A stretch of DNA of 64,000 bases from Fibrobacter sp. UWB5 (GCF_002210295.1 NZ_MWQH01000002.1:248001-312000); one strand, 5' to 3'. Positions 1 to 64,000 are shown, counted from the stretch's first letter. A program made the numbers and translations. The notes: generated from the sequence alone by a model not told the origin.

Positions 1-579
1 GACAAAGACGAGGCCAAGAAGGCGGCTCTCCTCGAAATGCAGAGGATTGCGTTGGAGCACAAGGTGCGCGTGGTCGATGGCGATGCTTTCCAGTATTATG
101 AGTCCTGGAAGTATCCGGTTTTAAGGGAACTGATTCCGATGATGCCGGGGGCGACTCCCCGCGACATAGCCGATGCGTGCAAAGAACATGTGTCTGCCGA
201 AGAAGTGCGCGATGTACTGAATTTCTTGGTGAAGGCCGGGTTCCTGAAAAAGGACGGTGAAAAGGTTTATTCGCAGACGGAACAGACTGTAATCGGTTCG
301 CAAGAGGCTTTGCCTATCGCCATTCGGGCCATGCACAAAGAGATGGCGAATATGGCCGCCCGCGCCGTGGATTGCTATGCGCCGAACGAACGTTATTTTA
401 CGGGCGTCACGCTCAGCGTGAATCAAGAGGCTAGAGAAAGAATTGCAAAAGAACTTGATGCCTGCTGCAGAAAGGTGCTTTCGATTGCGAACGAATACAA
501 CGACCAAGATCAGGTCTGCCGAATCAACTTTCAGTTTTTCCCGGTAACGGACAATATTAAAGAGGTGCGCCATGCTTAA
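1..579 (+). CDS. TIGR02147/DUF4423-type protein, 5' end outside the window
   Basis: The frame is open to base 1 without a stop, so the gene starts upstream; the internal Met at 37 is not a convincing start. The visible 192 residues have a winged-helix-like stretch (about residues 40-80) and a carboxy half with 'RYFTGVTLSV...A...I..EL..C..KVLSIAN', typical as I remember it of TIGR02147, a family first described as many Fibrobacter succinogenes paralogues. The function is unproven; a regulatory role is often assumed because of the helix-turn-helix-like middle. The stop overlaps the start of the next lipoprotein gene by 8 bp, so the two are probably translated together. Confidence 0.75.
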   Translation, partial: DKDEAKKAALLEMQRIALEHKVRVVDGDAFQYYESWKYPVLRELIPMMPGATPRDIADACKEHVSAEEVRDVLNFLVKAGFLKKDGEKVYSQTEQTVIGSQEALPIAIRAMHKEMANMAARAVDCYAPNERYFTGVTLSVNQEARERIAKELDACCRKVLSIANEYNDQDQVCRINFQFFPVTDNIKEVRHA

Positions 580-1363
580 GAAGTTTGCACTTGCAGTCAG
601 TTCCATATCCTCCATTTTCATGGTGGCCTGCTCCAGCGATAACGTGGCCGGCGGGACGATTGACCCCAATTCCATTGCCGAGGTTAGCAGCTCTTCCGAA
701 AGCGTTCCGGATGTGAATCCAATCGTAACAAGTTCGTCCGCAGGTGAAAAGAATGTGGGCGGGTCCAGTTCGTCCGAAGCCATTGAGGATTCCGTTGCCA
801 AATCCAGTTCGTCTCAAAAATCTGTCTTGTCAAGTTCTAGTTCCTCACAGGTGGGGCCGAAGAACATGAGCAGCAGTTCGATTGAAGATAAAGACCTTGT
901 GCCGGATCCGATACCTGTGTCTTCTTCGTCGGAAGAAGTTGATGGCCGTAGCTCTTCGTCGGAATACCATAATCTTCGTGTCCATACAGAGGATTTCAGT
1001 TTGCAGTGCAAGGATTATTCACTCTATAATAAAAACGATATTCCCGTTGTCGACCCCGAAATCGAACCTCCTTCGGCTCGCTTCTACATGGATGGAAATT
1101 CAGAAGTGATTCAGTTTGAAAATGTCCAATTCGATGTTCCTTGCGACGAAGAACAACGGACATCATTCTTGAATGATGTCAACGAATCTGGCGCAATAGT
1201 AGGTCTTGATGGGAGTACGCTGTATGCAGCCTTTAGTCGGAGCAAGGGCTTGGATTATGGCTGTTTCTGCGTGGCAGATGCCGGATTCAAAATGGACCAG
1301 TTCTACCCTGGCATAGATTCTGCAGTCTTCGATAATCAAAGGGCGATTCCGTTAGGAAATTAA
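572..1363 (+). CDS. Ser-rich lipoprotein, function unknown
   Basis: 263 residues. A positively charged start (MLKK), a hydrophobic stretch and the lipobox 'MVAC' with Cys at about residue 20 indicate export and lipidation. Residues 35-130 are a linker of Ser runs broken by acidic residues, typical of Fibrobacter envelope proteins. The last 120 residues form a globular part with 'NVQFDVPC' and 'YGCFCVAD', a Cys pattern also seen twice in the next lipoprotein. The gene overlaps the preceding TIGR02147 gene by 8 bp and is followed by the second lipoprotein 15 bp later, so the three look like one operon. No enzyme motif is visible. Confidence 0.85.
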   Translation: MLKKFALAVSSISSIFMVACSSDNVAGGTIDPNSIAEVSSSSESVPDVNPIVTSSSAGEKNVGGSSSSEAIEDSVAKSSSSQKSVLSSSSSSQVGPKNMSSSSIEDKDLVPDPIPVSSSSEEVDGRSSSSEYHNLRVHTEDFSLQCKDYSLYNKNDIPVVDPEIEPPSARFYMDGNSEVIQFENVQFDVPCDEEQRTSFLNDVNESGAIVGLDGSTLYAAFSRSKGLDYGCFCVADAGFKMDQFYPGIDSAVFDNQRAIPLGN

Positions 1364-1378
1364 TTAAAGGAGGAAATC

Positions 1379-2488
1379 ATGAAAAAGAATTCGATTTTTG
1401 CAACAGTCGTCTCTGTTGCTGCTGCGATGACACTTTCGTTTGGCTTACTTGCTTGCGGCGATGATTCGTCTTCGGGCACGGCGCCTGAAGCGCCCGTGAC
1501 AGGGAACAATAGTTCCGCGGTGGAGGAGTCTTCCTCTAGTGAACTTCCACCCGATACAACCTGTTGCAAGGTGACGAGTTCTTCTTCTAGCGAAGAACTG
1601 AGCTCGTCTTCGGTGTCGTCTTCTTCGCAAGAAGAAACCGTACAGCAGATTAACGATATCTTTGGAACGTGCCTCGATAAAAAGGTGGACCCTATGATGG
1701 ATGCGACCTTGCCTCCTGTAGCCTATTTGGGTTATGAAGACGGAGACGATTCGGCGACGGTCGTTGTCGAGAATGTTTCGATGAATTGTAGGTCTATCAG
1801 CGGAACGGTAAGTATCATTAGGCAACCGATTGTCGGAAATATTTACCTTTCGGCATCCGGTGATACCCTTTATATGCAACAAGTGGCGCTTGATACCGTC
1901 AATGCCGAACCGGATTGCATTTGTGATTCCCGACTGATTTTTAAGGTGAAGGCTGATCCTGCATTCATCAATGCCACGATATTAGTTGCTGTTAAAGGCG
2001 GTGATTATGGCTACAGAATGGAAATTGTTAAGGCGTTCCCGCCTGATGAACAGGAACCGCGGGATTCTATTCCTGTCGCGCAGGATAGCATTCCCGAATC
2101 GACCTCGACAGATTTGGAGTTGAATGGCTATGCACGCGGCAAGTGCATGAATAATGACCTTGCCGTGAAGCCTGTTACAAAAAGTGCAGCCTCTGAGCTC
2201 CCCGAAGCAAGGCAGATTACTTACATGAACGGCGAAACTGTCTTGACTTTGGAAAACGTGACGGACTATTGCGGAATTGACGCGAAGGTTTCTCAGAAGA
2301 TGGTCGGCGATACCTTGATGCTTGACTATTACGATGCAACCAGTGTAACCAAGTGCATTTGCAACTTTGATAAAATCGAATTCCTGATTGAACCGGAAAA
2401 TGCAACTGCCCGATACGTCAAGTTCAAGGATGTTCTGTACTGGGTCAATGTGATTATGTACGAAGTTGACCCTAATTGGAAAGGGTAA
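1379..2488 (+). CDS. Ser-rich lipoprotein with two Cys-containing repeats
   Basis: 369 residues. A strong Shine-Dalgarno site (AAGGAGG, 1367-1373) precedes the ATG. The signal peptide ends in the lipobox 'LLAC' (Cys about 26), followed by Ser/Glu-rich linkers. Two homologous units follow, roughly residues 95-210 and 255-360. Each has an early Cys (GTCLDKK / GKCMNND), a 'VxLxNV...C' segment (ENVSMNC / ENVTDYC), and a 'GDTLY/ML...CIC..xI.F.I' segment. The upstream lipoprotein carries one related unit, so this is likely a local paralogous domain. Four conserved Cys per unit suggest disulfides. Function is unknown; an envelope location is inferred from the lipobox. Confidence 0.85.
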   Translation: MKKNSIFATVVSVAAAMTLSFGLLACGDDSSSGTAPEAPVTGNNSSAVEESSSSELPPDTTCCKVTSSSSSEELSSSSVSSSSQEETVQQINDIFGTCLDKKVDPMMDATLPPVAYLGYEDGDDSATVVVENVSMNCRSISGTVSIIRQPIVGNIYLSASGDTLYMQQVALDTVNAEPDCICDSRLIFKVKADPAFINATILVAVKGGDYGYRMEIVKAFPPDEQEPRDSIPVAQDSIPESTSTDLELNGYARGKCMNNDLAVKPVTKSAASELPEARQITYMNGETVLTLENVTDYCGIDAKVSQKMVGDTLMLDYYDATSVTKCICNFDKIEFLIEPENATARYVKFKDVLYWVNVIMYEVDPNWKG

Positions 2489-2509
2489 TTACTCCTTGCT
2501 ACTCACGAA

Positions 2510-2545
2510 AAAACAGGTGCTCCCTTTGGAGCGCCTGTTTTACTT
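2510..2545 (+). terminator. hairpin terminator after the lipoprotein operon
   Basis: The arms AAACAGGTGCTCC and GGAGCGCCTGTTT pair over 13 bp with one G-U and a CTTT loop, and a short T-rich tail (TTTTACTTAT) follows. It lies 22 bp after the lipoprotein stop. Confidence 0.75.
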
Positions 2546-2572
2546 ATATCCGAAAAAACGGTTTGATCTTGT

Positions 2573-2667
2573 CCGTGAGTAACAAAGCCCTCGGGTGTTA
2601 ACCGAGGGCGGTTGCGAGAGCGAGGCAATATCACATTTTTAATCAGCGATAGAGCCGAGCGGTCTTA
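2573..2667. repeat. hairpin intergenic repeat, copy 1
   Basis: Starts CCGTGAGTAACAAA, has an 8-bp stem GCCCTCGG/CCGAGGGC (2587-2594 with 2602-2609) with TTAA in the loop, then GGTTGCGAGAGCGAGGC, and ends in GATAGAGCCGAGCGGTCTTA. Copy 2 at 5971-6064 has the same flanks but a different, still paired stem. The last three bases (TTA) are, on the minus strand, the stop codon of the GH116 gene. Confidence 0.85.
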
Positions 2668-5600
2668 TAGAAGTGCGAAGATCATACCCGGGCGGAAGTA
2701 CTTACCAGCGGTGTACTTGAGTGCCGTGCTGTGGAGCAGCATGAACAGTGCGCTTGCTTCAACCTTATTGGCCTTCGCGATGCTGCCGAATGCCTTGGTG
2801 AAGGCGGGCAAGTTGCGCGGGAGCTTCGGACTGATGCGGCTGTCGGCAAGGAGGGCGCCCTTCTTCAGGAGTTCCTTGTGCATCTTGTCGGCGGCGGTGG
2901 CGCTGAGGCCGAAGGCCTTCACAAGTGCTTCCGGGTGCAGGCGGCAGGAGCCGTTGAATCCTTCCGGTGCGGCGAACGGAATGCGGGCTTCTTCGTAGAG
3001 GTTGCGGATCATGGAATCGCCCATGTCGGCAGCCTGCTTCTCGAGGCCGTGGTGCATCATGGCGCACATGATGCTGTACTGAATACCAATCCACACGTCG
3101 TGAGCCTGGAAGTTGAATTCGTCGAGCGGAGAGCCGTCCTTACGAACAAGGTTTGCGGCACCGATGAGCGGGCTGTTTGCCTTGTAGTTCGTGTTGAAGA
3201 CACGGAGCAGGTTGGCCTTGGCCTTCTTCTCGTCGCTGATGGGCTTGAGACCCAGCAGGCGGAGGTACGTGTCGGCGAGCATCGTGTCGGCAAATACGTC
3301 GTCGCAGTCGTTGGCAATCTTTGCGTTCCAGCTGGCGGTAAAGGCGTCCTTGCACTGGGCGGTGAGCCATGCCTTCTTGAGGCCGCGGAGTTCGTTCTTG
3401 GAAAGTTCCACGTCGCTCGGGATAACGCCTGCGTTCAGCCATTCGTTGATGGTCTTGAGGGCGGCCTTCACGTTGTTGCCGTCGATGGCAAGCGTTTCCT
3501 TGATGGCGTCGGCGAGTTGCGGGAGCTTGTCTGCAACCACATCCTTCGCTTCCATCGGGGTCACGAAGAAGTGGTAGTAGCCTTCGGCTTCGTCCCACAG
3601 AGCTTCGTCGAATTCCTTGTTGGCGGCATCGGCCTTGGCGTTCCAGGTGTCGGCCTGTGCCTTATCTCCGAGGATTTCGGCAATCTTGGCGGCGGCGCGG
3701 AGGCCTGCAATCCAGAGGCTGCCGCAGTACACGGAAATGCCGTGGCTGGAGAGGTTGTCGAACGTGTCGTCGGTACCGTGGGTGAGCGGGAAGTTTTCGC
3801 CCTCGTTCACCATCTTTTCAAGGTACTGCATGGCGGCGTAGACGGCTTCCTTGCAATCCTGCAAGTTCTGCTTGTCTTGCGTCTTCACGTAGTGGCGCAG
3901 CACCATCAGCACGTACTTCGGAGCGAGATCCTTCCATTCCTTCACGTTGTGCCAGTCGTAGGCATCGGGTTCGGCGTCGAAGGGGCTTCCGAGGTCGTGA
4001 ATCACGGCGCCGCGAACAGCGCGCGGGCCTTCTAGTTTCGGGTCCGGGAGGTCAGCGAACGGGTGGTTCACGTATTCGTGGTGACGGCGACGGTTGTCGT
4101 TCACGGCGAGAATAGCATCACCGAAGCGCTTCATCACCACGCCGTCGAGGCGCGGCATCAAAGCCATCAGGCTGAAGCTGCCGTAGAAGTAAACGTCGAG
4201 GGAGTTGAAGAACGGATAGTCGGCGCATTCACGGACGAGGAAGCGGTCGTCCTTGTCCCACACGGTGGCTTCGGCGAGGAAGCTGAGCGTGTTGATGGCG
4301 AGGCTCTTGAATTCGTCCTGCTTGGCGGCCGTCTTGTAGAGTTTGGCCACGGCCTTCTTCGGCACGAGAGCTTCGAATGCCTTGAGGCGTGCGTCCATGT
4401 TCTTGTCGGCGGCGAGGGCTTCGACCAGGATGGCGCCCACGCGGCCATAGGCTTCGGGGAAGAACGTGGTGTACTTCTTGGCGGAAGTAAGCTTGTTCAG
4501 CTTGATTTCGGGGAAGTCGAGCACCAGGTTGAACTGGAAGCTGACTTTCTGCTTCGGCTTCAAGACGGCGGTAACGGCGACAGCACCGGCCATCGTTTCG
4601 CGGCCGCTGTAAACGTTCTTGACCCAGGCTTCGCAAACGCGACCGCTACGGAGAGCGCCCTTCAGCACGCTGGCAGCGTCATCCTGGTAGAACATCGGCT
4701 TCACGGAAACGTTCAGGTTATCCTTCTTGTTCCAAGCGACAGACACGCCCATGCAACCGTTGAAATCGCTTTCGGCGAGCGGCTTTTCGTTGTAGAATTC
4801 GAGACCGCGGACTTCGCGGCCGTCCTTGGCCTGCTTGCTGAACTTCACGCCCTTCGGGAAACGTGCAGACGGAACGAGCACAAAGCTAGAGTCCTGAACG
4901 CCCTGACGGTCCTTCTTGGCCATGTAACCGGCGATGCAGTCCTGCACCTGCACGATGGTGATTTCGCGGGTTTCCTTGGTGGTATTTTCGAGAGTGAACA
5001 CGGTTGCGTTCACCGGGAGGCTAGAAAGACGTTCGTCACCCGGAGTCACGTAGCTGGACTGGGTCTTGGTAATCTGCACGCCCTTGCCTTCGTACTTGGT
5101 TTCGCTCACCGGATAGAGGGCGGCGTACTGCATCTTGGCGGCATCGTAACCGGCCTGGCCCAAGAATTCGCTGTCGTTTGCCCAAGCGGCGGTGAGGGCA
5201 CCCTGACGCACAACCTTTTCGCCCACGACGCCGTTGAAGAAGTCAATGACGGCGCTGCGGTTGAGTTCGGCACCGGCCTTGTTCAAGAGAGCTGCGGTGC
5301 GGTCGCTCCATTCAATGTGCCAGCGTTCAAAGTCGGCAGAGTTGTTCTTGAAGAAATCCTTTTCGGCGATGGCCTTGTTGAGCTTGGCCTCGGCCTTCTT
5401 CTGGTTGGCGAGATCAGCGGCGCTGAAGAGTGCTTCGCCCTTGGCGTCCACCAGCGGGTACTTGGCGAGCATTTGCGTAAAGCCTGCGAAGTCGCCGATT
5501 TCGAGAGTGGCCTTTGCATCAACCACGGATTCGCGGAAGAAGAAGTTGTTGAAGCGGAGGTCAGAGGGCTTTTCGGTGCGAACCTGCACGCCCGGCATCA

Positions 5601-5811
5601 CGTTCATCACGGGAGTGGTGCCCGCAGGCGTTGCGGTGAATGTCGAGCCGATACCGCCGACAGCAATACCCGTGGTAGAAGGGGTCGTAGAAAGCGGGGT
5701 GTACCAGGGCTGGATAAATTCCACGGCGAGGCCCGGGGTCATCAGCTTCTGGACGGAACCGGCCTGTTTGGCGCCGGCGAGGTAATCTTTAATGCTCATA
5801 GTCAATTCCAT
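2665..5811 (-). CDS. GH116-family glycosidase (GBA2/DUF608 type)
   Basis: 1048 residues, no signal peptide, so probably cytoplasmic. The amino part has the GH116 motif 'GIAVGGIGS' near residue 50. The catalytic domain shows 'RECADYPFFNSLDVYFYGSF', matching the family's nucleophile region 'ECYDYP...LDV.FY.SF' with Glu at about 528. 'DVFADTMLADTYLRLLGL' matches the acid/base region 'MADQ...' with Asp at about 847. 'HGTDDTFDNLSSHG...YCGSLW' also fits. Known GH116 enzymes cleave beta-glucosides, beta-xylosides or GlcNAc-sides, so a role in processing imported plant oligosaccharides is an inference. Met5 (start at 5799) is an equally possible start. The stop codon lies in repeat copy 1. The protein is somewhat longer than the usual 800-950 residues. 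Confidence 0.85.
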   Translation of the reverse strand: MELTMSIKDYLAGAKQAGSVQKLMTPGLAVEFIQPWYTPLSTTPSTTGIAVGGIGSTFTATPAGTTPVMNVMPGVQVRTEKPSDLRFNNFFFRESVVDAKATLEIGDFAGFTQMLAKYPLVDAKGEALFSAADLANQKKAEAKLNKAIAEKDFFKNNSADFERWHIEWSDRTAALLNKAGAELNRSAVIDFFNGVVGEKVVRQGALTAAWANDSEFLGQAGYDAAKMQYAALYPVSETKYEGKGVQITKTQSSYVTPGDERLSSLPVNATVFTLENTTKETREITIVQVQDCIAGYMAKKDRQGVQDSSFVLVPSARFPKGVKFSKQAKDGREVRGLEFYNEKPLAESDFNGCMGVSVAWNKKDNLNVSVKPMFYQDDAASVLKGALRSGRVCEAWVKNVYSGRETMAGAVAVTAVLKPKQKVSFQFNLVLDFPEIKLNKLTSAKKYTTFFPEAYGRVGAILVEALAADKNMDARLKAFEALVPKKAVAKLYKTAAKQDEFKSLAINTLSFLAEATVWDKDDRFLVRECADYPFFNSLDVYFYGSFSLMALMPRLDGVVMKRFGDAILAVNDNRRRHHEYVNHPFADLPDPKLEGPRAVRGAVIHDLGSPFDAEPDAYDWHNVKEWKDLAPKYVLMVLRHYVKTQDKQNLQDCKEAVYAAMQYLEKMVNEGENFPLTHGTDDTFDNLSSHGISVYCGSLWIAGLRAAAKIAEILGDKAQADTWNAKADAANKEFDEALWDEAEGYYHFFVTPMEAKDVVADKLPQLADAIKETLAIDGNNVKAALKTINEWLNAGVIPSDVELSKNELRGLKKAWLTAQCKDAFTASWNAKIANDCDDVFADTMLADTYLRLLGLKPISDEKKAKANLLRVFNTNYKANSPLIGAANLVRKDGSPLDEFNFQAHDVWIGIQYSIMCAMMHHGLEKQAADMGDSMIRNLYEEARIPFAAPEGFNGSCRLHPEALVKAFGLSATAADKMHKELLKKGALLADSRISPKLPRNLPAFTKAFGSIAKANKVEASALFMLLHSTALKYTAGKYFRPGMIFALL

Positions 5812-5938
5812 GAATTGGGGTTAAATTTTTACGAGTATAAAATTAAAAATTCTAGAGGCTAGCGAATAGCGCAAACCCACAAAAAGTGTTTACAAAATGG
5901 AGCCTCGCAAAAAAGCCCCTGGCGGTTAAGCCTTGGGC

Positions 5939-6064
5939 GGTAATGAACGTGATAGAGCCGAGCGGTCTTACCGTGAGCAACAAACGCCTCGTATTAACGA
6001 GGCGTGGTTGCGAGAGCGAGGCGAAGTCACATTTTAATGAACGTGATAGAGCCGAGCGGTCTTA
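5939..6064. repeat. hairpin intergenic repeat, copy 2 with a partial third copy
   Basis: Copy 2 spans 5971-6064 with the stem ACGCCTCG/CGAGGCGT (5984-5991 with 5998-6005). Directly before it, 5941-5970 is identical over 30 bp to the copy's own tail (6035-6064), giving a 94-bp tandem period. In front of that partial copy, 5917-5940 is a weaker GC-rich hairpin, again with TTAA in its loop, perhaps a decayed stem. The final TTA (6062-6064) is the nuoN stop codon on the minus strand. Confidence 0.85.
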
Positions 6065-7498
6065 AAAAGTAAAGCCTGCAAAAATATTATCACTTAAGAA
6101 TGGTAACGCACCCAACACAATCACGGCAACCGTCAAGAGCCCAATCACACCGCGCTGGCGCTTGGTCATGCGGAGCGGATTCAGGTGTTCGTCGGTCTCG
6201 TCAATCCAGGCGCTCTTGATCAGCTGCAAGTAATAATACAGCGCGAGCACGTTGTTGAGGACTGCGAATGCCACGATGCCGTAATGTCCGGTAGATGCCC
6301 CGCTGAAGAACAGGTGGAACTTACCGAAGAAACCTGCAAGCGGCGGAATGCCAGCCAAGCTGAACATGGCAACGGCCAGTGCGATTGCAAGCATCGGCTT
6401 CTGCTTGGAAAGCCCGCGCAGAGAATTGAACGTTTCTTCGCGGTGGTGCCCGATGATGCCGAAGATAAAGAAGGCGAGGTAGTTCGAAACCGCATACACG
6501 AACAGGTAGTAAATGATAGCGGTCTTTGCGGTGGCTGCCGGACCGAGCAGGGCGACCATGATGTAGCCGGCCTGGGCAATCGAGCTGTAAGCCATGAAGC
6601 GACGAAGCCTGCTCTGCTTGAGGGCGCCGAGGTTACCGACAAAGAGCGTTGTTCCGGCAAGCAATGCGATGAACGGGGCAATCTGTTCCTGAATCGGAGC
6701 GAGCGGGCCGTAAACGAGCATCACGAGGAACGCAATCGCGGTTGCCTTCGAGGTCACCGAGAGAATGGCGGTTACCGGAGTCGGGGCGCCTTCGTAGACA
6801 TCGGGTGCCCAAGTGTAGAACGGGAACAAAGTCAGCTTGAAGCCGATGCCTGCGAACAGGAACAGCACCGCAATCCACAGCAGGGGAGAGGTGCCTGCGG
6901 CGATGGCTTGCTGGATCGCTTCGAAATGGATGGAACCGGCAAAGCCGTAAAGGTAGCTGAACCCGAACAGTTCGAAGGCGGTCGCGACAGAGCCCATCAA
7001 AATGTACTTGGTCGCGGCTTCGGAGCCGTATTGGTCGCGCTTGTTCCAGGCAGCAAGAGCGTACATCGGGATGGTTGCGATTTCGAGGCCCAAGAAGAAC
7101 GTGAGCATATCGCAGGCCGAAACCACCGTAAATCCGCCGAAGGTGGCGAATGCGACTGTACCGATGAATTCTGCAATCTGGTGCATGGCGGGCTTACCGT
7201 CGCCACTGTGGTCAAAGTAGTCTTTAGCAAGCCAAATGCCGAGAATGGCAGACACCATCAAGACTTCGCGCATTAAAACGCCAAAGGTATCGATGTGCCA
7301 GTTGGTGATGAAGAATCTGCCGGCTCCGCCTGTAAGCGGAATCAGGTTCAGCAGGATGAAAATCAGAATGAATCCGATGTTTCCGATTCTCCAAGGAACC
7401 TTGGAACGGTCAGAACAGAACAGCCTGCTTCCGATCACGATAAACGGGAAGAGCAGAAGCAGCAAATCGGGAATGACAAAATTGGGAATGCTGAACAT
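6062..7498 (-). CDS. nuoN: NADH-quinone oxidoreductase subunit N
   Basis: 478 residues and about 14 hydrophobic segments; an antiporter-like proton-pumping subunit of complex I in the inner membrane. The middle holds the Mrp/NuoLMN signature (about residues 130-330, 'FFLGLEIATIPMYAL', 'LFLFAGIGFKLTLFPFYTWAPDVYEG') with the conserved Lys and the TM5-type Glu. It is the last gene of the nuo operon; its ATG overlaps the nuoM stop by one base (TAATG). Its stop codon is formed by the end of an intergenic repeat. Confidence 0.97.
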   Translation of the reverse strand: MFSIPNFVIPDLLLLLFPFIVIGSRLFCSDRSKVPWRIGNIGFILIFILLNLIPLTGGAGRFFITNWHIDTFGVLMREVLMVSAILGIWLAKDYFDHSGDGKPAMHQIAEFIGTVAFATFGGFTVVSACDMLTFFLGLEIATIPMYALAAWNKRDQYGSEAATKYILMGSVATAFELFGFSYLYGFAGSIHFEAIQQAIAAGTSPLLWIAVLFLFAGIGFKLTLFPFYTWAPDVYEGAPTPVTAILSVTSKATAIAFLVMLVYGPLAPIQEQIAPFIALLAGTTLFVGNLGALKQSRLRRFMAYSSIAQAGYIMVALLGPAATAKTAIIYYLFVYAVSNYLAFFIFGIIGHHREETFNSLRGLSKQKPMLAIALAVAMFSLAGIPPLAGFFGKFHLFFSGASTGHYGIVAFAVLNNVLALYYYLQLIKSAWIDETDEHLNPLRMTKRQRGVIGLLTVAVIVLGALPFLSDNIFAGFTF

Positions 7499-9003
7499 TA
7501 TAAACCTATCTTGGTAAAGATGGGGGCGATGCTTTGGTCAAGCATGTCTGCAATCCATCCGGGGAAAACGCCAATCAAAAGTAAACATGCCACAAGAACA
7601 ACCACTACGAGTTTTTCGCGGAAACAAGCGTCGGTAAGCGTTTCGTACTTGGCGGGCATGTTGCCGTGCAACATGCGGTTTGCCGTCTGCAGGATGTAAA
7701 CGGCGGTCGTCGTAATTGAAAGGATTGCAAGCACGGTCACCACGCGCGTCAGCGTAGAGTCTTGCTGGAAGGCTCCGATAAAGATGTTGCTTTCGGCAAT
7801 GAATCCGCTGAAGCCCGGCAGGCCAAGGCCCGCAAAGCCAGCAATCACAAAGCCCACGCCGAGGAACGGGAGCTTGCGCATAATGCCGCCCATTTCGGTA
7901 ATGTCGCGGGTATGCGTGCGTTCGTAAATCATACCAATCGTTGCGAAGAAGAGTCCCGTCAAGAATCCGTGAGAAATCATCTGGAGAGATGCACCGCGAA
8001 GACCCACAGGAGTCATGGCAGCGAGACCCAAGAAGATGAGGCCCAAGTGGCTAATGGAACTGTAGGCCGTAATGTACTTGAGATCTTTGTGGCGGAGCGC
8101 AATGAAGGGGCCAAGTACCACGTTAAAGATTAAGAGTGCCACTACGTACGGGAGCCAAATCTTGGCGGCTTCCGGCATCAGGAACATGGCAACGCGCAAG
8201 CAGCCGTAGGCACCCATCTTCATCATCACGCCGGCGGCAAGCATCGAAACCGCAGTCGGTGCGGCCGAGTGACCGTCCGGGCTCCAGAAATGGAACGGGA
8301 ACAAGGAACTGGAAACTGCGAAACCCATGAACATGAGCGGGAAAGCCCACATCTGGTAATCCATCGGGAGCGTGACCTTGGAAAGTTCCACAAGGCTGAA
8401 GCTGTTGATTCCGCTTTCGAAATAAAGTCCGAACAGCGTTGCCAGAATCATGGAAGATCCGAAGGCAAGCGTCAACGTCAGTTTTTTACCGCCGTAGTCC
8501 TTGCGGCCGGAACCGTAGCCTGCAATCATCAGGTACATGCAGAGCGCTTCCATTTCGTAGAACACGAAGAACAGCACCAAGTCCATGCTCATGAACACGC
8601 CGTAGACGCTTGTAGCGAGCAGCTGGATGAGTGCGAAGAATACCTTTTGGTTGCCCTTGATATGCCAGCTCACCAGAATGCCTGCCCAGACAATGACAGC
8701 GGTGAGGAACAGCAAGAACATGTTCAGACCGTCGGCGCCGACGGCATAATGGGCGTTAAAGGCGTGCAACCACGGAATGTCCATGTAGTAATGGAGCAAA
8801 AGCGGCGCAGATTCCTTGGCGGCAGAGTCGATGCCAAGCGTGTAGAGCCTGTAGGTAAGGTAGCCGACAAGCAGCAACACGAAAGTTCCCGAGACGGCGT
8901 GAATCGTCTTGAGTAGGGATTCCTTTTGCGAAGAAATCGGTGCGCAGACTAAGACCGTGAAAAGCGGGATAATCCAGATGAGGTTAAAAAGCAAAGTATC
9001 CAT
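7498..9003 (-). CDS. nuoM: NADH-quinone oxidoreductase subunit M
   Basis: About 501 residues, polytopic. The motifs 'FFVFYEMEALCMYLMI' (TM5 Glu) and 'PFHFWSPDGHSAAPTAVSM' are characteristic of the NuoM proton channel. I chose the ATG at 9003, which has AGG about 9 nt upstream; an in-frame TTG two codons earlier would add two residues. It sits between nuoL (12 bp gap) and nuoN (1-bp overlap). It works with NuoL and NuoN to couple quinone reduction to proton export. Confidence 0.97.
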   Translation of the reverse strand: MDTLLFNLIWIIPLFTVLVCAPISSQKESLLKTIHAVSGTFVLLLVGYLTYRLYTLGIDSAAKESAPLLLHYYMDIPWLHAFNAHYAVGADGLNMFLLFLTAVIVWAGILVSWHIKGNQKVFFALIQLLATSVYGVFMSMDLVLFFVFYEMEALCMYLMIAGYGSGRKDYGGKKLTLTLAFGSSMILATLFGLYFESGINSFSLVELSKVTLPMDYQMWAFPLMFMGFAVSSSLFPFHFWSPDGHSAAPTAVSMLAAGVMMKMGAYGCLRVAMFLMPEAAKIWLPYVVALLIFNVVLGPFIALRHKDLKYITAYSSISHLGLIFLGLAAMTPVGLRGASLQMISHGFLTGLFFATIGMIYERTHTRDITEMGGIMRKLPFLGVGFVIAGFAGLGLPGFSGFIAESNIFIGAFQQDSTLTRVVTVLAILSITTTAVYILQTANRMLHGNMPAKYETLTDACFREKLVVVVLVACLLLIGVFPGWIADMLDQSIAPIFTKIGL

Positions 9004-9015
9004 AGTCAAACCTGC

Positions 9016-10971
9016 TTAAATAGGAAGCTGCCCCAAGAAACGCCACAGGATCACGCCGACAATAAGCGTGCCCAGGTAAAAACTCAGGTTTCCGCTCTGT
9101 GCGTAGCGCACGAGGTCGCCGAGCTTGTGCGTGAACCACACGACAAACGCGAGGATTCCTTCGATAATATAGTCTTGAATAAAGCGTGCCACGCGGGCGA
9201 TGCCGCCAATCACGAACTGGCGAACCACGGCGTAGTACATTTCGTCAAAGTAGAACTTATGATAAACGATCTTGTAGAGTCCGCTTCGGTTGGTGTCGTC
9301 AAGCGCACGCTCGATTTTTGCCTTCGGGCTTGCGTAGAAGAACCAGGCAATCAAAAGGGCGACAGCGGCAACACCGACAGCTGCGTACGGAATCCATTCG
9401 GCGTGGGGAAGCATCACGAGCTGCGGCACGCGAAGCCTACCCGGCACAAAGTAGTGTTCGAAGAGTCCCTTGCCCAGGAGACCGCTCAACAGGGCGGGCA
9501 CGGCAAGAATCACGATCGGAAGCGTCATGAAGAAGTCTTCGTGCACATGGCCTTCGGCAACGGACTTGCAACGCGGTGCTCCATGGAAGGCGAGGAAGAA
9601 CAGACGGAACATGTAGAAGGTGGTAAGACCGCTCGTGAGGAGAGCCAGACCGAATACCACGTAATGGTGACCCTGGAAGGCTGCCAAGATGATCTCGTCC
9701 TTCGAGAAGAATCCGGAGAACGGCGGAATGCCTGCGATGGCGAGTACGCAAATGAGGCTGCTCCAATAGGTGAGCGGCATTTTCTTGCGGAGGCCGCCCA
9801 TGGCATCCAAATCATTCGTATGCACCTGGTGAATCAAGCTACCTGCAATCAAGAACAGGGCGCACTTGAAGAAGGCGTGCGTAAAGATGTGGAAGGTGGA
9901 GGCTGTCCAGCCGGTGGTAATGACGGCATCGCCAATCTTGCAGGCGCCAAGTGCAAACATCATGTAGCCCAGCTGAGAAAGCGTGGAGTAGGCGAGAATG
10001 CGCTTGATGTCTTTTTGCGTGCAGGCAATGACCGCGGCGAAAATCATGGTGAAGGCGCCCACCCACATAATGAGCGTGAGCGAATTGCCACAGACGGCGA
10101 AGAACGGGAAGAGTCTTGCGACCAGGTAAACGCCAGCGACCACCATGGTGGCACTGTGGATGATCGAAGACACCGGAGTCGGACCTTCCATGGCGTTTGG
10201 AAGCCAGATATGCATCGGGAACATGGCCGACTTGCCCCAGCCACCGGTAAAGATGAGAATGGAACCGATAACGAGGGCGTCTGCCTTGCTGACCACCATC
10301 AGGCCCAAGTCAATGGTTTGTTCCTTGAAAACGCTCAAGGTAAGGCCATTGAGGGCAAAAAAGTCGAAACTCTGCACCACATAGCTCACGATCACGATGC
10401 CGAGCAAGAAGAAACTGTCGGCAAAGCGGGTGAGGATGAATGCTTGCTTCGAAGCGCTCACGGCCGAGGGCTTGTGATACCAGAAACCGATCAGCAGATA
10501 GCTGGATACACCCACGAGTTCCCAGAAGATAAACATCTGGAAAATGTTGGTGGCAGCAACGAGCCCGAGCATGCTGAAGCTGAACAGCGAAAGCAATGCA
10601 AAGAATCGGCCGGCACTGCGGTCGCCCTTCATGTAGCCAATGCTGTAGATATTCACGAGGAACGAAATCACCGTGACAACCACGAGCATCATGACCGAAA
10701 GCGGGTCAATCAAAAGTCCGATGTTTGCGGCAAAGTGATCTGCAAACTTGAGGAACGGAATGTTGAAGAGAACCGCCTTTTGCGGGGCAAATGTCGAACT
10801 GAAATAGTGTACGGCGACGATCAATGCCGAAATCATGGCGATGCCGTTGCCGATGACTGCAAATGTGGCTGCAGCCTTGTCCGATTTGCGGCCGAGGAAA
10901 AGACCGTTAACCGCAAAGACCAAAAGCGGCATCAAGAAGATTAAATAGCTGATGGAAACGTCGTTAATCAT
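9016..10971 (-). CDS. nuoL: NADH-quinone oxidoreductase subunit L
   Basis: 651 residues, the largest membrane subunit. The conserved block 'FIFWELVGVSSYLLIGFWYHKPSA' and 'GKSAMFPMHIWLPNAMEGPTPVSSIIHSATMV' identify NuoL, and the carboxy end has the expected long amphipathic extension plus a final transmembrane helix. The start overlaps the nuoK stop by 8 bp. It forms the distal proton-pumping module. Confidence 0.97.
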   Translation of the reverse strand: MINDVSISYLIFLMPLLVFAVNGLFLGRKSDKAAATFAVIGNGIAMISALIVAVHYFSSTFAPQKAVLFNIPFLKFADHFAANIGLLIDPLSVMMLVVVTVISFLVNIYSIGYMKGDRSAGRFFALLSLFSFSMLGLVAATNIFQMFIFWELVGVSSYLLIGFWYHKPSAVSASKQAFILTRFADSFFLLGIVIVSYVVQSFDFFALNGLTLSVFKEQTIDLGLMVVSKADALVIGSILIFTGGWGKSAMFPMHIWLPNAMEGPTPVSSIIHSATMVVAGVYLVARLFPFFAVCGNSLTLIMWVGAFTMIFAAVIACTQKDIKRILAYSTLSQLGYMMFALGACKIGDAVITTGWTASTFHIFTHAFFKCALFLIAGSLIHQVHTNDLDAMGGLRKKMPLTYWSSLICVLAIAGIPPFSGFFSKDEIILAAFQGHHYVVFGLALLTSGLTTFYMFRLFFLAFHGAPRCKSVAEGHVHEDFFMTLPIVILAVPALLSGLLGKGLFEHYFVPGRLRVPQLVMLPHAEWIPYAAVGVAAVALLIAWFFYASPKAKIERALDDTNRSGLYKIVYHKFYFDEMYYAVVRQFVIGGIARVARFIQDYIIEGILAFVVWFTHKLGDLVRYAQSGNLSFYLGTLIVGVILWRFLGQLPI

Positions 10972-11269
10972 GGAGGTCCCTCAACTGTTCAACGTCCAGA
11001 CTCTTGTAGCGGCGGTACATCGACACGATAATGGCAAGGGCAATTGCCATTTCACAGGCGGTCACGGCAATCACGAAGATGCTGAACAGGGCGCCTGCGG
11101 TGGAGTCGCTCGCGCTAAAGTAGGCAAACGAAATAAAGTTAATGTTCGCTGCATTCAGCATGAGTTCGATCGAAATCAGCATGCCAATCAGGTGACGGCG
11201 GCGCATTAAGCCCCACACGCCAATACCAAACAGCAAGAAAGCAAGAATAAGGCAATTCATTAAAGTCAT
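10964..11269 (-). CDS. nuoK: NADH-quinone oxidoreductase subunit K
   Basis: About 101 residues from the ATG at 11269, which overlaps the nuoJ stop in an ATGA junction; a longer frame starting at 11311 lies inside nuoJ and is not credible. An alternative ATG lies three codons further on. Three transmembrane segments with the conserved membrane Glu residues ('LIGMLISIELMLNAANINF' and 'TACEMAIALAI') are visible, as in NuoK/ND4L. Confidence 0.95.
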   Translation of the reverse strand: MTLMNCLILAFLLFGIGVWGLMRRRHLIGMLISIELMLNAANINFISFAYFSASDSTAGALFSIFVIAVTACEMAIALAIIVSMYRRYKSLDVEQLRDLHD

Positions 11270-11841
11270 TCTTCGTCCTCCTTGCCTTTGCGGGCAATCG
11301 TGATGGCACAAATCAAGGTCATCAAGAGAAGGATACTCACGACTTCGAACGGAATCACGAATCCGTCTTCGCCGTAGCCAAGCAATCTAAATGCGAATGC
11401 CTTCAGCGAGGCGTAGCCTTCGGGCGCGGCCACAGCTCCGCTCGAAAGTCCTTCGATCGGAAGCAGGCACTTGACCATCACAAGAACAAAGATAATCGAG
11501 AGCGCAAATGCGGCGAAAATTCTCGGAATCTTCACTGCGAAGGCGTCTTCGCCGAGGCGGCTTGTGAGTAGAATCGTGAATACCACGAAAATCACGACGC
11601 CGCCCACATAGACCATCACCTGGGCGAGTGCGGTAAATTCCGCATGCAAGAGCAGGTAAAGGATTGCTGTAGCGACGAAGCTGAAAATCAGGAATACGGC
11701 GCTTTGCAAAATGTTCTTGACCGCGACCGTGCAAACAGCCGTTACAAGAATAATGAAGGCGACCACGTAAAATGCCAAATCCATTCCGCCAGTGGGGAAG
11801 GCGACATTTTGCGGGATTAAATTGGAAAGCGATGCAAGCAT
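11266..11841 (-). CDS. nuoJ: NADH-quinone oxidoreductase subunit J
   Basis: 191 residues with five hydrophobic segments. 'NILQSAVFLIFSFVATAILYLLLHAEFTALAQVMVYVGGVVIFVVFTILLT' is spread over the conserved TM2-TM3 region, including the family's AE..A..Q..VYVG.V signature. A charged tail ends in EEDEE. It overlaps nuoI by 1 bp and nuoK by 4 bp. It is part of the complex I membrane arm next to NuoK and NuoA. Confidence 0.96.
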   Translation of the reverse strand: MLASLSNLIPQNVAFPTGGMDLAFYVVAFIILVTAVCTVAVKNILQSAVFLIFSFVATAILYLLLHAEFTALAQVMVYVGGVVIFVVFTILLTSRLGEDAFAVKIPRIFAAFALSIIFVLVMVKCLLPIEGLSSGAVAAPEGYASLKAFAFRLLGYGEDGFVIPFEVVSILLLMTLICAITIARKGKEDEE

Positions 11842-12314
11842 TAGCCTTGGCCCTCCTTTTTATTAAGAATCATTTCGAGCGTATTCGGGTCGGTGGTGGC
11901 GACTTCGAATGCCTGGCTCATGCGGATAGCGCCAAACGGGCAGGCTTCCACGCAGAGCCCGCACTGGGTGCAGCTCGCAAAGTGGTAAACATAGCGACCG
12001 AGCACCTTTTTGCCGGCGATATTCTTGGTCGAAAGCACGTTGATCGAGGCGTTCGGGCAGGCGCGTTCGCACATGCCGCAAGCGGTGCAGTGGTTGTTGC
12101 CTTCGGCGTCTTCGATCATTTCGAGGCGGCCGCGGTAACGTTCGTGCATCTTGAGCGTCTTCCTGTTTTCAGGATACTGCTCGGTCACGATGCGTCTGGG
12201 GTCAAAGAAATACTTGAGCGAAACGGAGAGACCGCAAATCAGGCTCCACGGGCCCGTAATGCAGCGCTTCAGGTAACGCTTGATGTATCTACGTGTTGAA
12301 AGTCTTTCTTGCAT
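11841..12314 (-). CDS. nuoI: NADH-quinone oxidoreductase subunit I (two 4Fe-4S clusters)
   Basis: 157 residues. Two ferredoxin-type motifs, 'CTACGMCERACP' and 'CTQCGLCVEACP', bind clusters N6a and N6b, which relay electrons towards NuoB. The sequence around the first ('RYRGRLEM...CTACGMCERACPNASI') is typical of NuoI. It sits between nuoH (1-bp gap) and nuoJ (1-bp overlap). Confidence 0.96.
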   Translation of the reverse strand: MQERLSTRRYIKRYLKRCITGPWSLICGLSVSLKYFFDPRRIVTEQYPENRKTLKMHERYRGRLEMIEDAEGNNHCTACGMCERACPNASINVLSTKNIAGKKVLGRYVYHFASCTQCGLCVEACPFGAIRMSQAFEVATTDPNTLEMILNKKEGQG

Positions 12315-12315
12315 A

Positions 12316-13437
12316 TTATCCTACAAAAATCATCCACACGGCGCCGGCGGCGAGGAGCACCAGGTTCACCGGCAAAAGGAATTTCCATTCAAAGTCCATG
12401 AGCTGGTCCACACGCGGACGCACAAAAGTCCAGCGCACCATCATGTAGCACCAAATCATAAAGTAAATCTTCGCGAAGAGCCACACGACTCCGGGCACCA
12501 TCTGCAGAACGCCATCGATTGCGGCAACGCCGATGCAGGGGGCATGGAATCCACCCAAGAAACAGGTGGCGGCAAGTGCCGAGTTCGTGACCAAGGCGAT
12601 GTATTCGGCCAGGTAGAACATGGCAAACGGGGTGCCGTTGTATTCCGTGTGGTAACCACCGGTCAGTTCCTGTTCTGCTTCGGCGATGTCGAAGGGAGCG
12701 CGGTTCATTTCGGCGGTACTAGAAATAAAGAAGAGAATAAAGGCGATAAAGCCGAGCACCGGAATCTTGAAGATAAACCAGTCAAGAACCGTGCCGTCCT
12801 GGGCCTGGGCAATGTCCATCAGGCTTGTAGAACCCGAAATCATCACGACGAACAAAAGAATCATCGCGAAAGAAATTTCGTAGCTGATCATCTGGGCGCC
12901 GCTACGGAGAGCACCGAGCAAGGAATACTTGTTGTTGCTGCTCCAGCCGCCAAGCAAAATGCCCAGCACACCAAAGCCGTTCACTGCGATAATCATCGGA
13001 ATGCCCATATCGATGTCGGCGACAATCAGGTTGTGGTCGAACGGAATCAGGGCTGCGATAATGAACGGGGCAATCAGCACAATCAGCGGTGCTACATAGA
13101 ACATCAGCTTGTCGGCGCCGCTCGGGGAATAGACTTCCTTGAAGAGCATCTTGATCACATCGGCGATGGTCTGCAGAGTACCGTGCCAACCGAGACGCAT
13201 GGGGCCCAAGCGGCATTGCACGTGAGCGCAGACCTTGCGTTCCATGTAAATCAGGATCGGGGCGGAACCGATGTTCACGGCGCAGACTGCGATAATGCAG
13301 AGGAGCGCGTTAATTAAGAAGGCGGCAATGCTGTCGAGGGTTGCGTTGTGCAATGCGTCCGGCAAATAAGCGGTAAGCTTCGGAACCCAATCGCGAACGA
13401 AGTCGCCTACAGGATGTGTAATAGAAGGTACAAACAT
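12316..13437 (-). CDS. nuoH: NADH-quinone oxidoreductase subunit H
   Basis: 373 residues and about eight transmembrane helices. 'IYMERKVCAHVQCRLGPMRLG' and 'DKLMFYVAPLIVLIAPFI' are the classical NuoH/ND1 signatures near the quinone chamber, and the loop with 'APFDIAEAEQELTGGYHTEY' is also present. It starts 3 bp after nuoD and forms the link between peripheral arm and membrane arm. Confidence 0.97.
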   Translation of the reverse strand: MFVPSITHPVGDFVRDWVPKLTAYLPDALHNATLDSIAAFLINALLCIIAVCAVNIGSAPILIYMERKVCAHVQCRLGPMRLGWHGTLQTIADVIKMLFKEVYSPSGADKLMFYVAPLIVLIAPFIIAALIPFDHNLIVADIDMGIPMIIAVNGFGVLGILLGGWSSNNKYSLLGALRSGAQMISYEISFAMILLFVVMISGSTSLMDIAQAQDGTVLDWFIFKIPVLGFIAFILFFISSTAEMNRAPFDIAEAEQELTGGYHTEYNGTPFAMFYLAEYIALVTNSALAATCFLGGFHAPCIGVAAIDGVLQMVPGVVWLFAKIYFMIWCYMMVRWTFVRPRVDQLMDFEWKFLLPVNLVLLAAGAVWMIFVG

Positions 13438-13440
13438 ATA

Positions 13441-14583
13441 TTACCTGTCAATCTCTGGAATCACCGGGTCAAGCGTTGCCATGATGGTTACAAGGTCCGA
13501 AATCTTGTGGCCCTGCGCCATCTTGTTGAGGGCGGCAATGTGCGGGAAGCTCGGTCCACGCGTGTGAATACGGTAAGGCTTCTCGCCGGTTGTGGCGGCC
13601 ACCACGTAAGTGGCATACAGACCCTTTGCGGTTTCAATCTCGCTATAGTAGCGACCGACCGGAAGGCGCACCGGCTTTTCCTTGGAGCGCCAGGGGCCTT
13701 CTTTCGGGAACTTTTCGATGCACTGGTACAGAATGCGCATGGATTCGTGAATTTCGGCGATACGCACCGTGTAGCGGTCATAGCAGTCGCCGGTGTAGGT
13801 CACGGGCACGTCAAACTGCAACTGATCATAAATGCTGTAGGGGTTTGCCTTACGGACGTCGAAGTCGACGCCGCTGGCACGAAGTACCGGGCCGGAGCAT
13901 CCGTAAGCGATGGCGTCTTCGGCGGAGAGTATGCCGATGCCCTTGCTGCGTTCGAGCACGATGATGTTCTTCGAAAGGAATCTTTCGTAGTCCTTCATTG
14001 CGCCTTCCAAGTGCTTGAGGAATGTCTTGACGCGGTCGATAAAGTTTTCGGGAACGTCGAAGCGGCTGCCACCCGGTCTAAAGAAGTTGGTGGTCAGGCG
14101 CGATCCGGTGACTTCTTCCAGAATGTCGTGGATCATTTCGCGTTCCTTGAAGCCGAACAGCAAGCAGGTCTGGCCGCCCAAATCGCCGCCGAAGCAGCCG
14201 AAGAACACCAGGTGGCTGGCGATACGTCCGAGTTCCGAAAGCATCACGCGGATGTATTCGCCCTTTTCGGGCACGCCAATGTTCATGCCTTTTTCAAGAG
14301 CGATGACAACACCCAGGTTGTTTTGTATTGCCGTCAAATAGTCCTGACGGTCGGACATGGCGATGTACTGCAGGTAGCTCATGGATTCCGCCTGCTTTTC
14401 CATGCCACGGTGGATGTAGCCAAAGTGCGGCACGACTTCCACGATGTTTTCGCCGTCCATACGCAGGGCCAAGCGGAGAGCACCGTGGGTACTCGGGTGC
14501 TGCGGACCCATGTTGATAAAGAATTCTTCGGTATTGGTGTCGCGGGTAATCTTGAATCCCGGCGGGAGTCTCGTTATACTCAT
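13441..14583 (-). CDS. nuoD: NADH-quinone oxidoreductase subunit D
   Basis: 380 residues. '[15 protein letters not shown]' and '[11 protein letters not shown]' at the amino end and '[11 protein letters not shown]'-type residues near the carboxy end are diagnostic of the 49-kDa subunit, which builds the quinone site with NuoB. The ATG overlaps the stop of the fused nuoBC gene (ATGA). Residues corresponding to the quinone-binding His and Tyr lie in the PQHPSTHG and 'SYLQYIA' segments. Confidence 0.97.
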
Positions 14584-15839
14584 ACGGGTCTCCTAATCAT
14601 TTCGGGGTGCGTAAAGTCCTTGCGCAGCGGGTAGCCCACAAAGTCCTTGTCCAAGAAGATGCGGCGCAGGTCGGGGTGACCTTCGAAGTTGATGCCGAAC
14701 ATGTCGTAGACTTCGCGTTCCTTGACTTCGGCGCCCGGGTACAGGTGGCTGATCGTCGGAACGGTTCCGAGCAGCGATGTCGGGCGGTCTTCTTCGGGAA
14801 TGTTGAAGTTCTTCTTGATTTGCACGCAGAAGAATACCTTGTGGCCTTTTTCGAGGCTGCGGAGCTGCGTCACCATGTCAAAGTGGTCGTCGTAGTCGAT
14901 TGCCGTGACGTCAATCAGGTAATTCATCTTGAATTCGGGATCGTTCTTCACGTATTCTACGGCAGGCAAGTAGTCTTCCACGTCAATCATCACTTCGAGC
15001 GGTCGGTCGGCCGGCATGGCGGCCACCACGTCTTCAATCGGGTCTTCGCTGTGCGTGTGCACGGTAATGCCCGGGAACTTCGCCTTGAGTTTCTTGTAAA
15101 TGTCGAGCTGGCTTAAACCAAAGCGCTTGCAGGCGACACGTTCCACTTCGGGGAAGTCTTCCTTTTTCACGCGTACGGGCTTGAAACTGCTCTTGTAATC
15201 CGGATTTTCTTCCTTGAACTTTGCGCGGGCTTCGGCCATTTCCTCGTCCTTGATTCGTTCGAGGGCGGCCCAGGCCTTGGCGGCTTCACGGTAGCGGTCC
15301 ATGGTCGACACGTTACGCACGTCGCCTTCGTGCCAAGGATCGCGGCAGGTTTCCTTCAAAATCTTTTCGCGCAGCGTCAAAAGTCCGTGGAACAAGGCTT
15401 CGGGGCGAGGCGGGCAACCGGGAACGAACACGTCCACCGGAATCAGGTTCTGCGCCCCGCGCACCACAGCGTAGTTATCGTAAATGAACGGGCCACCGCT
15501 GATGGTGCAGGCGCCCATCGCAAGCACGTACTTGGGGCCGGGCATTTGTTCCCAGAGCATCTGGAGAGCGGGCGCCATACGGCGGGTAATGGTTCCTGCG
15601 ATAATGAAAAGGTCCGCCTGGCGGGGCGAAGCGCGGAACACTTCGGAACCAAAGCGGGCGATATCGTAGCGGGCCATGGAGCTACTCATCATTTCGATGG
15701 CGCAGCAGCTGGTGCCGTAGGTGAGGGGCCAAATCGAGTTTGCTCGGGCCCAGTTTACAACGTAGTCTATCGCGTTGACGACATACTTGCCGCCCGGGAT
15801 AGGATCTAAAATCTTAGGAGCTAGGTTTATAATTCCCAT
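14580..15839 (-). CDS. nuoBC: fused NADH-quinone oxidoreductase subunits B and C
   Basis: 419 residues from the ATG at 15839, four bases after the nuoA stop; a longer frame to 15884 lies inside nuoA. Residues 1-175 are NuoB with the four ligands of cluster N2: tandem Cys in '[12 protein letters not shown]', one in '[10 protein letters not shown]', one in '[11 protein letters not shown]'. After a charged linker (about 180-250) residues 250-419 are NuoC (30-kDa), with '[28 protein letters not shown]' spread over the signature. Separate B and C genes or a C-D fusion are the usual arrangements, so a B-C fusion is uncommon. No stop or frameshift separates the halves. Confidence 0.95.
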
Positions 15840-15843
15840 AGGG

Positions 15844-16224
15844 TTATTCCCACTTAAGGATTCCTTTCTTCCATGCGTAGGCAAGGCCCGAAACGAGGAT
15901 TGCCATGAAAATCACGAGGTCAATGACTACGACTTGAGGAGGTAGCGGAGTGTTGCCTGCCATAATCTCTTTGAAGTTCGCCATGACCGGGAACAGGAAC
16001 AGCGCTTCGATGTCGAAAACGAGGAACAGCAAGGCAAAGAGGTAGTAACCTACCTTGAACTGGATTCGAGCGTTTCCGATGGTTTCCATACCGCATTCGT
16101 AGGGCGCCATCTTGTTTTTGGTATTCTTGGTGCGGTAACCGAGCAGAAGCCCCGTAACGGTAGCCGCTGCCGCGATAAACGCGCCCAGGAAAAGGAAGAT
16201 TGAAAGGATGATGTACTCTGACAT
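15844..16224 (-). CDS. nuoA: NADH-quinone oxidoreductase subunit A
   Basis: 126 residues and three transmembrane segments. '[20 protein letters not shown]' and '[14 protein letters not shown]' are NuoA/ND3 signatures. First gene of the nuo operon, whose order A-BC-D-H-I-J-K-L-M-N lacks E, F and G; no other nuo gene is in the window. Upstream (16225-16254) lies only a short GAGACGA-type simple repeat before the preceding gene on the same strand, so the operon may be read from further upstream. Confidence 0.97.
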
Positions 16225-16227
16225 TTC

Positions 16228-16258
16228 TTGTGTCTCTTGTCTTTCGTCTCTCGTTTAG
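16228..16258. repeat. degenerate GAGACGA-type simple repeat
   Basis: On the minus strand this reads as repeated GAGACGA/AAGACAA units with a period of about 7. A very similar tract is at 36117-36149 and a related TAGACAGT tract at 34569-34596. It fills the gap between nuoA and the hypothetical gene. Confidence 0.6.
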
Positions 16259-16848
16259 TAAAAGTTCTGTAGCTCTTGAACCGTCCCGAATAACGTGTTT
16301 CCTATCTGGAATCGGTCCAGCACGTGTTTGAGCAAATCCTTGAATTCGTCAAGCGTGGCTGCGTTCATTTCGTTCAGTTTTTCCTGAATGGTGTTCACGT
16401 AACCCGAGGCGACCGGCTTGGTCTTTAGGTCTTGCATTTCGCCGGCCCAGCGCTGTAGCATCTGGTCGGTTTCGATTCGGGCAATCACATAGCGTGTGGT
16501 AGATAGTAGCTCTTGCAAAAAGTGAACCAAGAAGATTTCTTCTTGCAATATACCCCAGCGCTTGTCCTTGGAATACATGGCCTTGTTTTCGGCCTTGCCG
16601 TAAAAGATGGCGGCCTGCGCGTATTCCAGGCAGGTCATGATTAGCCTTTCGTAGCGCTTGATTTCTTTGCTCAGGTTCTGGAACCAGATGGTGTCGGCCA
16701 CCGGATTCTTTTCGCTCCGCTCAGCGACTTCGTTTGGAAATATGGCCCTGAACGCGTAGTACACTTCTTCGTAGTAGCGGTTGCGCATACGACAGTTGAA
16801 GGCACGGTTCTTAAGCGTGTAGTCGCTGTGGTGGAGCTTTGAAATCAT
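16255..16848 (-). CDS. hypothetical protein between rsh and nuoA
   Basis: 197 residues, soluble and mostly alpha-helical by composition (Glu, Lys, Leu, Gln rich), without signal peptide or membrane segment. I do not recognise a family. Features are an aromatic/Arg-rich start ('CRMRNRYYEEVYYAFRAIF') and a helical middle. The ATG overlaps the end of the (p)ppGpp synthetase gene by 4 bp (ATGA), so the two are translationally coupled and may function together. It ends 30 bp before nuoA. Confidence 0.8.
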   Translation of the reverse strand: MISKLHHSDYTLKNRAFNCRMRNRYYEEVYYAFRAIFPNEVAERSEKNPVADTIWFQNLSKEIKRYERLIMTCLEYAQAAIFYGKAENKAMYSKDKRWGILQEEIFLVHFLQELLSTTRYVIARIETDQMLQRWAGEMQDLKTKPVASGYVNTIQEKLNEMNAATLDEFKDLLKHVLDRFQIGNTLFGTVQELQNFY

Positions 16849-18989
16849 GATTTTACCACCTGTTTTACGCCCGGAATATTCTTGATAGCGTTAATGATTG
16901 TGTCGACTTGTTCCTTGCGGAAGGCCTTGAACACCAGTCGGATTCTGCCGGAGTAGTGTTGGCTTGCCGCAGTCACGCGGTCGAGGAATACGTTGGCACG
17001 CTTGAGTTCCTGCAACACGTCGAACGTAATGTTCTTGCGGTTCTCGGTTTCGATCGTGAGGTGGGTTTCGAAGGAATGCTTGATATCTTCGCTCCATTCC
17101 ACCGCAATGCGCTGTTCCATCGGCAGGTTCTTGAGCTGCGGGCAGTCCGTATTGTGGACTTCGATACCGATCTTGGGCCGTAGAACGCCGACCACCGGGT
17201 CGCCCGGAATCGGGCTACAGCACTTGGCAAAATGCACCACCAAACTGGTTTCTTGCCCAATCTGCAGAGGCATTTCGTCGCGGTGCTCGGCCTTGGCGTC
17301 CTTGTTGAACATGGGGAAGAATCGGAGCGAGTTCGATTCCTTCTGTGTGGTTTCGCCACCGTTCAAAAAGCGCTGGATGTCCGCGAGTGGAAGTTCGCCC
17401 TGGCCAATGCGTTCATAAAAGTCGTCGATGGTGGGCGTGCCAAAGTATTTGCAAATGCTCTCTTCGGAGGGACGCTTGCTCTTTTCAATCTTCTGCAGGC
17501 GCATTTCGCGGACCCAGATTTCCTTACCCAAGTCCAGAGCCTGCTTCATGATGCTGTTTTTCATCCAGCGGCGCAGTTCCTGTTTGGCCTTTACGGTCTT
17601 GACCATGTCGAGCCATTCGGGGCTGGGTTCCTGGTTCGGACTCTTGAGTACTTGGATGGTGGCTCCGTGTTCGATTACCGTGTCGAGGTTCACCACCTCG
17701 TCGTTAATCTTGGCTCCAATACAGTGGAGGCCGAGTTCGGTATGCACTGCAAATGCGAAGTCCAAAACGATGGAACCCTGCGGGAGTTCAATCGAGGTTC
17801 CCTTGGGCGTAAATACGGTCATGCCGGTGGGCTTCAAGTCCACCTTCAAAAAGTCGAGGTATTCCTTGCTGTCCGAAATTTCGGACTGGAGCTTGACCAT
17901 GTGGTTCAGCCATTCCAGTTCTTCGCCTTCGTGCTGGGTTTCCATCTTGTAGGCCCAGTGGGCGGCGAATCCCTTTTCTGCGGTCAGGTCCATGTCCTTG
18001 GTTCGGATCTGGACTTCGACCATCTTGTTTTCGGGGCCGATCACGGTGGTGTGAATGCTCTGGTAAAGGTTCGGCTTCGGGGTCGCGATATAGTCTTTAA
18101 AGCGACTCTGCAAGGGCGTCCACAGGTTGTGGACGTAGCCCAAGGCCAGATAGCATTCGGGAATGGTTTCTACAATGATGCGAATGGCGAAAATATCGAA
18201 GATGTCTTCGAACTGGCATCCGCGGCTAAGCATCTTGTTGTAGATACTGTAAATGTTCTTGGTACGGCCCTGGATGGTGCAGTCGAAATCTTCGAGTGCC
18301 ATCTTGATCTGCAAAGGGCCAATCACCGACTGAATGTACTTTTCGCGGGATTCCTTGTTCTCGATGAGCAAGTTCACCAGCTTCTGGTATTCGTCGGGGT
18401 TTACGTACTTGAAACTTAAATCTTCGAGTTCGTTCTTGAGCTTATAAAGACCGAACCTGTGCGTGAGCGGAATGTAGATGTCGAGCGTTTCTTGCGCGAT
18501 TGCCTGGCGCTTTTCGGGCTTCATGTACCGCATGGTGCGCATGTTGTGGATGCGGTCTGCGATTTTGATCATGATGACCCGAGGGTCTTTCGCCATGGCG
18601 ACAATCAGCTTTCGGTAGGTTTCCGCCTTTTGGGCGGTCTTGCTCGATTCCTGGGCGGCTGTAATCTTGGTGACGGCATCCACCATAAAGGCGGTGTCAT
18701 CGCCGAATTTTTCTGCAATTTCTTCGAGGGAGTGATCGGTATCTTCGACCACGTCATGGAGCAACCCGGCCAAGACCGTCGACTGGTCCTGTTTGAGGTC
18801 GGCAAGGATTTTTGCCACTTCGTAGGGGTGCTCGGTATAGGGCATGCCGCTCTTGCGGTATTGACCTTCATGAGCCTCGGCGATAAAGGCAACAGCCTTC
18901 TCAAGAATCCCGCGATCCAGGTTCGGATTCTTCTTTAAAAGCACGTCAACGATGTGCGTTTGGTTCGATGTGAGGCTCGCTTGTAACAT
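16845..18989 (-). CDS. bifunctional (p)ppGpp synthetase/hydrolase (RelA/SpoT family)
   Basis: 714 residues with the full Rsh layout. The HD hydrolase domain (about 25-180) has 'LLHDVVEDTD' and 'KIADRIHNMRTM'. The synthetase domain (about 230-370) has 'RFKDYIATPKPNLYQSIHTTV' and 'VEVQIRT' with the catalytic Glu. A TGS domain follows (about 390-450), and a carboxy ACT domain (about 640-714) follows a 'CCSPIPGDPVVG' helical/zinc region. The RFKD rather than ExDD motif is the form seen in bifunctional Rel/SpoT enzymes, and the intact HD residues agree. It controls the stringent response by making and degrading (p)ppGpp. Confidence 0.95.
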   Translation of the reverse strand: MLQASLTSNQTHIVDVLLKKNPNLDRGILEKAVAFIAEAHEGQYRKSGMPYTEHPYEVAKILADLKQDQSTVLAGLLHDVVEDTDHSLEEIAEKFGDDTAFMVDAVTKITAAQESSKTAQKAETYRKLIVAMAKDPRVIMIKIADRIHNMRTMRYMKPEKRQAIAQETLDIYIPLTHRFGLYKLKNELEDLSFKYVNPDEYQKLVNLLIENKESREKYIQSVIGPLQIKMALEDFDCTIQGRTKNIYSIYNKMLSRGCQFEDIFDIFAIRIIVETIPECYLALGYVHNLWTPLQSRFKDYIATPKPNLYQSIHTTVIGPENKMVEVQIRTKDMDLTAEKGFAAHWAYKMETQHEGEELEWLNHMVKLQSEISDSKEYLDFLKVDLKPTGMTVFTPKGTSIELPQGSIVLDFAFAVHTELGLHCIGAKINDEVVNLDTVIEHGATIQVLKSPNQEPSPEWLDMVKTVKAKQELRRWMKNSIMKQALDLGKEIWVREMRLQKIEKSKRPSEESICKYFGTPTIDDFYERIGQGELPLADIQRFLNGGETTQKESNSLRFFPMFNKDAKAEHRDEMPLQIGQETSLVVHFAKCCSPIPGDPVVGVLRPKIGIEVHNTDCPQLKNLPMEQRIAVEWSEDIKHSFETHLTIETENRKNITFDVLQELKRANVFLDRVTAASQHYSGRIRLVFKAFRKEQVDTIINAIKNIPGVKQVVKS

Positions 18990-19198
18990 CAGTATAAATA
19001 ATATCTAAAAATTCGCTCTTTGATTTGTGAAATTTTGCGAAATAAGCGAAAAATAAGGGTTTTTGAACGTTTCGCTGTTGTTTTTCTGTACAACGCTTTA
19101 TTTGGTCAAGATATTGTAAATCAGGGTGAAAAAACTATCTTACGTCCAAGCTAAAAATACAAGGCTAGGGCCGGTTTGGAGACTGAAAACTCTAGCAA
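18990..19198. other. intergenic region between rsh and the radical SAM gene
   Basis: AT-rich upstream region of the minus-strand rsh gene. I see no convincing gene; the only plus-strand frame here (from 19126) runs through the terminator hairpin and into the radical SAM gene and is not credible. Confidence 0.5.
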
Positions 19199-19238
19199 AA
19201 AGAGCCGCACCGAAAAAGGTGCGGCTCTTGCTTTTTTT
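19199..19238. terminator. bidirectional hairpin terminator
   Basis: Perfect 12-bp arms AAGAGCCGCACC and GGTGCGGCTCTT with a 6-nt loop (GAAAAA on the plus strand). On the plus strand TGCTTTTTTT follows; on the minus strand the arm runs into TTT and serves the radical SAM gene that ends at 19259. Confidence 0.85.
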
Positions 19239-19258
19239 AGGTGATAGATGTTTTTGGC

Positions 19259-20335
19259 TTATGCGCCGGCGTCTTCCAAGCGTTTTACATGACAGTAGGC
19301 CAATTCCTTCGTTTTTTCGTCACGTAAGTGCAGGCTGGAGCCTTCGCAGTAGCGCCAGTATTTACAAGTCTTGCAGTCGCCAATCTTGGCCCAGCTGCGG
19401 TCACGCATCACCTGGTAACGCTTCTGCCAGACTTCCCACAGGTCGTCCTTGTAAATGTTGCCCTGGATATAGTCGCCGCGCAGGCTCGGACAGGCCGAAA
19501 TGCTGCCGTCGCAGAGCACAGAAGACACGTTCACGCCGGCACGGCAGAAGAACGGGTAGTTGCGGGCATCTTTTTCGTAGCTGCCGAGGAATCCTTCGCA
19601 GCCATAATTCACGTTAATCACGTTCAGTTTCTTGACTTCGCGAATAAAGTCGAATACCTGGCGGAATTCCTGGTTCGTAAGCTGGAACAGCGGATTGTCC
19701 TTGGCGCGGCCCTTCGGGAACACGGTCGCGATTCTCCAGCGTTTTACGCCGATTTTCAGGAGCATGTCGAGAATCTTCGGGAGTTCTTTCAGATTCTGGC
19801 GGTTCACGCAGGTCATCACATCGAAGGTGAGACCTTCGGTGTGAGCGGCCATGTCAATGGCCCGCAACGCTCGCTCAAAGCTATGCGGGTCGCCGCGGAA
19901 ATGGTTGTGGCTCTCTTGCAGGCCGTCGAGGCTGATCGTGAGCGAGCGTAGACCTGCGTTCAGCAGGCGCGTGTAACGCTCGGGCGTCATCGCAAGCGCG
20001 TTAGAAACCATGCCCCAGGGGTAGCCGCGCTTCTTGATTTCCATACCGCATTCTTCGAGGTCCGGACGCATCAGGGGTTCGCCGCCGGTAATCACCACGA
20101 TAAAATGCTTCGGGTCAATGTGCGGGGCGAGTTTATCCAGCACGCCCATGAAGTCTTCGCGAGGCATGTCGGGGATGGCGTCCTTCACGCAGTCGCTACC
20201 GCAGTGCAGGCAGTGCAAGTTGCAGCGGAGCGTGCATTCCCAGAAAAAGTAGGTAAGAGGGTGCGCCTTGATTTCGTTGTGGCGGTAAAGGCGATAAGCT
20301 TCGAGAGCGAGTTTTTTCTTAAGAGAGAGTTGCAT
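19259..20335 (-). CDS. radical SAM/SPASM enzyme of a lipoprotein-modification system
   Basis: 358 residues. The radical SAM cluster motif CX3CX2C is 'CNLHCLHC' (about residues 38-45) inside 'WECTLRCNLHCLHCGSDC'; 'TGGEPLMRPDL' is the SAM-binding GGE motif. The carboxy third carries a SPASM-type Cys set ('FFCRAGVNVSSVLCDG', 'ACPSLRGD', 'DCKTCKYWRYC', 'YCHVKRL') for auxiliary 4Fe-4S clusters. SPASM enzymes usually modify peptides or proteins. The gene is the last of an operon with three lipoproteins rich in Tyr-Gly motifs and starts 5 bp after the third. From memory it fits the rSAM/lipoprotein family TIGR04133. The substrate assignment is inferred from context. Confidence 0.88.
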   Translation of the reverse strand: MQLSLKKKLALEAYRLYRHNEIKAHPLTYFFWECTLRCNLHCLHCGSDCVKDAIPDMPREDFMGVLDKLAPHIDPKHFIVVITGGEPLMRPDLEECGMEIKKRGYPWGMVSNALAMTPERYTRLLNAGLRSLTISLDGLQESHNHFRGDPHSFERALRAIDMAAHTEGLTFDVMTCVNRQNLKELPKILDMLLKIGVKRWRIATVFPKGRAKDNPLFQLTNQEFRQVFDFIREVKKLNVINVNYGCEGFLGSYEKDARNYPFFCRAGVNVSSVLCDGSISACPSLRGDYIQGNIYKDDLWEVWQKRYQVMRDRSWAKIGDCKTCKYWRYCEGSSLHLRDEKTKELAYCHVKRLEDAGA

Positions 20336-20340
20336 AAATC

Positions 20341-21633
20341 CTAATGACGTTCTTTGGGGTAATATTTCTTGTTGAATTCGTTTTTGGTGTAGGTGACGCT
20401 TTCACCCTGTTTGTCAATGCATTTGATATCTGTTTCGCCATCGTTTCTAGTGCAAGTAACACCATCTTTGCATCGATACATGTTGGTGCATGTTGAGGTT
20501 ACTCCGTATACAGGGCACATGGCTTCAAGATCACAAACCGTCAGATTGGTGTTGGGGTTTGATGTTGCCAGGCATTGGTTGATTTGATCTTCGATATCCT
20601 TTAGCTTGTCTTCATAAATCTTTTGACATTCTTTGTCCAGGGCGGGTTTGTTCTTTTCCCATTCCTCTTTCATCGTCAGGTAATCGAGATATTCCTGCGT
20701 CGGACGCGTGATTCCGTCGCTGCAAACTTCATTTGTGTGAATTTGGATCGGAGCGCCATATAGTGCGACAAACGAGTCAAGTTCTTGCTGCAAATCGGCG
20801 ATGCACTGTGGAACCGAATTCAATGTATTTACAGTGCTGTCGATTTTGCGACTGCTTTCGTACTTAGCTTTTTCTTCAGCGTCCATTTTAGCGATATCGG
20901 CTGAATAGGAGGGCGGGTAATACGCTATGGCCGAATCTCCGGGCACGCAAGTGACATCGCCTGAGCTGGAGCTTGCCGCTACGGAGGAACTGGAACTGTT
21001 GCGGAACTTGGCGGCGTATTCGTCCCAAGTGTATAGCATTTGGCCCTCTTGCAGCAGTTTTCCGTCTTCTTTATTTACAAGGGGGTTCTCGACGGGGTCG
21101 TGTACTATACGGGTCTTGCCGTCGGAACATTCATATTTCAGGTTGATTTCAGGCCTTACACAAGATGGTGTCCCATAGAGAGGGACTCCGTAGAGGGGGG
21201 CAAACTCATCGTCGTTAGCAGCCCCTTTTTTTGAATAGTTGTCATAGAGAAGGCAATTGCCCGGGAATACCCTTTCGTCGGTGTATTTGCAGGTGATGTT
21301 TGTGTCGCTAGCGAGCTTGTAACGGTCCGTTGCCTCCTCGCTGGAACTGGATTCTTCGGATAATTCACTGCTGGAGCTGGATTCTCCGAATACGGGCTCA
21401 TCTCCGTAAACCGGAGGGTTGAAGAATTCGCTGCTGGACGAATCTCCATTCTCGGTTCCGTTTGTCTCGCTAGAACTAGATTCTTCGTTGTTCGAATCGC
21501 TGCTTTCGGGTTCGTCGTAGCAACCGTCCGGAGGGCATCCGTAAAGCGGAGTGTCCTCGGTTGTTTCGCTACAGCTGGCCCAGAAGAATGCGGTCAGCGT
21601 GAGAGCAATTTTTTTCCAGTGATTGTAAAACAT
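20341..21633 (-). CDS. lipoprotein with repeated YG motifs (candidate radical SAM substrate)
   Basis: 430 residues. The signal peptide MFYNHWKKIALTL...FFWASC (Cys 21) is nearly the same as in the next two lipoproteins. A Ser/Glu-rich linker follows. Tyr-Gly motifs recur: PLYGCPP, PVYGDEP, PLYGVPLYGTP, ALYGAP and PVYGVT, mostly followed by a hydrophobic residue and Pro. Many Cys lie in the carboxy 300 residues, where units of the type 'C.DG.TR' recur ('CSDGKTRIVHDP', 'CSDGITRPTQEY', 'CKDGVTCTRNDG'). The start follows the previous lipoprotein by 3 bp with GGGGGA as ribosome site. Function is unknown; the YG motifs beside the radical SAM gene suggest post-translational modification. Confidence 0.85.
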   Translation of the reverse strand: MFYNHWKKIALTLTAFFWASCSETTEDTPLYGCPPDGCYDEPESSDSNNEESSSSETNGTENGDSSSSEFFNPPVYGDEPVFGESSSSSELSEESSSSEEATDRYKLASDTNITCKYTDERVFPGNCLLYDNYSKKGAANDDEFAPLYGVPLYGTPSCVRPEINLKYECSDGKTRIVHDPVENPLVNKEDGKLLQEGQMLYTWDEYAAKFRNSSSSSVAASSSSGDVTCVPGDSAIAYYPPSYSADIAKMDAEEKAKYESSRKIDSTVNTLNSVPQCIADLQQELDSFVALYGAPIQIHTNEVCSDGITRPTQEYLDYLTMKEEWEKNKPALDKECQKIYEDKLKDIEDQINQCLATSNPNTNLTVCDLEAMCPVYGVTSTCTNMYRCKDGVTCTRNDGETDIKCIDKQGESVTYTKNEFNKKYYPKERH

Positions 21634-21636
21634 ACT

Positions 21637-22254
21637 TTATTCCCCCTTAATAGATGTTGTATCCACCTTAATAAAGATTTCACCATCTAGCTTTGCGGGG
21701 CAATCGATAATGGGGTGGCAGCCTGCAAGTGAATCCTGCTCAATCGGCTTGAAAGGGTTGCGTTCAATGCAGATATCTTGGTCGCTGGTGCAGTTGGGTG
21801 CTTTTTCGCTACCAGCCTTCGGGGCGAAAACCTGGACTCCTTCGGGGAGCTCAACGCCCTCGAAACCGGCATCAGACGGATCTCGAAGGTACTTGTTGCC
21901 GTCGATACAGTCAATAATCTTGAACACCCTGCCTTCGACATTTTGCGCCGAATCGTTGAAGCAGAGTGTTTCGTCTGTGTATATCAAGACTTTGTCGTCA
22001 GGACCGTATGGAGGATCGTACGGAACGCCATAGTCGAGAGCCATCTCAATGAACTCGCTGCTGGAACTTTCTTCTGCCGAACTGGAAGAGGATGTAATAA
22101 CACTGGGATCATGCTCTATGGGTTCTATTATCCCATAAAGACTGGGGTTTGCTTGGATTGAGGAAATGTCTTCACTGGAGCCATCGCTTCCACAGCTGGC
22201 CCAGAAAAAACTGGCCAGAGCAAGAGCGATCTTTTTCCAGTGCTTGTAAAACAT
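21637..22254 (-). CDS. lipoprotein with YG motifs (candidate radical SAM substrate)
   Basis: 205 residues. The signal peptide MFYKHWKKIALAL...FFWASC ends in a lipobox (Cys 21). YG motifs are SLYGIIEP and DYGVPYDPPYGPDD. The mature part has paired Cys segments ('LCFNDSAQNVEG', 'IDCIDGNKY', 'NCTSDQDICIERNP', 'GCHPIIDCP') that look disulfide-prone. Middle gene of the three; 31 bp after the first lipoprotein and 3 bp before the third. Probably anchored in the outer or inner membrane; no enzymatic motif. Confidence 0.83.
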   Translation of the reverse strand: MFYKHWKKIALALASFFWASCGSDGSSEDISSIQANPSLYGIIEPIEHDPSVITSSSSSAEESSSSEFIEMALDYGVPYDPPYGPDDKVLIYTDETLCFNDSAQNVEGRVFKIIDCIDGNKYLRDPSDAGFEGVELPEGVQVFAPKAGSEKAPNCTSDQDICIERNPFKPIEQDSLAGCHPIIDCPAKLDGEIFIKVDTTSIKGE

Positions 22255-22285
22255 GGCTGATTCCCTGACGGTCGACTAACGACTT

Positions 22286-22951
22286 CTATTCCTTTTCGTC
22301 GTTGCAAGTGCCGTTAAATACGCAGGGAGGTCCATAAAGGACTGGCTGCATATCCTTAAACGAGGTGTCCTGTGCCGGATCGTCGACAATGGTCATCTTT
22401 TCGTAGCGAGCATGGAATTCGGCTTCGCTGTAAACCTTGCCGTCGCATTCGTAGGTGTTTTCGGAAATCTGCACCACGCCGTAATCAGGGCAGATGTCGT
22501 TGCTGCAGGGGAGTCCACCCCAACGCTCTTCGGTTTTTTGCGTACAGGTGGCGCCGTCAGCGCATGTCATCGTGGATTCGCCCTTTACCTGGGTGCAAAT
22601 GTATTTGTCCATGACAACGCCGTATAAAGGTTGTGCTTCGACTAGTGTGTCGCCGCTGCTGCTGGAATTCAAAATGGGATCGTCCGGAACTCCATAAGCG
22701 GGCATAATCTGCTCGAAGCTGCTGGAACTTGCTTCAGTCGCTTCGCTAGAACTTGAGACCTGAGCCTGCTTTTCGCTAGAACTGGATGTCGTTTCGTTTC
22801 CGGTTGCTACGCTGGAACTGGATTCGGGTGTCGCTACGCTGCTGGAACTGGGGTCTTCAGCGCCATTTGCAGAGGTGGTATCGCTGTCGCAGCTGGCCCA
22901 GAAAAATCCGGCCAGGGCGAGTGCAATTTTTTTCCAATGTTTGTAGAACAT
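22286..22951 (-). CDS. lipoprotein with YG motifs (candidate radical SAM substrate), first gene of the operon
   Basis: 221 residues. The signal peptide MFYKHWKKIALAL...FFWASC (Cys 21) matches the next two genes almost exactly. A long Ser-rich linker (about 25-80) follows. YG motifs are PAYGVPDDP, PLYGVVMD, PDYGVVQI and VLYGPPCV, the last close to the carboxy end. Cys-rich middle ('CTQVKGESTMTCADGATC', 'LPCSNDICP'). A clear ribosome site (AAGGGAG) precedes the ATG and a promoter with 17-bp spacing lies 34 bp upstream, so transcription of the whole four-gene operon probably starts here. Confidence 0.85.
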   Translation of the reverse strand: MFYKHWKKIALALAGFFWASCDSDTTSANGAEDPSSSSVATPESSSSVATGNETTSSSSEKQAQVSSSSEATEASSSSFEQIMPAYGVPDDPILNSSSSGDTLVEAQPLYGVVMDKYICTQVKGESTMTCADGATCTQKTEERWGGLPCSNDICPDYGVVQISENTYECDGKVYSEAEFHARYEKMTIVDDPAQDTSFKDMQPVLYGPPCVFNGTCNDEKE

Positions 22952-22984
22952 GCTGTTCTCCCTTCTTAATATCTCTCGATAACG

Positions 22985-23013
22985 AATATATATAAATGAT
23001 TATTACCCTGCAA
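22985..23013 (-). promoter_or_regulatory. sigma70-type promoter of the lipoprotein/radical SAM operon
   Basis: On the minus strand TTGCAG (23013-23008), a 17-bp spacer, then TATATT (22990-22985). It ends 34 bp before the ATG of the first lipoprotein. The same TATATT/17-bp pattern occurs at other promoters in this window. Confidence 0.65.
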
Positions 23014-23105
23014 TGTAGGGGCAAAATAGTGTGATAACTGGGGCTGATTTTTGCCTTTTTGGGCTGATATTTTCAATTTTTTTACGAAAAAAAACTGCAA
23101 ACCCC

Positions 23106-23134
23106 TTGCCAATGGGAATTTTGTTAGGTATTTT
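23106..23134 (+). promoter_or_regulatory. trpE promoter
   Basis: TTGCCA (23106-23111), 17-bp spacer, TATTTT (23129-23134). The -35 box lies in AACCCCTTGCCAA, a 13-mer repeated at the lysR and trpB promoters. The leader ATG begins 7 nt after the -10 box, so transcription should start at or next to it. Confidence 0.75.
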
Positions 23135-23140
23135 TGGGCC

Positions 23141-23197
23141 ATGATGATTTACGCAACAAGTGCAACCCTTAACCGTCGTTGGTGGCGCGGACTCTGA
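23141..23197 (+). CDS. trpL: trp leader peptide with two Trp codons
   Basis: 18 codons, MMIYATSATLNRRWWRGL, with adjacent Trp codons (TGG TGG, 23180-23185). The ATG lies 7 nt downstream of the -10 box, which suggests a leaderless start. Behind it, GGACTCT (23189-23195) can pair with AGAGCCC (23201-23207), GAGCCCGG (23202-23209) can pair with CCGGACTC (23250-23257, 7 of 8), and a terminator hairpin follows. This is the standard arrangement of a Trp attenuator: stalling at the Trp codons would favour the antiterminator and let trpE be transcribed. Confidence 0.85.
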   Translation: MMIYATSATLNRRWWRGL

Positions 23198-23241
23198 CAT
23201 AGAGCCCGGTATTTGTCGCAAATCACCCAAGATTTTAAAGC

Positions 23242-23276
23242 AAAGGCTTCCGGACTCACGGAGGCCTTTCTCTTTT
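23242..23276 (+). terminator. trpE attenuator terminator
   Basis: An 11-bp stem, AAAGGCTTCCG with CGGAGGCCTTT (one G-U), loop GACTCA, followed by CTCTTTT. It lies between the Trp leader peptide and trpE and competes with the antiterminator described for the leader. Confidence 0.85.
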
Positions 23277-23363
23277 ACCAAAATCGTTGAAATCCTCCGG
23301 GACCTAAGCCTTTGCAGAACCCGAAACGAAAAGGCAAACGAATTTTTAAACCAGAGGATCAAA

Positions 23364-24812
23364 ATGACTACGAACATAAGGCACATTACTGAAAGCCCCA
23401 ACTTCGAACCCCGTACCGACAGTATCTACGTGGCACTGCCCGGTGAACGTTACACCCCGTTTTCGCTCGGCAAGAAGCTCGGTGCGAAGGCTATTTTCGA
23501 ATCCGCTAGCTTCTCCCACGGTCGTAGCCGTTATTCGACTCTGATGGTGGACGAAGGCTTCCGTCTGCGCCAGAATGACAAGGACGTGAGCATCGTTGTT
23601 GACGGCAAGGAAAGCGTGTTCCTCAAGGAAGGCGAAGGCGATATTTTGGACGCCCTCACGCTGATTTCTGCCGAAAATACGGTGCCGCCCAACCAGATTC
23701 CTATTCCTTCTTCGGGCGTGGGTTACCTCGGCTATGAATTTTGCGCCCGCTGCGATACCATTCGCCTCGCTCCGCAGGTGGACGAACTGAACATCCCCGA
23801 AGCGGAATTCCTGGTGGGTCACATTTACATCGTGTTCGACCACTTTACCGAAAAGCTTCACCTGTTCGCCTTGAACTATGAAGAACACCAGATTGACTTG
23901 AAGGCTGCGATTGAAAAGGTGAAGGCCCGCCTCGCTGACCTCGACTTCAGCTACCTCGCTCCGGAAAAGCAGTACGGTAAGGGCATCACGATGACGGACT
24001 TGGAACAGTCCCGCAAGGAATACACCGAAAAGGTCGAAGCCCTGCAGAAGCATATCATCGCCGGTAACATCGTGCAGGCTGTGCCTTCTCGCCGCATCCA
24101 GTTTGCAAGCGATATCGAAGCACTCGACATTTACCGCCGCCTCCGCACGGTGAACCCGTCTCCGTACATGTTCTTCCTTGATTACGGTACGCACCAGTTT
24201 ATCGGTGCTTCGCCGGAAAGCTTGGTGCGCGTGCGTGACGGCATCGCTACCATTCACCCGATTGCAGGCACCCGCCGCCGTGGTAAGGATGACGTAGAAG
24301 ACGAAGCCTTGATGAAGAACCTGAAGGGCGACCCGAAGGAACGCGCCGAACACCTGATGCTGGTGGATTTGGCCCGTAACGACCTCGGCCGCGTCTGCGA
24401 AGCCGGTACGGTGGAAACCACCAAGTACATGGAATGCGAAAAGTTCAGCCACGTGATTCACCTGGTCTCTGACGTGCAGGGCCGTGTGGCGAAGAACAAG
24501 AAGGCCATCGAAGTGCTGCGCTCCAGCTTCCCGGCAGGTACGGTGAGCGGCGCCCCGAAAATCAGCGCGATTGAAATCCTTTCGGGCCTCGAAAAGGTCA
24601 AGCGCCGTTTCTACGCCGGTGCCGTGGGCTATATGGAATCCGACGGTGACTTGGATTTCTGTATTGCTATCCGTTGCTGCTTGAAGCAGGGTAAGACCAT
24701 CAGCCTGCAGGCCGGTGGTGGCATTGTAGCGGCCTCGAATGCTGACCGCGAATTTGAAGAAACGAACGAAAAATTGGGTGCCATCCGCGCCGTGCTCGAA
24801 GGAGAAAACTAA
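23364..24812 (+). CDS. trpE: anthranilate synthase component I
   Basis: 482 residues from the ATG at 23364 (AGAGG upstream); an open frame reaches back to 23160 but overlaps the attenuator. TrpE makes anthranilate from chorismate with ammonia from TrpG. The amino domain keeps the regulatory Glu-Ser ('AIFESASFSHGR', equivalent to LLES of Trp-sensitive enzymes), suggesting feedback inhibition by Trp. The chorismate-binding domain shows 'GNIVQAVPSRRI', 'PSPYMFFLD', 'GASPESLVRV', 'PIAGTRRRG', 'HLMLVDLARNDLGRV' and 'GTVSGAPK'. First gene of the trp cluster, followed after 1 bp by trpGD. Confidence 0.97.
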   Translation: MTTNIRHITESPNFEPRTDSIYVALPGERYTPFSLGKKLGAKAIFESASFSHGRSRYSTLMVDEGFRLRQNDKDVSIVVDGKESVFLKEGEGDILDALTLISAENTVPPNQIPIPSSGVGYLGYEFCARCDTIRLAPQVDELNIPEAEFLVGHIYIVFDHFTEKLHLFALNYEEHQIDLKAAIEKVKARLADLDFSYLAPEKQYGKGITMTDLEQSRKEYTEKVEALQKHIIAGNIVQAVPSRRIQFASDIEALDIYRRLRTVNPSPYMFFLDYGTHQFIGASPESLVRVRDGIATIHPIAGTRRRGKDDVEDEALMKNLKGDPKERAEHLMLVDLARNDLGRVCEAGTVETTKYMECEKFSHVIHLVSDVQGRVAKNKKAIEVLRSSFPAGTVSGAPKISAIEILSGLEKVKRRFYAGAVGYMESDGDLDFCIAIRCCLKQGKTISLQAGGGIVAASNADREFEETNEKLGAIRAVLEGEN

Positions 24813-24813
24813 G

Positions 24814-26409
24814 ATGATCGTCATTATCGATAACTACGACTCTTTTACTTACAACGTCTACCAGGCGCTGGCCAAGATTACCACTGAAGAAATCCGCGTG
24901 CTCCGTAGCCGCGAATGCACCATTGCAGATATTGAAAAGTTGAACCCAAGCCGCCTCATCGTGAGCCCGGGCCCGGGCCGCCCCGAAGACGCCGGCATCT
25001 CCGTCGAAGCTATCAAGCACTTTGCTGGCAAGCTCCCGATTCTCGGCGTGTGCCTCGGCCACCAGGCTATCGGTTACGCTTTCGGTGCCAAGATTGTGCA
25101 GGCCAAGTTCATCAAGCACGGCATCGCCGAAGAAATCGACCTCGACGGCAAGGGCCTCTTCCGCACCATTGGCAAGAAGAACATCTTCACGCGTTACCAC
25201 AGCTTGGTCATCGACGAATCGACGCTCTCTTCTGACTTCGAAGTGACCGCCCGCGCGACCGACGGCGACATCATGGGCATTCGTCACAAGACGCTCCCGA
25301 TTGAAGGCGTGCAGTTCCACCCGGAATCTATTGCCAGCGGCCGTGCCGACGAATTCTTCAAGGCTTTCCTCAACTACCGTCGCGAACCGCTCGACATCCG
25401 CGGAATCTTGAACACGCTTACCGCAGGCAAGGACCTGAGCCGCGAAACCGCCGAAATGTTCATGGAAGACCTGACCGATGGTATCATGGACGAACGCCAG
25501 ATGGCCGCAATCCTTACCGCACTTTCTAGCAAGGGCCCCGTGACCGAAGAAATCGCAGGTTGCGCCAAGGTGCTCAGCAGCAAGAAGCGCAAGTTCCCCT
25601 ACAGCGGTGATGAACTCACCGACATCGTGGGTACCGGTGGCGACGGCAAGGGAAGCTTCAACGTGAGCTCTCTCTCCGGCCTTATCGCAGCAAGCTGTGG
25701 CGCCAAGATTGCCAAGCACGGCAACCGCGCTGTTTCCAGCAAGTCCGGTGCTGCCGACTTCTATACCGCAGCCGGCTTCAAGCTGGACATGACTCCGGAA
25801 AAGGCCGCCAGCGTCATCGACAAGACGAACTTCGTGTTCCTCATGGCTCCGGTCTACCACAGCGCCATGCGCTTTGCCGGCCCGGTTCGTGGTGCCCTCG
25901 GTGTCAAGACCATCATGAACCTGCTCGGCCCCCTCACGAACCCGGCCGAAGCCAAGTACCTGATGCTCGGCGTTTACAGCAAGTCGATTCTGGAACCGTT
26001 CACCAAGGCTGCAAAGGCCCTCGGTGCCAAGCGCGTGATGGTCGCCATTTCCGATGACGGCTACGACGAAATCTCTCCGTGCGTCCCGACGACCATTGCC
26101 GAAATCTTGGAAGACGGTGAATATCGCGAATACCGCATCGACCCGAAGGAATTCGGCGTCCCGGCCGTGGACCCCGAAGACCTCGCCGGTGGTACGGGCG
26201 TGGACAACTTCAACCTCGCTCTCGACGTGCTGAACGGCAAGGGCCGCCCGGGCATCAAGTATGCCTGTGCCCTGAACGCCGGTGCCGCCCTCTACATCAG
26301 CAAGAAGGCTGCCAGCCTCAAGGAAGGCTTCGATAAGGCCATGAAGGCGATGGAAGACGGCTCGGTCCTGAAAAAGATTGAAGAAGTCAAGGTCGCAACC
26401 AACTCGTAA
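24814..26409 (+). CDS. trpGD: fused anthranilate synthase glutaminase and anthranilate phosphoribosyltransferase
   Basis: 531 residues from ATG 24814, preceded by GAAGGAG. Residues 1-190 are a class I glutamine amidotransferase with catalytic Cys80 ('GVCLGHQ'), His169 and Glu171 ('VQFHPES'); it supplies ammonia to TrpE. Residues 200-531 are anthranilate phosphoribosyltransferase with the PRPP-binding glycine loop 'GTGGDGKGSFNVS' (from about 271), 'KHGNRAVSSKSGAAD' and 'GPLTNPA'. The same fusion is known from enterobacteria. It gives phosphoribosylanthranilate, the substrate of TrpF. A hairpin follows the stop. Confidence 0.97.
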   Translation: MIVIIDNYDSFTYNVYQALAKITTEEIRVLRSRECTIADIEKLNPSRLIVSPGPGRPEDAGISVEAIKHFAGKLPILGVCLGHQAIGYAFGAKIVQAKFIKHGIAEEIDLDGKGLFRTIGKKNIFTRYHSLVIDESTLSSDFEVTARATDGDIMGIRHKTLPIEGVQFHPESIASGRADEFFKAFLNYRREPLDIRGILNTLTAGKDLSRETAEMFMEDLTDGIMDERQMAAILTALSSKGPVTEEIAGCAKVLSSKKRKFPYSGDELTDIVGTGGDGKGSFNVSSLSGLIAASCGAKIAKHGNRAVSSKSGAADFYTAAGFKLDMTPEKAASVIDKTNFVFLMAPVYHSAMRFAGPVRGALGVKTIMNLLGPLTNPAEAKYLMLGVYSKSILEPFTKAAKALGAKRVMVAISDDGYDEISPCVPTTIAEILEDGEYREYRIDPKEFGVPAVDPEDLAGGTGVDNFNLALDVLNGKGRPGIKYACALNAGAALYISKKAASLKEGFDKAMKAMEDGSVLKKIEEVKVATNS

Positions 26410-26413
26410 TCAA

Positions 26414-26455
26414 ATAAGGTTGGCAAAGGGTTTTATAACCCCTTGCCAACCTTAT
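26414..26455. terminator. long inverted repeat after trpGD, overlapping the lysR promoter
   Basis: ATAAGGTTGGCAAAGGG (26414-26430) pairs with CCCCTTGCCAACCTTAT (26439-26455) with a single G-U. It could end trpGD transcription, though the following T tract is weak. The 3' arm contains the -35 box of the lysR promoter and the shared AACCCCTTGCCAA sequence, so it may instead, or also, act as an operator. Confidence 0.65.
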
Positions 26456-26471
26456 AGCTTTTAACTATATT
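26443..26471 (+). promoter_or_regulatory. promoter of the lysR-permease-trpCF segment
   Basis: TTGCCA (26443-26448), 17-bp spacer, TATATT (26466-26471), about 65 bp before the LysR start codon. The -35 box is embedded in AACCCCTTGCCAA as at the trpE and trpB promoters. Confidence 0.7.
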
Positions 26472-26535
26472 TTTATTCCTACTAAATAACTAGGAAAATA
26501 AAACCGCAACGATTTTCAACAGGAGGCCGAAAAAC

Positions 26536-27462
26536 ATGACTCTACAACAATTACGTTATGCCATCGGCATTGCAGAAACCGGTTCCTTTAACAAGGCCGC
26601 CGAAAAACTTTATATTTCGCAGCCGTCGCTGACCGCCGCCATTAAGGATCTTGAAGATGAATTGAATATCCTCATTTTCAACCGTACTAGCCGCGGTGTC
26701 AAACTCACCAGCGAAGGCGAAGAATTCGTTGCGTACGCTCGCGAACTTTACCATCATTACGAATCGGTGCTCGACAAGTACGGCAAAATCGGCAAGCGCA
26801 AAAAGAAGTTTGGCGTCTCGACGCAGCATTATTCCTTTGCGGTCAAGAGCTTTGTGGAAACCGTCAAGCTTTTCGATACGGACAAGTACGAATTTGCTAT
26901 CCGCGAAACCCGTACCAAAGAAGTCATCGAAGATGTGGCCTCGTTCAAGAGCGATATCGGTATCCTTTACCTGAGCGATTTCAACCGCAAGATTATCATG
27001 AACTTGCTGAATGCCCGCGACCTCGCATTCCATAAGCTCATCGACTGTAAGGCTTATGTGTACCTGTGGAAGGGCCACCCGCTTGCCAACAACAAGTTCA
27101 TTACGCTCGATGAACTGGCTGAATATCCGTGCCTTTCTTTTGAACAGGGTGACAACAGCTCGTTCTATTTTGCCGAAGAAATCCTGAGTACGAACGAATA
27201 CAAGCGTACCATCAAGGCGAACGACCGTGCTACCATGCTGAACTTGATGATTGGCTTGAACGGTTACACGCTTTGCTCCGGCATTATCTGCGAAGAATTG
27301 AACGGTTCCGATTACCTGGCAGTTCCCTTCAAGGACAAGAGCGAAGAGTCTCGCCGCGTCATGGAAATCGGCTACATCGCCAAGCGCAACATGTTGCTTG
27401 GTCTGGTGGGCGAGCGCTATGTCGAAGAACTGCAGCGTTATCTTGCAACATGCAACTCGTAG
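26536..27462 (+). CDS. LysR-family transcriptional regulator
   Basis: 308 residues; AGGAGG (26521-26526) precedes the ATG. The amino-terminal winged helix is textbook LysR: 'LQQLRYAIGIAETGSFNKAAEKLYISQPSLTAAIKDLE' spread over residues 3-40. The carboxy 200 residues form the periplasmic-binding-like effector domain. It lies between trpGD and a permease, in the middle of the trp cluster, so control of trp genes or of the permease is a reasonable guess; the effector is unknown. The inverted repeat at 26414-26455 upstream of its own gene is a candidate binding site. Confidence 0.92.
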   Translation: MTLQQLRYAIGIAETGSFNKAAEKLYISQPSLTAAIKDLEDELNILIFNRTSRGVKLTSEGEEFVAYARELYHHYESVLDKYGKIGKRKKKFGVSTQHYSFAVKSFVETVKLFDTDKYEFAIRETRTKEVIEDVASFKSDIGILYLSDFNRKIIMNLLNARDLAFHKLIDCKAYVYLWKGHPLANNKFITLDELAEYPCLSFEQGDNSSFYFAEEILSTNEYKRTIKANDRATMLNLMIGLNGYTLCSGIICEELNGSDYLAVPFKDKSEESRRVMEIGYIAKRNMLLGLVGERYVEELQRYLATCNS

Positions 27463-27502
27463 TTATCGATTTTTACTATAACGAAACATCAAAAAACAGT
27501 AT

Positions 27503-27540
27503 GAGCCCAAACCTTGTATAAGGGCATGGGCTTTTTTATT
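27503..27540 (+). terminator. hairpin terminator after lysR
   Basis: AGCCCA pairs with TGGGCT, with an inner CCTTGTATAAGG hairpin, followed by TTTTTTATTTT. It lies between lysR and the permease gene, so some read-through or a second promoter is needed for the genes downstream. Confidence 0.7.
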
Positions 27541-27572
27541 TTGCGCACGTTATTTATCAGGAGTTTATAGAC

Positions 27573-28763
27573 ATGAAAAAGCGTTATGGCTTGCTTACGA
27601 ATGGAATTGTTTGGTTCGGTGTAGCCGTTTCGGTTTCCGAAATTGAAGCCGGTATCGAAATAGGTGCAGAATCCGCTCACGATTCCCTGTGGCTACCCTT
27701 GGTGCTCGGGCATATTCTGGGTGGTATTTTACTGTTCTTCGTGGGGCTTATCGGTGCCCGCGTTCGCCTGAATGCCATGCAGACCACGGAATCCACATTC
27801 GGAAAGTTCGGTTCCAAGTTTTTTGCGACCCTTAACGCATTCCAGTTGCTTGCGTGGGTGGCTGTGCTGAACGCCCAAGGTGCCCGCGCCCTGGGTGGCC
27901 TGAATTTACCGATATCGTTCCCGGCCTCGTGCGTGATTCTTGCGGTACTGATTGCCATTTGGGTCAAGGTCGGTCTCAAGCGTTCGGCAAATGTGGCAAC
28001 AGTTGTTGTTGCAGCGCTTACGGTTTTGCTTGTTGCTTTCTCGGTGAAGTTGCTTGGAATCAACGTGGCGCCGACGGGCTCTACGGCAAAGCACCTGTTT
28101 GGTTTCTGGACCATTTTTGAAATTTCGATTGCCATGCCTCTTTCTTGGTTGCCAGTGATTTCGGACTATACGAAGGATGCTGAAAATCCGCTTTCGGCCA
28201 CAGCAACATCAGCTATTGCGTATACGATTGCAAGCCTTTGGATGTATATTCTGGGTGTCGAAATTTCTGGACTTGGCGTGAATAACGATATTGCCCAGGC
28301 TATTTTGCTTGCCGGTTTTGGCGTTCCGGGGATTATCATTGTGGTTGCATCTACGGTTACGACCAATTTTCTCGCGGCGAACTCTGCGGGTGAATCGATC
28401 AAGGTCATTCATGGTAAGGTAAAGCACAAGACGGCGGGTGTTGTTGTTGCCCTTCTGAGTTCCGTTCTTGCCATTTCGGGTATTATGGAACATTATATCA
28501 GCTTCCTTTACCTTATAGCCTCGGTGTTTGCTCCTATGGCGGCTGTGCTTTTGGTGTCGTTCTACCTTACAGACCACAGCAAAGTCGGCAAGGCGTTTTG
28601 GATTGGAAACCTGTTCGCCTGGTTGGTTGGCTTTGCGGTGTACCAGTATGCGGCCCATTTGGAATCGGTATTCCTCGGTCCCACGCTGCTTTCTGTCGTC
28701 GTGTCTTTTGTAATTTCCTATCTTTTCTCAAAAACCTTGACTTTGAAGCCTAAGGGAAATTAA
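27573..28763 (+). CDS. NCS1/CytX-like permease
   Basis: 396 residues and about 11-12 transmembrane helices, an inner-membrane transporter. The amino end 'GIVWFGVAVSVSEIEAGIEIG' and 'GHILGGILLFFVGLIGA' resemble CytX, the presumed hydroxymethylpyrimidine transporter of the nucleobase-cation-symport-1 family. I find no TPP riboswitch in the 110 bp upstream, and the gene is inside the trp cluster (1-bp overlap with trpCF), so the substrate could differ, for example a Trp precursor or another aromatic compound; that is speculation. CAGGAG (27558-27563) serves as ribosome site. Confidence 0.75.
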   Translation: MKKRYGLLTNGIVWFGVAVSVSEIEAGIEIGAESAHDSLWLPLVLGHILGGILLFFVGLIGARVRLNAMQTTESTFGKFGSKFFATLNAFQLLAWVAVLNAQGARALGGLNLPISFPASCVILAVLIAIWVKVGLKRSANVATVVVAALTVLLVAFSVKLLGINVAPTGSTAKHLFGFWTIFEISIAMPLSWLPVISDYTKDAENPLSATATSAIAYTIASLWMYILGVEISGLGVNNDIAQAILLAGFGVPGIIIVVASTVTTNFLAANSAGESIKVIHGKVKHKTAGVVVALLSSVLAISGIMEHYISFLYLIASVFAPMAAVLLVSFYLTDHSKVGKAFWIGNLFAWLVGFAVYQYAAHLESVFLGPTLLSVVVSFVISYLFSKTLTLKPKGN

Positions 28764-30250
28764 TGAGCGAAGACATTTTAGCGAAAATCGTACGGATGCG
28801 CCGCGAGGATATCGAGCGGCTTGGCCTGAATTTTGGAATTGAAATTCCTGAAAAGCGCGAGGTGGGCCATACCGAATTCCTCGGTAATGCAGGTGCGATT
28901 CTCGAAGTCAAGCGAGCATCGCCTTCGAAGGGCGATATCGCGCCGGATCTCGATCCGGTAGGGCTTGCGACGACTTATGCCGAGGCTCATGCGCAGGCGG
29001 TTTCAGTGCTTACTGAAACGAATTTTTTCAAGGGAACGCTGCGTGACTTGATTGCCGTGGCGAACCTGATGGAAAGCCGCCGCAAGCAGGGCTTGCATGC
29101 CTGCGCCGTACTTCGCAAAGATTTTCTTTTATTCGAAGATGAAATCGATATTGCTTACCGTTGCGGTGCCGATGCAGTGCTTTTGATTGCCCGTATCTTG
29201 GATGACGAACAGCTCGTGCGCATGGCGAAGCGTGCTGCATCGTTTGATATGCAGGCCTTTGTGGAAGTCCGCGAAACTGACGACTTGCGCAAGCTGAAAG
29301 TCGTGACCGAAGCACTTGGCGAATCTGCTGCCAAGACGATTGTCGCGGGCGTGAATTCTCGCGATTTGGCGACCTTCCATACGGATCCGCTGGTGCCGGC
29401 GTCGGTGCGTAGCAAACTTCCGGCGAAGGCTGTTTTTGAATCTGGAATTTTATGCCCGGCCGATGCGACTTATGCCCGCAACCTTGGCTTCACGGGAATC
29501 CTGGTGGGCGAGGCCGTTGCCAAGAATCCGCCGCTTGCTAAAGAAGTGGTGCATGCGTTTGAATCGGGCTCCGAGAATGCCCGCGGCAAGTTCTGGAAAA
29601 AGTTTGCAGAACGCAAGGCTGCCAAAAAGGCGGGCCCGCTCGTTAAAATTTGTGGCATTACTCGCGACGAAGATGGTAAGCTTGCCGCTGAACTCGGCGC
29701 CGACATGCTCGGCTTTGTATTCAGCACTACCAAGCGCCTGACCACCGAAGAATTCGTGCGCAGCTTTGCCGAAAAGATAGGCCCGAACCGTCCGATTCTT
29801 GTTGGAGTCATCACCGATCCCGAATCCGTTGAAGGCAAAACTGCTATCAAGCTTGCTCGCGAAGGCGTGCTCGATGCAGTCCAGTTCCACGGTGTAGCTC
29901 CCGAAGCCGAATACAGCGACTTGCCGCATTACTGTGCCGCCCGCGTGGGCGAGGAATCCGATTTTGATAAGGTGACCGCTCTCCGCAAGAATGGTGAACC
30001 CCGCATTCTCTTGGATGCCAAGGTCGAAGGAATCCCTGGCGGTACGGGTAAGACCATTCCCGAAAAACTGCTCCGCGAAAAAGCGGGGGATTTGCCGCTC
30101 TGGCTTGCCGGCGGTATCACGTCTGAAAATGTGGGTGCGATTGTCGAAAAGTTCCACCCGGAACTCGTCGATGTCTCCAGCGGTGTCGAAGACGCCCCCG
30201 GAATCAAAAACAGCGAAAAGCTGAAGGCGTTGTTTGCTGCTCTTTCATAA
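28763..30250 (+). CDS. trpCF: fused indole-3-glycerol-phosphate synthase and phosphoribosylanthranilate isomerase
   Basis: 495 residues; the ATG overlaps the permease stop (TAATG) and has AAGGGA upstream. Residues 1-275 are TrpC, with 'EVKRASPSKGDI', 'VLRKDFLLFEDEID' and 'GVNSRDLATF'. Residues 290-495 are TrpF with catalytic Cys in 'VKICGITRDEDGKLAAELGA' and Asp in 'ILLDAKVEGIPGGTGK', plus 'AGGITSENV' and 'DVSSGVEDAPGIK'. Both are TIM barrels acting in succession: PRA to CdRP, then to indoleglycerol phosphate for TrpA/B. The same C-F fusion exists in E. coli. Confidence 0.97.
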   Translation: MSEDILAKIVRMRREDIERLGLNFGIEIPEKREVGHTEFLGNAGAILEVKRASPSKGDIAPDLDPVGLATTYAEAHAQAVSVLTETNFFKGTLRDLIAVANLMESRRKQGLHACAVLRKDFLLFEDEIDIAYRCGADAVLLIARILDDEQLVRMAKRAASFDMQAFVEVRETDDLRKLKVVTEALGESAAKTIVAGVNSRDLATFHTDPLVPASVRSKLPAKAVFESGILCPADATYARNLGFTGILVGEAVAKNPPLAKEVVHAFESGSENARGKFWKKFAERKAAKKAGPLVKICGITRDEDGKLAAELGADMLGFVFSTTKRLTTEEFVRSFAEKIGPNRPILVGVITDPESVEGKTAIKLAREGVLDAVQFHGVAPEAEYSDLPHYCAARVGEESDFDKVTALRKNGEPRILLDAKVEGIPGGTGKTIPEKLLREKAGDLPLWLAGGITSENVGAIVEKFHPELVDVSSGVEDAPGIKNSEKLKALFAALS

Positions 30251-30329
30251 ATTGCCCCAAATGGCCGAATTTAGGCCTTTTTGTACAAATTACGAAAGAT
30301 TTTTTTTACAAAAATCTTACGCTAACCTA

Positions 30330-30358
30330 TTGACAGACAACGAATTAGTATATATATT
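30330..30358 (+). promoter_or_regulatory. promoter upstream of the pyrophosphatase leader
   Basis: TTGACA (30330-30335), 17-bp spacer, TATATT (30353-30358). The leader ATG (30371) follows 13 nt after the -10 box, leaving at most about six untranslated bases. It lacks the AACCCCTTGCCAA motif of the other trp-cluster promoters. Confidence 0.7.
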
Positions 30359-30370
30359 GAAGACATAAAG

Positions 30371-30436
30371 ATGAAATTGGCAATCCGCTTTGACGCTAGC
30401 GCCGCTATCGACGAGGTTCTCAAAGAAGGGATTTAG
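30371..30436 (+). CDS. putative leader peptide without Trp codons
   Basis: 21 codons beginning MKLAIRFDASAAIDE and ending KEGI. The 'AIRF' core matches the trpB leader MKMNSAIRFN..., and the following 16 nt ATTTCATCAAGTGTTT (30445-30460) are identical to 31772-31787 behind the trpB leader. TCGACGA in codons 13-15 (30408-30414) is fully complementary to TCGTCGA (30477-30483) in the downstream terminator. This looks like a duplicated attenuator whose stall codons have changed; which signal it reads is not evident. Confidence 0.55.
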   Translation: MKLAIRFDASAAIDEVLKEGI

Positions 30437-30465
30437 GCATTGCCATTTCATCAAGTGTTTAACGG

Positions 30466-30495
30466 AAGACTCTCGATCGTCGAGAGTCTTTCTTA
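30466..30495 (+). terminator. attenuator-like terminator before the pyrophosphatase gene
   Basis: A perfect stem AAGACTCTCGA/TCGAGAGTCTT with a three-base loop, followed by TCTTATATTT. It lies between the leader peptide and the lipoprotein start codon. Confidence 0.75.
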
Positions 30496-30505
30496 TATTT
30501 ATGGC

Positions 30506-31675
30506 ATGAAAGATAAATTTTTGTCGAATTTGTTTTTGGGGGTGGCGATGGGAACCCTGATATGTGCTTGTGGAGATGATTCTTCTACTGGGCAGAATGC
30601 GAGTTGTAAGTGTGATTTTGAATTTAAAGAAAGTATCGCGGCTATGGATTGGGGGGATGATACGACGTATGTGTTCGGGCACAAGACTCCCGATGTGGAT
30701 GCGGTGACGTCGTCCTTGGCTTATGCGGCGTTGATGCGTGCCATGGGGCACAATGCGGTTGCGAAGGTTTCGAGTCCTGTTAATCGAGAGACAGAGTTCG
30801 TTGCGAAACAGTTGGGATTTGAATTGCCAGATGAGATGGTGTCGGTGAAGCCTGGTACTAGGCTCATTTTGACCGACCATGCCGAGTATGTGCAGTCTGT
30901 TGACGGGGCGCATGAGGCGAAAATTTTGCAGATTATCGATCACCATACGCCGGGGGATATTGATGCGGATTCTTCTGCTTATGTGCGGCGAGAACTTTGG
31001 GGGTCTACTTGTACGCTGATAAAGTATCTTTATCAGGAGGCTGATGTAAAGTTGGACGATGAGGTTGCTAAAATCTTGCTCGCGGGGATTCTCTCTGATA
31101 CGCGGAACTTGACCAAGGTAAATACGACCCGTGCGGATAGCGTTGTGCTCGGTGAGTTGATGAATCAGCTTAAGATGTCCTCGGATAGTGTGCGGAGTCT
31201 TTTTAGGGGAATGTCTGACGCTTCACACGATATGAGCGGAATGACCGACAAGGAAATTTTCCTGGCGGATTATAAGGATTATACTATCGGCGGCTTTGAT
31301 TTGGGTATCGCGAGTGAAAATTGGTATGACGATTCGACCAAGGATGAATTTTTTGAACGGATGTTTGCGGTCATGCCGGAAATTGCCAAGGAAAAGGACC
31401 GTGATATTCTGTTGTCCAAGGTGGACCTGCATACGCTAAATCCAAATCCGGCAGCTTCGGAAGATAGCCTGTATTTGAATGCCGGTACCTATATTTTGTA
31501 CTATGGGGTTGGCGATTATGCTGAAAAGGCGAAGGAAATCGCCGAAAGCGCATTCGGGGAATCCGTGAAAGACGGAATTTGCTATTCTGCGGAAACGTTG
31601 AGCCGCAAGACGCACGTAGTACCCATGGTTACGGATGCAATAGAAAAAAATTCAGCTCAACCCCTTGCCAAATAG
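30506..31675 (+). CDS. lipoprotein-type family II inorganic pyrophosphatase (DHH/DHHA2)
   Basis: 389 residues from the ATG at 30506; an in-frame ATG at 30440 would place the terminator hairpin inside the gene. Residues 1-22 form a signal peptide with lipobox 'LICAC', followed by GDDSS. The rest matches manganese-dependent family II pyrophosphatases: 'FGHKTPDVDAVTSSLAYA', 'LTDHAEYVQS', 'IIDHHTPGDID', and near the end 'SRKTHVVP', corresponding to the SRKK substrate motif with the last Lys changed to Thr. These enzymes hydrolyse PPi in the cytoplasm, so an exported, lipid-anchored form is unusual. No clear ribosome site. Codon use (many GGG, TTG) is less GC-biased than the trp genes around it. 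Confidence 0.85.
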   Translation: MKDKFLSNLFLGVAMGTLICACGDDSSTGQNASCKCDFEFKESIAAMDWGDDTTYVFGHKTPDVDAVTSSLAYAALMRAMGHNAVAKVSSPVNRETEFVAKQLGFELPDEMVSVKPGTRLILTDHAEYVQSVDGAHEAKILQIIDHHTPGDIDADSSAYVRRELWGSTCTLIKYLYQEADVKLDDEVAKILLAGILSDTRNLTKVNTTRADSVVLGELMNQLKMSSDSVRSLFRGMSDASHDMSGMTDKEIFLADYKDYTIGGFDLGIASENWYDDSTKDEFFERMFAVMPEIAKEKDRDILLSKVDLHTLNPNPAASEDSLYLNAGTYILYYGVGDYAEKAKEIAESAFGESVKDGICYSAETLSRKTHVVPMVTDAIEKNSAQPLAK

Positions 31676-31693
31676 AATTAGACTTCCTAAATT
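31665..31693 (+). promoter_or_regulatory. trpB promoter
   Basis: TTGCCA (31665-31670) inside AACCCCTTGCCAA, 17-bp spacer, TAAATT (31688-31693). The promoter overlaps the end of the pyrophosphatase gene. The leader ATG begins 8 nt after the -10 box. Confidence 0.75.
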
Positions 31694-31700
31694 AGGGCAC

Positions 31701-31757
31701 ATGAAGATGAATTCAGCAATCCGTTTCAACCGCTGGTGGTGGGGCTCTACTAAATAG
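31701..31757 (+). CDS. trp leader peptide with three Trp codons
   Basis: 18 codons, MKMNSAIRFNRWWWGSTK, with three adjacent Trp codons (31734-31742). GGGCTCTA (31742-31749) pairs completely with TAGAGTCC (31755-31762); GAGTCCG (31757-31763) pairs completely with CGGACTC (31800-31806) as antiterminator; and a terminator hairpin follows. This gives trpBA its own Trp attenuator, separate from that of trpE. The start codon lies at the predicted transcription start, so translation may be leaderless. Confidence 0.87.
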   Translation: MKMNSAIRFNRWWWGSTK

Positions 31758-31790
31758 AGTCCGTTTTGCTGATTTCATCAAGTGTTTGTA

Positions 31791-31827
31791 AAAGGCTTTC
31801 GGACTCCCGAAGGCCTTTAATTTTTTT
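31791..31827 (+). terminator. trpB attenuator terminator
   Basis: A 12-bp stem AAAGGCTTTCGG/CCGAAGGCCTTT (one G-U), loop ACTC, followed by AATTTTTTT. Closely similar to the trpE attenuator terminator. Confidence 0.87.
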
Positions 31828-31876
31828 ACCATGAACCTTTAACCCTTAACCTAGACCGATAAGAATAAACCTTAAA

Positions 31877-31924
31877 CTAGATCCTTCGACTTCGGGCTTT
31901 GCCCTCCGCTCAGGATGACACGAG
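31877..31924. repeat. dispersed GGATC...TCATCC intergenic repeat, copy 1
   Basis: CTAGATCCTTCGACTTCGGG to CTCAGGATGACACGAG. Its ends match, in opposite orientation, the element at 36169-36256 (GTGTCATCCTGAGC ... GTCGAAGGATCTAA). Sequences of this kind are scattered in many bacterial genomes. This copy abuts the trpB start codon, so it forms the untranslated region just before trpB. Confidence 0.6.
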
Positions 31925-31925
31925 A

Positions 31926-33206
31926 ATGAATATGACTACTTCTTCAAATAACGGTTTCTTTGACAAGTTCGGTGGCAAGTATGTTGCCGAAATCATCCGC
32001 CGTCCGCTCGACGACCTCGAAGTGGCTTTCAACAAGTACATCCATGATCCGGAATTCCTCGAAGAACTCCGTATCATCCAGCGCGACTACATTGGCCGCG
32101 AAACGCCGCTGTACTTTGCCCCGACTGCCACGGAACTCCTGGGCGGTGCGCAGATCTACATCAAGCTAGAAGGCCTTGCCAACACCGGTGCGCACAAGAT
32201 CAACAACGCCATCGGTCAGTGCCTTTTGGCCAAGAAGATGGGCAAAACCCGCATTATCGCCGAAACGGGTGCCGGTCAGCACGGCCTTGCGACGGCTGCC
32301 GCTTGCGCAAAACTTGGCCTCGAATGTGTGGTCTATATGGGCGAGGTGGATGTTCGTCGCCAGCAGCCGAACGTGGCGACCATGGAAATGTATGGTGCGA
32401 AGGTTGTGCCGGTCACGAGTGGGGCCCGCACCCTTAAGGATGCCGTGAACGAAGCCATGCGCGACTGGGCTACGAATTTCAAGAACACGCACTATGTGCT
32501 CGGTTCTGCTCTCGGCCCGGCTCCGTTCCCGGATATTGTTCGTACCTTCCAGTCGATTATCGGTGAAGAAGTCAAGCGCCAGGCCGCAGAACGCAACATC
32601 GACATTGCGGCCGTTGTCGCTTGCGTGGGAGGCGGTAGCAACTCTATCGGCGTGTTCACTCCGTTTATCGAAGACAAGAATGTGCGCCTGATTGGTGCCG
32701 AAGCCGGTGGCATTGGCCCGAACAAGGGTGAAAATGCTGCCCGTATGACGGGTAACGCGAGCCGCGAAGGCATTCTGCAGGGTTACAAGAGCCGCTTCCT
32801 CATCGATGAAGACGGCCAGTCGCTGCCGACTCGTTCCATCTCGGCGGGGCTTGATTACATGGGAATCGGCCCGCAGCTCGCTGCCCTCGGCGAATCGGGC
32901 CGCGTGGAATTTACGGCAATCCTCGACAAGGAGGCTCTCGAAGCGGTGAAGTTCTTTGCCCGTAACGAAGGTATTCTCTTCGCCCTCGAAAGTGCGCACG
33001 CCGGTGCAGCCGCCATGAAGATTGCGAAGGAACTTCCGAAGGACAAGGCGCTCGTCATCAATATGAGTGGCCGCGGCGACAAGGACATCTTTATCACGAG
33101 CCCGGTGTTCCGCCCCGAAAAGTGGAAGGAATTCCTGAAGGCCGAACTTGTTCGCCTCGAAAACAACGAAGACATCCACGACGCCGAAATTATGACAAGG
33201 AAGTAA
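31926..33206 (+). CDS. trpB: tryptophan synthase beta chain
   Basis: 426 residues from ATG 31926, or 424 from ATG 31932; neither has a strong ribosome site, since a dispersed repeat directly precedes it. The PLP lysine lies in 'GAHKINNAIGQ', followed by 'AETGAGQHG', 'MGEVDVRRQQPNV', 'GSALGPAPFPDIVR', the phosphate loop 'VGGGSNSIG' and 'EAGGIGPNKGENAA'. These mark a TrpB1-type subunit working with TrpA: indole plus serine to Trp. Followed by trpA after 5 bp and controlled by its own attenuator. Confidence 0.97.
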   Translation: MNMTTSSNNGFFDKFGGKYVAEIIRRPLDDLEVAFNKYIHDPEFLEELRIIQRDYIGRETPLYFAPTATELLGGAQIYIKLEGLANTGAHKINNAIGQCLLAKKMGKTRIIAETGAGQHGLATAAACAKLGLECVVYMGEVDVRRQQPNVATMEMYGAKVVPVTSGARTLKDAVNEAMRDWATNFKNTHYVLGSALGPAPFPDIVRTFQSIIGEEVKRQAAERNIDIAAVVACVGGGSNSIGVFTPFIEDKNVRLIGAEAGGIGPNKGENAARMTGNASREGILQGYKSRFLIDEDGQSLPTRSISAGLDYMGIGPQLAALGESGRVEFTAILDKEALEAVKFFARNEGILFALESAHAGAAAMKIAKELPKDKALVINMSGRGDKDIFITSPVFRPEKWKEFLKAELVRLENNEDIHDAEIMTRK

Positions 33207-33211
33207 TCACC

Positions 33212-33964
33212 ATGAATTTAATGTCTCATCTTATTGCGGGTTTTCCTGACGCTGAAACTTCTATCGCTATCGCCGACGCACTTGTGAAGGGTGGCGCAAA
33301 CATCCTTGAAATCCAACTTGCCTTCAGTGATCCGAGTGCCGACGGTCCGGCCATTCAGACGGCTTCGACCATTGCTCTCGACAAGGGCTATTCTACCAAG
33401 CAGGGTCTTGAAATCGTGAAGAAGATTCACGAACGCCACCCTGAAACGCCCATTTACATCATGACTTATGGTTCCCTCGCCTTTACGCCGGGCATCGAAA
33501 ATTTTGTCAAGATGTGCAAGGACGCAGGCGTGTCCGCTTGCATCATTCCGGACTTGCCCTTCGACGGCGACGAAGGTCTGACTGAAGCTTGCAAGAAGCA
33601 TGGTCTCGAAAACATCCCGGTGGCCGCTCCCAGCATGACCAAGGAACGCCTCGAAGCAATGGCCTCTAAGGGCTTCAAGTACATCTACGCCGCACTCCGC
33701 GCCGGTACGACCGGTAGCGAAACGACGATTGACCAGGCAACGCTTGACTTTATCGACACCGTCGGTAAGGGTGGTGCCAAGGTGCTCGGCGGCTTCGGTA
33801 TCCGCAATGGAGAGCAATCCAAGGTGCTCAGCAAGCATGTGTACGCCGTGGTCGCGGGCTCCGTATTCGTGAACCTCGTGCTCTCTAACGAAGACTCCGC
33901 CGAAGGCCGCAAAAAAGCCATCGCCGAAATCGAGGCGAAGGCTAAGGAAATTGCGGGGAAGTAG
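33212..33964 (+). CDS. trpA: tryptophan synthase alpha chain, short amino end
   Basis: 250 residues from ATG 33212. The catalytic Glu and Asp lie in 'ILEIQLAFSDPSADGPAIQ'. 'TYGSLAFTPGIENF', 'IIPDLPFDGDEG', 'GTTGSETTI' and 'GGFGIRNGEQ' fit TrpA. It cleaves indoleglycerol phosphate to indole, channelled to TrpB. The protein begins 'MNLMSHLIAGFPDAE', about 15 residues shorter than E. coli TrpA, which has helix 0 there; similar short forms exist elsewhere. It converges with the ybjQ-like gene, with a 3-bp gap. Confidence 0.96.
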   Translation: MNLMSHLIAGFPDAETSIAIADALVKGGANILEIQLAFSDPSADGPAIQTASTIALDKGYSTKQGLEIVKKIHERHPETPIYIMTYGSLAFTPGIENFVKMCKDAGVSACIIPDLPFDGDEGLTEACKKHGLENIPVAAPSMTKERLEAMASKGFKYIYAALRAGTTGSETTIDQATLDFIDTVGKGGAKVLGGFGIRNGEQSKVLSKHVYAVVAGSVFVNLVLSNEDSAEGRKKAIAEIEAKAKEIAGK

Positions 33965-33967
33965 AAA

Positions 33968-34282
33968 CTACTTCTTGAATTTGACGGCGGTTCCGTAGGC
34001 AATGATTTCTGCGGAGCCAGCCATCACCGAGGCGGTTGCGAAGCGCACGTTCACGATGGCGTCTGCCCCAATCATTCCGGCCTGATTTTCCATACGTTCA
34101 ATAGCAATGTTCCGAGCGTCGTTCAGCATCTCGGTGTAGCCGGCGATTTCGCCACCTACAAGCGTCTTGAGCCCGGCAAATACGTCGCGCACCACGTTCT
34201 TGCTAAAGACAACACTCCCGCGCACCATCTGAAGCGTTTCGATTTCTTTGCCGGTGATAAAGTCTGTTGTGTAGAGTTTCAT
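33968..34282 (-). CDS. YbjQ/UPF0145 family protein
   Basis: 104 residues. The pattern 'VRGSVVFSKNVVRDVFAGLKTLVGGEIAGYTEML' (spread over residues 20-53), 'ARNIAIERM...A..IGADAIVNVRF' and 'AYGTAV' is the DUF74/UPF0145 (YbjQ) family, a small pentameric protein of unknown biochemical role, often suggested to bind metals. Convergent with trpA. Confidence 0.9.
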   Translation of the reverse strand: MKLYTTDFITGKEIETLQMVRGSVVFSKNVVRDVFAGLKTLVGGEIAGYTEMLNDARNIAIERMENQAGMIGADAIVNVRFATASVMAGSAEIIAYGTAVKFKK

Positions 34283-34596
34283 ATGTTCTCCTTTTTGTTT
34301 GTAATCGCGAATTTCGACGCCGCTTCAAAATTACATAAATAAAACACCAAGCCAAAACAAAAGTGTCACTAATAAAAGCAAAAAAACAATTATCTAGGGA
34401 CTTGAAAAAAGAGATGCCCCGTCAAGCGGGGCATGACAACAGGGCTAGGCTGCAGGCAGGGGGACAACAGCTTCAAGGCGAGTGTTGTGGCAAACGGAGT
34501 TTGACATAACCGAGCCGATCTGTTGGGGCTTGAGCGTAGCGAAAGACCAGCCTTCCCCCTTTTTCGGTCTACCGTCTACTTCCTACTGTCTACTAA
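34283..34596. other. intergenic region with hairpin and low-complexity tract
   Basis: 314 bases without a credible gene. It holds a perfect hairpin ATGCCCCG/CGGGGCAT (34414-34421 with 34427-34434) of a kind common as intergenic filler, then a non-coding stretch with 'AACCGAGCCGATCTG' weakly like the tail of the hairpin repeat. It ends in a degenerate TAGACAGT tract (34569-34596). Confidence 0.6.
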
Positions 34597-35214
34597 TCAC
34601 AGCGTTGCCTGGAACTGGTGGAACTTTTCCAGGAGTTCGGCGTAGGTCTTGGTGGCTTCGAGCTGCGGGAACTGGGCGACGATGGAGTCCGGGGCGCAGA
34701 AGAAGCAGCCCTTGTCGGCCTGCTTGAGCATGCCCGTGTCGTTGAAGGAATCACCGCTGGCGAACACCTTGAAGTTGAGGTCTTGCAGGTGCTTCACGAC
34801 CTTCGTCTTCTGGTCGTTGAGACGCAGGTGGTAGCCCTTAATCATGTCGTTTTCGACTTCCAGGTTGTGGCAGAAGATGGTCGGGAATCCGAGGTTCTTC
34901 ATGATGGGGTAGGCGAATTCCTGGAACGTGTCCGAAAGAATAATCACCTGGGCTTCGTCGCGGAGTTTGTCCATAAAGTCGCGGGCGCCGTCGAGAAGTC
35001 CGAGGTTTGCGATCACGTTCTGGATGTCCGAAAGCTTGATGCCTTCGCGTTCGAGAATCTTGATGCGGCCCTTCATGAGTACGTCGTAGTCGGGAATGTC
35101 ACGGGTGGTGAGGCGCAGGTCCTTAATGCCGGTTTTCTCGGCGACGGCAATCCAGATTTCAGGGGCGAGGACACCTTCAAGGTCCAGGGTAACGACACAT
35201 TGCTTGGTAAACAT
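34597..35214 (-). CDS. thrH: ThrH-type phosphoserine/homoserine phosphotransferase
   Basis: 205 residues from the ATG at 35214, four bases after hslO; a longer frame lies inside hslO. HAD-superfamily motifs: 'LDLEGVLAPEIWIAVAEKTG' (motif I), 'ILSDTFQEF' (II), 'GDSFNDTGML' (IV). 'TTRDIPDYDVLM' and 'LGFPTIFCHNLEV' match Pseudomonas ThrH closely. ThrH dephosphorylates phosphoserine and can transfer phosphate to homoserine, bridging serine and threonine synthesis; thrC lies 5.5 kb away. Confidence 0.9.
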   Translation of the reverse strand: MFTKQCVVTLDLEGVLAPEIWIAVAEKTGIKDLRLTTRDIPDYDVLMKGRIKILEREGIKLSDIQNVIANLGLLDGARDFMDKLRDEAQVIILSDTFQEFAYPIMKNLGFPTIFCHNLEVENDMIKGYHLRLNDQKTKVVKHLQDLNFKVFASGDSFNDTGMLKQADKGCFFCAPDSIVAQFPQLEATKTYAELLEKFHQFQATL

Positions 35215-35218
35215 AGGG

Positions 35219-36097
35219 CTATTTCTTTCGTTCGTTGATGATGGAGCGCAAATCCGCAATCGTAATCTGGTATGGGGTGCGGCAGAAGTCGCAAACCACT
35301 TCGAGGTCCTTGCCTTCTTTTTCGAGATCCTGCAAGTCCTTGAGCGGGAGCGTTGCAAGCGTTGCCACGGTGCGTTCGCGGCTGCAGGGGCAGTAGGCCT
35401 TCGGGTCGATTTCTTTGACGATATCGATTTCGTAGGGGCCGCGCAGCTGGTCCAGGAGCTCGTCCAGGTCAAAGCCTTCGGGCGTGTTCATGTCGCAGAA
35501 TTTCGGCAAGTTCTGGATAATGACTTCGATCAGGTTAATGTCCTTGTCTTCGAGGTCGGGGAAGGCTTCGATGTAGAAACCGGCGGCGTAGTCGAGCTTG
35601 CTTGGGTCTTCTTTGTTAAAGGCGGCTTCAATACCTACGGCCGAGCGGATCTGTTCGGACTGCAAAAGGTAGGTGGCGAGGTTCTGGCCCATGGATACGG
35701 CGGGAGCCTCGATAATGCTTTCGTGGACGCGCTTGCCCTGTTCGTTCAGCTTGACGACGCGGACGCTCTGCGGAATGAGGGCGGGTTCGTTACCGCCAAC
35801 GGCCTGGAGTTCCGGCTGCGGAATCATGGCGCGCACCAGGCCCTGCGGCGTGGAGTCCGACTGCACCAGCGTGATTTCGCCCGAGAATCGGGTGGTAAAG
35901 CTCACGGTGCCCGGGAACTTGAGCGAGGCGCTCAAGAAAATGCTTGCGATGGAGTTTTCGGCGAGGAGCTTGAGGGCGAAACCCTGTGCGTTATGCTTCT
36001 TGCCGATTTCGTTCATCGTCGCGGTCAAGTCGACGACAATCAGGCGGAAGGGCGTCTTCTTGCCCGTAGCGCGGATAATGCGGTCCTTGAAATTCAT
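35219..36097 (-). CDS. hslO: Hsp33-family redox-regulated chaperone
   Basis: 292 residues. The carboxy zinc/redox centre is intact: 'YCPCSRER' (CxC) and 'VVCDFCRTPY' (CxxC), the Hsp33 switch that forms disulfides on oxidative stress. The amino domain ('GKKHNAQGFALKLLAEN', 'RFSGEITLVQSDSTPQGLVRAMI') agrees. It is cytosolic and prevents aggregation when oxidised. Followed by thrH after 4 bp. Confidence 0.93.
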   Translation of the reverse strand: MNFKDRIIRATGKKTPFRLIVVDLTATMNEIGKKHNAQGFALKLLAENSIASIFLSASLKFPGTVSFTTRFSGEITLVQSDSTPQGLVRAMIPQPELQAVGGNEPALIPQSVRVVKLNEQGKRVHESIIEAPAVSMGQNLATYLLQSEQIRSAVGIEAAFNKEDPSKLDYAAGFYIEAFPDLEDKDINLIEVIIQNLPKFCDMNTPEGFDLDELLDQLRGPYEIDIVKEIDPKAYCPCSRERTVATLATLPLKDLQDLEKEGKDLEVVCDFCRTPYQITIADLRSIINERKK

Positions 36098-36116
36098 GGC
36101 CCAAAGATAGAATTTT

Positions 36117-36256
36117 AGACGAGAGGCGAGAGACGAAAGACGAGAGAAAGTTGGTGTTGTGTCATCCTGAGCTATACAACACTTGGGACGGAGTCCCTTA
36201 GTGGCTGTTATCCACTTTGTGGAGAAGAACCATAGGTTCGGAGTCGAAGGATCTAA
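36117..36256. repeat. GAGACGA tract followed by dispersed TCATCC...GGATC repeat, copy 2
   Basis: 36117-36149 is a degenerate 7-bp repeat (GAGACGAAAGACGAGAG). 36169-36256 runs from GTGTCATCCTGAGC to GTCGAAGGATCTAA and has the same ends as 31877-31924 in reverse orientation, with a different middle. Both lie between hslO and the divergent DJ-1 gene. Confidence 0.6.
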
Positions 36257-36293
36257 TGATTTTTAATTAGATTTCATAAAAAAGAGGTTTAAT

Positions 36294-36839
36294 ATGCAAA
36301 TACTTTTCTTGTTGGCTGATGGTTTCGAAGAAACCGAATTCGTGACTCCTTTCGACTACCTGCAGCGGGCGGGTTTTGAGGTCGCTTTGGCATCTGTTTC
36401 GGGCAACACCGAAGTGGTGGGGGCCCATGGCCTTGCGATTGCGACGGATTTTGCTCTCTCGGGTGCTGATTCGACTGCTTTTGATGGCGTCCTTTTGCCG
36501 GGTGGCGGTCCGGGCGTCAAGAATTTGAAAGCCTCTGCCGAAGTGGAAAAAGTCATCCACGAATTTAACGACAAAGGTAAGTGGATTTTTGCGATTTGCG
36601 CGGCTCCGCTGGTGCTCAGCAAGGCGGGAATCCTTGCCGATAAGACTGCGACCTGTTTCCCGGGCTGCGAAAGTGAACTTGTCTGTAAAAAGTTCGTCGA
36701 AGACCGCGTGGTCGTAGACGGGAACATCGTCACGAGCCGTGGCGCAGGCTCTGCCGAAGAATTTGCTTTTGAATGCATAGCGCAGCTTGGCGGCCGCGAA
36801 CTTACGGAAAAAATCCGCAAGCAGGTCGTGGCACGATAG
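36294..36839 (+). CDS. DJ-1/PfpI family protein
   Basis: 181 residues. The nucleophile elbow 'AICAAPLVL' carries Cys102, and 'GFEETEFVTP' supplies the Glu (residue 15) that stabilises it, as in human DJ-1 and YajL. Members act as glyoxalases, deglycases or chaperones; the exact activity here cannot be read from sequence. No signal peptide. Starts near the end of a dispersed repeat and converges with sufB (7-bp gap). Confidence 0.93.
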   Translation: MQILFLLADGFEETEFVTPFDYLQRAGFEVALASVSGNTEVVGAHGLAIATDFALSGADSTAFDGVLLPGGGPGVKNLKASAEVEKVIHEFNDKGKWIFAICAAPLVLSKAGILADKTATCFPGCESELVCKKFVEDRVVVDGNIVTSRGAGSAEEFAFECIAQLGGRELTEKIRKQVVAR

Positions 36840-36846
36840 ATTGCCG

Positions 36847-38262
36847 CTAACCTACAGAATGTTCGAGCTTGAGTGTCAGTAACTGACGGGCTTCCGTGGC
36901 GAATTCGCCCGGGAGCTCTTTAAATACATCTTTGCAGAATCCGCCCACCATCGCTTGGATGGCGTCTTCGCGCTTGATGCCGCGGCTTTCGAAATAGAAA
37001 AGCTGGTCTTCGCTGATGCGGCTGGTGGTGGCTTCGTGTTCGGTGGTGGAACTGGCGTTTGCTACCGTGATGTATGGGAACGTGTGGGCAGCGCTCTTGT
37101 CGCCCACGAGCATGCTGTCGCACTGGGTGTAGTTGCGGGCACCCGTGGCCGACTTGTGAATGTTCACTTCGCCGCGGTAGGCGTTGCTAGAATAGTCGGC
37201 GCTGATACCCTTGCTGATAATCGTGCTCTTGGTGTTCTTGCCGATGTGGATCATCTTGGTGCCGGTGTCAGCCTGCATGTGCCCGTTGGTGAGGGCCACG
37301 CTGTAGAATTCTCCGACGGAATTGTCGCCCAGCAGCACGCAGCTCGGATACTTCCATGTGATGGCAGAGCCCGTTTCGACCTGCGTCCAGCTGATGCGGC
37401 TGTTCTTGCCGGCACACTTGCCACGTTTGGTGACGAAGTTGTACACGCCGCCGGCTCCCGTTTCACGGTCGCCCGCGTACCAGTTTTGCACGGTGGAATA
37501 CTTAATCGAAGCGTTGTCCTTGGCCACCAGTTCCACGATGGCACTGTGCAACTGCTTGCTGCTGAATTCCGGCGCGGTGCAGCCTTCGAGGTAGCTTACG
37601 CTGGCGCCTTCATCAGCGATGATCAAGGTGCGTTCAAACTGGCCTGCTTCCTTGTTGTTAATGCGGAAGTAGGTGGAAAGATCCATGGGGCACTTGACTC
37701 CAGGCGGAATGTAGACGAAGCTTCCGTCGCCAAAGACGGCGCTATTGAGGGCTGCAAAATAGTTGTCGCCTGCAGGCACCACCGAGCCCAGGTATTCCTC
37801 GATGAGTTCGGGGTATTCCTTGATGGCGTCGCTGATGGAGCAGAACAGAATGCCCATCTCCATGAGCTTGCGCTTGTGGCTGGTGTAGATGCTCACCGAG
37901 TCAAAGACTGCGTCCACGGCCACGTTGGCCAGTCGCTTCTGTTCGTCCAGCGGGATGCCGAGCTTTTCGAAGGTGGCCAGGAGTTCCGGGTCAACATCTT
38001 CAATCTTTTCGTGGCTCTTCTTAGTCTTCGGGGCGGAGTAGTAGACAATGTCTTGCAGGTCCACCGGATTGAAACTCAGTTCGCCCCAGTTCGGCTGCTC
38101 CATGGTCTTGAGCTTTTCATACGCTTTTAGTCGGAAATCGAGCATGAACTGCGGTTCACCGCGGAGCTTGGACGCCCTGCGGATAACATCTTCGTTCAGA
38201 CCTTTCTCGAAGGCCTCGTTTTCGATATCCGTTACAAAACCGTATTTATAGTTTTCGCTCAT
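36847..38262 (-). CDS. sufB: Fe-S cluster assembly scaffold SufB
   Basis: 471 residues. '[28 protein letters not shown]' (in part), '[10 protein letters not shown]', '[22 protein letters not shown]', '[15 protein letters not shown]' and '[22 protein letters not shown]' are typical of SufB. It forms the SufBC2D scaffold on which Fe-S clusters are built. In most genomes sufB is beside sufC and sufD; here both neighbours are unrelated and oppositely oriented, so partners must be elsewhere or absent. The high demand for Fe-S clusters in complex I and the radical SAM enzyme fits. Confidence 0.96.
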
Positions 38263-38382
38263 TTTACACCTTTTTGCGGGCGTAAAGATAGTAAAAGGGG
38301 GACGATGCGTCCACTGTACTAGTGCAAATTGCCATAACGAAGACTCCCTACACGCAATTCAGCGAAAATTGAATGCTGAAAA

Positions 38383-38397
38383 TGACAATTTTTGTCA
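38383..38397. promoter_or_regulatory. palindrome upstream of a small membrane-protein gene
   Basis: TGACAATTTTTGTCA is a perfect 6+6 inverted repeat with a TTT centre, 43 bp before the small gene at 38441. An imperfect promoter (ATGACA, 16 bp, TATAGG) overlaps it, so it could be an operator. Confidence 0.4.
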
Positions 38398-38440
38398 GTA
38401 TTTTATAGGTATATTTGTTTGCGTAAAAGAGAGGTAAATT

Positions 38441-38617
38441 ATGAATCGCTTTAGCATTGCAAATAACAACATTCTGTTTTCCACGCTTCTGATGCTTGCC
38501 CCGGCCGTATTTGGAGTCATGTTCTACGGTTCCGGCAGCGTTGTCGCATCGGTATCGGCCGCGATTGCCTATTTGAGCCTAGTCATCGGCGAAAGGCTAG
38601 ATGGCAAATCGTGCTGA
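38441..38617 (+). CDS. small membrane protein
   Basis: 58 residues from ATG 38441, with GAGAGG about 7 nt upstream. Two hydrophobic segments (residues 11-29, 'ILFSTLLMLAPAVFGVMF', and 31-49, 'GSVVASVSAAIAYLSLVIG') are joined by a short glycine turn, with a charged tail ERLDGKSC. It looks like a two-helix inner-membrane hairpin of unknown function. Ribosome site and composition support coding; the next gene starts 48 bp later. Confidence 0.65.
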   Translation: MNRFSIANNNILFSTLLMLAPAVFGVMFYGSGSVVASVSAAIAYLSLVIGERLDGKSC

Positions 38618-38626
38618 TTTTTGTAG

Positions 38627-38642
38627 GTTTGTCTATACAAAC
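38627..38642. promoter_or_regulatory. inverted repeat before the secreted-protein gene
   Basis: GTTTGT CTAT ACAAAC, perfect 6-bp arms, 24 bp before the ATG at 38666. It could be an operator or an mRNA hairpin; nothing further can be said. Confidence 0.35.
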
Positions 38643-38665
38643 TGCAAAAAGAAGGACGAGAACAA

Positions 38666-40468
38666 ATGAAAAGAGTGTTGTTGGGTCTAGCGTCGTTGCT
38701 TGCGGCATCCACTTCGTTTGGTTTTGAAACCTGGCTTGGAGCGAATCAGCATAGTTCTGTCGATACGCAACTCGGAAATGCTACCGAAACAGAAGGCCGC
38801 TGGTACGTTATGAGTGATTCCATAGCCGATGGAAAATCAAGTGTTATCTGGCCTGCAGAATTAGGAAACGAGTATAGCCCCACAGATGTGACGCCGATAC
38901 TAGAACGTTGTAATGGTCTATGCGGAACCGCCATGCTAGAAAAAGGGTTTGAATATCCGTATATGACGGTTGCCTTCAATGTCGTGGGACAAACATCCGA
39001 TACGGATACGACTTCGGCTCCGGGAGATGCTTCTGATTGGGGTGGCCTTTGTATTACTTATCGCTCGACCGCGAGAACGGCTCTTCAGTTAGGTCTTGGT
39101 GATAAAGTTGACTATGACATGGAATATGGGAATCCGTATGTGACGCTCCCTGTAACAAATAAAGATACCAGCCTGCAGTTCAAGTGGAGCGATTTTAAGC
39201 AACCGACTTGGTTGTCTATTCGTGCTTTGCTTATTAGTGGTGAAAAAGCCGCAAAGCAGCTTGTTTCGGTTCAATTTAGAATGCAAGATCGTGTCGGCGC
39301 CTATGATTTTAACATTTGCGCAATTGGTCCCTATAATGGAGGTTGCCCTGAACGCTGTTCTGAAATCGTTTCGCAGCGATGGCTTTCTCATGATAGCATC
39401 TCAATTTCTGATATCCCTGATCAGCCCTATACGGGGGACTCTATTTGCCCAGAGGTCGTGATTACGGATCACCATAAATTTGGCTCGAAAAATGCTGAAG
39501 ATCGACTGGTTTTGGGTTCCGATTATACCGTCAAATGTGAAAACAATGTTAATGTTGGTACGGCCCGTATGACCATATTCGCAAACAATAAGGGTTATTA
39601 CGGTGTTGCCGTCAAGAATTTCAAAATCGTAGTTGATGAACAGCACTATGGAGCACTTACGGTTTATAAAGACCAATATGGGCCTTGGGCTGTTATTGAT
39701 GGGGAATACAAAGACAAAGATACGGTTAAAGTTGAAAAAGATATTGAGGTTAACTCTGTCCGCCTCGATCGCGAATTTACGCCCGATGCCTATTCGACAA
39801 TTGTGCTGCCTTTCGCCATCAGTACCAATAATATAGTTGGACTTTCGAAGGTTTTGGCTTTTAATGGAGTTTCGCAGGAACAGGAAACATCTCCGAAAAA
39901 AGTGGAAATGACGGAACTCTGGTCGGATAACTCCGGTCTCAAGTCCTTCACGTTGAAGGCGAATACACCGTATATTATTCAGACGTCCCGGGCAGATCTT
40001 ACGTTCAAAGGCTCTGTTACAATTGTAAAGACTGGAAATTCCAATTCCAGCTATGTGGGCCCATGGGAATTCCGTGGCATGTATTCGTATAAGGTCTGGG
40101 ACGAAGACGACCCGGAACGCGCTGTGGCTTATGGCTTTGCGGCTGCCGAAGAAGGTGAATGCAAAGTCGGTGACTTTGTAAAAGTTGGCGCAGGTGCTTA
40201 CATCAATCCGATGCGTGCTTACATGATTTACAGCGGCGATGTTCCGGCACCTTTAAAGCCTGCCATGATTGAATCCTTGCCCGAAACCATGGATGTCGTG
40301 GTGGTTGACGAATCGGGCGAACAGACGACCGTTATCGGCACACTCGATACGCGTACGGGTGTAATCCGCATGAGTCGTGACCATCGAGTGTTTGATCTAA
40401 ATGGTCGCAATGTGAAGGGTAAGCCCGAGGCCAAGGGGGCTTACTATGGCAAAAAAACGAAGTTTTAA
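38666..40468 (+). CDS. large secreted protein with Ig-like repeat and sorting-like carboxy end
   Basis: 600 residues. A signal peptide (MKRVLLGLASLLAAST-SFG, cleavage near residue 19) directs export. Residues about 20-230 form an unrecognised beta-rich domain. Residues 245-330 ('IPDQPYTGDSICPEVVI', 'GSDYTVKCENNVNVGTARMTI') match a common bacterial Ig-like repeat. Residues 370-460 contain 'YSTIVLPFAI...GL', seen in many surface proteins of Fibrobacter and Bacteroidetes. The end 'VFDLNGRNVKGKPEAKGAYYGKK' in parts resembles Fibrobacter carboxy-terminal domains like T9SS sorting signals. A surface or extracellular role is likely; no catalytic motif. A 43-residue peptide gene follows after 17 bp. 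Confidence 0.8.
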   Translation: MKRVLLGLASLLAASTSFGFETWLGANQHSSVDTQLGNATETEGRWYVMSDSIADGKSSVIWPAELGNEYSPTDVTPILERCNGLCGTAMLEKGFEYPYMTVAFNVVGQTSDTDTTSAPGDASDWGGLCITYRSTARTALQLGLGDKVDYDMEYGNPYVTLPVTNKDTSLQFKWSDFKQPTWLSIRALLISGEKAAKQLVSVQFRMQDRVGAYDFNICAIGPYNGGCPERCSEIVSQRWLSHDSISISDIPDQPYTGDSICPEVVITDHHKFGSKNAEDRLVLGSDYTVKCENNVNVGTARMTIFANNKGYYGVAVKNFKIVVDEQHYGALTVYKDQYGPWAVIDGEYKDKDTVKVEKDIEVNSVRLDREFTPDAYSTIVLPFAISTNNIVGLSKVLAFNGVSQEQETSPKKVEMTELWSDNSGLKSFTLKANTPYIIQTSRADLTFKGSVTIVKTGNSNSSYVGPWEFRGMYSYKVWDEDDPERAVAYGFAAAEEGECKVGDFVKVGAGAYINPMRAYMIYSGDVPAPLKPAMIESLPETMDVVVVDESGEQTTVIGTLDTRTGVIRMSRDHRVFDLNGRNVKGKPEAKGAYYGKKTKF

Positions 40469-40485
40469 TAAAAGGAAGATTGAAT

Positions 40486-40617
40486 ATGGAAAATAAGAAA
40501 GAATATCGTGCGCCTGAAATGAAGGAAATTCTTCTCAAGCCGCAAGAATCCTTGTTGCAGATCAGCTATGGTGGACAGCTTAGCATGCTTGACGAATCGT
40601 CTAAGCAAGATGTCTAA
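40486..40617 (+). CDS. 43-residue peptide gene
   Basis: ATG 40486 with AAAAGGAAG 8-16 nt upstream. The product begins MENKKEYRAPEMKEILLKPQ, continues ESLLQISYGGQLSML and ends in SKQDV. Small proteins with a charged start, 'Y..P.M..I.LK....LL..S.GG' and a Gly pair are frequent in Bacteroidetes and relatives and are sometimes treated as secreted-peptide precursors; I cannot assign this one. It follows the secreted protein by 17 bp and is probably co-transcribed. No maturation or export gene is adjacent. Confidence 0.6.
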   Translation: MENKKEYRAPEMKEILLKPQESLLQISYGGQLSMLDESSKQDV

Positions 40618-40637
40618 GATGTTGCGTGGCGAAAGTC

Positions 40638-40672
40638 TTTAAAAAGAAGCCCCGGATGAAAATCCGGGGCTA
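40638..40672. terminator. hairpin terminator between the peptide gene and thrC
   Basis: AGCCCCGGAT/ATCCGGGGCT (40648-40657 with 40662-40671), GAAA loop. On the minus strand it runs into TCTTTTT, so it mainly ends thrC; the plus-strand genes probably share it. Confidence 0.8.
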
Positions 40673-40704
40673 TCTTAATGCCTTTTAAAAAGGGGACGGG
40701 TCGA

Positions 40705-42045
40705 TTAGCGCCTACGTTCGGCCATCTCTTTCTTCAGGATGTCCATGACAGCGCCCAGGTCTGCCGGGGCCTTGAACACGGGGTTCGCGAACTTGGAGCA
40801 GATATTTTCGAGCTTCTTTTCGTGGTAGCCGACCTTGAATTCGGTGAACTTGAGGCCGTGTGCCGTGCTGATGACGACCACATTTTCTTCCTTGTCAATC
40901 TTGCCTGCGGCCACGAGCTTTTCGAGGGCGCCGAGAGCCACGCCAGTGTGCGGGCAGCAGTAGAGACCGATACGGTCGCCGCGGTGGGCGGCGTTAGCGA
41001 GTTCTTCTTCGGTAACGCTCACGACCATGCCGTTGGTCTTCTGGATGGCGCGTACGGCTTTCGGATAGCTGACCGGGTTACCGATCTGGATGGCAGAGGC
41101 GAGAGTCTTCTTGGCCTGCATCGGAACGAGCTTGTCGAAGCCGCGTTCGTAAGCCTGGAAGAACGGGTTGGCGTTTTCGGCCTGAGCCACGATAATGCGA
41201 GGAATGCGGTCAATAAGGCCCATGGCCTTGCAGTCTTCGAAACCCTTGGCCAGAGCGCTCACGTTACCCAGGTTTCCGCCCGGGATAATCACGGTGTCGG
41301 GTACCTTCCAGCCCATTTCCTGGCAGATTTCCGGAGAAATCGTCTTCTGGCCTTCGACGCGGAGGCTGTTCATGGAGTTGGCGAGGTAAATGCGGTTGTC
41401 GGCAGTGACCTGCTGGACAATCTTCATGCAACCGTCAAAGTCGGTGTCGAGGGCGAGCACGATGCTGCCGTTAGAAATCGGCTGGATCAGCTGGGCAACG
41501 CTGGTCTTGCCGGCGGGCAGGAACACGATGCTCGGGATACCGGCCTTGGCGCAGTAGGCGCTCAATGCGGCGGAGGTGTCACCGGTAGAAGCGCAAGCCA
41601 CGGCATCGATTTCGTGGATTTTCTTCTTGATGATGTGGTTCACCTGGCTCACGAGAACCGTCATGCCCAGGTCCTTGAAAGAACCCGTGTGAGAGTTACC
41701 GCAAAGCTTGACCTTGAGGCTTTTGATGCCCATTTCCTTGGCGAGCGGAGCGGCGTCAAACAGCGGGCTCCAGCCTTCGCGCATGGTCACGATGTCTTCG
41801 AGAGGCATGTCGGGGAGCACCATTTCGCGCTTGCTCCAGATGCCGCTCATGTCGGCCGGTTCAAAGCTCATGCGGCGTTCGGCAAAGAGCTTCTTCCATT
41901 CGTCGGGGCTCTTGCTGGCAAGGGCTGCGCGGTCGTGTTCGACTTCGAGCAGGCTACCGTCCACCTTGCTGCGGTAAATGACGTCGGTCAGCGGGTAAGT
42001 ATCGTCCCCGTTGATGTTCCTAAAATGGGCGTTGAATTGAGACAT
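40705..42045 (-). CDS. thrC: threonine synthase
   Basis: 446 residues. The PLP lysine is in 'GNSHTGSFKDLGM'; 'ACASTGDTSAALSAYCAKAG' and 'IPGGNLGNVSALAKG' bind cofactor phosphate. It converts O-phosphohomoserine to threonine. The layout fits the threonine synthase branch with an amino extension of about 90 residues ('YPLTDVIYRSKVDGSLLEV'). A single gene flanked by terminators; thrH (34597-35214) may feed the same pathway. Confidence 0.95.
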   Translation of the reverse strand: MSQFNAHFRNINGDDTYPLTDVIYRSKVDGSLLEVEHDRAALASKSPDEWKKLFAERRMSFEPADMSGIWSKREMVLPDMPLEDIVTMREGWSPLFDAAPLAKEMGIKSLKVKLCGNSHTGSFKDLGMTVLVSQVNHIIKKKIHEIDAVACASTGDTSAALSAYCAKAGIPSIVFLPAGKTSVAQLIQPISNGSIVLALDTDFDGCMKIVQQVTADNRIYLANSMNSLRVEGQKTISPEICQEMGWKVPDTVIIPGGNLGNVSALAKGFEDCKAMGLIDRIPRIIVAQAENANPFFQAYERGFDKLVPMQAKKTLASAIQIGNPVSYPKAVRAIQKTNGMVVSVTEEELANAAHRGDRIGLYCCPHTGVALGALEKLVAAGKIDKEENVVVISTAHGLKFTEFKVGYHEKKLENICSKFANPVFKAPADLGAVMDILKKEMAERRR

Positions 42046-42152
42046 AATATCCTCTAGTTTTTTCGGGGGTAAATATAGGAAAAATACGCGGTTATTTGTA
42101 GCCTAATTTGCTATATTCTCCACGGAATTACAGACTAGACTCGGAGTACTGA

Positions 42153-43673
42153 GTGAAGAAAACATTGTTTAATAATTTGAAAACGACACAATTGATTGTG
42201 GTGACGTTGCTGTGCTCTATGGCGTTGACGTCCTGCTTGTTTGATTCTGACGATAATGGCTTGGAATCTTGGCTCTCTGACCGCGGCCTTCCGAATAGCT
42301 ACCAAGTGCAAACTTTGACCATCGATAACATCAAGCCGTCTTCGGTCGAGGTGAATTTCGATATGCGTCCCAAGTCCGCCGATGTGAATGCTGTGCTTGG
42401 TCATGTTTCGAACCTCACGCATGACTTGGTTTTTGATTTGGCCTATTCGGATACGAGTTTCATGAAGAAAATGAGCAAGTCCGATACCGCGGGTGCGTTC
42501 CTCATTCTTTCGTGGCTTAAGCCGTTCTACAATGCAAAGCAGTATCCCAGCGATTCCCTGCCGTTCGACGACGAAGTCGAAGTGACGGTAAGCTGGAAAC
42601 TTGAAACGAACAACAAGGATTCTTACAAGTCGTATTTCAACAAGATTACCAAGATCGCTGATTCGACTTGGTACAAGGAACTGACGGAATGGGAGAGCGA
42701 TGGCTCTGCCGATACCGTGGTCAACATGAAGCGCGTGAAAAACGATACGACGACCGCAGTTCGTCTTGACCTTCCGTCTGCCTTGGTAAAACAACTCAAG
42801 AAGGTGAAGGGCTCCGCTCATTTGCAGTTGCGCCTTTCTGCCCCTAACGCACCTCGTCTTTACCGCTTCTATGGAGACGCCTCTTCCACTTATCCGCCGT
42901 CTCTGGTGCTCTATTCCGATTCTACAACCTACATGAAGCCGACTCCGAATCCGTTCCGTATGGCCAATATCGTGAAAAACGAAGAAGAATGCCCGGAATG
43001 CGCCATTCTTCATGGCGGTGGAGTTTTTGATTCCCTGGTGGTGGAAATTCCGTCCGAACCTATCCTTGAGGCCCTGTCCGAATTCTATGGCGATGAATTC
43101 CCGTTCACCAAGGGCGACAGTAACGATGTCCGCCAGACGGTGATTCATGCACAAATCACGATGGCCCGCGATGACTCCAAGGGAAACAACGAACTGGGAC
43201 TTCCGATCCAGATCGTGGCCGGCTCTTATGTCGACAGTGCCGACATGCGTTATCTGGATACCGCCGACCTCCGCTACCGCCGTATGGAAAGGTACCGCCT
43301 CGATACCGCGGTAATCTTGAGCGAGGGCCACCAGAACCTGGTGTTCCATGATGGCGATTCCTTGACACTTCAGCTTTCGTATGGTTTCCGCGATTTCCTC
43401 AATAAGGCAAGCGATGGCCGTAGCATGAAGTTCAGCATGCGTATTGGCTGGCCGTTCTTGCAAGAAAAGATGACTGTTTACAGGGACACGATCATTACCA
43501 AAAAGACGAAGGTGGTGTCCGCTAAAGGCGATACGACTTATAAAACCAAGAACGATACTCTTTACAAGTACTTCGGTTATTTTGACTATGCCCGCTACGA
43601 TTTCTCGACGGCAATGGAGAATCCGATGACCGTCAAACTCTGGCTTGCATCCAAGCGGGAGGATGAAAAATGA
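42153..43673 (+). CDS. envelope lipoprotein coupled to a beta-barrel protein
   Basis: 506 residues, GTG start at 42153 with GGAG 10 nt upstream. The signal peptide ends in lipobox 'LTSC' (Cys 28). The remainder is beta-rich, with many Asp-Thr/Asp-Ser pairs and no Ser-run linker; a middle segment with 'TAVRLDLPSALVKQLKK' and 'LQLRLSAPNAPRLYRF' looks like a DNRLRE/carbohydrate-binding-like fold, but I would not assign it. It overlaps the barrel gene by 4 bp, so the pair probably forms an outer-membrane complex. Confidence 0.82.
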   Translation: MKKTLFNNLKTTQLIVVTLLCSMALTSCLFDSDDNGLESWLSDRGLPNSYQVQTLTIDNIKPSSVEVNFDMRPKSADVNAVLGHVSNLTHDLVFDLAYSDTSFMKKMSKSDTAGAFLILSWLKPFYNAKQYPSDSLPFDDEVEVTVSWKLETNNKDSYKSYFNKITKIADSTWYKELTEWESDGSADTVVNMKRVKNDTTTAVRLDLPSALVKQLKKVKGSAHLQLRLSAPNAPRLYRFYGDASSTYPPSLVLYSDSTTYMKPTPNPFRMANIVKNEEECPECAILHGGGVFDSLVVEIPSEPILEALSEFYGDEFPFTKGDSNDVRQTVIHAQITMARDDSKGNNELGLPIQIVAGSYVDSADMRYLDTADLRYRRMERYRLDTAVILSEGHQNLVFHDGDSLTLQLSYGFRDFLNKASDGRSMKFSMRIGWPFLQEKMTVYRDTIITKKTKVVSAKGDTTYKTKNDTLYKYFGYFDYARYDFSTAMENPMTVKLWLASKREDEK

Positions 43674-44911
43674 AAAAGTTTTTGCTTGCGTTAGGTGTTT
43701 TTTCGGGTTTTGCTTTTTCTTCGATGATCGGTTTGGATGCCTTGGGCGAAGAAAACGTCATGGGCGGTACCGCTTCGGCTGCAGGCCGTGGCTTTGCCGG
43801 TAACGCCAAGACGGGTGATGCCGAAGGTCTTTCTGTGGTGAACCCGGCTCGCTTGGCTTTCGATGCGAAGGTGGTCTTTAACCTGAACTTCTCGATGGAG
43901 CTTGATGGTGCCCGCAATGGTGGCGAACATTACGCCTATTCCAGCTTGTCGATGCCGTCTTTCAACCTTTCGTTCCCCATGGGTTCGTTCGGTGCGATGG
44001 GTCTTTCGTTGTGGCAGCATTATGCCGCGTCTTTTGAAGACGAATACAAGAACAAGGAAACCCATGCGAACGCAAAGCTGGAATACAAGGGGAGCGTCTA
44101 TGAACTCGTTCCGACTTACGCCGTCCGCTTGCCGTTCTTCCGTTCGCTTTCTTTGGGCGCGTCCGCTCACGTCGTGATGGGAAATAACTCCAGAAACCTG
44201 ACTCTTGGCGCCAACAATGAGGGTATCGACAAGAGCGATTCCTGGGCGACAGGCGACTACATTCTTTCGGACTATGTTGAAGGCGCCTGGGAAATCAAGG
44301 ACCATCCGGCATACTACACGGGAGCTCTCCAGTATCGTGGCAAAAACGCCTCTTACTTCTTCTCGTTTACGACGGGCTATACTCTGCTGAACACGCTGGA
44401 CTACAACTTTAGATTCACCGAATTGGATACGCTGGAATCCTCCCGTGTTAAGCGCGAAATCGATGTGCCCGCCATGCTTGCGACCGGTATCAACTACCGT
44501 TTGGCAAAGCGCCACAATGTCATGATGGACTTGACCTGGCGCGTGTGGGACAAGGATATCGAAAACATTGCGGGCGGTTGGAATATGCCCGAGGTGACAG
44601 AAACCCAGACGGACTTTATGGTTTCGCTCGGTTACCAGTTTGACGGCAGCCCGCTGTTCTATGAATCTTACTGGAACCGTATCAACTACCGTGCAGGTGC
44701 CTGGTACAGAAACTGGTATATCAAGGATGTTTTTGAAGTGGGTGGCTCGATTGGCGGCGGATTCCCGCTGGGTCGCAAGGGGACTACAATCGATGTCGCT
44801 TTCCAGGGGGGCAAGCGCTTCTCCGATGTCAAGTCGGAATGGGAAGAAATGTTCGTCGGCCTGCGAATCGGTTTGACCGGTATCGCGACCTGGGGACAGG
44901 AGCGTAGGTAG
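43670..44911 (+). CDS. outer-membrane beta-barrel protein (OmpP1/FadL-like)
   Basis: 413 residues. Signal peptide MKKFLLALGVFSGFAFSS. The start of the mature protein, 'ALGEENVMGGTASAAGRGFAGNAKTGDAEGLSVVNPARLAF' in parts, has the glycine-rich hatch-like features of FadL/OmpP1-type channels. Alternating hydrophobic strands follow ('YELVPTYAVRLPF', 'FMVSLGYQF', 'AGAWYRNWYIKDVFEVGGSIGGGFPLG'), ending in a barrel-like strand. It is a probable transporter or channel for hydrophobic substrates; which one is unknown. The ATG overlaps the lipoprotein stop. Confidence 0.8.
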   Translation: MKKFLLALGVFSGFAFSSMIGLDALGEENVMGGTASAAGRGFAGNAKTGDAEGLSVVNPARLAFDAKVVFNLNFSMELDGARNGGEHYAYSSLSMPSFNLSFPMGSFGAMGLSLWQHYAASFEDEYKNKETHANAKLEYKGSVYELVPTYAVRLPFFRSLSLGASAHVVMGNNSRNLTLGANNEGIDKSDSWATGDYILSDYVEGAWEIKDHPAYYTGALQYRGKNASYFFSFTTGYTLLNTLDYNFRFTELDTLESSRVKREIDVPAMLATGINYRLAKRHNVMMDLTWRVWDKDIENIAGGWNMPEVTETQTDFMVSLGYQFDGSPLFYESYWNRINYRAGAWYRNWYIKDVFEVGGSIGGGFPLGRKGTTIDVAFQGGKRFSDVKSEWEEMFVGLRIGLTGIATWGQERR

Positions 44912-44935
44912 GATTTTTAATGAAGGAGGCCTAGT

Positions 44936-46120
44936 ATGGCTATAAAAAAAGAGACTGAAACAAAATCCAAGGTTAAGACTGCAAAGTCCACGACTCTCAA
45001 GGCGATGAAAGACGCCGAAGAAAAGGCCGTGAAGGCTGTGGCCAAGGTGAAGAAGGCTGCCGCAACGAAGGTCTCCAAGATCTCCGACGAAGTCAAGAAG
45101 GTAACCGCCAAGAAGACGACTACGGCCAAGACGACTGCCAAGACCGCTGCAACCAAGGCTGCAGAAAAACCGGCTGCCAAGACAACTGCTGCTAAAACCG
45201 CTGTTAAGGCTGCTGCAACGAAGGCCGCCGCTGTCAAAACGGCTGTGAAGACGGCTGCAAAAACCGCAGTCAAAAAGGTGGCTTCGAAGACCGCTACAAA
45301 GGCCAAGGCGTCCGAAAAGGAAGTCGCCAAGCTCGCACAGTCTTTCGATGCCGAATACCTGGTACTCATGCAGAAGGACCCGAACTGGATGCATGCCTTC
45401 TGGGAAGTATCTGAAAACAGAATTAATGAAGCAAAGCACGGTAAGGGGAAAATCGTTCTTCGCCTGTTCGACATTGCTGACGACCTTACGGTGCAGCGCG
45501 GCAAGAAGCGCAAGTTCCGCGATGTCGAAGTTCCGGCAAATGCCCGTAGCTGGTATGTCGAAAACACCGCCGGCAAGTCCTGCGTCGCCGTTCTCGGCGC
45601 CGTGTCCGGCAAGAATTTCAAGCCCATCGTGGAATCGGCTCCGGTCATGACTTTTGACAAGTCCGCTGCCGCTCCTGCCGCAGACGATGCCTTTGCCAAG
45701 GCATCTCTTGGTGGCAATACCCTCGGCAACTTCATGAGTTCCGGATTCTCGAGCCAGACGGCTGAATCCTGGCTCAAGAGCCTGGGCGGAAACTTCGGTA
45801 GTTCTTCTGAATCCATGTTCTCCGGTGCTCTTTCTAGCGCTGCCTTGCAGTCCAACAACATCGAAGTCGCCAAGGATTCCGTGAACTACGGTAAGGATTT
45901 CTTCCTCTGGGTCAAGACCCGCTTGATCGTTTACGGCGGAACCCGTCCGGACGCTCACCTCCAGGTGCGCGGTGAACCGTTCCCGCTGAACCCGGATGGC
46001 ACCTTCAGCTTTGAAGAAGACCTGCCGGATTCTACGAAGATCATTCCGGTGTTTGCGACCGACAAGGATGGCGATTTCCCGACCACGATCGTTCCGATTG
46101 TCGTAAAGCGCACGGAGTAA
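44936..46120 (+). CDS. histone-H1-like tail fused to a DUF4912 domain
   Basis: 394 residues; AAGGAGG precedes the ATG. Residues 1-130 are almost entirely Lys, Ala, Thr and Val in AAKT/KTAA repeats, like histone H1 or HctB-type DNA-binding tails. From residue 135, 'YLVLMQKDPNWMHAFWEVSENRI' matches DUF4912, ending with 'RLIVYGGTRPDAHLQVRGEPFPLNPDGTFSF'. DUF4912 genes are often next to GH57 (DUF1957) branching enzymes, exactly as here (9-bp gap), so a role in glycogen metabolism is likely. Whether the basic tail binds DNA, RNA or polysaccharide is unknown. Confidence 0.85.
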   Translation: MAIKKETETKSKVKTAKSTTLKAMKDAEEKAVKAVAKVKKAAATKVSKISDEVKKVTAKKTTTAKTTAKTAATKAAEKPAAKTTAAKTAVKAAATKAAAVKTAVKTAAKTAVKKVASKTATKAKASEKEVAKLAQSFDAEYLVLMQKDPNWMHAFWEVSENRINEAKHGKGKIVLRLFDIADDLTVQRGKKRKFRDVEVPANARSWYVENTAGKSCVAVLGAVSGKNFKPIVESAPVMTFDKSAAAPAADDAFAKASLGGNTLGNFMSSGFSSQTAESWLKSLGGNFGSSSESMFSGALSSAALQSNNIEVAKDSVNYGKDFFLWVKTRLIVYGGTRPDAHLQVRGEPFPLNPDGTFSFEEDLPDSTKIIPVFATDKDGDFPTTIVPIVVKRTE

Positions 46121-46129
46121 TCCGTTTTA

Positions 46130-47728
46130 ATGGGAGCTCCCGGAAAAATCATTTTCCTGATGCACGCACATTTACCTTTTGTGCGGCATCCGGAATATAA
46201 ACGCTTTTTCGAAGAGAACTGGCTGTTCGAGGCTATTGCCGAAACGTACCTGCCTTTGGTGCAGGCTATGCGCCGTCTCCTGGAAAAGGGTGTTCCCGGG
46301 ACGCTTAACTTGAGCGTTTCGCCCCCGCTTATCGAAATGCTTTCGGACGAAAGCTTGCTCAATAAGTTTTCGGAGCATTTGAAACACCAGCTCAAGCTGA
46401 TTGAAAAAGAAGTGGCCCGCAATGCGGGTACGGACTTAGAAACTCTTTCGCATTTTTACCTTTCGCGCCAGCACACGCTAATTGACTTGTGGGAAAACCG
46501 CATCCATCGCAATCTGCTGGCAGAATTCCTGGAACTTGAAAAAGCGGGCAAACTGAACTTGCTCACTTGCGTGGGCACGCACCCGTTCTTGCCGGCCTAC
46601 CAGAGCGATCCGGCCTCTATCCGCATGCAGCTCGATGTGACGGTGCGGGCGTTCGAGCGTGCTTTCGGCCGTAAGCCCATGGGCGTGTGGCTCCCGGAAT
46701 GCGGCTACTTTCCGGGACTCGACAAGTACCTCGCCGAATTCGGCCTGCATTATTTCTTCCTGGAAACCCACGGTGTATTGCTTGCTTCGCCCACGCCCAA
46801 GTACGGCGTGTTCACGCCGCTGCGTACCACGCAGGGGCTTTATTGCATGGGCCGCGAACAGAAAAGTTCCATGGAAGTCTGGAGCCGCCGTACAGGTTAT
46901 CCGGGCCATCCCGAGTACCGCGAATTCTTTACCGATATTTCGAAAAACCGCCCGCGCGATTATTTGGGCGAATACTTCTTTGCCGGCGATACGCCCATTG
47001 ATTCTGGATTCAAGTACAACCGCATTACCGGTGGCGAACACAAAGAAATTTACCGCCCGTGGAACGCGATGAAACTCGCCGAAGACCATGCGCGACTTTT
47101 CGTGGTGAACCGCGAAGCGACCATTTCAGAATTGCTGGTGAACATGGAAGGCCATAAGGCCGCCATGCTTTGCCCCTACGACGCGGAACTCTTTGGACAC
47201 TGGTGGTTCGAAGGCCCGATTTTCCTTGAAGAGATGCTGATGCGCGCCGCGTCATCGTCGGTGATTGAATTTGCAGGCGCAGACCAGGTGATGACCTGTT
47301 CTGCAGACCCCGATGCCCATGAACCGGCGTTTTCAAGCTGGGGTGAAGGCGGCTTCGGTTCCGTTTGGATTAACGGAGAAACGGACAAGTATTACCCGCA
47401 ATCTTACCGCATGCGCGCCATGATCGATCACTTGATGTCTATTCGTGAAAAGATGGGCGCTCAGTCGCCCCGCGGAAAGTTGCTTGCTCGCTATATTAAG
47501 CAAATGGAGCGAGAACTCATGTTGTTCCAGGCTTCGGACTGGGCATTCATGATCCATAACCATTCGGCAGAGGGGTATGCCCGCCGCCGTTTAGACGACC
47601 ATTATAAAAATGGTCATGATTTGTTTGCGGAAGCCTGCAAGGCCATTTTGCGTAATACCGATAAGCCGGCTGCCAGTTCCATTTTGCCGAAACTCGAAGA
47701 AACCAACAATATCTTCAGCTGGCTTTAA
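46130..47728 (+). CDS. GH57-family 1,4-alpha-glucan branching enzyme
   Basis: 532 residues. GH57 motifs: 'MHAHLPFVRHPEY' at the start, 'THPFLPAYQ', the nucleophile Glu190 in 'WLPECGYFPG', and the acid/base Asp351 in 'PYDAELFGHWWFEGP'. Length and the following DUF1957 helical region ('SDWAFMIHNHSAEGYARRR') match archaeal/bacterial GH57 branching enzymes. It creates alpha-1,6 branches in glycogen; Fibrobacter stores glycogen. It follows the DUF4912 gene by 9 bp and converges with the metalloprotease-like gene (4-bp overlap). Confidence 0.93.
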   Translation: MGAPGKIIFLMHAHLPFVRHPEYKRFFEENWLFEAIAETYLPLVQAMRRLLEKGVPGTLNLSVSPPLIEMLSDESLLNKFSEHLKHQLKLIEKEVARNAGTDLETLSHFYLSRQHTLIDLWENRIHRNLLAEFLELEKAGKLNLLTCVGTHPFLPAYQSDPASIRMQLDVTVRAFERAFGRKPMGVWLPECGYFPGLDKYLAEFGLHYFFLETHGVLLASPTPKYGVFTPLRTTQGLYCMGREQKSSMEVWSRRTGYPGHPEYREFFTDISKNRPRDYLGEYFFAGDTPIDSGFKYNRITGGEHKEIYRPWNAMKLAEDHARLFVVNREATISELLVNMEGHKAAMLCPYDAELFGHWWFEGPIFLEEMLMRAASSSVIEFAGADQVMTCSADPDAHEPAFSSWGEGGFGSVWINGETDKYYPQSYRMRAMIDHLMSIREKMGAQSPRGKLLARYIKQMERELMLFQASDWAFMIHNHSAEGYARRRLDDHYKNGHDLFAEACKAILRNTDKPAASSILPKLEETNNIFSWL

Positions 47729-49359
47729 TAAACAATTATAAAGTCTTTCAGCTTGCCGCTATTGCCGATTCTAAAGCGGTAAACGCCCGGAACCAGAAGC
47801 GATTTGACTTCGCGTTCGTCAATGCAATGGGTGCTGGTGCTGTACTTGATTCTGGTAATCAGGTTGCCGCGGCGGTTACGGATTTCAATGTAATCCTTGT
47901 TGTGGGGGAGCGGCGTAAAGCAAAGGGAGCCCTCTCGCCAAGGCGTGGGGTAGGCGCGCATGGTGGAATCCTTGAATACGGTAGGAACCGGATCGTCTTC
48001 GAAGAAGCGGCTGAATACCCAAAGGGTAGAATCGGGTGAGCCCTTGCCGAAGAATTCGGTCTTGGCGGAATCAATGCTGTTCGTTGTCGGCAAGAAACGT
48101 ATGGTGTAAGAGTCTGAATAGATGGCGACGGCGGAGGCTCTGCCCTTGAACTTGGACATGTCGGGAGATCCGTTGGATTTGTAATCGTAGGCGACGTAGT
48201 CCAGCGTCGGTGCTTCAAAAGATTTGGACTGCACTTCTGTCTTGAATTCAGGCCATCTCGACTGGTCATTTACAATCATGAACGAGGAATCGACCAGTTC
48301 GCTTCTCTTTCCAGTGAAAGCAAGTCTTGTGGCGAAATCGTGGAACAGGGAATCTGCCGAAAGGTTCTTTTTCTTGGCGACTTGCGTCAACTGGTATTGG
48401 AAATTTCTGTTGGGTTCTTTATTGAAATTTTCCCAGATCAACCTGTTCACGTCGTGCCCCACATGGTTATGCAGGTACATGAACAAGATGCCTGCGCCGT
48501 AAGGCTTTGAAAGCGTGGTGTAGGGCTTTCCGACATTTTCGGCCATGGAAGAAAGGTTTTCAAAGTAATCGTCGACATCGGGGGCGGCGATTTCTTCGAC
48601 GCCGGAAGCGGAGGCTTCGAACCAGAAATTCACGGAGGTGTTCAAATAACGGAATTGAATGGCGTGATAAAGTTCGTGAATAGCCGTTACCCGGAGTGCC
48701 GCCATAAAGTTCTTGGCGTAGGAGTAGTTGTAAATGGGGTGCGTGAATTCTTCGGTAGCGCGGGAGTAGGGGCAGGTTTTATCGCCAAAGGTAACGGAAT
48801 CGGTAATCGCGCCACCATTCGGGACATGCTTGAAATCATTCTCGATAAGCAGTACGCTTTCTTCTCCGTCCATCGGAATCGTGAGGCCGAAGCAGAAATA
48901 GCAGGGTTCGCTAAAGAAGGAACGGTAATGGCGCAATGTCGACATGTCGATGACTTCGACGGGATAAAGTTCGTCGTGGGTCGGCATTTCGTAGTGGTAG
49001 GTCTCGAAATATCCCTTGGGCGTGCGCATCCCCGATTTGTTTATATGGAAGTCCCAGGCGTACTCAAGGGCTTTTTCCAGAGAGTCGATATAGGCCTTGG
49101 TCGTTTTGTGGGGACCTTCGAGCGTATAGAAAATTTCGAAGTGCTTGGTCGTGCGGGTGTAAACGCTGTCGTACAAGTTGCTGGCGGTACACGCCGTGCC
49201 CGTAGACAGAGCGGCTGTTTTGGGCGCGTTCACCGGCTTGATGGTCTTGTTCCTGTTTTTAAGGTAATCCATCATCTGGGCGGTGCCGCAGACATGGCCT
49301 GAATAAGCAAGCGTCGCAAGACTCAAAAAAAGTGCAGTTAGCCAACCCAAATGCTTCAT
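47725..49359 (-). CDS. secreted putative zinc metalloprotease (HExxH)
   Basis: 544 residues. Signal peptide MKHLGWLTALFLSLATLAYSG. The zinc motif is 'AIHELYHAIQFRY' (about residues 224-236), with a downstream acidic segment 'WFEASASGVEEIAAPDVDDY' that may supply the third ligand. The arrangement recalls the MXAN_6640-like putative metalloproteases. The carboxy end ('EIRNRRGNLITRI...VPGVYRFRIGNSGKLKDFIIVY' in parts) is a beta-rich domain like secretion tails in these bacteria. Overlaps the UbiD gene by 4 bp on the same strand. Confidence 0.8.
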   Translation of the reverse strand: MKHLGWLTALFLSLATLAYSGHVCGTAQMMDYLKNRNKTIKPVNAPKTAALSTGTACTASNLYDSVYTRTTKHFEIFYTLEGPHKTTKAYIDSLEKALEYAWDFHINKSGMRTPKGYFETYHYEMPTHDELYPVEVIDMSTLRHYRSFFSEPCYFCFGLTIPMDGEESVLLIENDFKHVPNGGAITDSVTFGDKTCPYSRATEEFTHPIYNYSYAKNFMAALRVTAIHELYHAIQFRYLNTSVNFWFEASASGVEEIAAPDVDDYFENLSSMAENVGKPYTTLSKPYGAGILFMYLHNHVGHDVNRLIWENFNKEPNRNFQYQLTQVAKKKNLSADSLFHDFATRLAFTGKRSELVDSSFMIVNDQSRWPEFKTEVQSKSFEAPTLDYVAYDYKSNGSPDMSKFKGRASAVAIYSDSYTIRFLPTTNSIDSAKTEFFGKGSPDSTLWVFSRFFEDDPVPTVFKDSTMRAYPTPWREGSLCFTPLPHNKDYIEIRNRRGNLITRIKYSTSTHCIDEREVKSLLVPGVYRFRIGNSGKLKDFIIVY

Positions 49360-51209
49360 TTACAACCCCCCAAAACTTTTTCTTCCTCCAAAACTTGACG
49401 TGCGCGCTCACGAATTTCTTCGGGAACGGTAAGCGCTTTTTGATGGTGGGGCTTGATGCGTGCATCCACCATCAACGGGGCCTCACATGCCCAGTGTTTT
49501 TCGCAGACTTGGGCGCGGTAGCCGAAAACGTCCTTCGCCGGGTCTGAACGCGTAAAGGTCAGCCACAAGAAATCGCGAAGATTGCCGCTGTCCAGAGAAG
49601 AATCGAGTTCAGAATCGACTATCGAGATCCAGGGGTAATTCTCGCGGAATTCCCAGTGGGCGAGAGCCTCTTCGATTTGTGCCATAAAGGCATCGCGGGT
49701 GGTGCTATCGTAGGCGGGACCCTGCAGAACAATCACGCCTGACATCGGGATTTTGGCTGCGGTAATTCCCGGAATCTTGAGCGTCTGCAAATCTTCGGGA
49801 TTGTGGCGGAGCTTGCGCTTCTTTAGGCCTGCGGCGGCAAGCGTCAGCTTGGAACCATGATTCAGCTTGCTTCCGGTGTAGTCCAGCGTGTCGATGCTCG
49901 TGCTCGTTTCGAAATGCAAGTCGCGGCTAAAGTTGATTCGTTCCAGCACATGGCCGAAGAATCCGGCCACATCGTTGACGTCAATTTTACGGCCAGCCTC
50001 TTCGTCTTCGGCTGCGGCAATCAAAAGGTACTTGGTCAAGCTCGCCTGATTGAACCCGAGAATCGCGTTTGCTGTTTTCAAAAGTTCAAGAGGTTCGCGG
50101 TCTTCGGGCTTGGCAAAGGGCCTAAAGCGTTCGTGGGCAAGCGCCAGGCAAAGCGGGTGCACTCCGGCGTCATCGACGGCGTGGAGCGCCACAAGTCCCG
50201 GAATCGATGCCGGAACCATGGGCTTTGTAATCTGGTGGATAAAACTCCCGAACAAGGTGTCTTCTTGCGGCGGGCGCCCTACGACTGTAAAGGGGTAGAT
50301 GGCGTTCTTCTTGCACAAGACTTTCTTGACTTTCAGGAACGGGAACGGATGCCTATCGGAATAGTAGCCGATGTGGTCTCCGAAGGGACCTTCGGGCTTT
50401 AAATCCGGCTGAAGTTCGCCCAGAATGCAAAAGTCCGCATCGCTCGAAACCAGGTAGCCGTCGTGGATAAAGTAACGGAACCGCTTGCCGCCGAGCATGC
50501 CAGCGAACAGGAGCTCGCTCAGGTTTTCGGGCATGGGCATCACGGCAGCCACCGTCTGCGCCGGCGTGCCTCCGATAAAGATGCTCACCTTGAGCGGTCT
50601 GCCTTCTTCAATGGCCTTTTGGTGGTGTCTGGCGATATCGCGCTTGATTTGGTAATGCAGCCCGCATTCGTCGCTGGCGTATTCGTTGCCAGAAATCTGG
50701 ATGCGGTACATGCCCACGTTGGTCGTCATGACCGAGGCGTTTTCGGCGGGGCGAGTCGCCACCTGCGGAAGCGTAATAAATGCACCGCCGTCCTCTGGCC
50801 AGCAAACGAGCTGCGGCAAGTCCGAGAGCTTGCATTCCTTAAAATCGCGAATGCTTCCGCTCTTTTTCGGGAGCGAATGCAGGCCGGTGCGGGCGGCCCT
50901 CAAAAGCTTGGCAGGCGAGGCGTGCTTAAAGAACTCTACCGGATTCGACTTGAAAACTACGGCGGTCTGCGTCCCTTTCAGGGTGTCGCGGAATAAAAAA
51001 TCAAGCCGCTCTTGCGTGCCGAAGATATTGCAGACGGCCCTAAAGGGGCTTCCCTTGACATGTTCGAATAGAATGGCAGGGCCATTGTTTTCAAAAGCTT
51101 GGCGCGCGATTTCGGGCATTTCCAGGTACGGATCCACTTCACGCTGAATGCGCTTGAGCATGCCTGCTCGTTCAAGATCCAGCAGTGCCTGTTCCAAGTT
51201 TTTGTACAT
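49356..51209 (-). CDS. UbiD-family decarboxylase
   Basis: 617 residues from ATG 51209; the frame extends to 51335 but this overlaps the next gene. 'PIARQAFENNGPAILFEHVKGS', 'RYFIHDGYLVSSDADFCILGE', 'EGPFGDHIGYYSD' and 'KDVF..RAQVCEKHWACEAPLMVDARIKP' match UbiD (prenylated-FMN decarboxylase); conserved Arg and Glu residues of the E-R-E site appear within 'GPFGDHIGYYS'. UbiD enzymes act in ubiquinone or menaquinone (futalosine) synthesis or in aromatic acid degradation. No ubiX is nearby, so the cofactor partner is elsewhere. Its link to the quinone used by complex I is inference. Confidence 0.85.
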   Translation of the reverse strand: MYKNLEQALLDLERAGMLKRIQREVDPYLEMPEIARQAFENNGPAILFEHVKGSPFRAVCNIFGTQERLDFLFRDTLKGTQTAVVFKSNPVEFFKHASPAKLLRAARTGLHSLPKKSGSIRDFKECKLSDLPQLVCWPEDGGAFITLPQVATRPAENASVMTTNVGMYRIQISGNEYASDECGLHYQIKRDIARHHQKAIEEGRPLKVSIFIGGTPAQTVAAVMPMPENLSELLFAGMLGGKRFRYFIHDGYLVSSDADFCILGELQPDLKPEGPFGDHIGYYSDRHPFPFLKVKKVLCKKNAIYPFTVVGRPPQEDTLFGSFIHQITKPMVPASIPGLVALHAVDDAGVHPLCLALAHERFRPFAKPEDREPLELLKTANAILGFNQASLTKYLLIAAAEDEEAGRKIDVNDVAGFFGHVLERINFSRDLHFETSTSIDTLDYTGSKLNHGSKLTLAAAGLKKRKLRHNPEDLQTLKIPGITAAKIPMSGVIVLQGPAYDSTTRDAFMAQIEEALAHWEFRENYPWISIVDSELDSSLDSGNLRDFLWLTFTRSDPAKDVFGYRAQVCEKHWACEAPLMVDARIKPHHQKALTVPEEIRERARQVLEEEKVLGGCK

Positions 51210-51222
51210 GGAAATCTCGCTG

Positions 51223-51717
51223 CTATCCGGCGGTAGCGGATTGGTCGATGGCGTTGAACCCTTGGGTCTGTTTCTTGCTTTCGATAGCGGCGAGGGCATC
51301 GCGGGTGTCCTTGCGGCTAGCGATTGCATAAACAATCGAAGCGCTGTCCATTACTTTAGCGAAGGCTTCTTCCGGAAATTCGTTGAATCCCTGGAACGAG
51401 AATTCGTCGTAGCAGGCGGTCAAATTGCCTTCGTCCGTAAACATGTGGCTCGCATTAAAACCGCGGAAAGGTCCCTTGTCCAAGCGGACCATGATTTTCC
51501 CGTTGTTGATGGCACTGATGCGGCCTGTCCAGCTGATCTTGTGGAAACCGACCATTACCGTGTAACGGACGATTTCGCCAGCTTCGATAGCCTGGGGCAA
51601 CGTGTAATGAATAACGGGAGATTTTCCGATAGTCACGTTCATGGGCGCGTAGCGCATGGTCTCCAGCATATTTGCCAGAGTATATTCCTGCCATGAAGTT
51701 TGACTGTATTGAACCAT
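51223..51717 (-). CDS. SRPBCC/polyketide-cyclase-like protein
   Basis: 164 residues, soluble. 'GFHKISWTGRISAINNGKIMVRLDKGPFRGFNASHMFTDEGN' over the central part follows the pattern 'W.G.I......F.D.Q..GPFR.W.H.H.F' of the SRPBCC ligand-binding fold. The ligand is unknown. It precedes the UbiD gene by 13 bp, and proteins of this fold often bind hydrophobic molecules such as quinones, so a shared role is possible but unproven. Confidence 0.7.
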   Translation of the reverse strand: MVQYSQTSWQEYTLANMLETMRYAPMNVTIGKSPVIHYTLPQAIEAGEIVRYTVMVGFHKISWTGRISAINNGKIMVRLDKGPFRGFNASHMFTDEGNLTACYDEFSFQGFNEFPEEAFAKVMDSASIVYAIASRKDTRDALAAIESKKQTQGFNAIDQSATAG

Positions 51718-51791
51718 ATCTAATAATTTAGCAAAAGAATTTTCAAATGGAGTGCAGTAAAAAAATAAATTACTCTTTTTATTGCACTTTA

Positions 51792-52109
51792 TTAAAATTC
51801 AAAATCGACTGCGCGACGTTCGGTCACGACCTTCTTGACGAAGGAAACGATTGCCAAATGTTCCGGATGGTTCTGGTAAACGTCGAGTGCTGCCTTGGTG
51901 TGGAAGGTGGTGTCGAGTGCAATATCGTATTCCACGTCTCCGTTACCCAGTTCGGCCTTGTTGAAGTTCAAACCCGATTCGATGCTCAAGAGTCCAGGAA
52001 TCTTTCCTGCCAAGGCGTGGAAAGCGTCGACCATCTTCTGGCCGTTTTCTTTTGCGGTAGCACCTTCGGCTTCGCTCTTCAATTTCCAAAAAACAATGTG
52101 ACGGATCAT
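51792..52109 (-). CDS. Dabb (stress-responsive alpha/beta-barrel) family protein
   Basis: 105 residues. 'MIRHIVFWKLK', 'IPGLLSIESGLNFN', 'YDIALDTTFHTKAALDVYQNHPEHLAIVSFVKKV' in parts: the ferredoxin-like Dabb domain, a dimeric alpha+beta barrel. Molecular function is unknown. The ATG overlaps the glycosyltransferase stop by 4 bp. Confidence 0.9.
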   Translation of the reverse strand: MIRHIVFWKLKSEAEGATAKENGQKMVDAFHALAGKIPGLLSIESGLNFNKAELGNGDVEYDIALDTTFHTKAALDVYQNHPEHLAIVSFVKKVVTERRAVDFEF

Positions 52110-53293
52110 GCGTTCCTCTTTTGGTTATAAATTTGTTTGTACAGGTCCAATTGCCGCTTAAAGCAATCGTTCCAGCTGAATTTTTCGGCGTAGGTTCGGG
52201 CGTTTGCTTTCTTTTGGCTCAAGTCCGAACGGTAAAGTTCTACAATGGCATTTGCCAGGGCTTCGGGAGTGCGTTTTTTCAAAACGACGCCTGCACCGGA
52301 GTTCTTCACATGCTCGGCGGCGGCACCGGTGCTTGCGCCAATCTGGGCGTTTCCGCAGGCCATGCTTTCGAGAATCGAAAGGCCGAAGGTTTCCCAGCCC
52401 GAAAGGGCGAGTCCCATGTCTACGCTGGCATAGTGCCTTGCCATTTCATCGATCGACGAAATAAAACCGGCGTATTGAATGTGCGAGTGCTTCTGGACAG
52501 CTTCTTCCACTTGCGGCAGGTAGGGGCCCGTGCCTGCAAAAACGAGGGCCGGTTCACACCCCAGTTTTTCTGCGATCAGCGGGTAGGCGCCCAGCAAGAG
52601 CTCGATTCCCTTTTCTTCGCAAAAACGGTGCGGGAAGAATATGGTGAGGCGTTCCGGCCTTCCGGCTTTCAGTTGCAGAACCAGCTTTTCGTCTCGCTTT
52701 TCGGGCGAAAACATCTGGATGTCGCAACCCAGCGGAATCCAGTGCGATTTCGGCAGGTGATTCTTTTCGAGACGCTTCAGGACTTCGTCGCAAGAAACCT
52801 GGATGCCGTCGAAATGCTTGAATTCCTGCCTGGCGTACCAGAAGGCGACCTTCTTGGCCAAAATGCCTAGCGTACGGCCAAACTTGTTCGTGACCGGGCG
52901 CTGCACGTAGGTGATGGGGAAATCGGCATGCCAGAAACTCAAAAGAATCGCTTCGGGCACCACCTTCTTGGCCACATGGCGCACCATGGTCGGCAAGATA
53001 TAGGGCGAACCGACTTCGATCACTTGGGGCTTGTATTTTTCGAGCACGGGCCTAATCTGCGAAGGCCTCCACATAAAGCGGTATTCCCACTTGCCCGGGA
53101 ATCGATACGCTTCCACGTGCTCGATAATGAGCCCCTTGCTCTTCTGCTCGGTATAAGTCCTGGAATCCGGCATTACGAAAACGGACAGGACTTCTTCCTG
53201 ACTTTCGTAGAAGGCCATTTTCTGCAAATGGTAGCGACGGACGCCGCCGCCGGAAGGACTCCAGAAATTGTTGAAATCGACAATCGTGAACAT
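52106..53293 (-). CDS. GT4-family glycosyltransferase
   Basis: 395 residues, no signal peptide, GT-B fold. The amino end 'IVDFNNFWSPSGGGVRRYHLQK' is the glycine-rich acceptor loop; 'FFPHRFCEEKGIELLLGAYP' starts the nucleotide-sugar domain; 'SGWETFGLSILESMACG' is the E-x7-E donor motif. It transfers a sugar from an NDP-sugar, perhaps in surface glycan or glycolipid synthesis. It overlaps the primase-helicase gene by 1 bp and the Dabb gene by 4 bp. Confidence 0.92.
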   Translation of the reverse strand: MFTIVDFNNFWSPSGGGVRRYHLQKMAFYESQEEVLSVFVMPDSRTYTEQKSKGLIIEHVEAYRFPGKWEYRFMWRPSQIRPVLEKYKPQVIEVGSPYILPTMVRHVAKKVVPEAILLSFWHADFPITYVQRPVTNKFGRTLGILAKKVAFWYARQEFKHFDGIQVSCDEVLKRLEKNHLPKSHWIPLGCDIQMFSPEKRDEKLVLQLKAGRPERLTIFFPHRFCEEKGIELLLGAYPLIAEKLGCEPALVFAGTGPYLPQVEEAVQKHSHIQYAGFISSIDEMARHYASVDMGLALSGWETFGLSILESMACGNAQIGASTGAAAEHVKNSGAGVVLKKRTPEALANAIVELYRSDLSQKKANARTYAEKFSWNDCFKRQLDLYKQIYNQKRNA

Positions 53294-55185
53294 TATTCGA
53301 GCTCGGCTTCTTCTTGCATGCGGTTTGAAGCCGGGTCAATCGAAAGCGTCCCTTGGTAAAGCTGGTTATTGCCGAGGCGCTTGGAATCGACGGTCAGGAA
53401 CATGTTGCCGCCCTTGGATTCGAGCCAGTAAATGGCGTCGGAATCGCGCAGGTAGGCGCGCGGTCCCACGAGTCCCTTTTCGGAATCGATGAGTTCGCCG
53501 CCCAGGAACATCGGAATGTCCAGTGCCTTGTACAGGTCGAGAATGACCGAGGAACGTCTTTCGTGAATATCCGAAAGGTCGGCGTGGTCGGCGACCTTCA
53601 AGTGGTCAATGCCGTCAATGACCACGACCAGGTTCCGGTGTTCCCTGATTTCTTCTTTCAGGTTCTGGAGAAGGACGATGTTGTCAAAGCCGTTTTGGTC
53701 GTCCCAAATTTCAAGGCGGTTGTTGCGCACGAACGCCATCAGATCGCGAGTCGCTTCCAGAATCTTCTGGTTCACGGCTTCGTCTTCGCTCTGCTTGCGA
53801 ACGGTCAGCACCGATTCGCCAATGAGCATGGCTACGAGCCTGTCAAAAATCTGGCGGCGGGGCGTTTCGAGGGCGATGTAGATCAGCTTGAGGTTGGGGT
53901 TGCTTTGGATCAAGTCCAAGGCGAGGCTCGAAAGGAGCGTGGTCTTGAGACCGAAAGGTTTCGAGGACACATAGAAACAGCCGGACTGGATGCCGTCAAT
54001 TTCCTGAGTCAGTTTCGGGAAGGTGTTGAGAGCATAGCCGACGCTTACATCGGGCGGGCAACCCATGGCCGTATCGAAGTTTTCCTTGATGTCCTGCAAC
54101 AGCATGGAACGACGGTGGGTGTGCACGGTGTCGGTTTCCGTTTTTTCGACGAGCGAAAGCAACTGGTCTGCACCGTTTTTGCGAACCACCAGGTCAACCG
54201 TTTCTTCTTTCGGGAGAACGATCGATTTGAATTTCAGGTTGAGGCGGTCTGCCATCTTCAGGTATTTCTGAATGCGGTATTCCTGTTCGCGGCGATCCGC
54301 TTCGCGCCTGAGGATGACGGTCACCGATTCGGCGCCGCAAGCTTTAAGCTTGTACAAGTGGCTCAGGGTAAGTTCCTGGTACATGGTCGAAACTACGCCC
54401 GGAATGCCGGCGAGGTCTGCGGTCAAGGCGTCAAAGAATCCTTCCACGACAATCGGTTTTGTAACGTCGGACTGGATGTTGAACGGAATGTCGCTGGGGC
54501 CCGAGGCATAAGAAACGTAGGTGTGTGGACTGTCGTTTTCGTTAATCACTCGTCCGTAAACAGAATGAATCAGACCCTTGGAATTGCGGGCAGGAATCGT
54601 AATGCGGGGTTCGTGGTAGGCGTCCAGGTTGTCCAGATAGAAACTGATCTGGTGGCGTTCGATTCCCGACATCATGCAGAAACTTACGAACGGTTCCGGG
54701 TCGCCGCTATAATAGCCGATGCCGTAAAGTTGGGCCTGGCCAATGCTCCAGCCGCGAGCGGCCAAGAATTCGGCAGAAGACGGGCTCTTGCAAGCGGCCC
54801 AGTGGCAGTAGCGCACAAAGTTTTCGAGAACCTTGGATTTTTCGCCACCGATTTCCTTAATCCACGGGTGTTCTTCTTGCAGGTCGTGTTCCGGCTCGAG
54901 ATTTCCCAAAAAGTTGACGGCTTCTGCTCGGGCGGCAGGTTCGTCCATGCCGTTAAAACGGCTTCGCATTACAAATTCAACGAGATCGCCCTCGCTTCCG
55001 CACTGCAAGCAGCGGTAACGCCAGTAACCTAGGGCGTCATAAAAGAACAAAGACGTTTCTTCGGGAGAATGAAACGGGCAGCATGCAATCAGGTTTCGGC
55101 CCCAGCGACTTAAAGGGATTCCCAGCTGTCGCGGATGGGTCTTGGCTCGCATGACAATTCCGGCATGTTCTTGGTCAATAATCAT
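53293..55185 (-). CDS. primase-helicase fusion (CHC2 zinc finger, Toprim, RecA/DnaB-like)
   Basis: 630 residues. The zinc finger of DnaG type lies at residues 36-62 (Cys36, His39, Cys59, Cys62: 'CPFHSPEE', 'YRCLQCGSEGD'). A Toprim domain follows with Glu in 'VVEGFFDAL' (about 247) and a diverged 'EADR' where DnaG has DGDR. Residues 390-600 look like a DnaB RecA-like ATPase: 'SSKPFGLKTTLLSS' aligns with the Walker A 'ARPSMGKTT', but the Gly before Lys is Leu; 'LVVVIDGIDHL' is Walker B. The layout is that of T7 gp4/Twinkle. No phage genes surround it. It could be a repair or specialised replication enzyme; full activity is doubtful. Confidence 0.8.
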   Translation of the reverse strand: MIIDQEHAGIVMRAKTHPRQLGIPLSRWGRNLIACCPFHSPEETSLFFYDALGYWRYRCLQCGSEGDLVEFVMRSRFNGMDEPAARAEAVNFLGNLEPEHDLQEEHPWIKEIGGEKSKVLENFVRYCHWAACKSPSSAEFLAARGWSIGQAQLYGIGYYSGDPEPFVSFCMMSGIERHQISFYLDNLDAYHEPRITIPARNSKGLIHSVYGRVINENDSPHTYVSYASGPSDIPFNIQSDVTKPIVVEGFFDALTADLAGIPGVVSTMYQELTLSHLYKLKACGAESVTVILRREADRREQEYRIQKYLKMADRLNLKFKSIVLPKEETVDLVVRKNGADQLLSLVEKTETDTVHTHRRSMLLQDIKENFDTAMGCPPDVSVGYALNTFPKLTQEIDGIQSGCFYVSSKPFGLKTTLLSSLALDLIQSNPNLKLIYIALETPRRQIFDRLVAMLIGESVLTVRKQSEDEAVNQKILEATRDLMAFVRNNRLEIWDDQNGFDNIVLLQNLKEEIREHRNLVVVIDGIDHLKVADHADLSDIHERRSSVILDLYKALDIPMFLGGELIDSEKGLVGPRAYLRDSDAIYWLESKGGNMFLTVDSKRLGNNQLYQGTLSIDPASNRMQEEAELE

Positions 55186-55203
55186 AGGAGTCCTCTTTTA
55201 TAC

Positions 55204-55217
55204 ACTAGAAATCTAGT
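55204..55217. promoter_or_regulatory. palindrome in the primase/ruvC divergent region
   Basis: ACTAGA AA TCTAGT, a perfect 6+6 palindrome, lies 19 bp upstream of the primase-helicase ATG and 46 bp before ruvC. It is a candidate operator shared by both divergent genes. Confidence 0.4.
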
Positions 55218-55225
55218 TATTTCTA

Positions 55226-55254
55226 TTGCGATAGGGTAGTAAATCTTTTTAATT
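55226..55254 (+). promoter_or_regulatory. probable ruvC promoter
   Basis: TTGCGA (55226-55231), 17-bp spacer, TTAATT (55249-55254). The ruvC ATG at 55263 lies 9 nt after the -10 box, so the mRNA may be leaderless; no good ribosome site is present. Confidence 0.45.
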
Positions 55255-55262
55255 TTTAGGGT

Positions 55263-55841
55263 ATGATTGTCCTTGGAATAGATCCCGGTACCATAACGAC
55301 CGGATATGCTTTTATCGAGTCGAACGGGCAGAAAGTAAAGGTCCTCGAGTATGGAACCTTGCATGCTCCGGCGAGCCATGCGCTCGAAGACCGTTTGCTG
55401 CATATCGTTTCCGGGCTCGAAGAATTGCTGGACAAGTACAAGCCTGAATCTTTCGGGATGGAAGGAATCTTTTTTGCGAAGAATGCCAAGAGCGCCTTGG
55501 TGTTGGGGCACATTCGCGGCGCGGTTCTTGTGGCTTGCCGCAAGCGTGGCATGACTTATAGCGAATACAGTCCGCGTGTCGTCAAGCAGGCCGTTACAGG
55601 CGATGGCGGTGCATCCAAGGAACAGGTGGCCAACATGATTTTTGCGCGCCTTGGAATCCAGGGCGGGAATCTTCCGCTGGATGCTTCCGATGCTCTCGCG
55701 ATTGCATGGACTCACGCCAATCCCTCGCCGTTGAACGATGCGGTTTCGAAAGTTCTCGGCAAGAAGAAGGTCGTGCGCAAAAAGAAGGCAACGACCAAGC
55801 AGTGGTTAGATTTGATTGAAAAGATGGGAGGGCTTGTCTAG
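55263..55841 (+). CDS. ruvC: Holliday junction resolvase RuvC
   Basis: 192 residues. Catalytic acids are all present: Asp7 ('GIDPGT'), Glu67 ('MEGIFFAKN'), Asp140 and Asp143 ('LPLDASDALAIA'). 'SPRVVKQAVTGDGGASKEQV' is the DNA-binding segment. It cuts Holliday junctions made during recombination. The carboxy 30 residues are Lys-rich and a little longer than in E. coli. No ruvA or ruvB is adjacent. The stop overlaps the start of the next gene (TAGTG). Confidence 0.96.
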   Translation: MIVLGIDPGTITTGYAFIESNGQKVKVLEYGTLHAPASHALEDRLLHIVSGLEELLDKYKPESFGMEGIFFAKNAKSALVLGHIRGAVLVACRKRGMTYSEYSPRVVKQAVTGDGGASKEQVANMIFARLGIQGGNLPLDASDALAIAWTHANPSPLNDAVSKVLGKKKVVRKKKATTKQWLDLIEKMGGLV

Positions 55842-56515
55842 TGGACTCCAAGATTTGTTACGGCCTTCGACTGGTTGACTCCGCTGATTTTGTCAAGGTT
55901 GACGGTTATATCGTTGACAAAAATGTTCTCGATGATTACAACAAATTAAAAGAAACTTTTGCGAAGTCCGGTTTCGCGCTCCGCATTGAATCGGCTTACC
56001 GCCCGTTTGAACGACAGCTTTCCATTTGGAATCGCAAGGCAAGCGGCGAACTGAAATTGCTTTCCGCCGAAGGACTCCCCATGGAGCGCCCGAGTGATGA
56101 AGAAGAATTGATGTATGCGATTTTAACCTGGTCGGCGCTCCCTGGCGCAAGCCGTCACCATTTGGGGACCGATTTAGACGTGGTCGATGGCAATGCATGC
56201 CCTGCCGGCTACGAGGTGGAACTTACGCCTGCCGAATGTGACGGCATGTTCCGCCCCTTCCATGAAAAGCTGACCGAACTTGTCGGGGCGGGCGAGTCCT
56301 TCGGCTTCGAGCGAGTCTTCGTGCCTGGCCGCGGTAAAATCCAGCCCGAAAAGTGGCACATCGCGCACTTGCCGACCTCGCGCAGGTACCTTGAAAATTT
56401 CTCGCTGAAAGAACTCCGCGCCCTCTACGAGAAAACCGATATTGCCTGCAAATCGGCGCTGCTCGACAATCTCGAAGCGCTCGCCGAAAACTATATCTAC
56501 CCGTATTTCGTGTAG
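55841..56515 (+). CDS. M15-family (VanY/DdpX-like) D,D-peptidase without signal peptide
   Basis: 224 residues, GTG start overlapping the ruvC stop by one base. 'SRHHLGTDLDVVDG' (SxHxxGxxxD; zinc His and Asp) and 'PEKWHIAHLP' (ExxWHxxH) form the peptidase M15 site. These enzymes cleave D-Ala-D-Ala or D-Ala-D-lactate type bonds. No signal peptide or membrane anchor is visible, so action in the cytoplasm is predicted, as in peptidoglycan recycling. The neighbour is an MpaA-like amidase, which supports that view. Confidence 0.87.
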   Translation: MDSKICYGLRLVDSADFVKVDGYIVDKNVLDDYNKLKETFAKSGFALRIESAYRPFERQLSIWNRKASGELKLLSAEGLPMERPSDEEELMYAILTWSALPGASRHHLGTDLDVVDGNACPAGYEVELTPAECDGMFRPFHEKLTELVGAGESFGFERVFVPGRGKIQPEKWHIAHLPTSRRYLENFSLKELRALYEKTDIACKSALLDNLEALAENYIYPYFV

Positions 56516-56534
56516 TCCAATTCTAGAGTAGACC

Positions 56535-57227
56535 ATGAACTTCTCGCCTGAATCCCGCGGAATCTTGCGCTTGCCTCTTGCCGACTACGGCCGCTCCACC
56601 CTTGGCGCGTCCTTGCGTTACATTCCGTGCTCCGGCAAATGCCGCTTGCTTGTGGTCGCCGGAATTCATGGTGAAGAACCCGAAACCACGTTCTTGCTGA
56701 GCCGTGTGCTCCGTGCTTTCGAAAAGCCTTTTGAATCGGTCGCCTTCGTCCTTTGCGCCAATCCCGATGGAGTCACGCTTGGCACCCGCGGAAACGCCAA
56801 CGGGGTAGACCTCAACCGCAATTTCCCGACCTCTAATTGGAACAAGGAACCCGTAGGTTCCCGCTCCATTCTAGAAGCCCCGCGCGATACGCTTCTCTCG
56901 GCTGGTGTTGCTCCCGGAAGTGAACCGGAAACGGCGGCTCTCGTTTCGCTGATTCAACAACTTGCTCCCGCCACAATCCTTTCGATGCATGCGCCTATGG
57001 CCTGTGTCGACGCTCCGGAATGCACCGCCATGGTAGATTCATTGTGCGAAGCATTCGGAGTCCCTTGGCATGCCGACATCGGGTATCCGACTCCCGGCAG
57101 CCTCGGCACTTGGTGCAAGGAACAAAAAAGTCCAGAGTGTATCACCCTGGAACTTCCGAGAATGTCTTTAGAGGCTTTGTTTGACCGCTACGCCCATTCG
57201 TTTGCCGAATGGCTTGAAAACGTCTAG
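56535..57227 (+). CDS. M14-family murein peptide amidase (MpaA-like)
   Basis: 230 residues, no signal peptide. Zinc-carboxypeptidase motifs: 'GIHGEEPE' (HxxE), 'NPDGVTLGTRGNANGVDLNRNFPT', third zinc His in 'ILSMHAP', and the catalytic Glu in 'ITLELPR'. The 'GTRGNANGVDLNRNFP' block is characteristic of MpaA, which splits the gamma-Glu-meso-diaminopimelate bond of murein tripeptide in the cytoplasm. Follows the M15 gene by 19 bp and converges with pssA (4-bp overlap). Confidence 0.88.
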   Translation: MNFSPESRGILRLPLADYGRSTLGASLRYIPCSGKCRLLVVAGIHGEEPETTFLLSRVLRAFEKPFESVAFVLCANPDGVTLGTRGNANGVDLNRNFPTSNWNKEPVGSRSILEAPRDTLLSAGVAPGSEPETAALVSLIQQLAPATILSMHAPMACVDAPECTAMVDSLCEAFGVPWHADIGYPTPGSLGTWCKEQKSPECITLELPRMSLEALFDRYAHSFAEWLENV

Positions 57228-58033
57228 CGGCGTTCCTCGATCTTGTTCTTTTCAGCGTTTTCGATAATCTTTTTACGCTGGACAAGGCCTACCGTAAAGC
57301 CGATCACCAGGTAGCTGGAGCAAAGAATCAGCAGGTATTCCAGAATAAACGGAACTTTTTCCGAAATGAACAGGAATCCGCAGATATAGGTAATTACAAT
57401 AAGGATAGCCTGGCCGATGTTGAACAGCTGGTTCCTGCGCGGCTGGAGCTTGGGCAAGAAGAGCGGGCTCACCATCAAAAGTCCGGTCACAAGCATCACC
57501 AGAACGGGGACGAACATCATGGGACTTTCGGAATTTTCGAACAGGCCGTTTGCCTTCAAGTACACGATCAGGATTGCGTTGATTGCACCTGCAAAGGTGG
57601 ACGGAAGGCCCGAGAAGTGGTGGTGGTAGGTGTCGCTATCGCAGGCGTTGTACTTGGCGAGGCGCATGGCGGCGCAAAGCACGTAAATCGAGAAGGTGAC
57701 AATCAGGAGCGCACCGTTGGCCTGGAACCATTCCGGAGACAATGTCTTATAGGCAAAGAAAATCGTAAAGGCCGGAGCAAGACCGAAGGCAATCAGGTCG
57801 GCAAGGCTGTCGAACTGGGCGCCGAACTCGGAACTTGCATTCACGAGACGGGCGGCAAAGCCATCCAGCTTGTCCAGGAGAACGCTCAAGATAATGAAAT
57901 AGGCACCGGTGCGAATAGGGTCAGAAGTTGTAAAGGAACTGAATGCGCCGGTCACCCAACAGATGGCAAAAACGCCCAGAAGAAAATTCATGCTGGTAAA
58001 CGCATTCGGCAAAATAAAACGAGATTTACCCAT
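57224..58033 (-). CDS. pssA: CDP-diacylglycerol-serine O-phosphatidyltransferase
   Basis: 269 residues from the ATG at 58033, which has GGAGG 5-6 nt upstream; an in-frame GTG at 58045 would put that ribosome site inside the gene. The CDP-alcohol phosphotransferase motif D-G-x2-A-R-x8-G-x3-D-x3-D is intact in 'LDGFAARLVNASSEFGAQFDSLAD'-type arrangement (about residues 71-93). About seven transmembrane helices. It makes phosphatidylserine, the precursor of phosphatidylethanolamine. Confidence 0.93.
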   Translation of the reverse strand: MGKSRFILPNAFTSMNFLLGVFAICWVTGAFSSFTTSDPIRTGAYFIILSVLLDKLDGFAARLVNASSEFGAQFDSLADLIAFGLAPAFTIFFAYKTLSPEWFQANGALLIVTFSIYVLCAAMRLAKYNACDSDTYHHHFSGLPSTFAGAINAILIVYLKANGLFENSESPMMFVPVLVMLVTGLLMVSPLFLPKLQPRRNQLFNIGQAILIVITYICGFLFISEKVPFILEYLLILCSSYLVIGFTVGLVQRKKIIENAEKNKIEERR

Positions 58034-58090
58034 AGGGGCCTCCACTAAGAAGTATCACGCTAAAAATAGTTTTTTTATGGGCTAAAAGCA

Positions 58091-58117
58091 AAAAACGCCC
58101 TGTAAACGGGCGTTTTC
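58091..58117 (-). terminator. terminator of the peptide-binding lipoprotein gene
   Basis: AAAACGCCC/GGGCGTTTT with a 7-nt loop. On the minus strand it continues as TTTTTTGCTTTT, 24 bp after the stop of the gene at 58141-59949. Confidence 0.8.
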
Positions 58118-58140
58118 AAAAGCTGTAAATGCATTTTTTT

Positions 58141-59949
58141 TTATTTGGCTTTGGGCTGCGGAGCGATTTTCCAAAGGCCCTTCACTCCGGCGGCAACCAC
58201 AAGGCTCTGCGGCGGGGCGTACGGGTTTTCTTCGGTCGGGAAATTCGTCCAGTGCTTGGTAGAGAACTGGTAGAACTGCGTGGGGCGGTACATAATCGGA
58301 AGCACCGGAATCGTTTCCATGAAGATCCTGTTCAAGGCTCGGTAGGCTTCGGTGAGTTCCTTTTCGTCGGTGAGAGCCGGGATCTTTTCCAGCAGCTTGT
58401 CCGCTTCTTCGTTCTTGTAGCGGCCCTGGTTAGCGAATGCTTCTTCGCCAATAGGCCTGTAAGAGACGGAGCCCATCACCTGGTCAAAACGGTTCCACGG
58501 AGAGGCTGCCGAAAGTTCGGCTGTCTGGGTCTTCATGGCAAGGTCGAATGTACCGAGGCGCAGGTTCTTGTCCCACACGCTGTAGTCCACGAACTTTTCT
58601 TCGGCGGCAAGACCGATTTCATTGAGGGATTCGACGATGACCTTGATGGCGTCCTCCCAGTCGGTCCAACCCTGCGGGCATTCAATAGTGAAGCTACGGA
58701 CGGGCTGTTTTTTCTTGTCAATCAGCCTTCCGTTATCGTCCCAGCTGTAGCCGGCCTTCGTAAGGATTTCCTTGGCCTTTTCGATATCGTAGGAATATCC
58801 GTACTTGTCGGCGTCTTCCTTGTTGAAATACTTGGATTCGGTACCGAAGGGCAGAATGAACCCGGGCTGAATCACCGGCGTGTAGTTCGAAATGGCGCGA
58901 GCCTTGATCTTTTCGAAGTTGATGGCGTGCATCATGGCGCGACGGAGTTCGACGTCATCGAAAGGAGTACGGGTGTGCGCAATGAAAAGTGTCGTGATGG
59001 AACCGGGCAGGTGGTACGGCTCGTTGCGGCTCCAGGCGCGAATGCTGTCTCTGGCCTTTTCCCAAATACGGGGCAGGAACACAGACGAAATGTCCAAGTT
59101 ACCCTTGGTCATGGCGCTGTTGAACTGGTTGTTGCTGTTGTACAGGGAATGGATGATATACTTGGGAGATGGCTTCTTTCCGCTGAACTTATAGTTGCCC
59201 CAGTACTTGTCGTTACGTTCCAGGACAATCTGGTCGGGGGAATAAGTCTTGAGGTTGTACGGTCCCGAAACCACCGGCATAGAATCGTTCTTGAATTCGG
59301 CAATGCGGTTCATGTCGTAGGTCTTGCCGGACTTCGCCCCCTGGATGAGCGGCTCGAATACGGCCTTCGGGAGAATCGAGGTTTCGGCAATGGCATTCAA
59401 GATAATCAAGGGGTTCTTGTTCTTGCTGAAATGGAACGAAATGTTGTTGCCACCATCGTTGGTGATTTCGCTCAGGAATTGCCAGTTGCCGTGACGCGGC
59501 GTGGGCAGCAAGGAGTCAATCTTGAACGTGTAAAGAACGTCGTCGACGGTAACGGGGGACCCGTTGCTCCAACGCGCCTTGGTGTCCAGGTGAACCGTAA
59601 TCTTGTCTTCGTCACTGGTATAGCTGTTGGCAAGCATGGGCTCGAGTTCGCCGGTCAACTGGTTGTACGCCAGCAGCGACTCGTAGGTAATGCGGCTGTT
59701 GCCGTCGATGGGGAAGTTGGGGTTGTAATCCAACGGGTTGAAAGAAGAAGGCGGCGTCCAGTCAAAACCACCGATATACAGGGTCTCGCTGCGTTCGTAT
59801 TCCGACTGAACCTTGTCCTGAGCAGGTTTGGTTTCTTCGTTACAGCCGATAACGAAGAACGCCCCAAGAGCGGATGCCAGAGTGAAAAAATATCGAGCAC
59901 GAAGTTTAACCGTGCATCCCAAAGAATTCTTTATATTCCCATAATCCAT
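58141..59949 (-). CDS. ABC transporter substrate-binding lipoprotein, family 5 (oligopeptide type)
   Basis: 602 residues. A long basic amino end is followed by a hydrophobic stretch and lipobox 'VIGC' (Cys about 36). 'YESLLAYNQLTGELEPMLANSYTS', 'VHLDTKARWSNGSPVTVDDVLYTF', 'RRAMMHAINFEKI' and 'LDKKKQPVRSFTIECPQG'-type segments are diagnostic of SBP_bac_5 proteins (OppA/DppA). It captures peptides or similar ligands in the periplasm for an ABC importer whose permease and ATPase genes are not in this window. Confidence 0.92.
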   Translation of the reverse strand: MDYGNIKNSLGCTVKLRARYFFTLASALGAFFVIGCNEETKPAQDKVQSEYERSETLYIGGFDWTPPSSFNPLDYNPNFPIDGNSRITYESLLAYNQLTGELEPMLANSYTSDEDKITVHLDTKARWSNGSPVTVDDVLYTFKIDSLLPTPRHGNWQFLSEITNDGGNNISFHFSKNKNPLIILNAIAETSILPKAVFEPLIQGAKSGKTYDMNRIAEFKNDSMPVVSGPYNLKTYSPDQIVLERNDKYWGNYKFSGKKPSPKYIIHSLYNSNNQFNSAMTKGNLDISSVFLPRIWEKARDSIRAWSRNEPYHLPGSITTLFIAHTRTPFDDVELRRAMMHAINFEKIKARAISNYTPVIQPGFILPFGTESKYFNKEDADKYGYSYDIEKAKEILTKAGYSWDDNGRLIDKKKQPVRSFTIECPQGWTDWEDAIKVIVESLNEIGLAAEEKFVDYSVWDKNLRLGTFDLAMKTQTAELSAASPWNRFDQVMGSVSYRPIGEEAFANQGRYKNEEADKLLEKIPALTDEKELTEAYRALNRIFMETIPVLPIMYRPTQFYQFSTKHWTNFPTEENPYAPPQSLVVAAGVKGLWKIAPQPKAK

Positions 59950-60038
59950 ATCATAAATTTAGTGTGTTTTTAACAAAAAAACCACCAAAATTTGTTTACA
60001 AGATAAGAAAAATACCCTTTTTCAGGGCATTTTCGGGA

Positions 60039-62564
60039 TTATAGCGTGAATCCGTATAGCAAACGCTTTGGAGAGGCGCTGAACAAAGTATGATTCAGTA
60101 TAAACGGTGTGCCGGCGCCGCCCGGAGTGCTGTATTTCCGCTCCTTTTTACCCGTCTTCAAGGAAATGCCGATAACTTCGTTTCCTTGGTCAATCCAGGC
60201 GTAACCATCTTTCACGAAGGGCTTCGGGAATACGGCATTCTTGCCGTTGAATTTCCACAGCGGGGCGCCTGCTTCAGAGTAAAGTAAAATGGACTGGTCC
60301 GAAAGCCCGACAAGGAATTTCCTTTCGCCGTGATCCGTAATCACCTGCAAAGAAGAGACGGCGTTTTCCATTAGAATCTGGAGCGGAGTCGCATCTTTCT
60401 TCTTTAGGTTGAACAAGTAAATTTTGTTGCCGCTTGCGACTGCGGTAATGGAGTCCGCGCTGAGCAAGTGCGAAATCTGTCCGGGAATCTTGCGGGCTGA
60501 ATTTTCTTCGGTTTGTCCGGCTTCGTCATCGAGCGCGACAAATTCTCCTTCCAGGTTGCAGGCATAAATCGTCTTGTCCGATTTGGAATGCAAGAAGGGT
60601 ACGGAGAAAATCTTTCTTGACCAGGCCAGTTTATTGTCGGGTTTCAAGATTTTGAGCAGGAATCCGTTCCACGTCGAAACGTAAATCGCGTTCTCGGTCA
60701 CGTTCATTTTGAAAGCCTTTCCCGGAAGTTGCAAGTTGGCCGGGGAAACATCCCTGTTCAAGTCGTAAATTGAAATGTTGTAGCCCGAAGCGATGACCAA
60801 CGTGTTTTCGTCGTTGTCGATAACGGGGCTGTTATCGAGGGCGCCAATGTATTTGGCAGAACGCAGTTCGCCGGTTTCGGCGTTAATGCTGAAGAGCCTG
60901 TCGGCGGCGGGGTCAATCGTGTACAGGTTGCGCTTGCCGCTAAAGAATTGCGGGTAGCGGGTCTTGGGCGAAATCGGAAGCAACGTCACGAACTTTGCGC
61001 CAATCGCCTTGCTGTAACGGTTTAAAATCAACTGAGTCGCTTGCGGATTGCTGCTTGAAAGTCTGACGGCTTCGGACCATGCTTTCTGCTTTTCGCGCTC
61101 GTTGTTGCTGTTCTGTTCAAGGTACAGGGCCTTAAAGAACCAGCCCTCGGCATTGCCGGGTTCCAGTTTGAACAGGGAATCCAGAACACTTGGCAAGTCT
61201 TCCCACTCTTCATGCTCGGCGAGGTCTGCCGCCTGCTGGGCAAGAATCTCGGAAAGCAGAATCTTCTTGCCGTAATAATGCGGCGAAAGCGAAACCAGCT
61301 TGCGGTCGCCAAAGTACAAGTAGAGATTCCCGTTCGTGAAAATGGGTGCTTGCTCAATAGGTTTTGTAAAGTTGAAATGCCACAGTGGGTTCAGAATGGT
61401 GTCGACGGCGGTAATGGCGCCTTCGCCAGAGAATAAACCAAGCGTTCCCTTGGCAAGCGGGTGAATCGAGGAGGCGTCGCTTCGAATTGTTTTTCGAATC
61501 ATGCCGGTTCTTCTGTCGATCAAGGAAATTCTTCCCGAGGCTTCGAGCAGAACAATCTCTCGCTCGAAGGGGAACATGCTTTCGATATTGCTGACCGAAA
61601 TTTTCCAAAGCGGGGAAGTCCTTGCCTTGGGAATGTAGCCGTAAAGGTAATTGCCCGAAACCAGGAAGAGCATGTTCTTGTCGATCAAGACGTTTCGAAT
61701 CACGTCAAATTGGGCAATGGATTTCCTGATCGAACCGTCTTCCGACGAAATAAAGTGAAGCGCGTTGTCGGTGCAATTTAAAACGAATTCGTTGGTGGGC
61801 GCAAAGAATCCTTCTGGCACGCAGCCGTTGTACTTGTCGGCAACTTGCGTGACAATGCGCTTGTTGTTCAGGATAGAAAGTTGTTTTTCGCTTTGGATAA
61901 TCGCCCTGTTGCCGTCAACGACAAGATGCGTTATGTTTGTAATCGGAAAACTCTTGCTCGGGCTGCTGGCGTAGAATGCCTTGAACACAAGACTATCTTG
62001 GTCAATGGGTTGGTACCAGATTCCCTGACGGTCGATATTGAAAATTTGCTTGTTTGCAGGAACCGTTGCTATTTTCTCGAGGCGGTCGTCCTTGATTTTG
62101 CAAATGGAACCGTCGTTCAATAGCAAGAACGTCGGATCTTTACCGAAGGTTTTCTGGATAGGGCTCTTTAATTGAATCGGAGCTTTCAGCAATGCCTCAG
62201 GCTTGCTGCTGGTGGCGCTTTCGCGTTCCGAAAGCCAGTAAGCTTTAGGAACTTCGCTCGTTCTTGCCAAACTCTGCTCGTAGTAGAAATTGGCCGACGT
62301 CTTGTTGTCCGCAAGTTCCTGGATTTTGCCTAGGTAGAAATAAGCCTTTTCCTTGTCGTCTTCGTCGCCTTGCATGGCGGCTTTTTCGAGCATCTTGATT
62401 GCATCGGCGGTTTCGCCTTTCAGCTCGAACAGGTAAAGCGCTTCTTGAATGGCGGCTTCCATTTTTTCGGCTGCGGCAAAGGATACAAGCCCGCATAACC
62501 ACACGAGCGTCAATGCCGTGCGAATCGTTGCGAAATGACTTATGTTCAACCGTTTATCTGCCAT
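60039..62564 (-). CDS. exported TPR/PQQ-like beta-propeller protein
   Basis: 841 residues. A signal-like stretch (residues 12-32, 'ATIRTALTLVWLCGLVSFAAA') suggests export. Residues 35-110 look like TPR helices ('MLEKAAMQGDEDDKEKAYFYLGKIQEL'). Two blocks of propeller-like repeats (about 135-440 and 560-841) contain 'ALDNSPVIDNDENTLVIASGYNISIYDL', 'KIYLFNLKKKD' and 'AWIDQGNEVIGISLKTGKKE', joined by another helical/TPR part (450-540). PQQ-like folds often serve as scaffolds. It starts 2 bp after the response regulator gene, so it belongs to the two-component operon. Confidence 0.8.
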   Translation of the reverse strand: MADKRLNISHFATIRTALTLVWLCGLVSFAAAEKMEAAIQEALYLFELKGETADAIKMLEKAAMQGDEDDKEKAYFYLGKIQELADNKTSANFYYEQSLARTSEVPKAYWLSERESATSSKPEALLKAPIQLKSPIQKTFGKDPTFLLLNDGSICKIKDDRLEKIATVPANKQIFNIDRQGIWYQPIDQDSLVFKAFYASSPSKSFPITNITHLVVDGNRAIIQSEKQLSILNNKRIVTQVADKYNGCVPEGFFAPTNEFVLNCTDNALHFISSEDGSIRKSIAQFDVIRNVLIDKNMLFLVSGNYLYGYIPKARTSPLWKISVSNIESMFPFEREIVLLEASGRISLIDRRTGMIRKTIRSDASSIHPLAKGTLGLFSGEGAITAVDTILNPLWHFNFTKPIEQAPIFTNGNLYLYFGDRKLVSLSPHYYGKKILLSEILAQQAADLAEHEEWEDLPSVLDSLFKLEPGNAEGWFFKALYLEQNSNNEREKQKAWSEAVRLSSSNPQATQLILNRYSKAIGAKFVTLLPISPKTRYPQFFSGKRNLYTIDPAADRLFSINAETGELRSAKYIGALDNSPVIDNDENTLVIASGYNISIYDLNRDVSPANLQLPGKAFKMNVTENAIYVSTWNGFLLKILKPDNKLAWSRKIFSVPFLHSKSDKTIYACNLEGEFVALDDEAGQTEENSARKIPGQISHLLSADSITAVASGNKIYLFNLKKKDATPLQILMENAVSSLQVITDHGERKFLVGLSDQSILLYSEAGAPLWKFNGKNAVFPKPFVKDGYAWIDQGNEVIGISLKTGKKERKYSTPGGAGTPFILNHTLFSASPKRLLYGFTL

Positions 62565-62566
62565 CT

Positions 62567-63271
62567 TTATGCATCAAACTTGTAGCCGGCGCCTCTCACC
62601 GAGATAATGAATTTCGGGTTGTCCAAGTCGTCTTCGATTTTACGACGGAGGTTTGCAATGTGATTGTCGACGGTTCTGGTCGAGGGCATGTTTTCGTCGG
62701 TATAGCCCCAAATTTCCTTCAGTAGCGTTTCGCGCAAAATTACTTCGCCGCGGTGTGCCCAGAAGAATTTCATGATCAGGTACTCGCGGGTGGTCAAGTC
62801 CAGAGGCACGCCGCCCTTGGTCGCTTCAAACTTCTTGACATTGATTTTGATGTTTGCAAATTCAAGAACTTCAGGCACTTGGACCGTAGTGCTACCGCTC
62901 TGCGGTTCGATGCGGCGACGGAATGCCTTGACGCGGGCGAGGAGTTCCAGAATTGAGAACGGCTTTGTCACGTAGTCGTCGGCGCCCATTTCAAGCCCGG
63001 CCACCTTGCTCGTTTCTTCGGTCTTCGCGGTGAGCATAATGATATAGGTATCCGGGTGCTTGTTGCGAATATAACGGCAGACTTCAAAACCGCTCTTTTT
63101 CGGAATCATCAAATCCAACAGCACCAAATGGGGCTGGTAGGAATCCGCCTTGGCAATCGCTTCTTCACCATCGCAGGCCGTTTCTACGGTGTAGCCTTCC
63201 ATTTCAAAGTTGTCCTGGAGGCCCAAGCGGATGATTTCTTCGTCTTCTACGATGAGTATTTTGAAGTTCAT
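62567..63271 (-). CDS. OmpR/PhoB-type response regulator
   Basis: 234 residues. The receiver domain has the acidic pair 'VEDEE', phospho-acceptor Asp53 ('LLDLMIP'), Thr/Ser in 'MLTAKTEE' and Lys in 'TKPFSI'. The carboxy winged helix ('GVPLDLTTREYLIMKFFWAHRGEVILRETLLKEIWG' in parts, 'RTVDNHIANLRRKIE', 'ISVRGAGYKF') binds DNA. It follows the histidine kinase gene by 2 bp, and the beta-propeller gene follows it by 2 bp. Confidence 0.95.
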   Translation of the reverse strand: MNFKILIVEDEEIIRLGLQDNFEMEGYTVETACDGEEAIAKADSYQPHLVLLDLMIPKKSGFEVCRYIRNKHPDTYIIMLTAKTEETSKVAGLEMGADDYVTKPFSILELLARVKAFRRRIEPQSGSTTVQVPEVLEFANIKINVKKFEATKGGVPLDLTTREYLIMKFFWAHRGEVILRETLLKEIWGYTDENMPSTRTVDNHIANLRRKIEDDLDNPKFIISVRGAGYKFDA

Positions 63272-63273
63272 GG

Positions 63274-64000
63274 TTATTCTGCCTTTTTAAATTTGACGGT
63301 GAACGTGGAACCCTTTCCGGGCTTGCTGACCAACGAAATGGTCGCCTTGTGTGTTTCGGCAACGCGCTTGACGGTTGCAAGGCCGAGCCCGGAGCCCTTG
63401 GTGCTTCGAGTCATTTCGTCACCCACTCTATAAAAATCATTAAATATATTTTTTTGTTCAGAAGCGGCAATGCCGATACCGGTGTCCGCAACCGAGAATA
63501 TGACCCATTCGCTGTCGCTCTTGACATCGACCTTGATATCTCCGGGCGCTTCGGTATACTTGATGGCGTTATCGATCAAGTTCTGAACCAAACTATATAG
63601 CGCTGTGTAGTCGCCCATCACAAAAACATTAGGCTCAAAGTGCGTGTAGAAGGTAAGCCCTTTTTCGACACCGATGTCTTCGACGGCATCGAACACTTTC
63701 TTTGCGCAAATAGAAAAGTCCAAACGTTCCCACTTGAAGGCGCCCGTGCCGTGTTCCATTCGCGTGTAATTCAAGATGGCGCCAATCAGGTTCTCAAGTC
63801 TCGAGGCTTCTTTGCCAATGAGTGTGGAATATTCCTGTACCTTTTCGGCGCGCTGCAGGCGTCCACGCGCCATCATTTCGGCAAACATCTTGATCGAGGT
63901 CAAGGGTGTTTTCAATTCGTGCGAAACGCTCGACAAGAAATTCGCCTTCATCGCCAAAAGCTTGCGTTCTTGAGTAATGAATCGGAACATGAAGAACGAA
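63274..64000 (-). CDS. sensor histidine kinase, 5' end outside the window
   Basis: The frame is open to base 64000 ('..FFMFRFITQERK'), so the gene begins beyond the window. The visible 242 residues hold the dimerisation box with the phospho-accepting His ('SSVSHELKTPLTSIKM'), the N box ('QNLIDNAIKY'), the G1 box ('VADTGIGI'), the F box ('IFNDFYRVGDE') and the G2 box ('GSGLGLATVKR'). It phosphorylates the adjacent OmpR-type regulator; the sensor part is not visible. Confidence 0.93.
   Translation of the reverse strand, partial: SFFMFRFITQERKLLAMKANFLSSVSHELKTPLTSIKMFAEMMARGRLQRAEKVQEYSTLIGKEASRLENLIGAILNYTRMEHGTGAFKWERLDFSICAKKVFDAVEDIGVEKGLTFYTHFEPNVFVMGDYTALYSLVQNLIDNAIKYTEAPGDIKVDVKSDSEWVIFSVADTGIGIAASEQKNIFNDFYRVGDEMTRSTKGSGLGLATVKRVAETHKATISLVSKPGKGSTFTVKFKKAE

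Follow-up and report, generated by a model that had tools for sequence, protein, structure and literature searches.

What does a radical SAM enzyme do beside three lipoproteins with repeated Tyr-Gly (YG) motifs? The question is raised by a locus of Fibrobacter sp. UWB5, located in a 64,000-nucleotide stretch of DNA that was analysed as a whole (hereafter the window). An earlier note on this DNA proposed that the enzyme modifies these motifs before export. The conserved pairing of enzyme and YG proteins gives this proposal strong comparative support, while the modification itself we infer from sequence. The note gave no chemistry; kinship and motif point to a splicease-type chemistry. In our preferred reading, to which we assign a probability of about 0.6, this TIGR04133 radical SAM/SPASM protein acts in the manner of a splicease.

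Gene organization and enzyme family

The four genes lie on the minus strand of the window and are separated, in order of transcription, by 31, 3, and 5 bp. The features of the locus are as follows.

22286 to 22951, minus strand: lipoprotein 1, 221 aa, with four YG sites (PAYGVP, PLYGVV, PDYGVV, VLYGPP)
22889 to 22951, minus strand: signal peptide and lipobox of lipoprotein 1, MFYKHWKKIALALAGFFWASC, common to all three lipoproteins
22691 to 22696, minus strand: YG of PAYGVP in lipoprotein 1
22619 to 22624, minus strand: YG of PLYGVV in lipoprotein 1
21637 to 22254, minus strand: lipoprotein 2, 205 aa, with three YG sites (SLYGII, LDYGVP, PPYGPD)
22192 to 22254, minus strand: signal peptide and lipobox of lipoprotein 2, MFYKHWKKIALALASFFWASC, common to all three lipoproteins
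22027 to 22032, minus strand: YG of LDYGVP in lipoprotein 2
20341 to 21633, minus strand: lipoprotein 3, 430 aa, with six YG sites (PLYGCP, PVYGDE, PLYGVP, PLYGTP, ALYGAP, PVYGVT)
21571 to 21633, minus strand: signal peptide and lipobox of lipoprotein 3, MFYNHWKKIALTLTAFFWASC, the proposed recognition tag
21172 to 21192, minus strand: twin site PLYGVPLYGTP in lipoprotein 3, most similar to PIRPLYGLPI, a splice tag published for PlpXY
20755 to 20760, minus strand: YG of ALYGAP in lipoprotein 3
19259 to 20335, minus strand: radical SAM/SPASM enzyme of the TIGR04133 family, 358 aa (NCBIfam and Pfam matches, alignment, AlphaFold2 model)
19200 to 19229, scored on the plus strand: strong terminator-like hairpin downstream of the enzyme gene

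The gene order, strand, and gaps are as the earlier note described them, and all the motifs it quoted are present: the 430-aa protein has PLYGVP and ALYGAP, the 221-aa protein has AYGVP and LYGPP, and the 205-aa protein has DYGVP. Since the gaps are short, co-transcription of the four genes is likely. The single promoter also claimed there was dropped, because a sigma-70 scan yielded matches at chance level only. A T-run on the minus side of the hairpin suggests that it could serve both strands. Of the nearest flanking genes, named from a reading of their sequences, one is RelA/SpoT-like and the other, which runs in the opposite direction, is anthranilate synthase-like; both are presumably unrelated.

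Profile searches bore out the proposed assignment of the enzyme to TIGR04133, with a score of 620.5 bits (cut-off 425) and residues 5-354 covering the full-length model (positions 1-350). The enzyme also exceeds the cut-offs of Pfam PF04055 (Radical_SAM) and PF13186 (SPASM). The CX3CX2C motif is located at residues 38-45, and SPASM cysteines at residues 264, 282, 321, 324, 330, and 348. The sixth SPASM cysteine is replaced by serine, followed two residues later by the invariant His336. In the family alignment, this cysteine is Ser, Gly, or Ala in all 197 of 197 TIGR04133 proteins, and the His two residues later is invariant. In canonical SPASM proteins the sixth cysteine binds auxiliary cluster I. 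With this cysteine gone, the auxiliary cluster of TIGR04133 would therefore differ, and the invariant His becomes a candidate for the vacant position, possibly as an unusual auxiliary-cluster ligand. The AlphaFold2 model of the enzyme (pLDDT 92) has an ordinary peptide-modifying SPASM fold with an extra N-terminal helix, and the nearest solved folds in a PDB search are SuiB, PqqE, SkfB, and anSME. The predicted model and the PDB search confirm a peptide-modifying SPASM fold and are silent on the chemistry.

Kinship to spliceases and the candidate reaction

A tree was calculated with five fast-evolving rows removed and with AhbD, AhbC/NirJ-type, and TIGR04053 enzymes for comparison. TIGR04133 grouped with a clade composed of TIGR04103 (Nostoc), TIGR03913, and two TIGR04103-like branches, with support of 100/100. 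When the fast rows were kept, PqqE fell between the two clades and the joining branch had support of 80/78; a sister relation between TIGR04133 and the clade with the splicease-type TIGR04103 enzymes (nif11-class radical SAM maturase 3) is therefore probable, though not proven. Both clades invariantly have G46 and S47 (behind CX3CX2C), T175, and W200, residues that are seldom found in the other enzymes.

PlpX is probably itself a member of TIGR04103, judged by its InterPro entry in PMC11002830. The locus resembles the splicease system PlpXY in the sister-clade position in the tree without long branches and in its XYG sites, 13 in the window, which have the same flanking residues. It differs in the enzyme, which scores 135.7 bits against TIGR04103 (cut-off 725) and is thus not a member, has 29% identity, and has one SPASM cysteine replaced. 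It also differs in its substrates, which are exported lipoproteins. Pfam searches found no Nif11 or NHLP leader in the window lipoproteins, which have a signal peptide and a lipobox instead, and no Nif11 leader was seen beside the TIGR04133 enzymes examined. Nor was a PlpY-like small gene seen in the window operon or beside these enzymes; PlpY-like proteins are short and match no family. PlpXY has been reported to be able to work without a leader.

The precursors next to the related enzymes were also read. The Nostoc TIGR04103 enzyme (853 bits) adjoins a Nif11 precursor ending in SIALYGLPPELF, and most readable branches of the TIGR04103-containing clade adjoin XYG precursors; for Tropicibacter and G039 the reading gave no clear precursor. 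An Agathobacter peptide beside an enzyme of this clade carries VMYGTG. TIGR03913, the GDL-motif/DUF1843 peptide maturase, lies in the same super-clade, and its DUF1843 peptides have PYG near the N-terminus in two of the three precursors read and YA in one. Unlike the window lipoproteins, its substrates are short peptides without a signal peptide. In other Fibrobacter species, a TIGR04103-like enzyme lies beside a protein of 275-400 aa with many KYGYP repeats (L188, 1075-2532 and 2612-3439, minus strand; also L189, L190, L194, and L195). It is a candidate for a spliceotide-type precursor with multiple sites within the genus.

Judged by kinship, the reaction is somewhat more probably tyramine excision than anything else. 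Tyramine excision corresponds to a loss of 135.0757 Da at each XYG site (PMC10533398). It is rather unlikely, but deserves consideration, that the enzyme acts on XYG with another chemistry, namely a cross-link, hydroxylation, epimerisation, or cleavage at Tyr or the preceding residue. SPASM enzymes catalyse many reactions, the nearest solved folds are those of SuiB, PqqE, SkfB, and anSME, the lost auxiliary-cluster cysteine and the nearby invariant His set TIGR04133 apart from TIGR04103, and the YA precursor of TIGR03913 departs from the motif. Such a chemistry is disfavoured by the match between the residues flanking YG and the published splice tags, and by the tree without long branches, in which the nearest relatives of known chemistry are spliceases.

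XYG sites and their association with the enzyme

The YG motifs are far more frequent than composition predicts. The three window lipoproteins contain 13 YG and 7 YGxP, compared with 2.24 and 0.14 in shuffles of their mature parts, and none of 20,000 shuffles reached either count. As controls, about 460 kb of the same genome were examined: YGxP was absent from all 38 other predicted lipoproteins, and poly-Ser proteins contained 8 YG against 7.5 expected from composition. The enrichment is therefore specific to the operon proteins and not a property of Fibrobacter lipoproteins or Ser-linkers in general. On a larger scale, 169 unique tagged proteins beside enzymes contain 495 YG (91 expected, 5.4-fold), whereas 880 neighbouring proteins of the same loci contain 890 (842 expected, 1.06-fold).

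The residues around YG are also biased. Pro or Ala occupies position -2 at 377 of 491 sites versus 177 of 926 in the background; positions -1, +1, and +2 favour L/K/E/D/A, V/I, and P/V, respectively. The pattern A-x-Y-G-V-V occurs 27 times and never in the background, and the exact class P[LIVM]YG[VILA]P is modestly represented (11/491 versus 5/926). The site signal is stronger position by position than as an exact six-letter class. Two frequent Fibrobacter contexts, PLYGVP and AKYGVV, resemble two published PlpXY splice tags, PLYGLP and A[M]YGVV. The XYG motif is well supported, and very probably correct, as the predicted target of the enzyme.

We then surveyed the neighbourhoods of TIGR04133 genes. 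Among the 168 Fibrobacterota genomes sampled, 89 have a TIGR04133 protein over the cut-off. Homologues regularly lacking a nearby YG lipoprotein did not occur: of 111 distinct Fibrobacterota enzymes whose loci extend 500 bp or more upstream, 105 are directly preceded by the gene for an exported YG protein, and a YG lipoprotein adjoins the majority of Bacteroidota enzymes. At least one of the six Fibrobacterota exceptions (L117) has a YG protein, whose upstream part is next to a masked stretch. Of 80 Bacteroidota loci, 60 had a YG lipoprotein-like partner next to the enzyme by an initial pattern search; reading the others revealed several more small YG lipoproteins, and about 9 of the 80 enzymes have no adjacent YG partner in reach. 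One to six lipoproteins per enzyme are common in Fibrobacter, and several species have two enzymes per cluster. Three substrates for one enzyme, taken earlier to make this locus stand out, are unexceptional because such numbers are usual in the genus and further tagged substrates lie elsewhere in the genome.

In other families and classes of Fibrobacterota beyond Fibrobacter, the partner is an exported YG protein and not necessarily a lipoprotein. It is a non-lipoprotein in three loci outside Fibrobacteraceae (L139, L143, and L148), with a T9SS type A sorting tail that is over the cut-off in L139 and weaker in L148. In four further loci (L150, L152, L153, and L157, at about 6900-8900), the gene of a TIGR04133-related enzyme that stays below the cut-off (about 275 bits) is directly followed by one for a zinc-ribbon-like, probably cytosolic protein with [I/L]YGPPI, or VYAPPI in one species. 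This pairing suggests an XYG modification system without export.

The YG motifs could instead be merely structural repeats, with the enzyme modifying the signal peptide, the lipid-carrying cysteine, or an unlinked protein. The signal peptide is indeed the most conserved part of the substrates, and the number of YG varies between orthologues: sites are gained and lost among orthologous lipoproteins, with three of six kept in lipoprotein 3. This explanation is nevertheless improbable, because XYG is the sole common feature found across the multi-site Fibrobacter lipoproteins, the single-site Bacteroidota lipoproteins, and the T9SS-tailed and cytosolic zinc-ribbon partners, each of them encoded beside an enzyme of this clade, and because the other lipoproteins of the genome lack YGxP.

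Signal peptide, proposed role, and the TIGR04133/TIGR04134 pair

The three window lipoproteins have most of their first 21 residues in common (MFYKHWKKIALALxxFFWASC), and their bodies are largely unalike. When a profile of this signal peptide was searched against the genome itself, it retrieved the three operon genes and, at lower yet significant scores, three more (L314, L315, and L316). Each of these encodes a lipoprotein with a related signal peptide and no adjoining TIGR04133 gene: L314 at 532-1569 (minus strand) with TLYGVR and PLYGVP, L315 at 1480-2343 (plus strand) with PLYGVV, and L316 at 697-1573 (minus strand) with ALYGVP. A single TIGR04133 gene in this genome exceeds the cut-off, so its enzyme probably serves at least six substrates.

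The tag was then followed in 20 other genomes. It is present in all 10 with the enzyme and missing from 7 of the 10 without an enzyme match over the cut-off, including the near-complete Fibrobacter genomes G087 and G090; the three tag-bearing genomes without an enzyme match are 71-84% complete. All 27 tagged proteins with a readable frame contain YG, some of them encoded far from the enzyme. No RiPP recognition domain was seen. The tag data suggest that a signal peptide can act as a maturase recognition tag, and we infer that here it may double as the recognition element of the enzyme. The notion of an ordinary operon, in which an unrelated radical SAM gene sits by rapidly diverging lipoproteins, has in its favour that the link is known from sequence and that the literature found names no family function, yet it is already contradicted by the association in three phyla and by the joint absence of tag and enzyme from near-complete Fibrobacter genomes, and can practically be discarded.

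If the enzyme works like a splicease, it would recognise the lipoprotein precursors by their signal peptide and splice their XYG sites in the cytoplasm, leaving ketoamide groups; the modified precursors would then be exported and lipidated. Proteins exposed on the cell would then bear several electrophilic ketones, preceded by a range of residues X (Leu, Lys, Glu, Asp, Ala). Protease inhibition has been reported for spliceotides with a ketoamide, and X would be expected at P1; a lipoprotein set with these five residues before the ketone could therefore, speculatively, shield the surface from a variety of proteases. That surface ketones act as protease inhibitors is a guess and is doubtful. Equally tentative is the wider picture of a splicease branch in Fibrobacter and gut Bacteroidota that makes multi-ketoamide surface lipoproteins, which would serve as multi-headed inhibitors of proteases anchored to the cell or as covalent binders; the signal peptide would be the tag, and one enzyme would serve scattered substrates.

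Spliceases are said to be widespread, a statement attributed to Scott et al. 2022. TIGR04133 is a common family of gut and rumen bacteria and, as far as the literature found shows, uncharacterised. If it splices XYG, the reach of radical backbone splicing would grow from small peptides to include surface lipoproteins. Membrane proteomes already recorded should then show a simple mass shift, and probes that react with ketones could be used to label these lipoproteins on living cells.

The pairing of TIGR04133 with TIGR04134 is an established NCBIfam annotation. We found no paper on the pair or on the NCBI lipoprotein name, and Scott et al. 2022 may already cover the family. The window enzyme belongs to TIGR04133 by the curated cut-off. 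The lipoprotein half of the pairing, which the earlier note had mentioned, does not apply: the three window lipoproteins have no TIGR04134 match (cut-off 39.8 bits) at E values up to 1, none was found in their genome, no NCBIfam family scored above chance level for them, and no Pfam model matched. They do have a TIGR04134-like trait, a lipobox and YGxP in the mature part beside an adjoining TIGR04133 gene. TIGR04134 matches across Fibrobacterota were mostly weak and partial, in proteins of about 500 aa, and were not used as evidence. Unlike TIGR04134 proteins, the Fibrobacter partners are in tandem, contain poly-Ser linkers and as many as eight YG sites, and have a signal peptide in common with further lipoproteins elsewhere in the genome. 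Three things appear to be new: this Fibrobacter variant, whose putative substrates are tandem, multi-site, signal-tagged, and scattered across the genome; the probable connection between TIGR04133 and XYG splicing, drawn from phylogeny and from the context of the sites; and the apparently altered SPASM ligand set of the family.

TIGR04134 lipoproteins of Bacteroidota and Treponema carry [E/M/C]YGxP close behind the lipid cysteine, and the Bacteroidota site is mostly [E/M]-Y-G-x-P. On a Treponema plasmid, a YG lipoprotein with the CYGMP version lies beside the enzyme. In Treponema saccharophilum (L160, 3622-4011), the YG site directly follows the lipobox cysteine (SCYGMP), so that the residue before Tyr would be the lipid-bearing cysteine.
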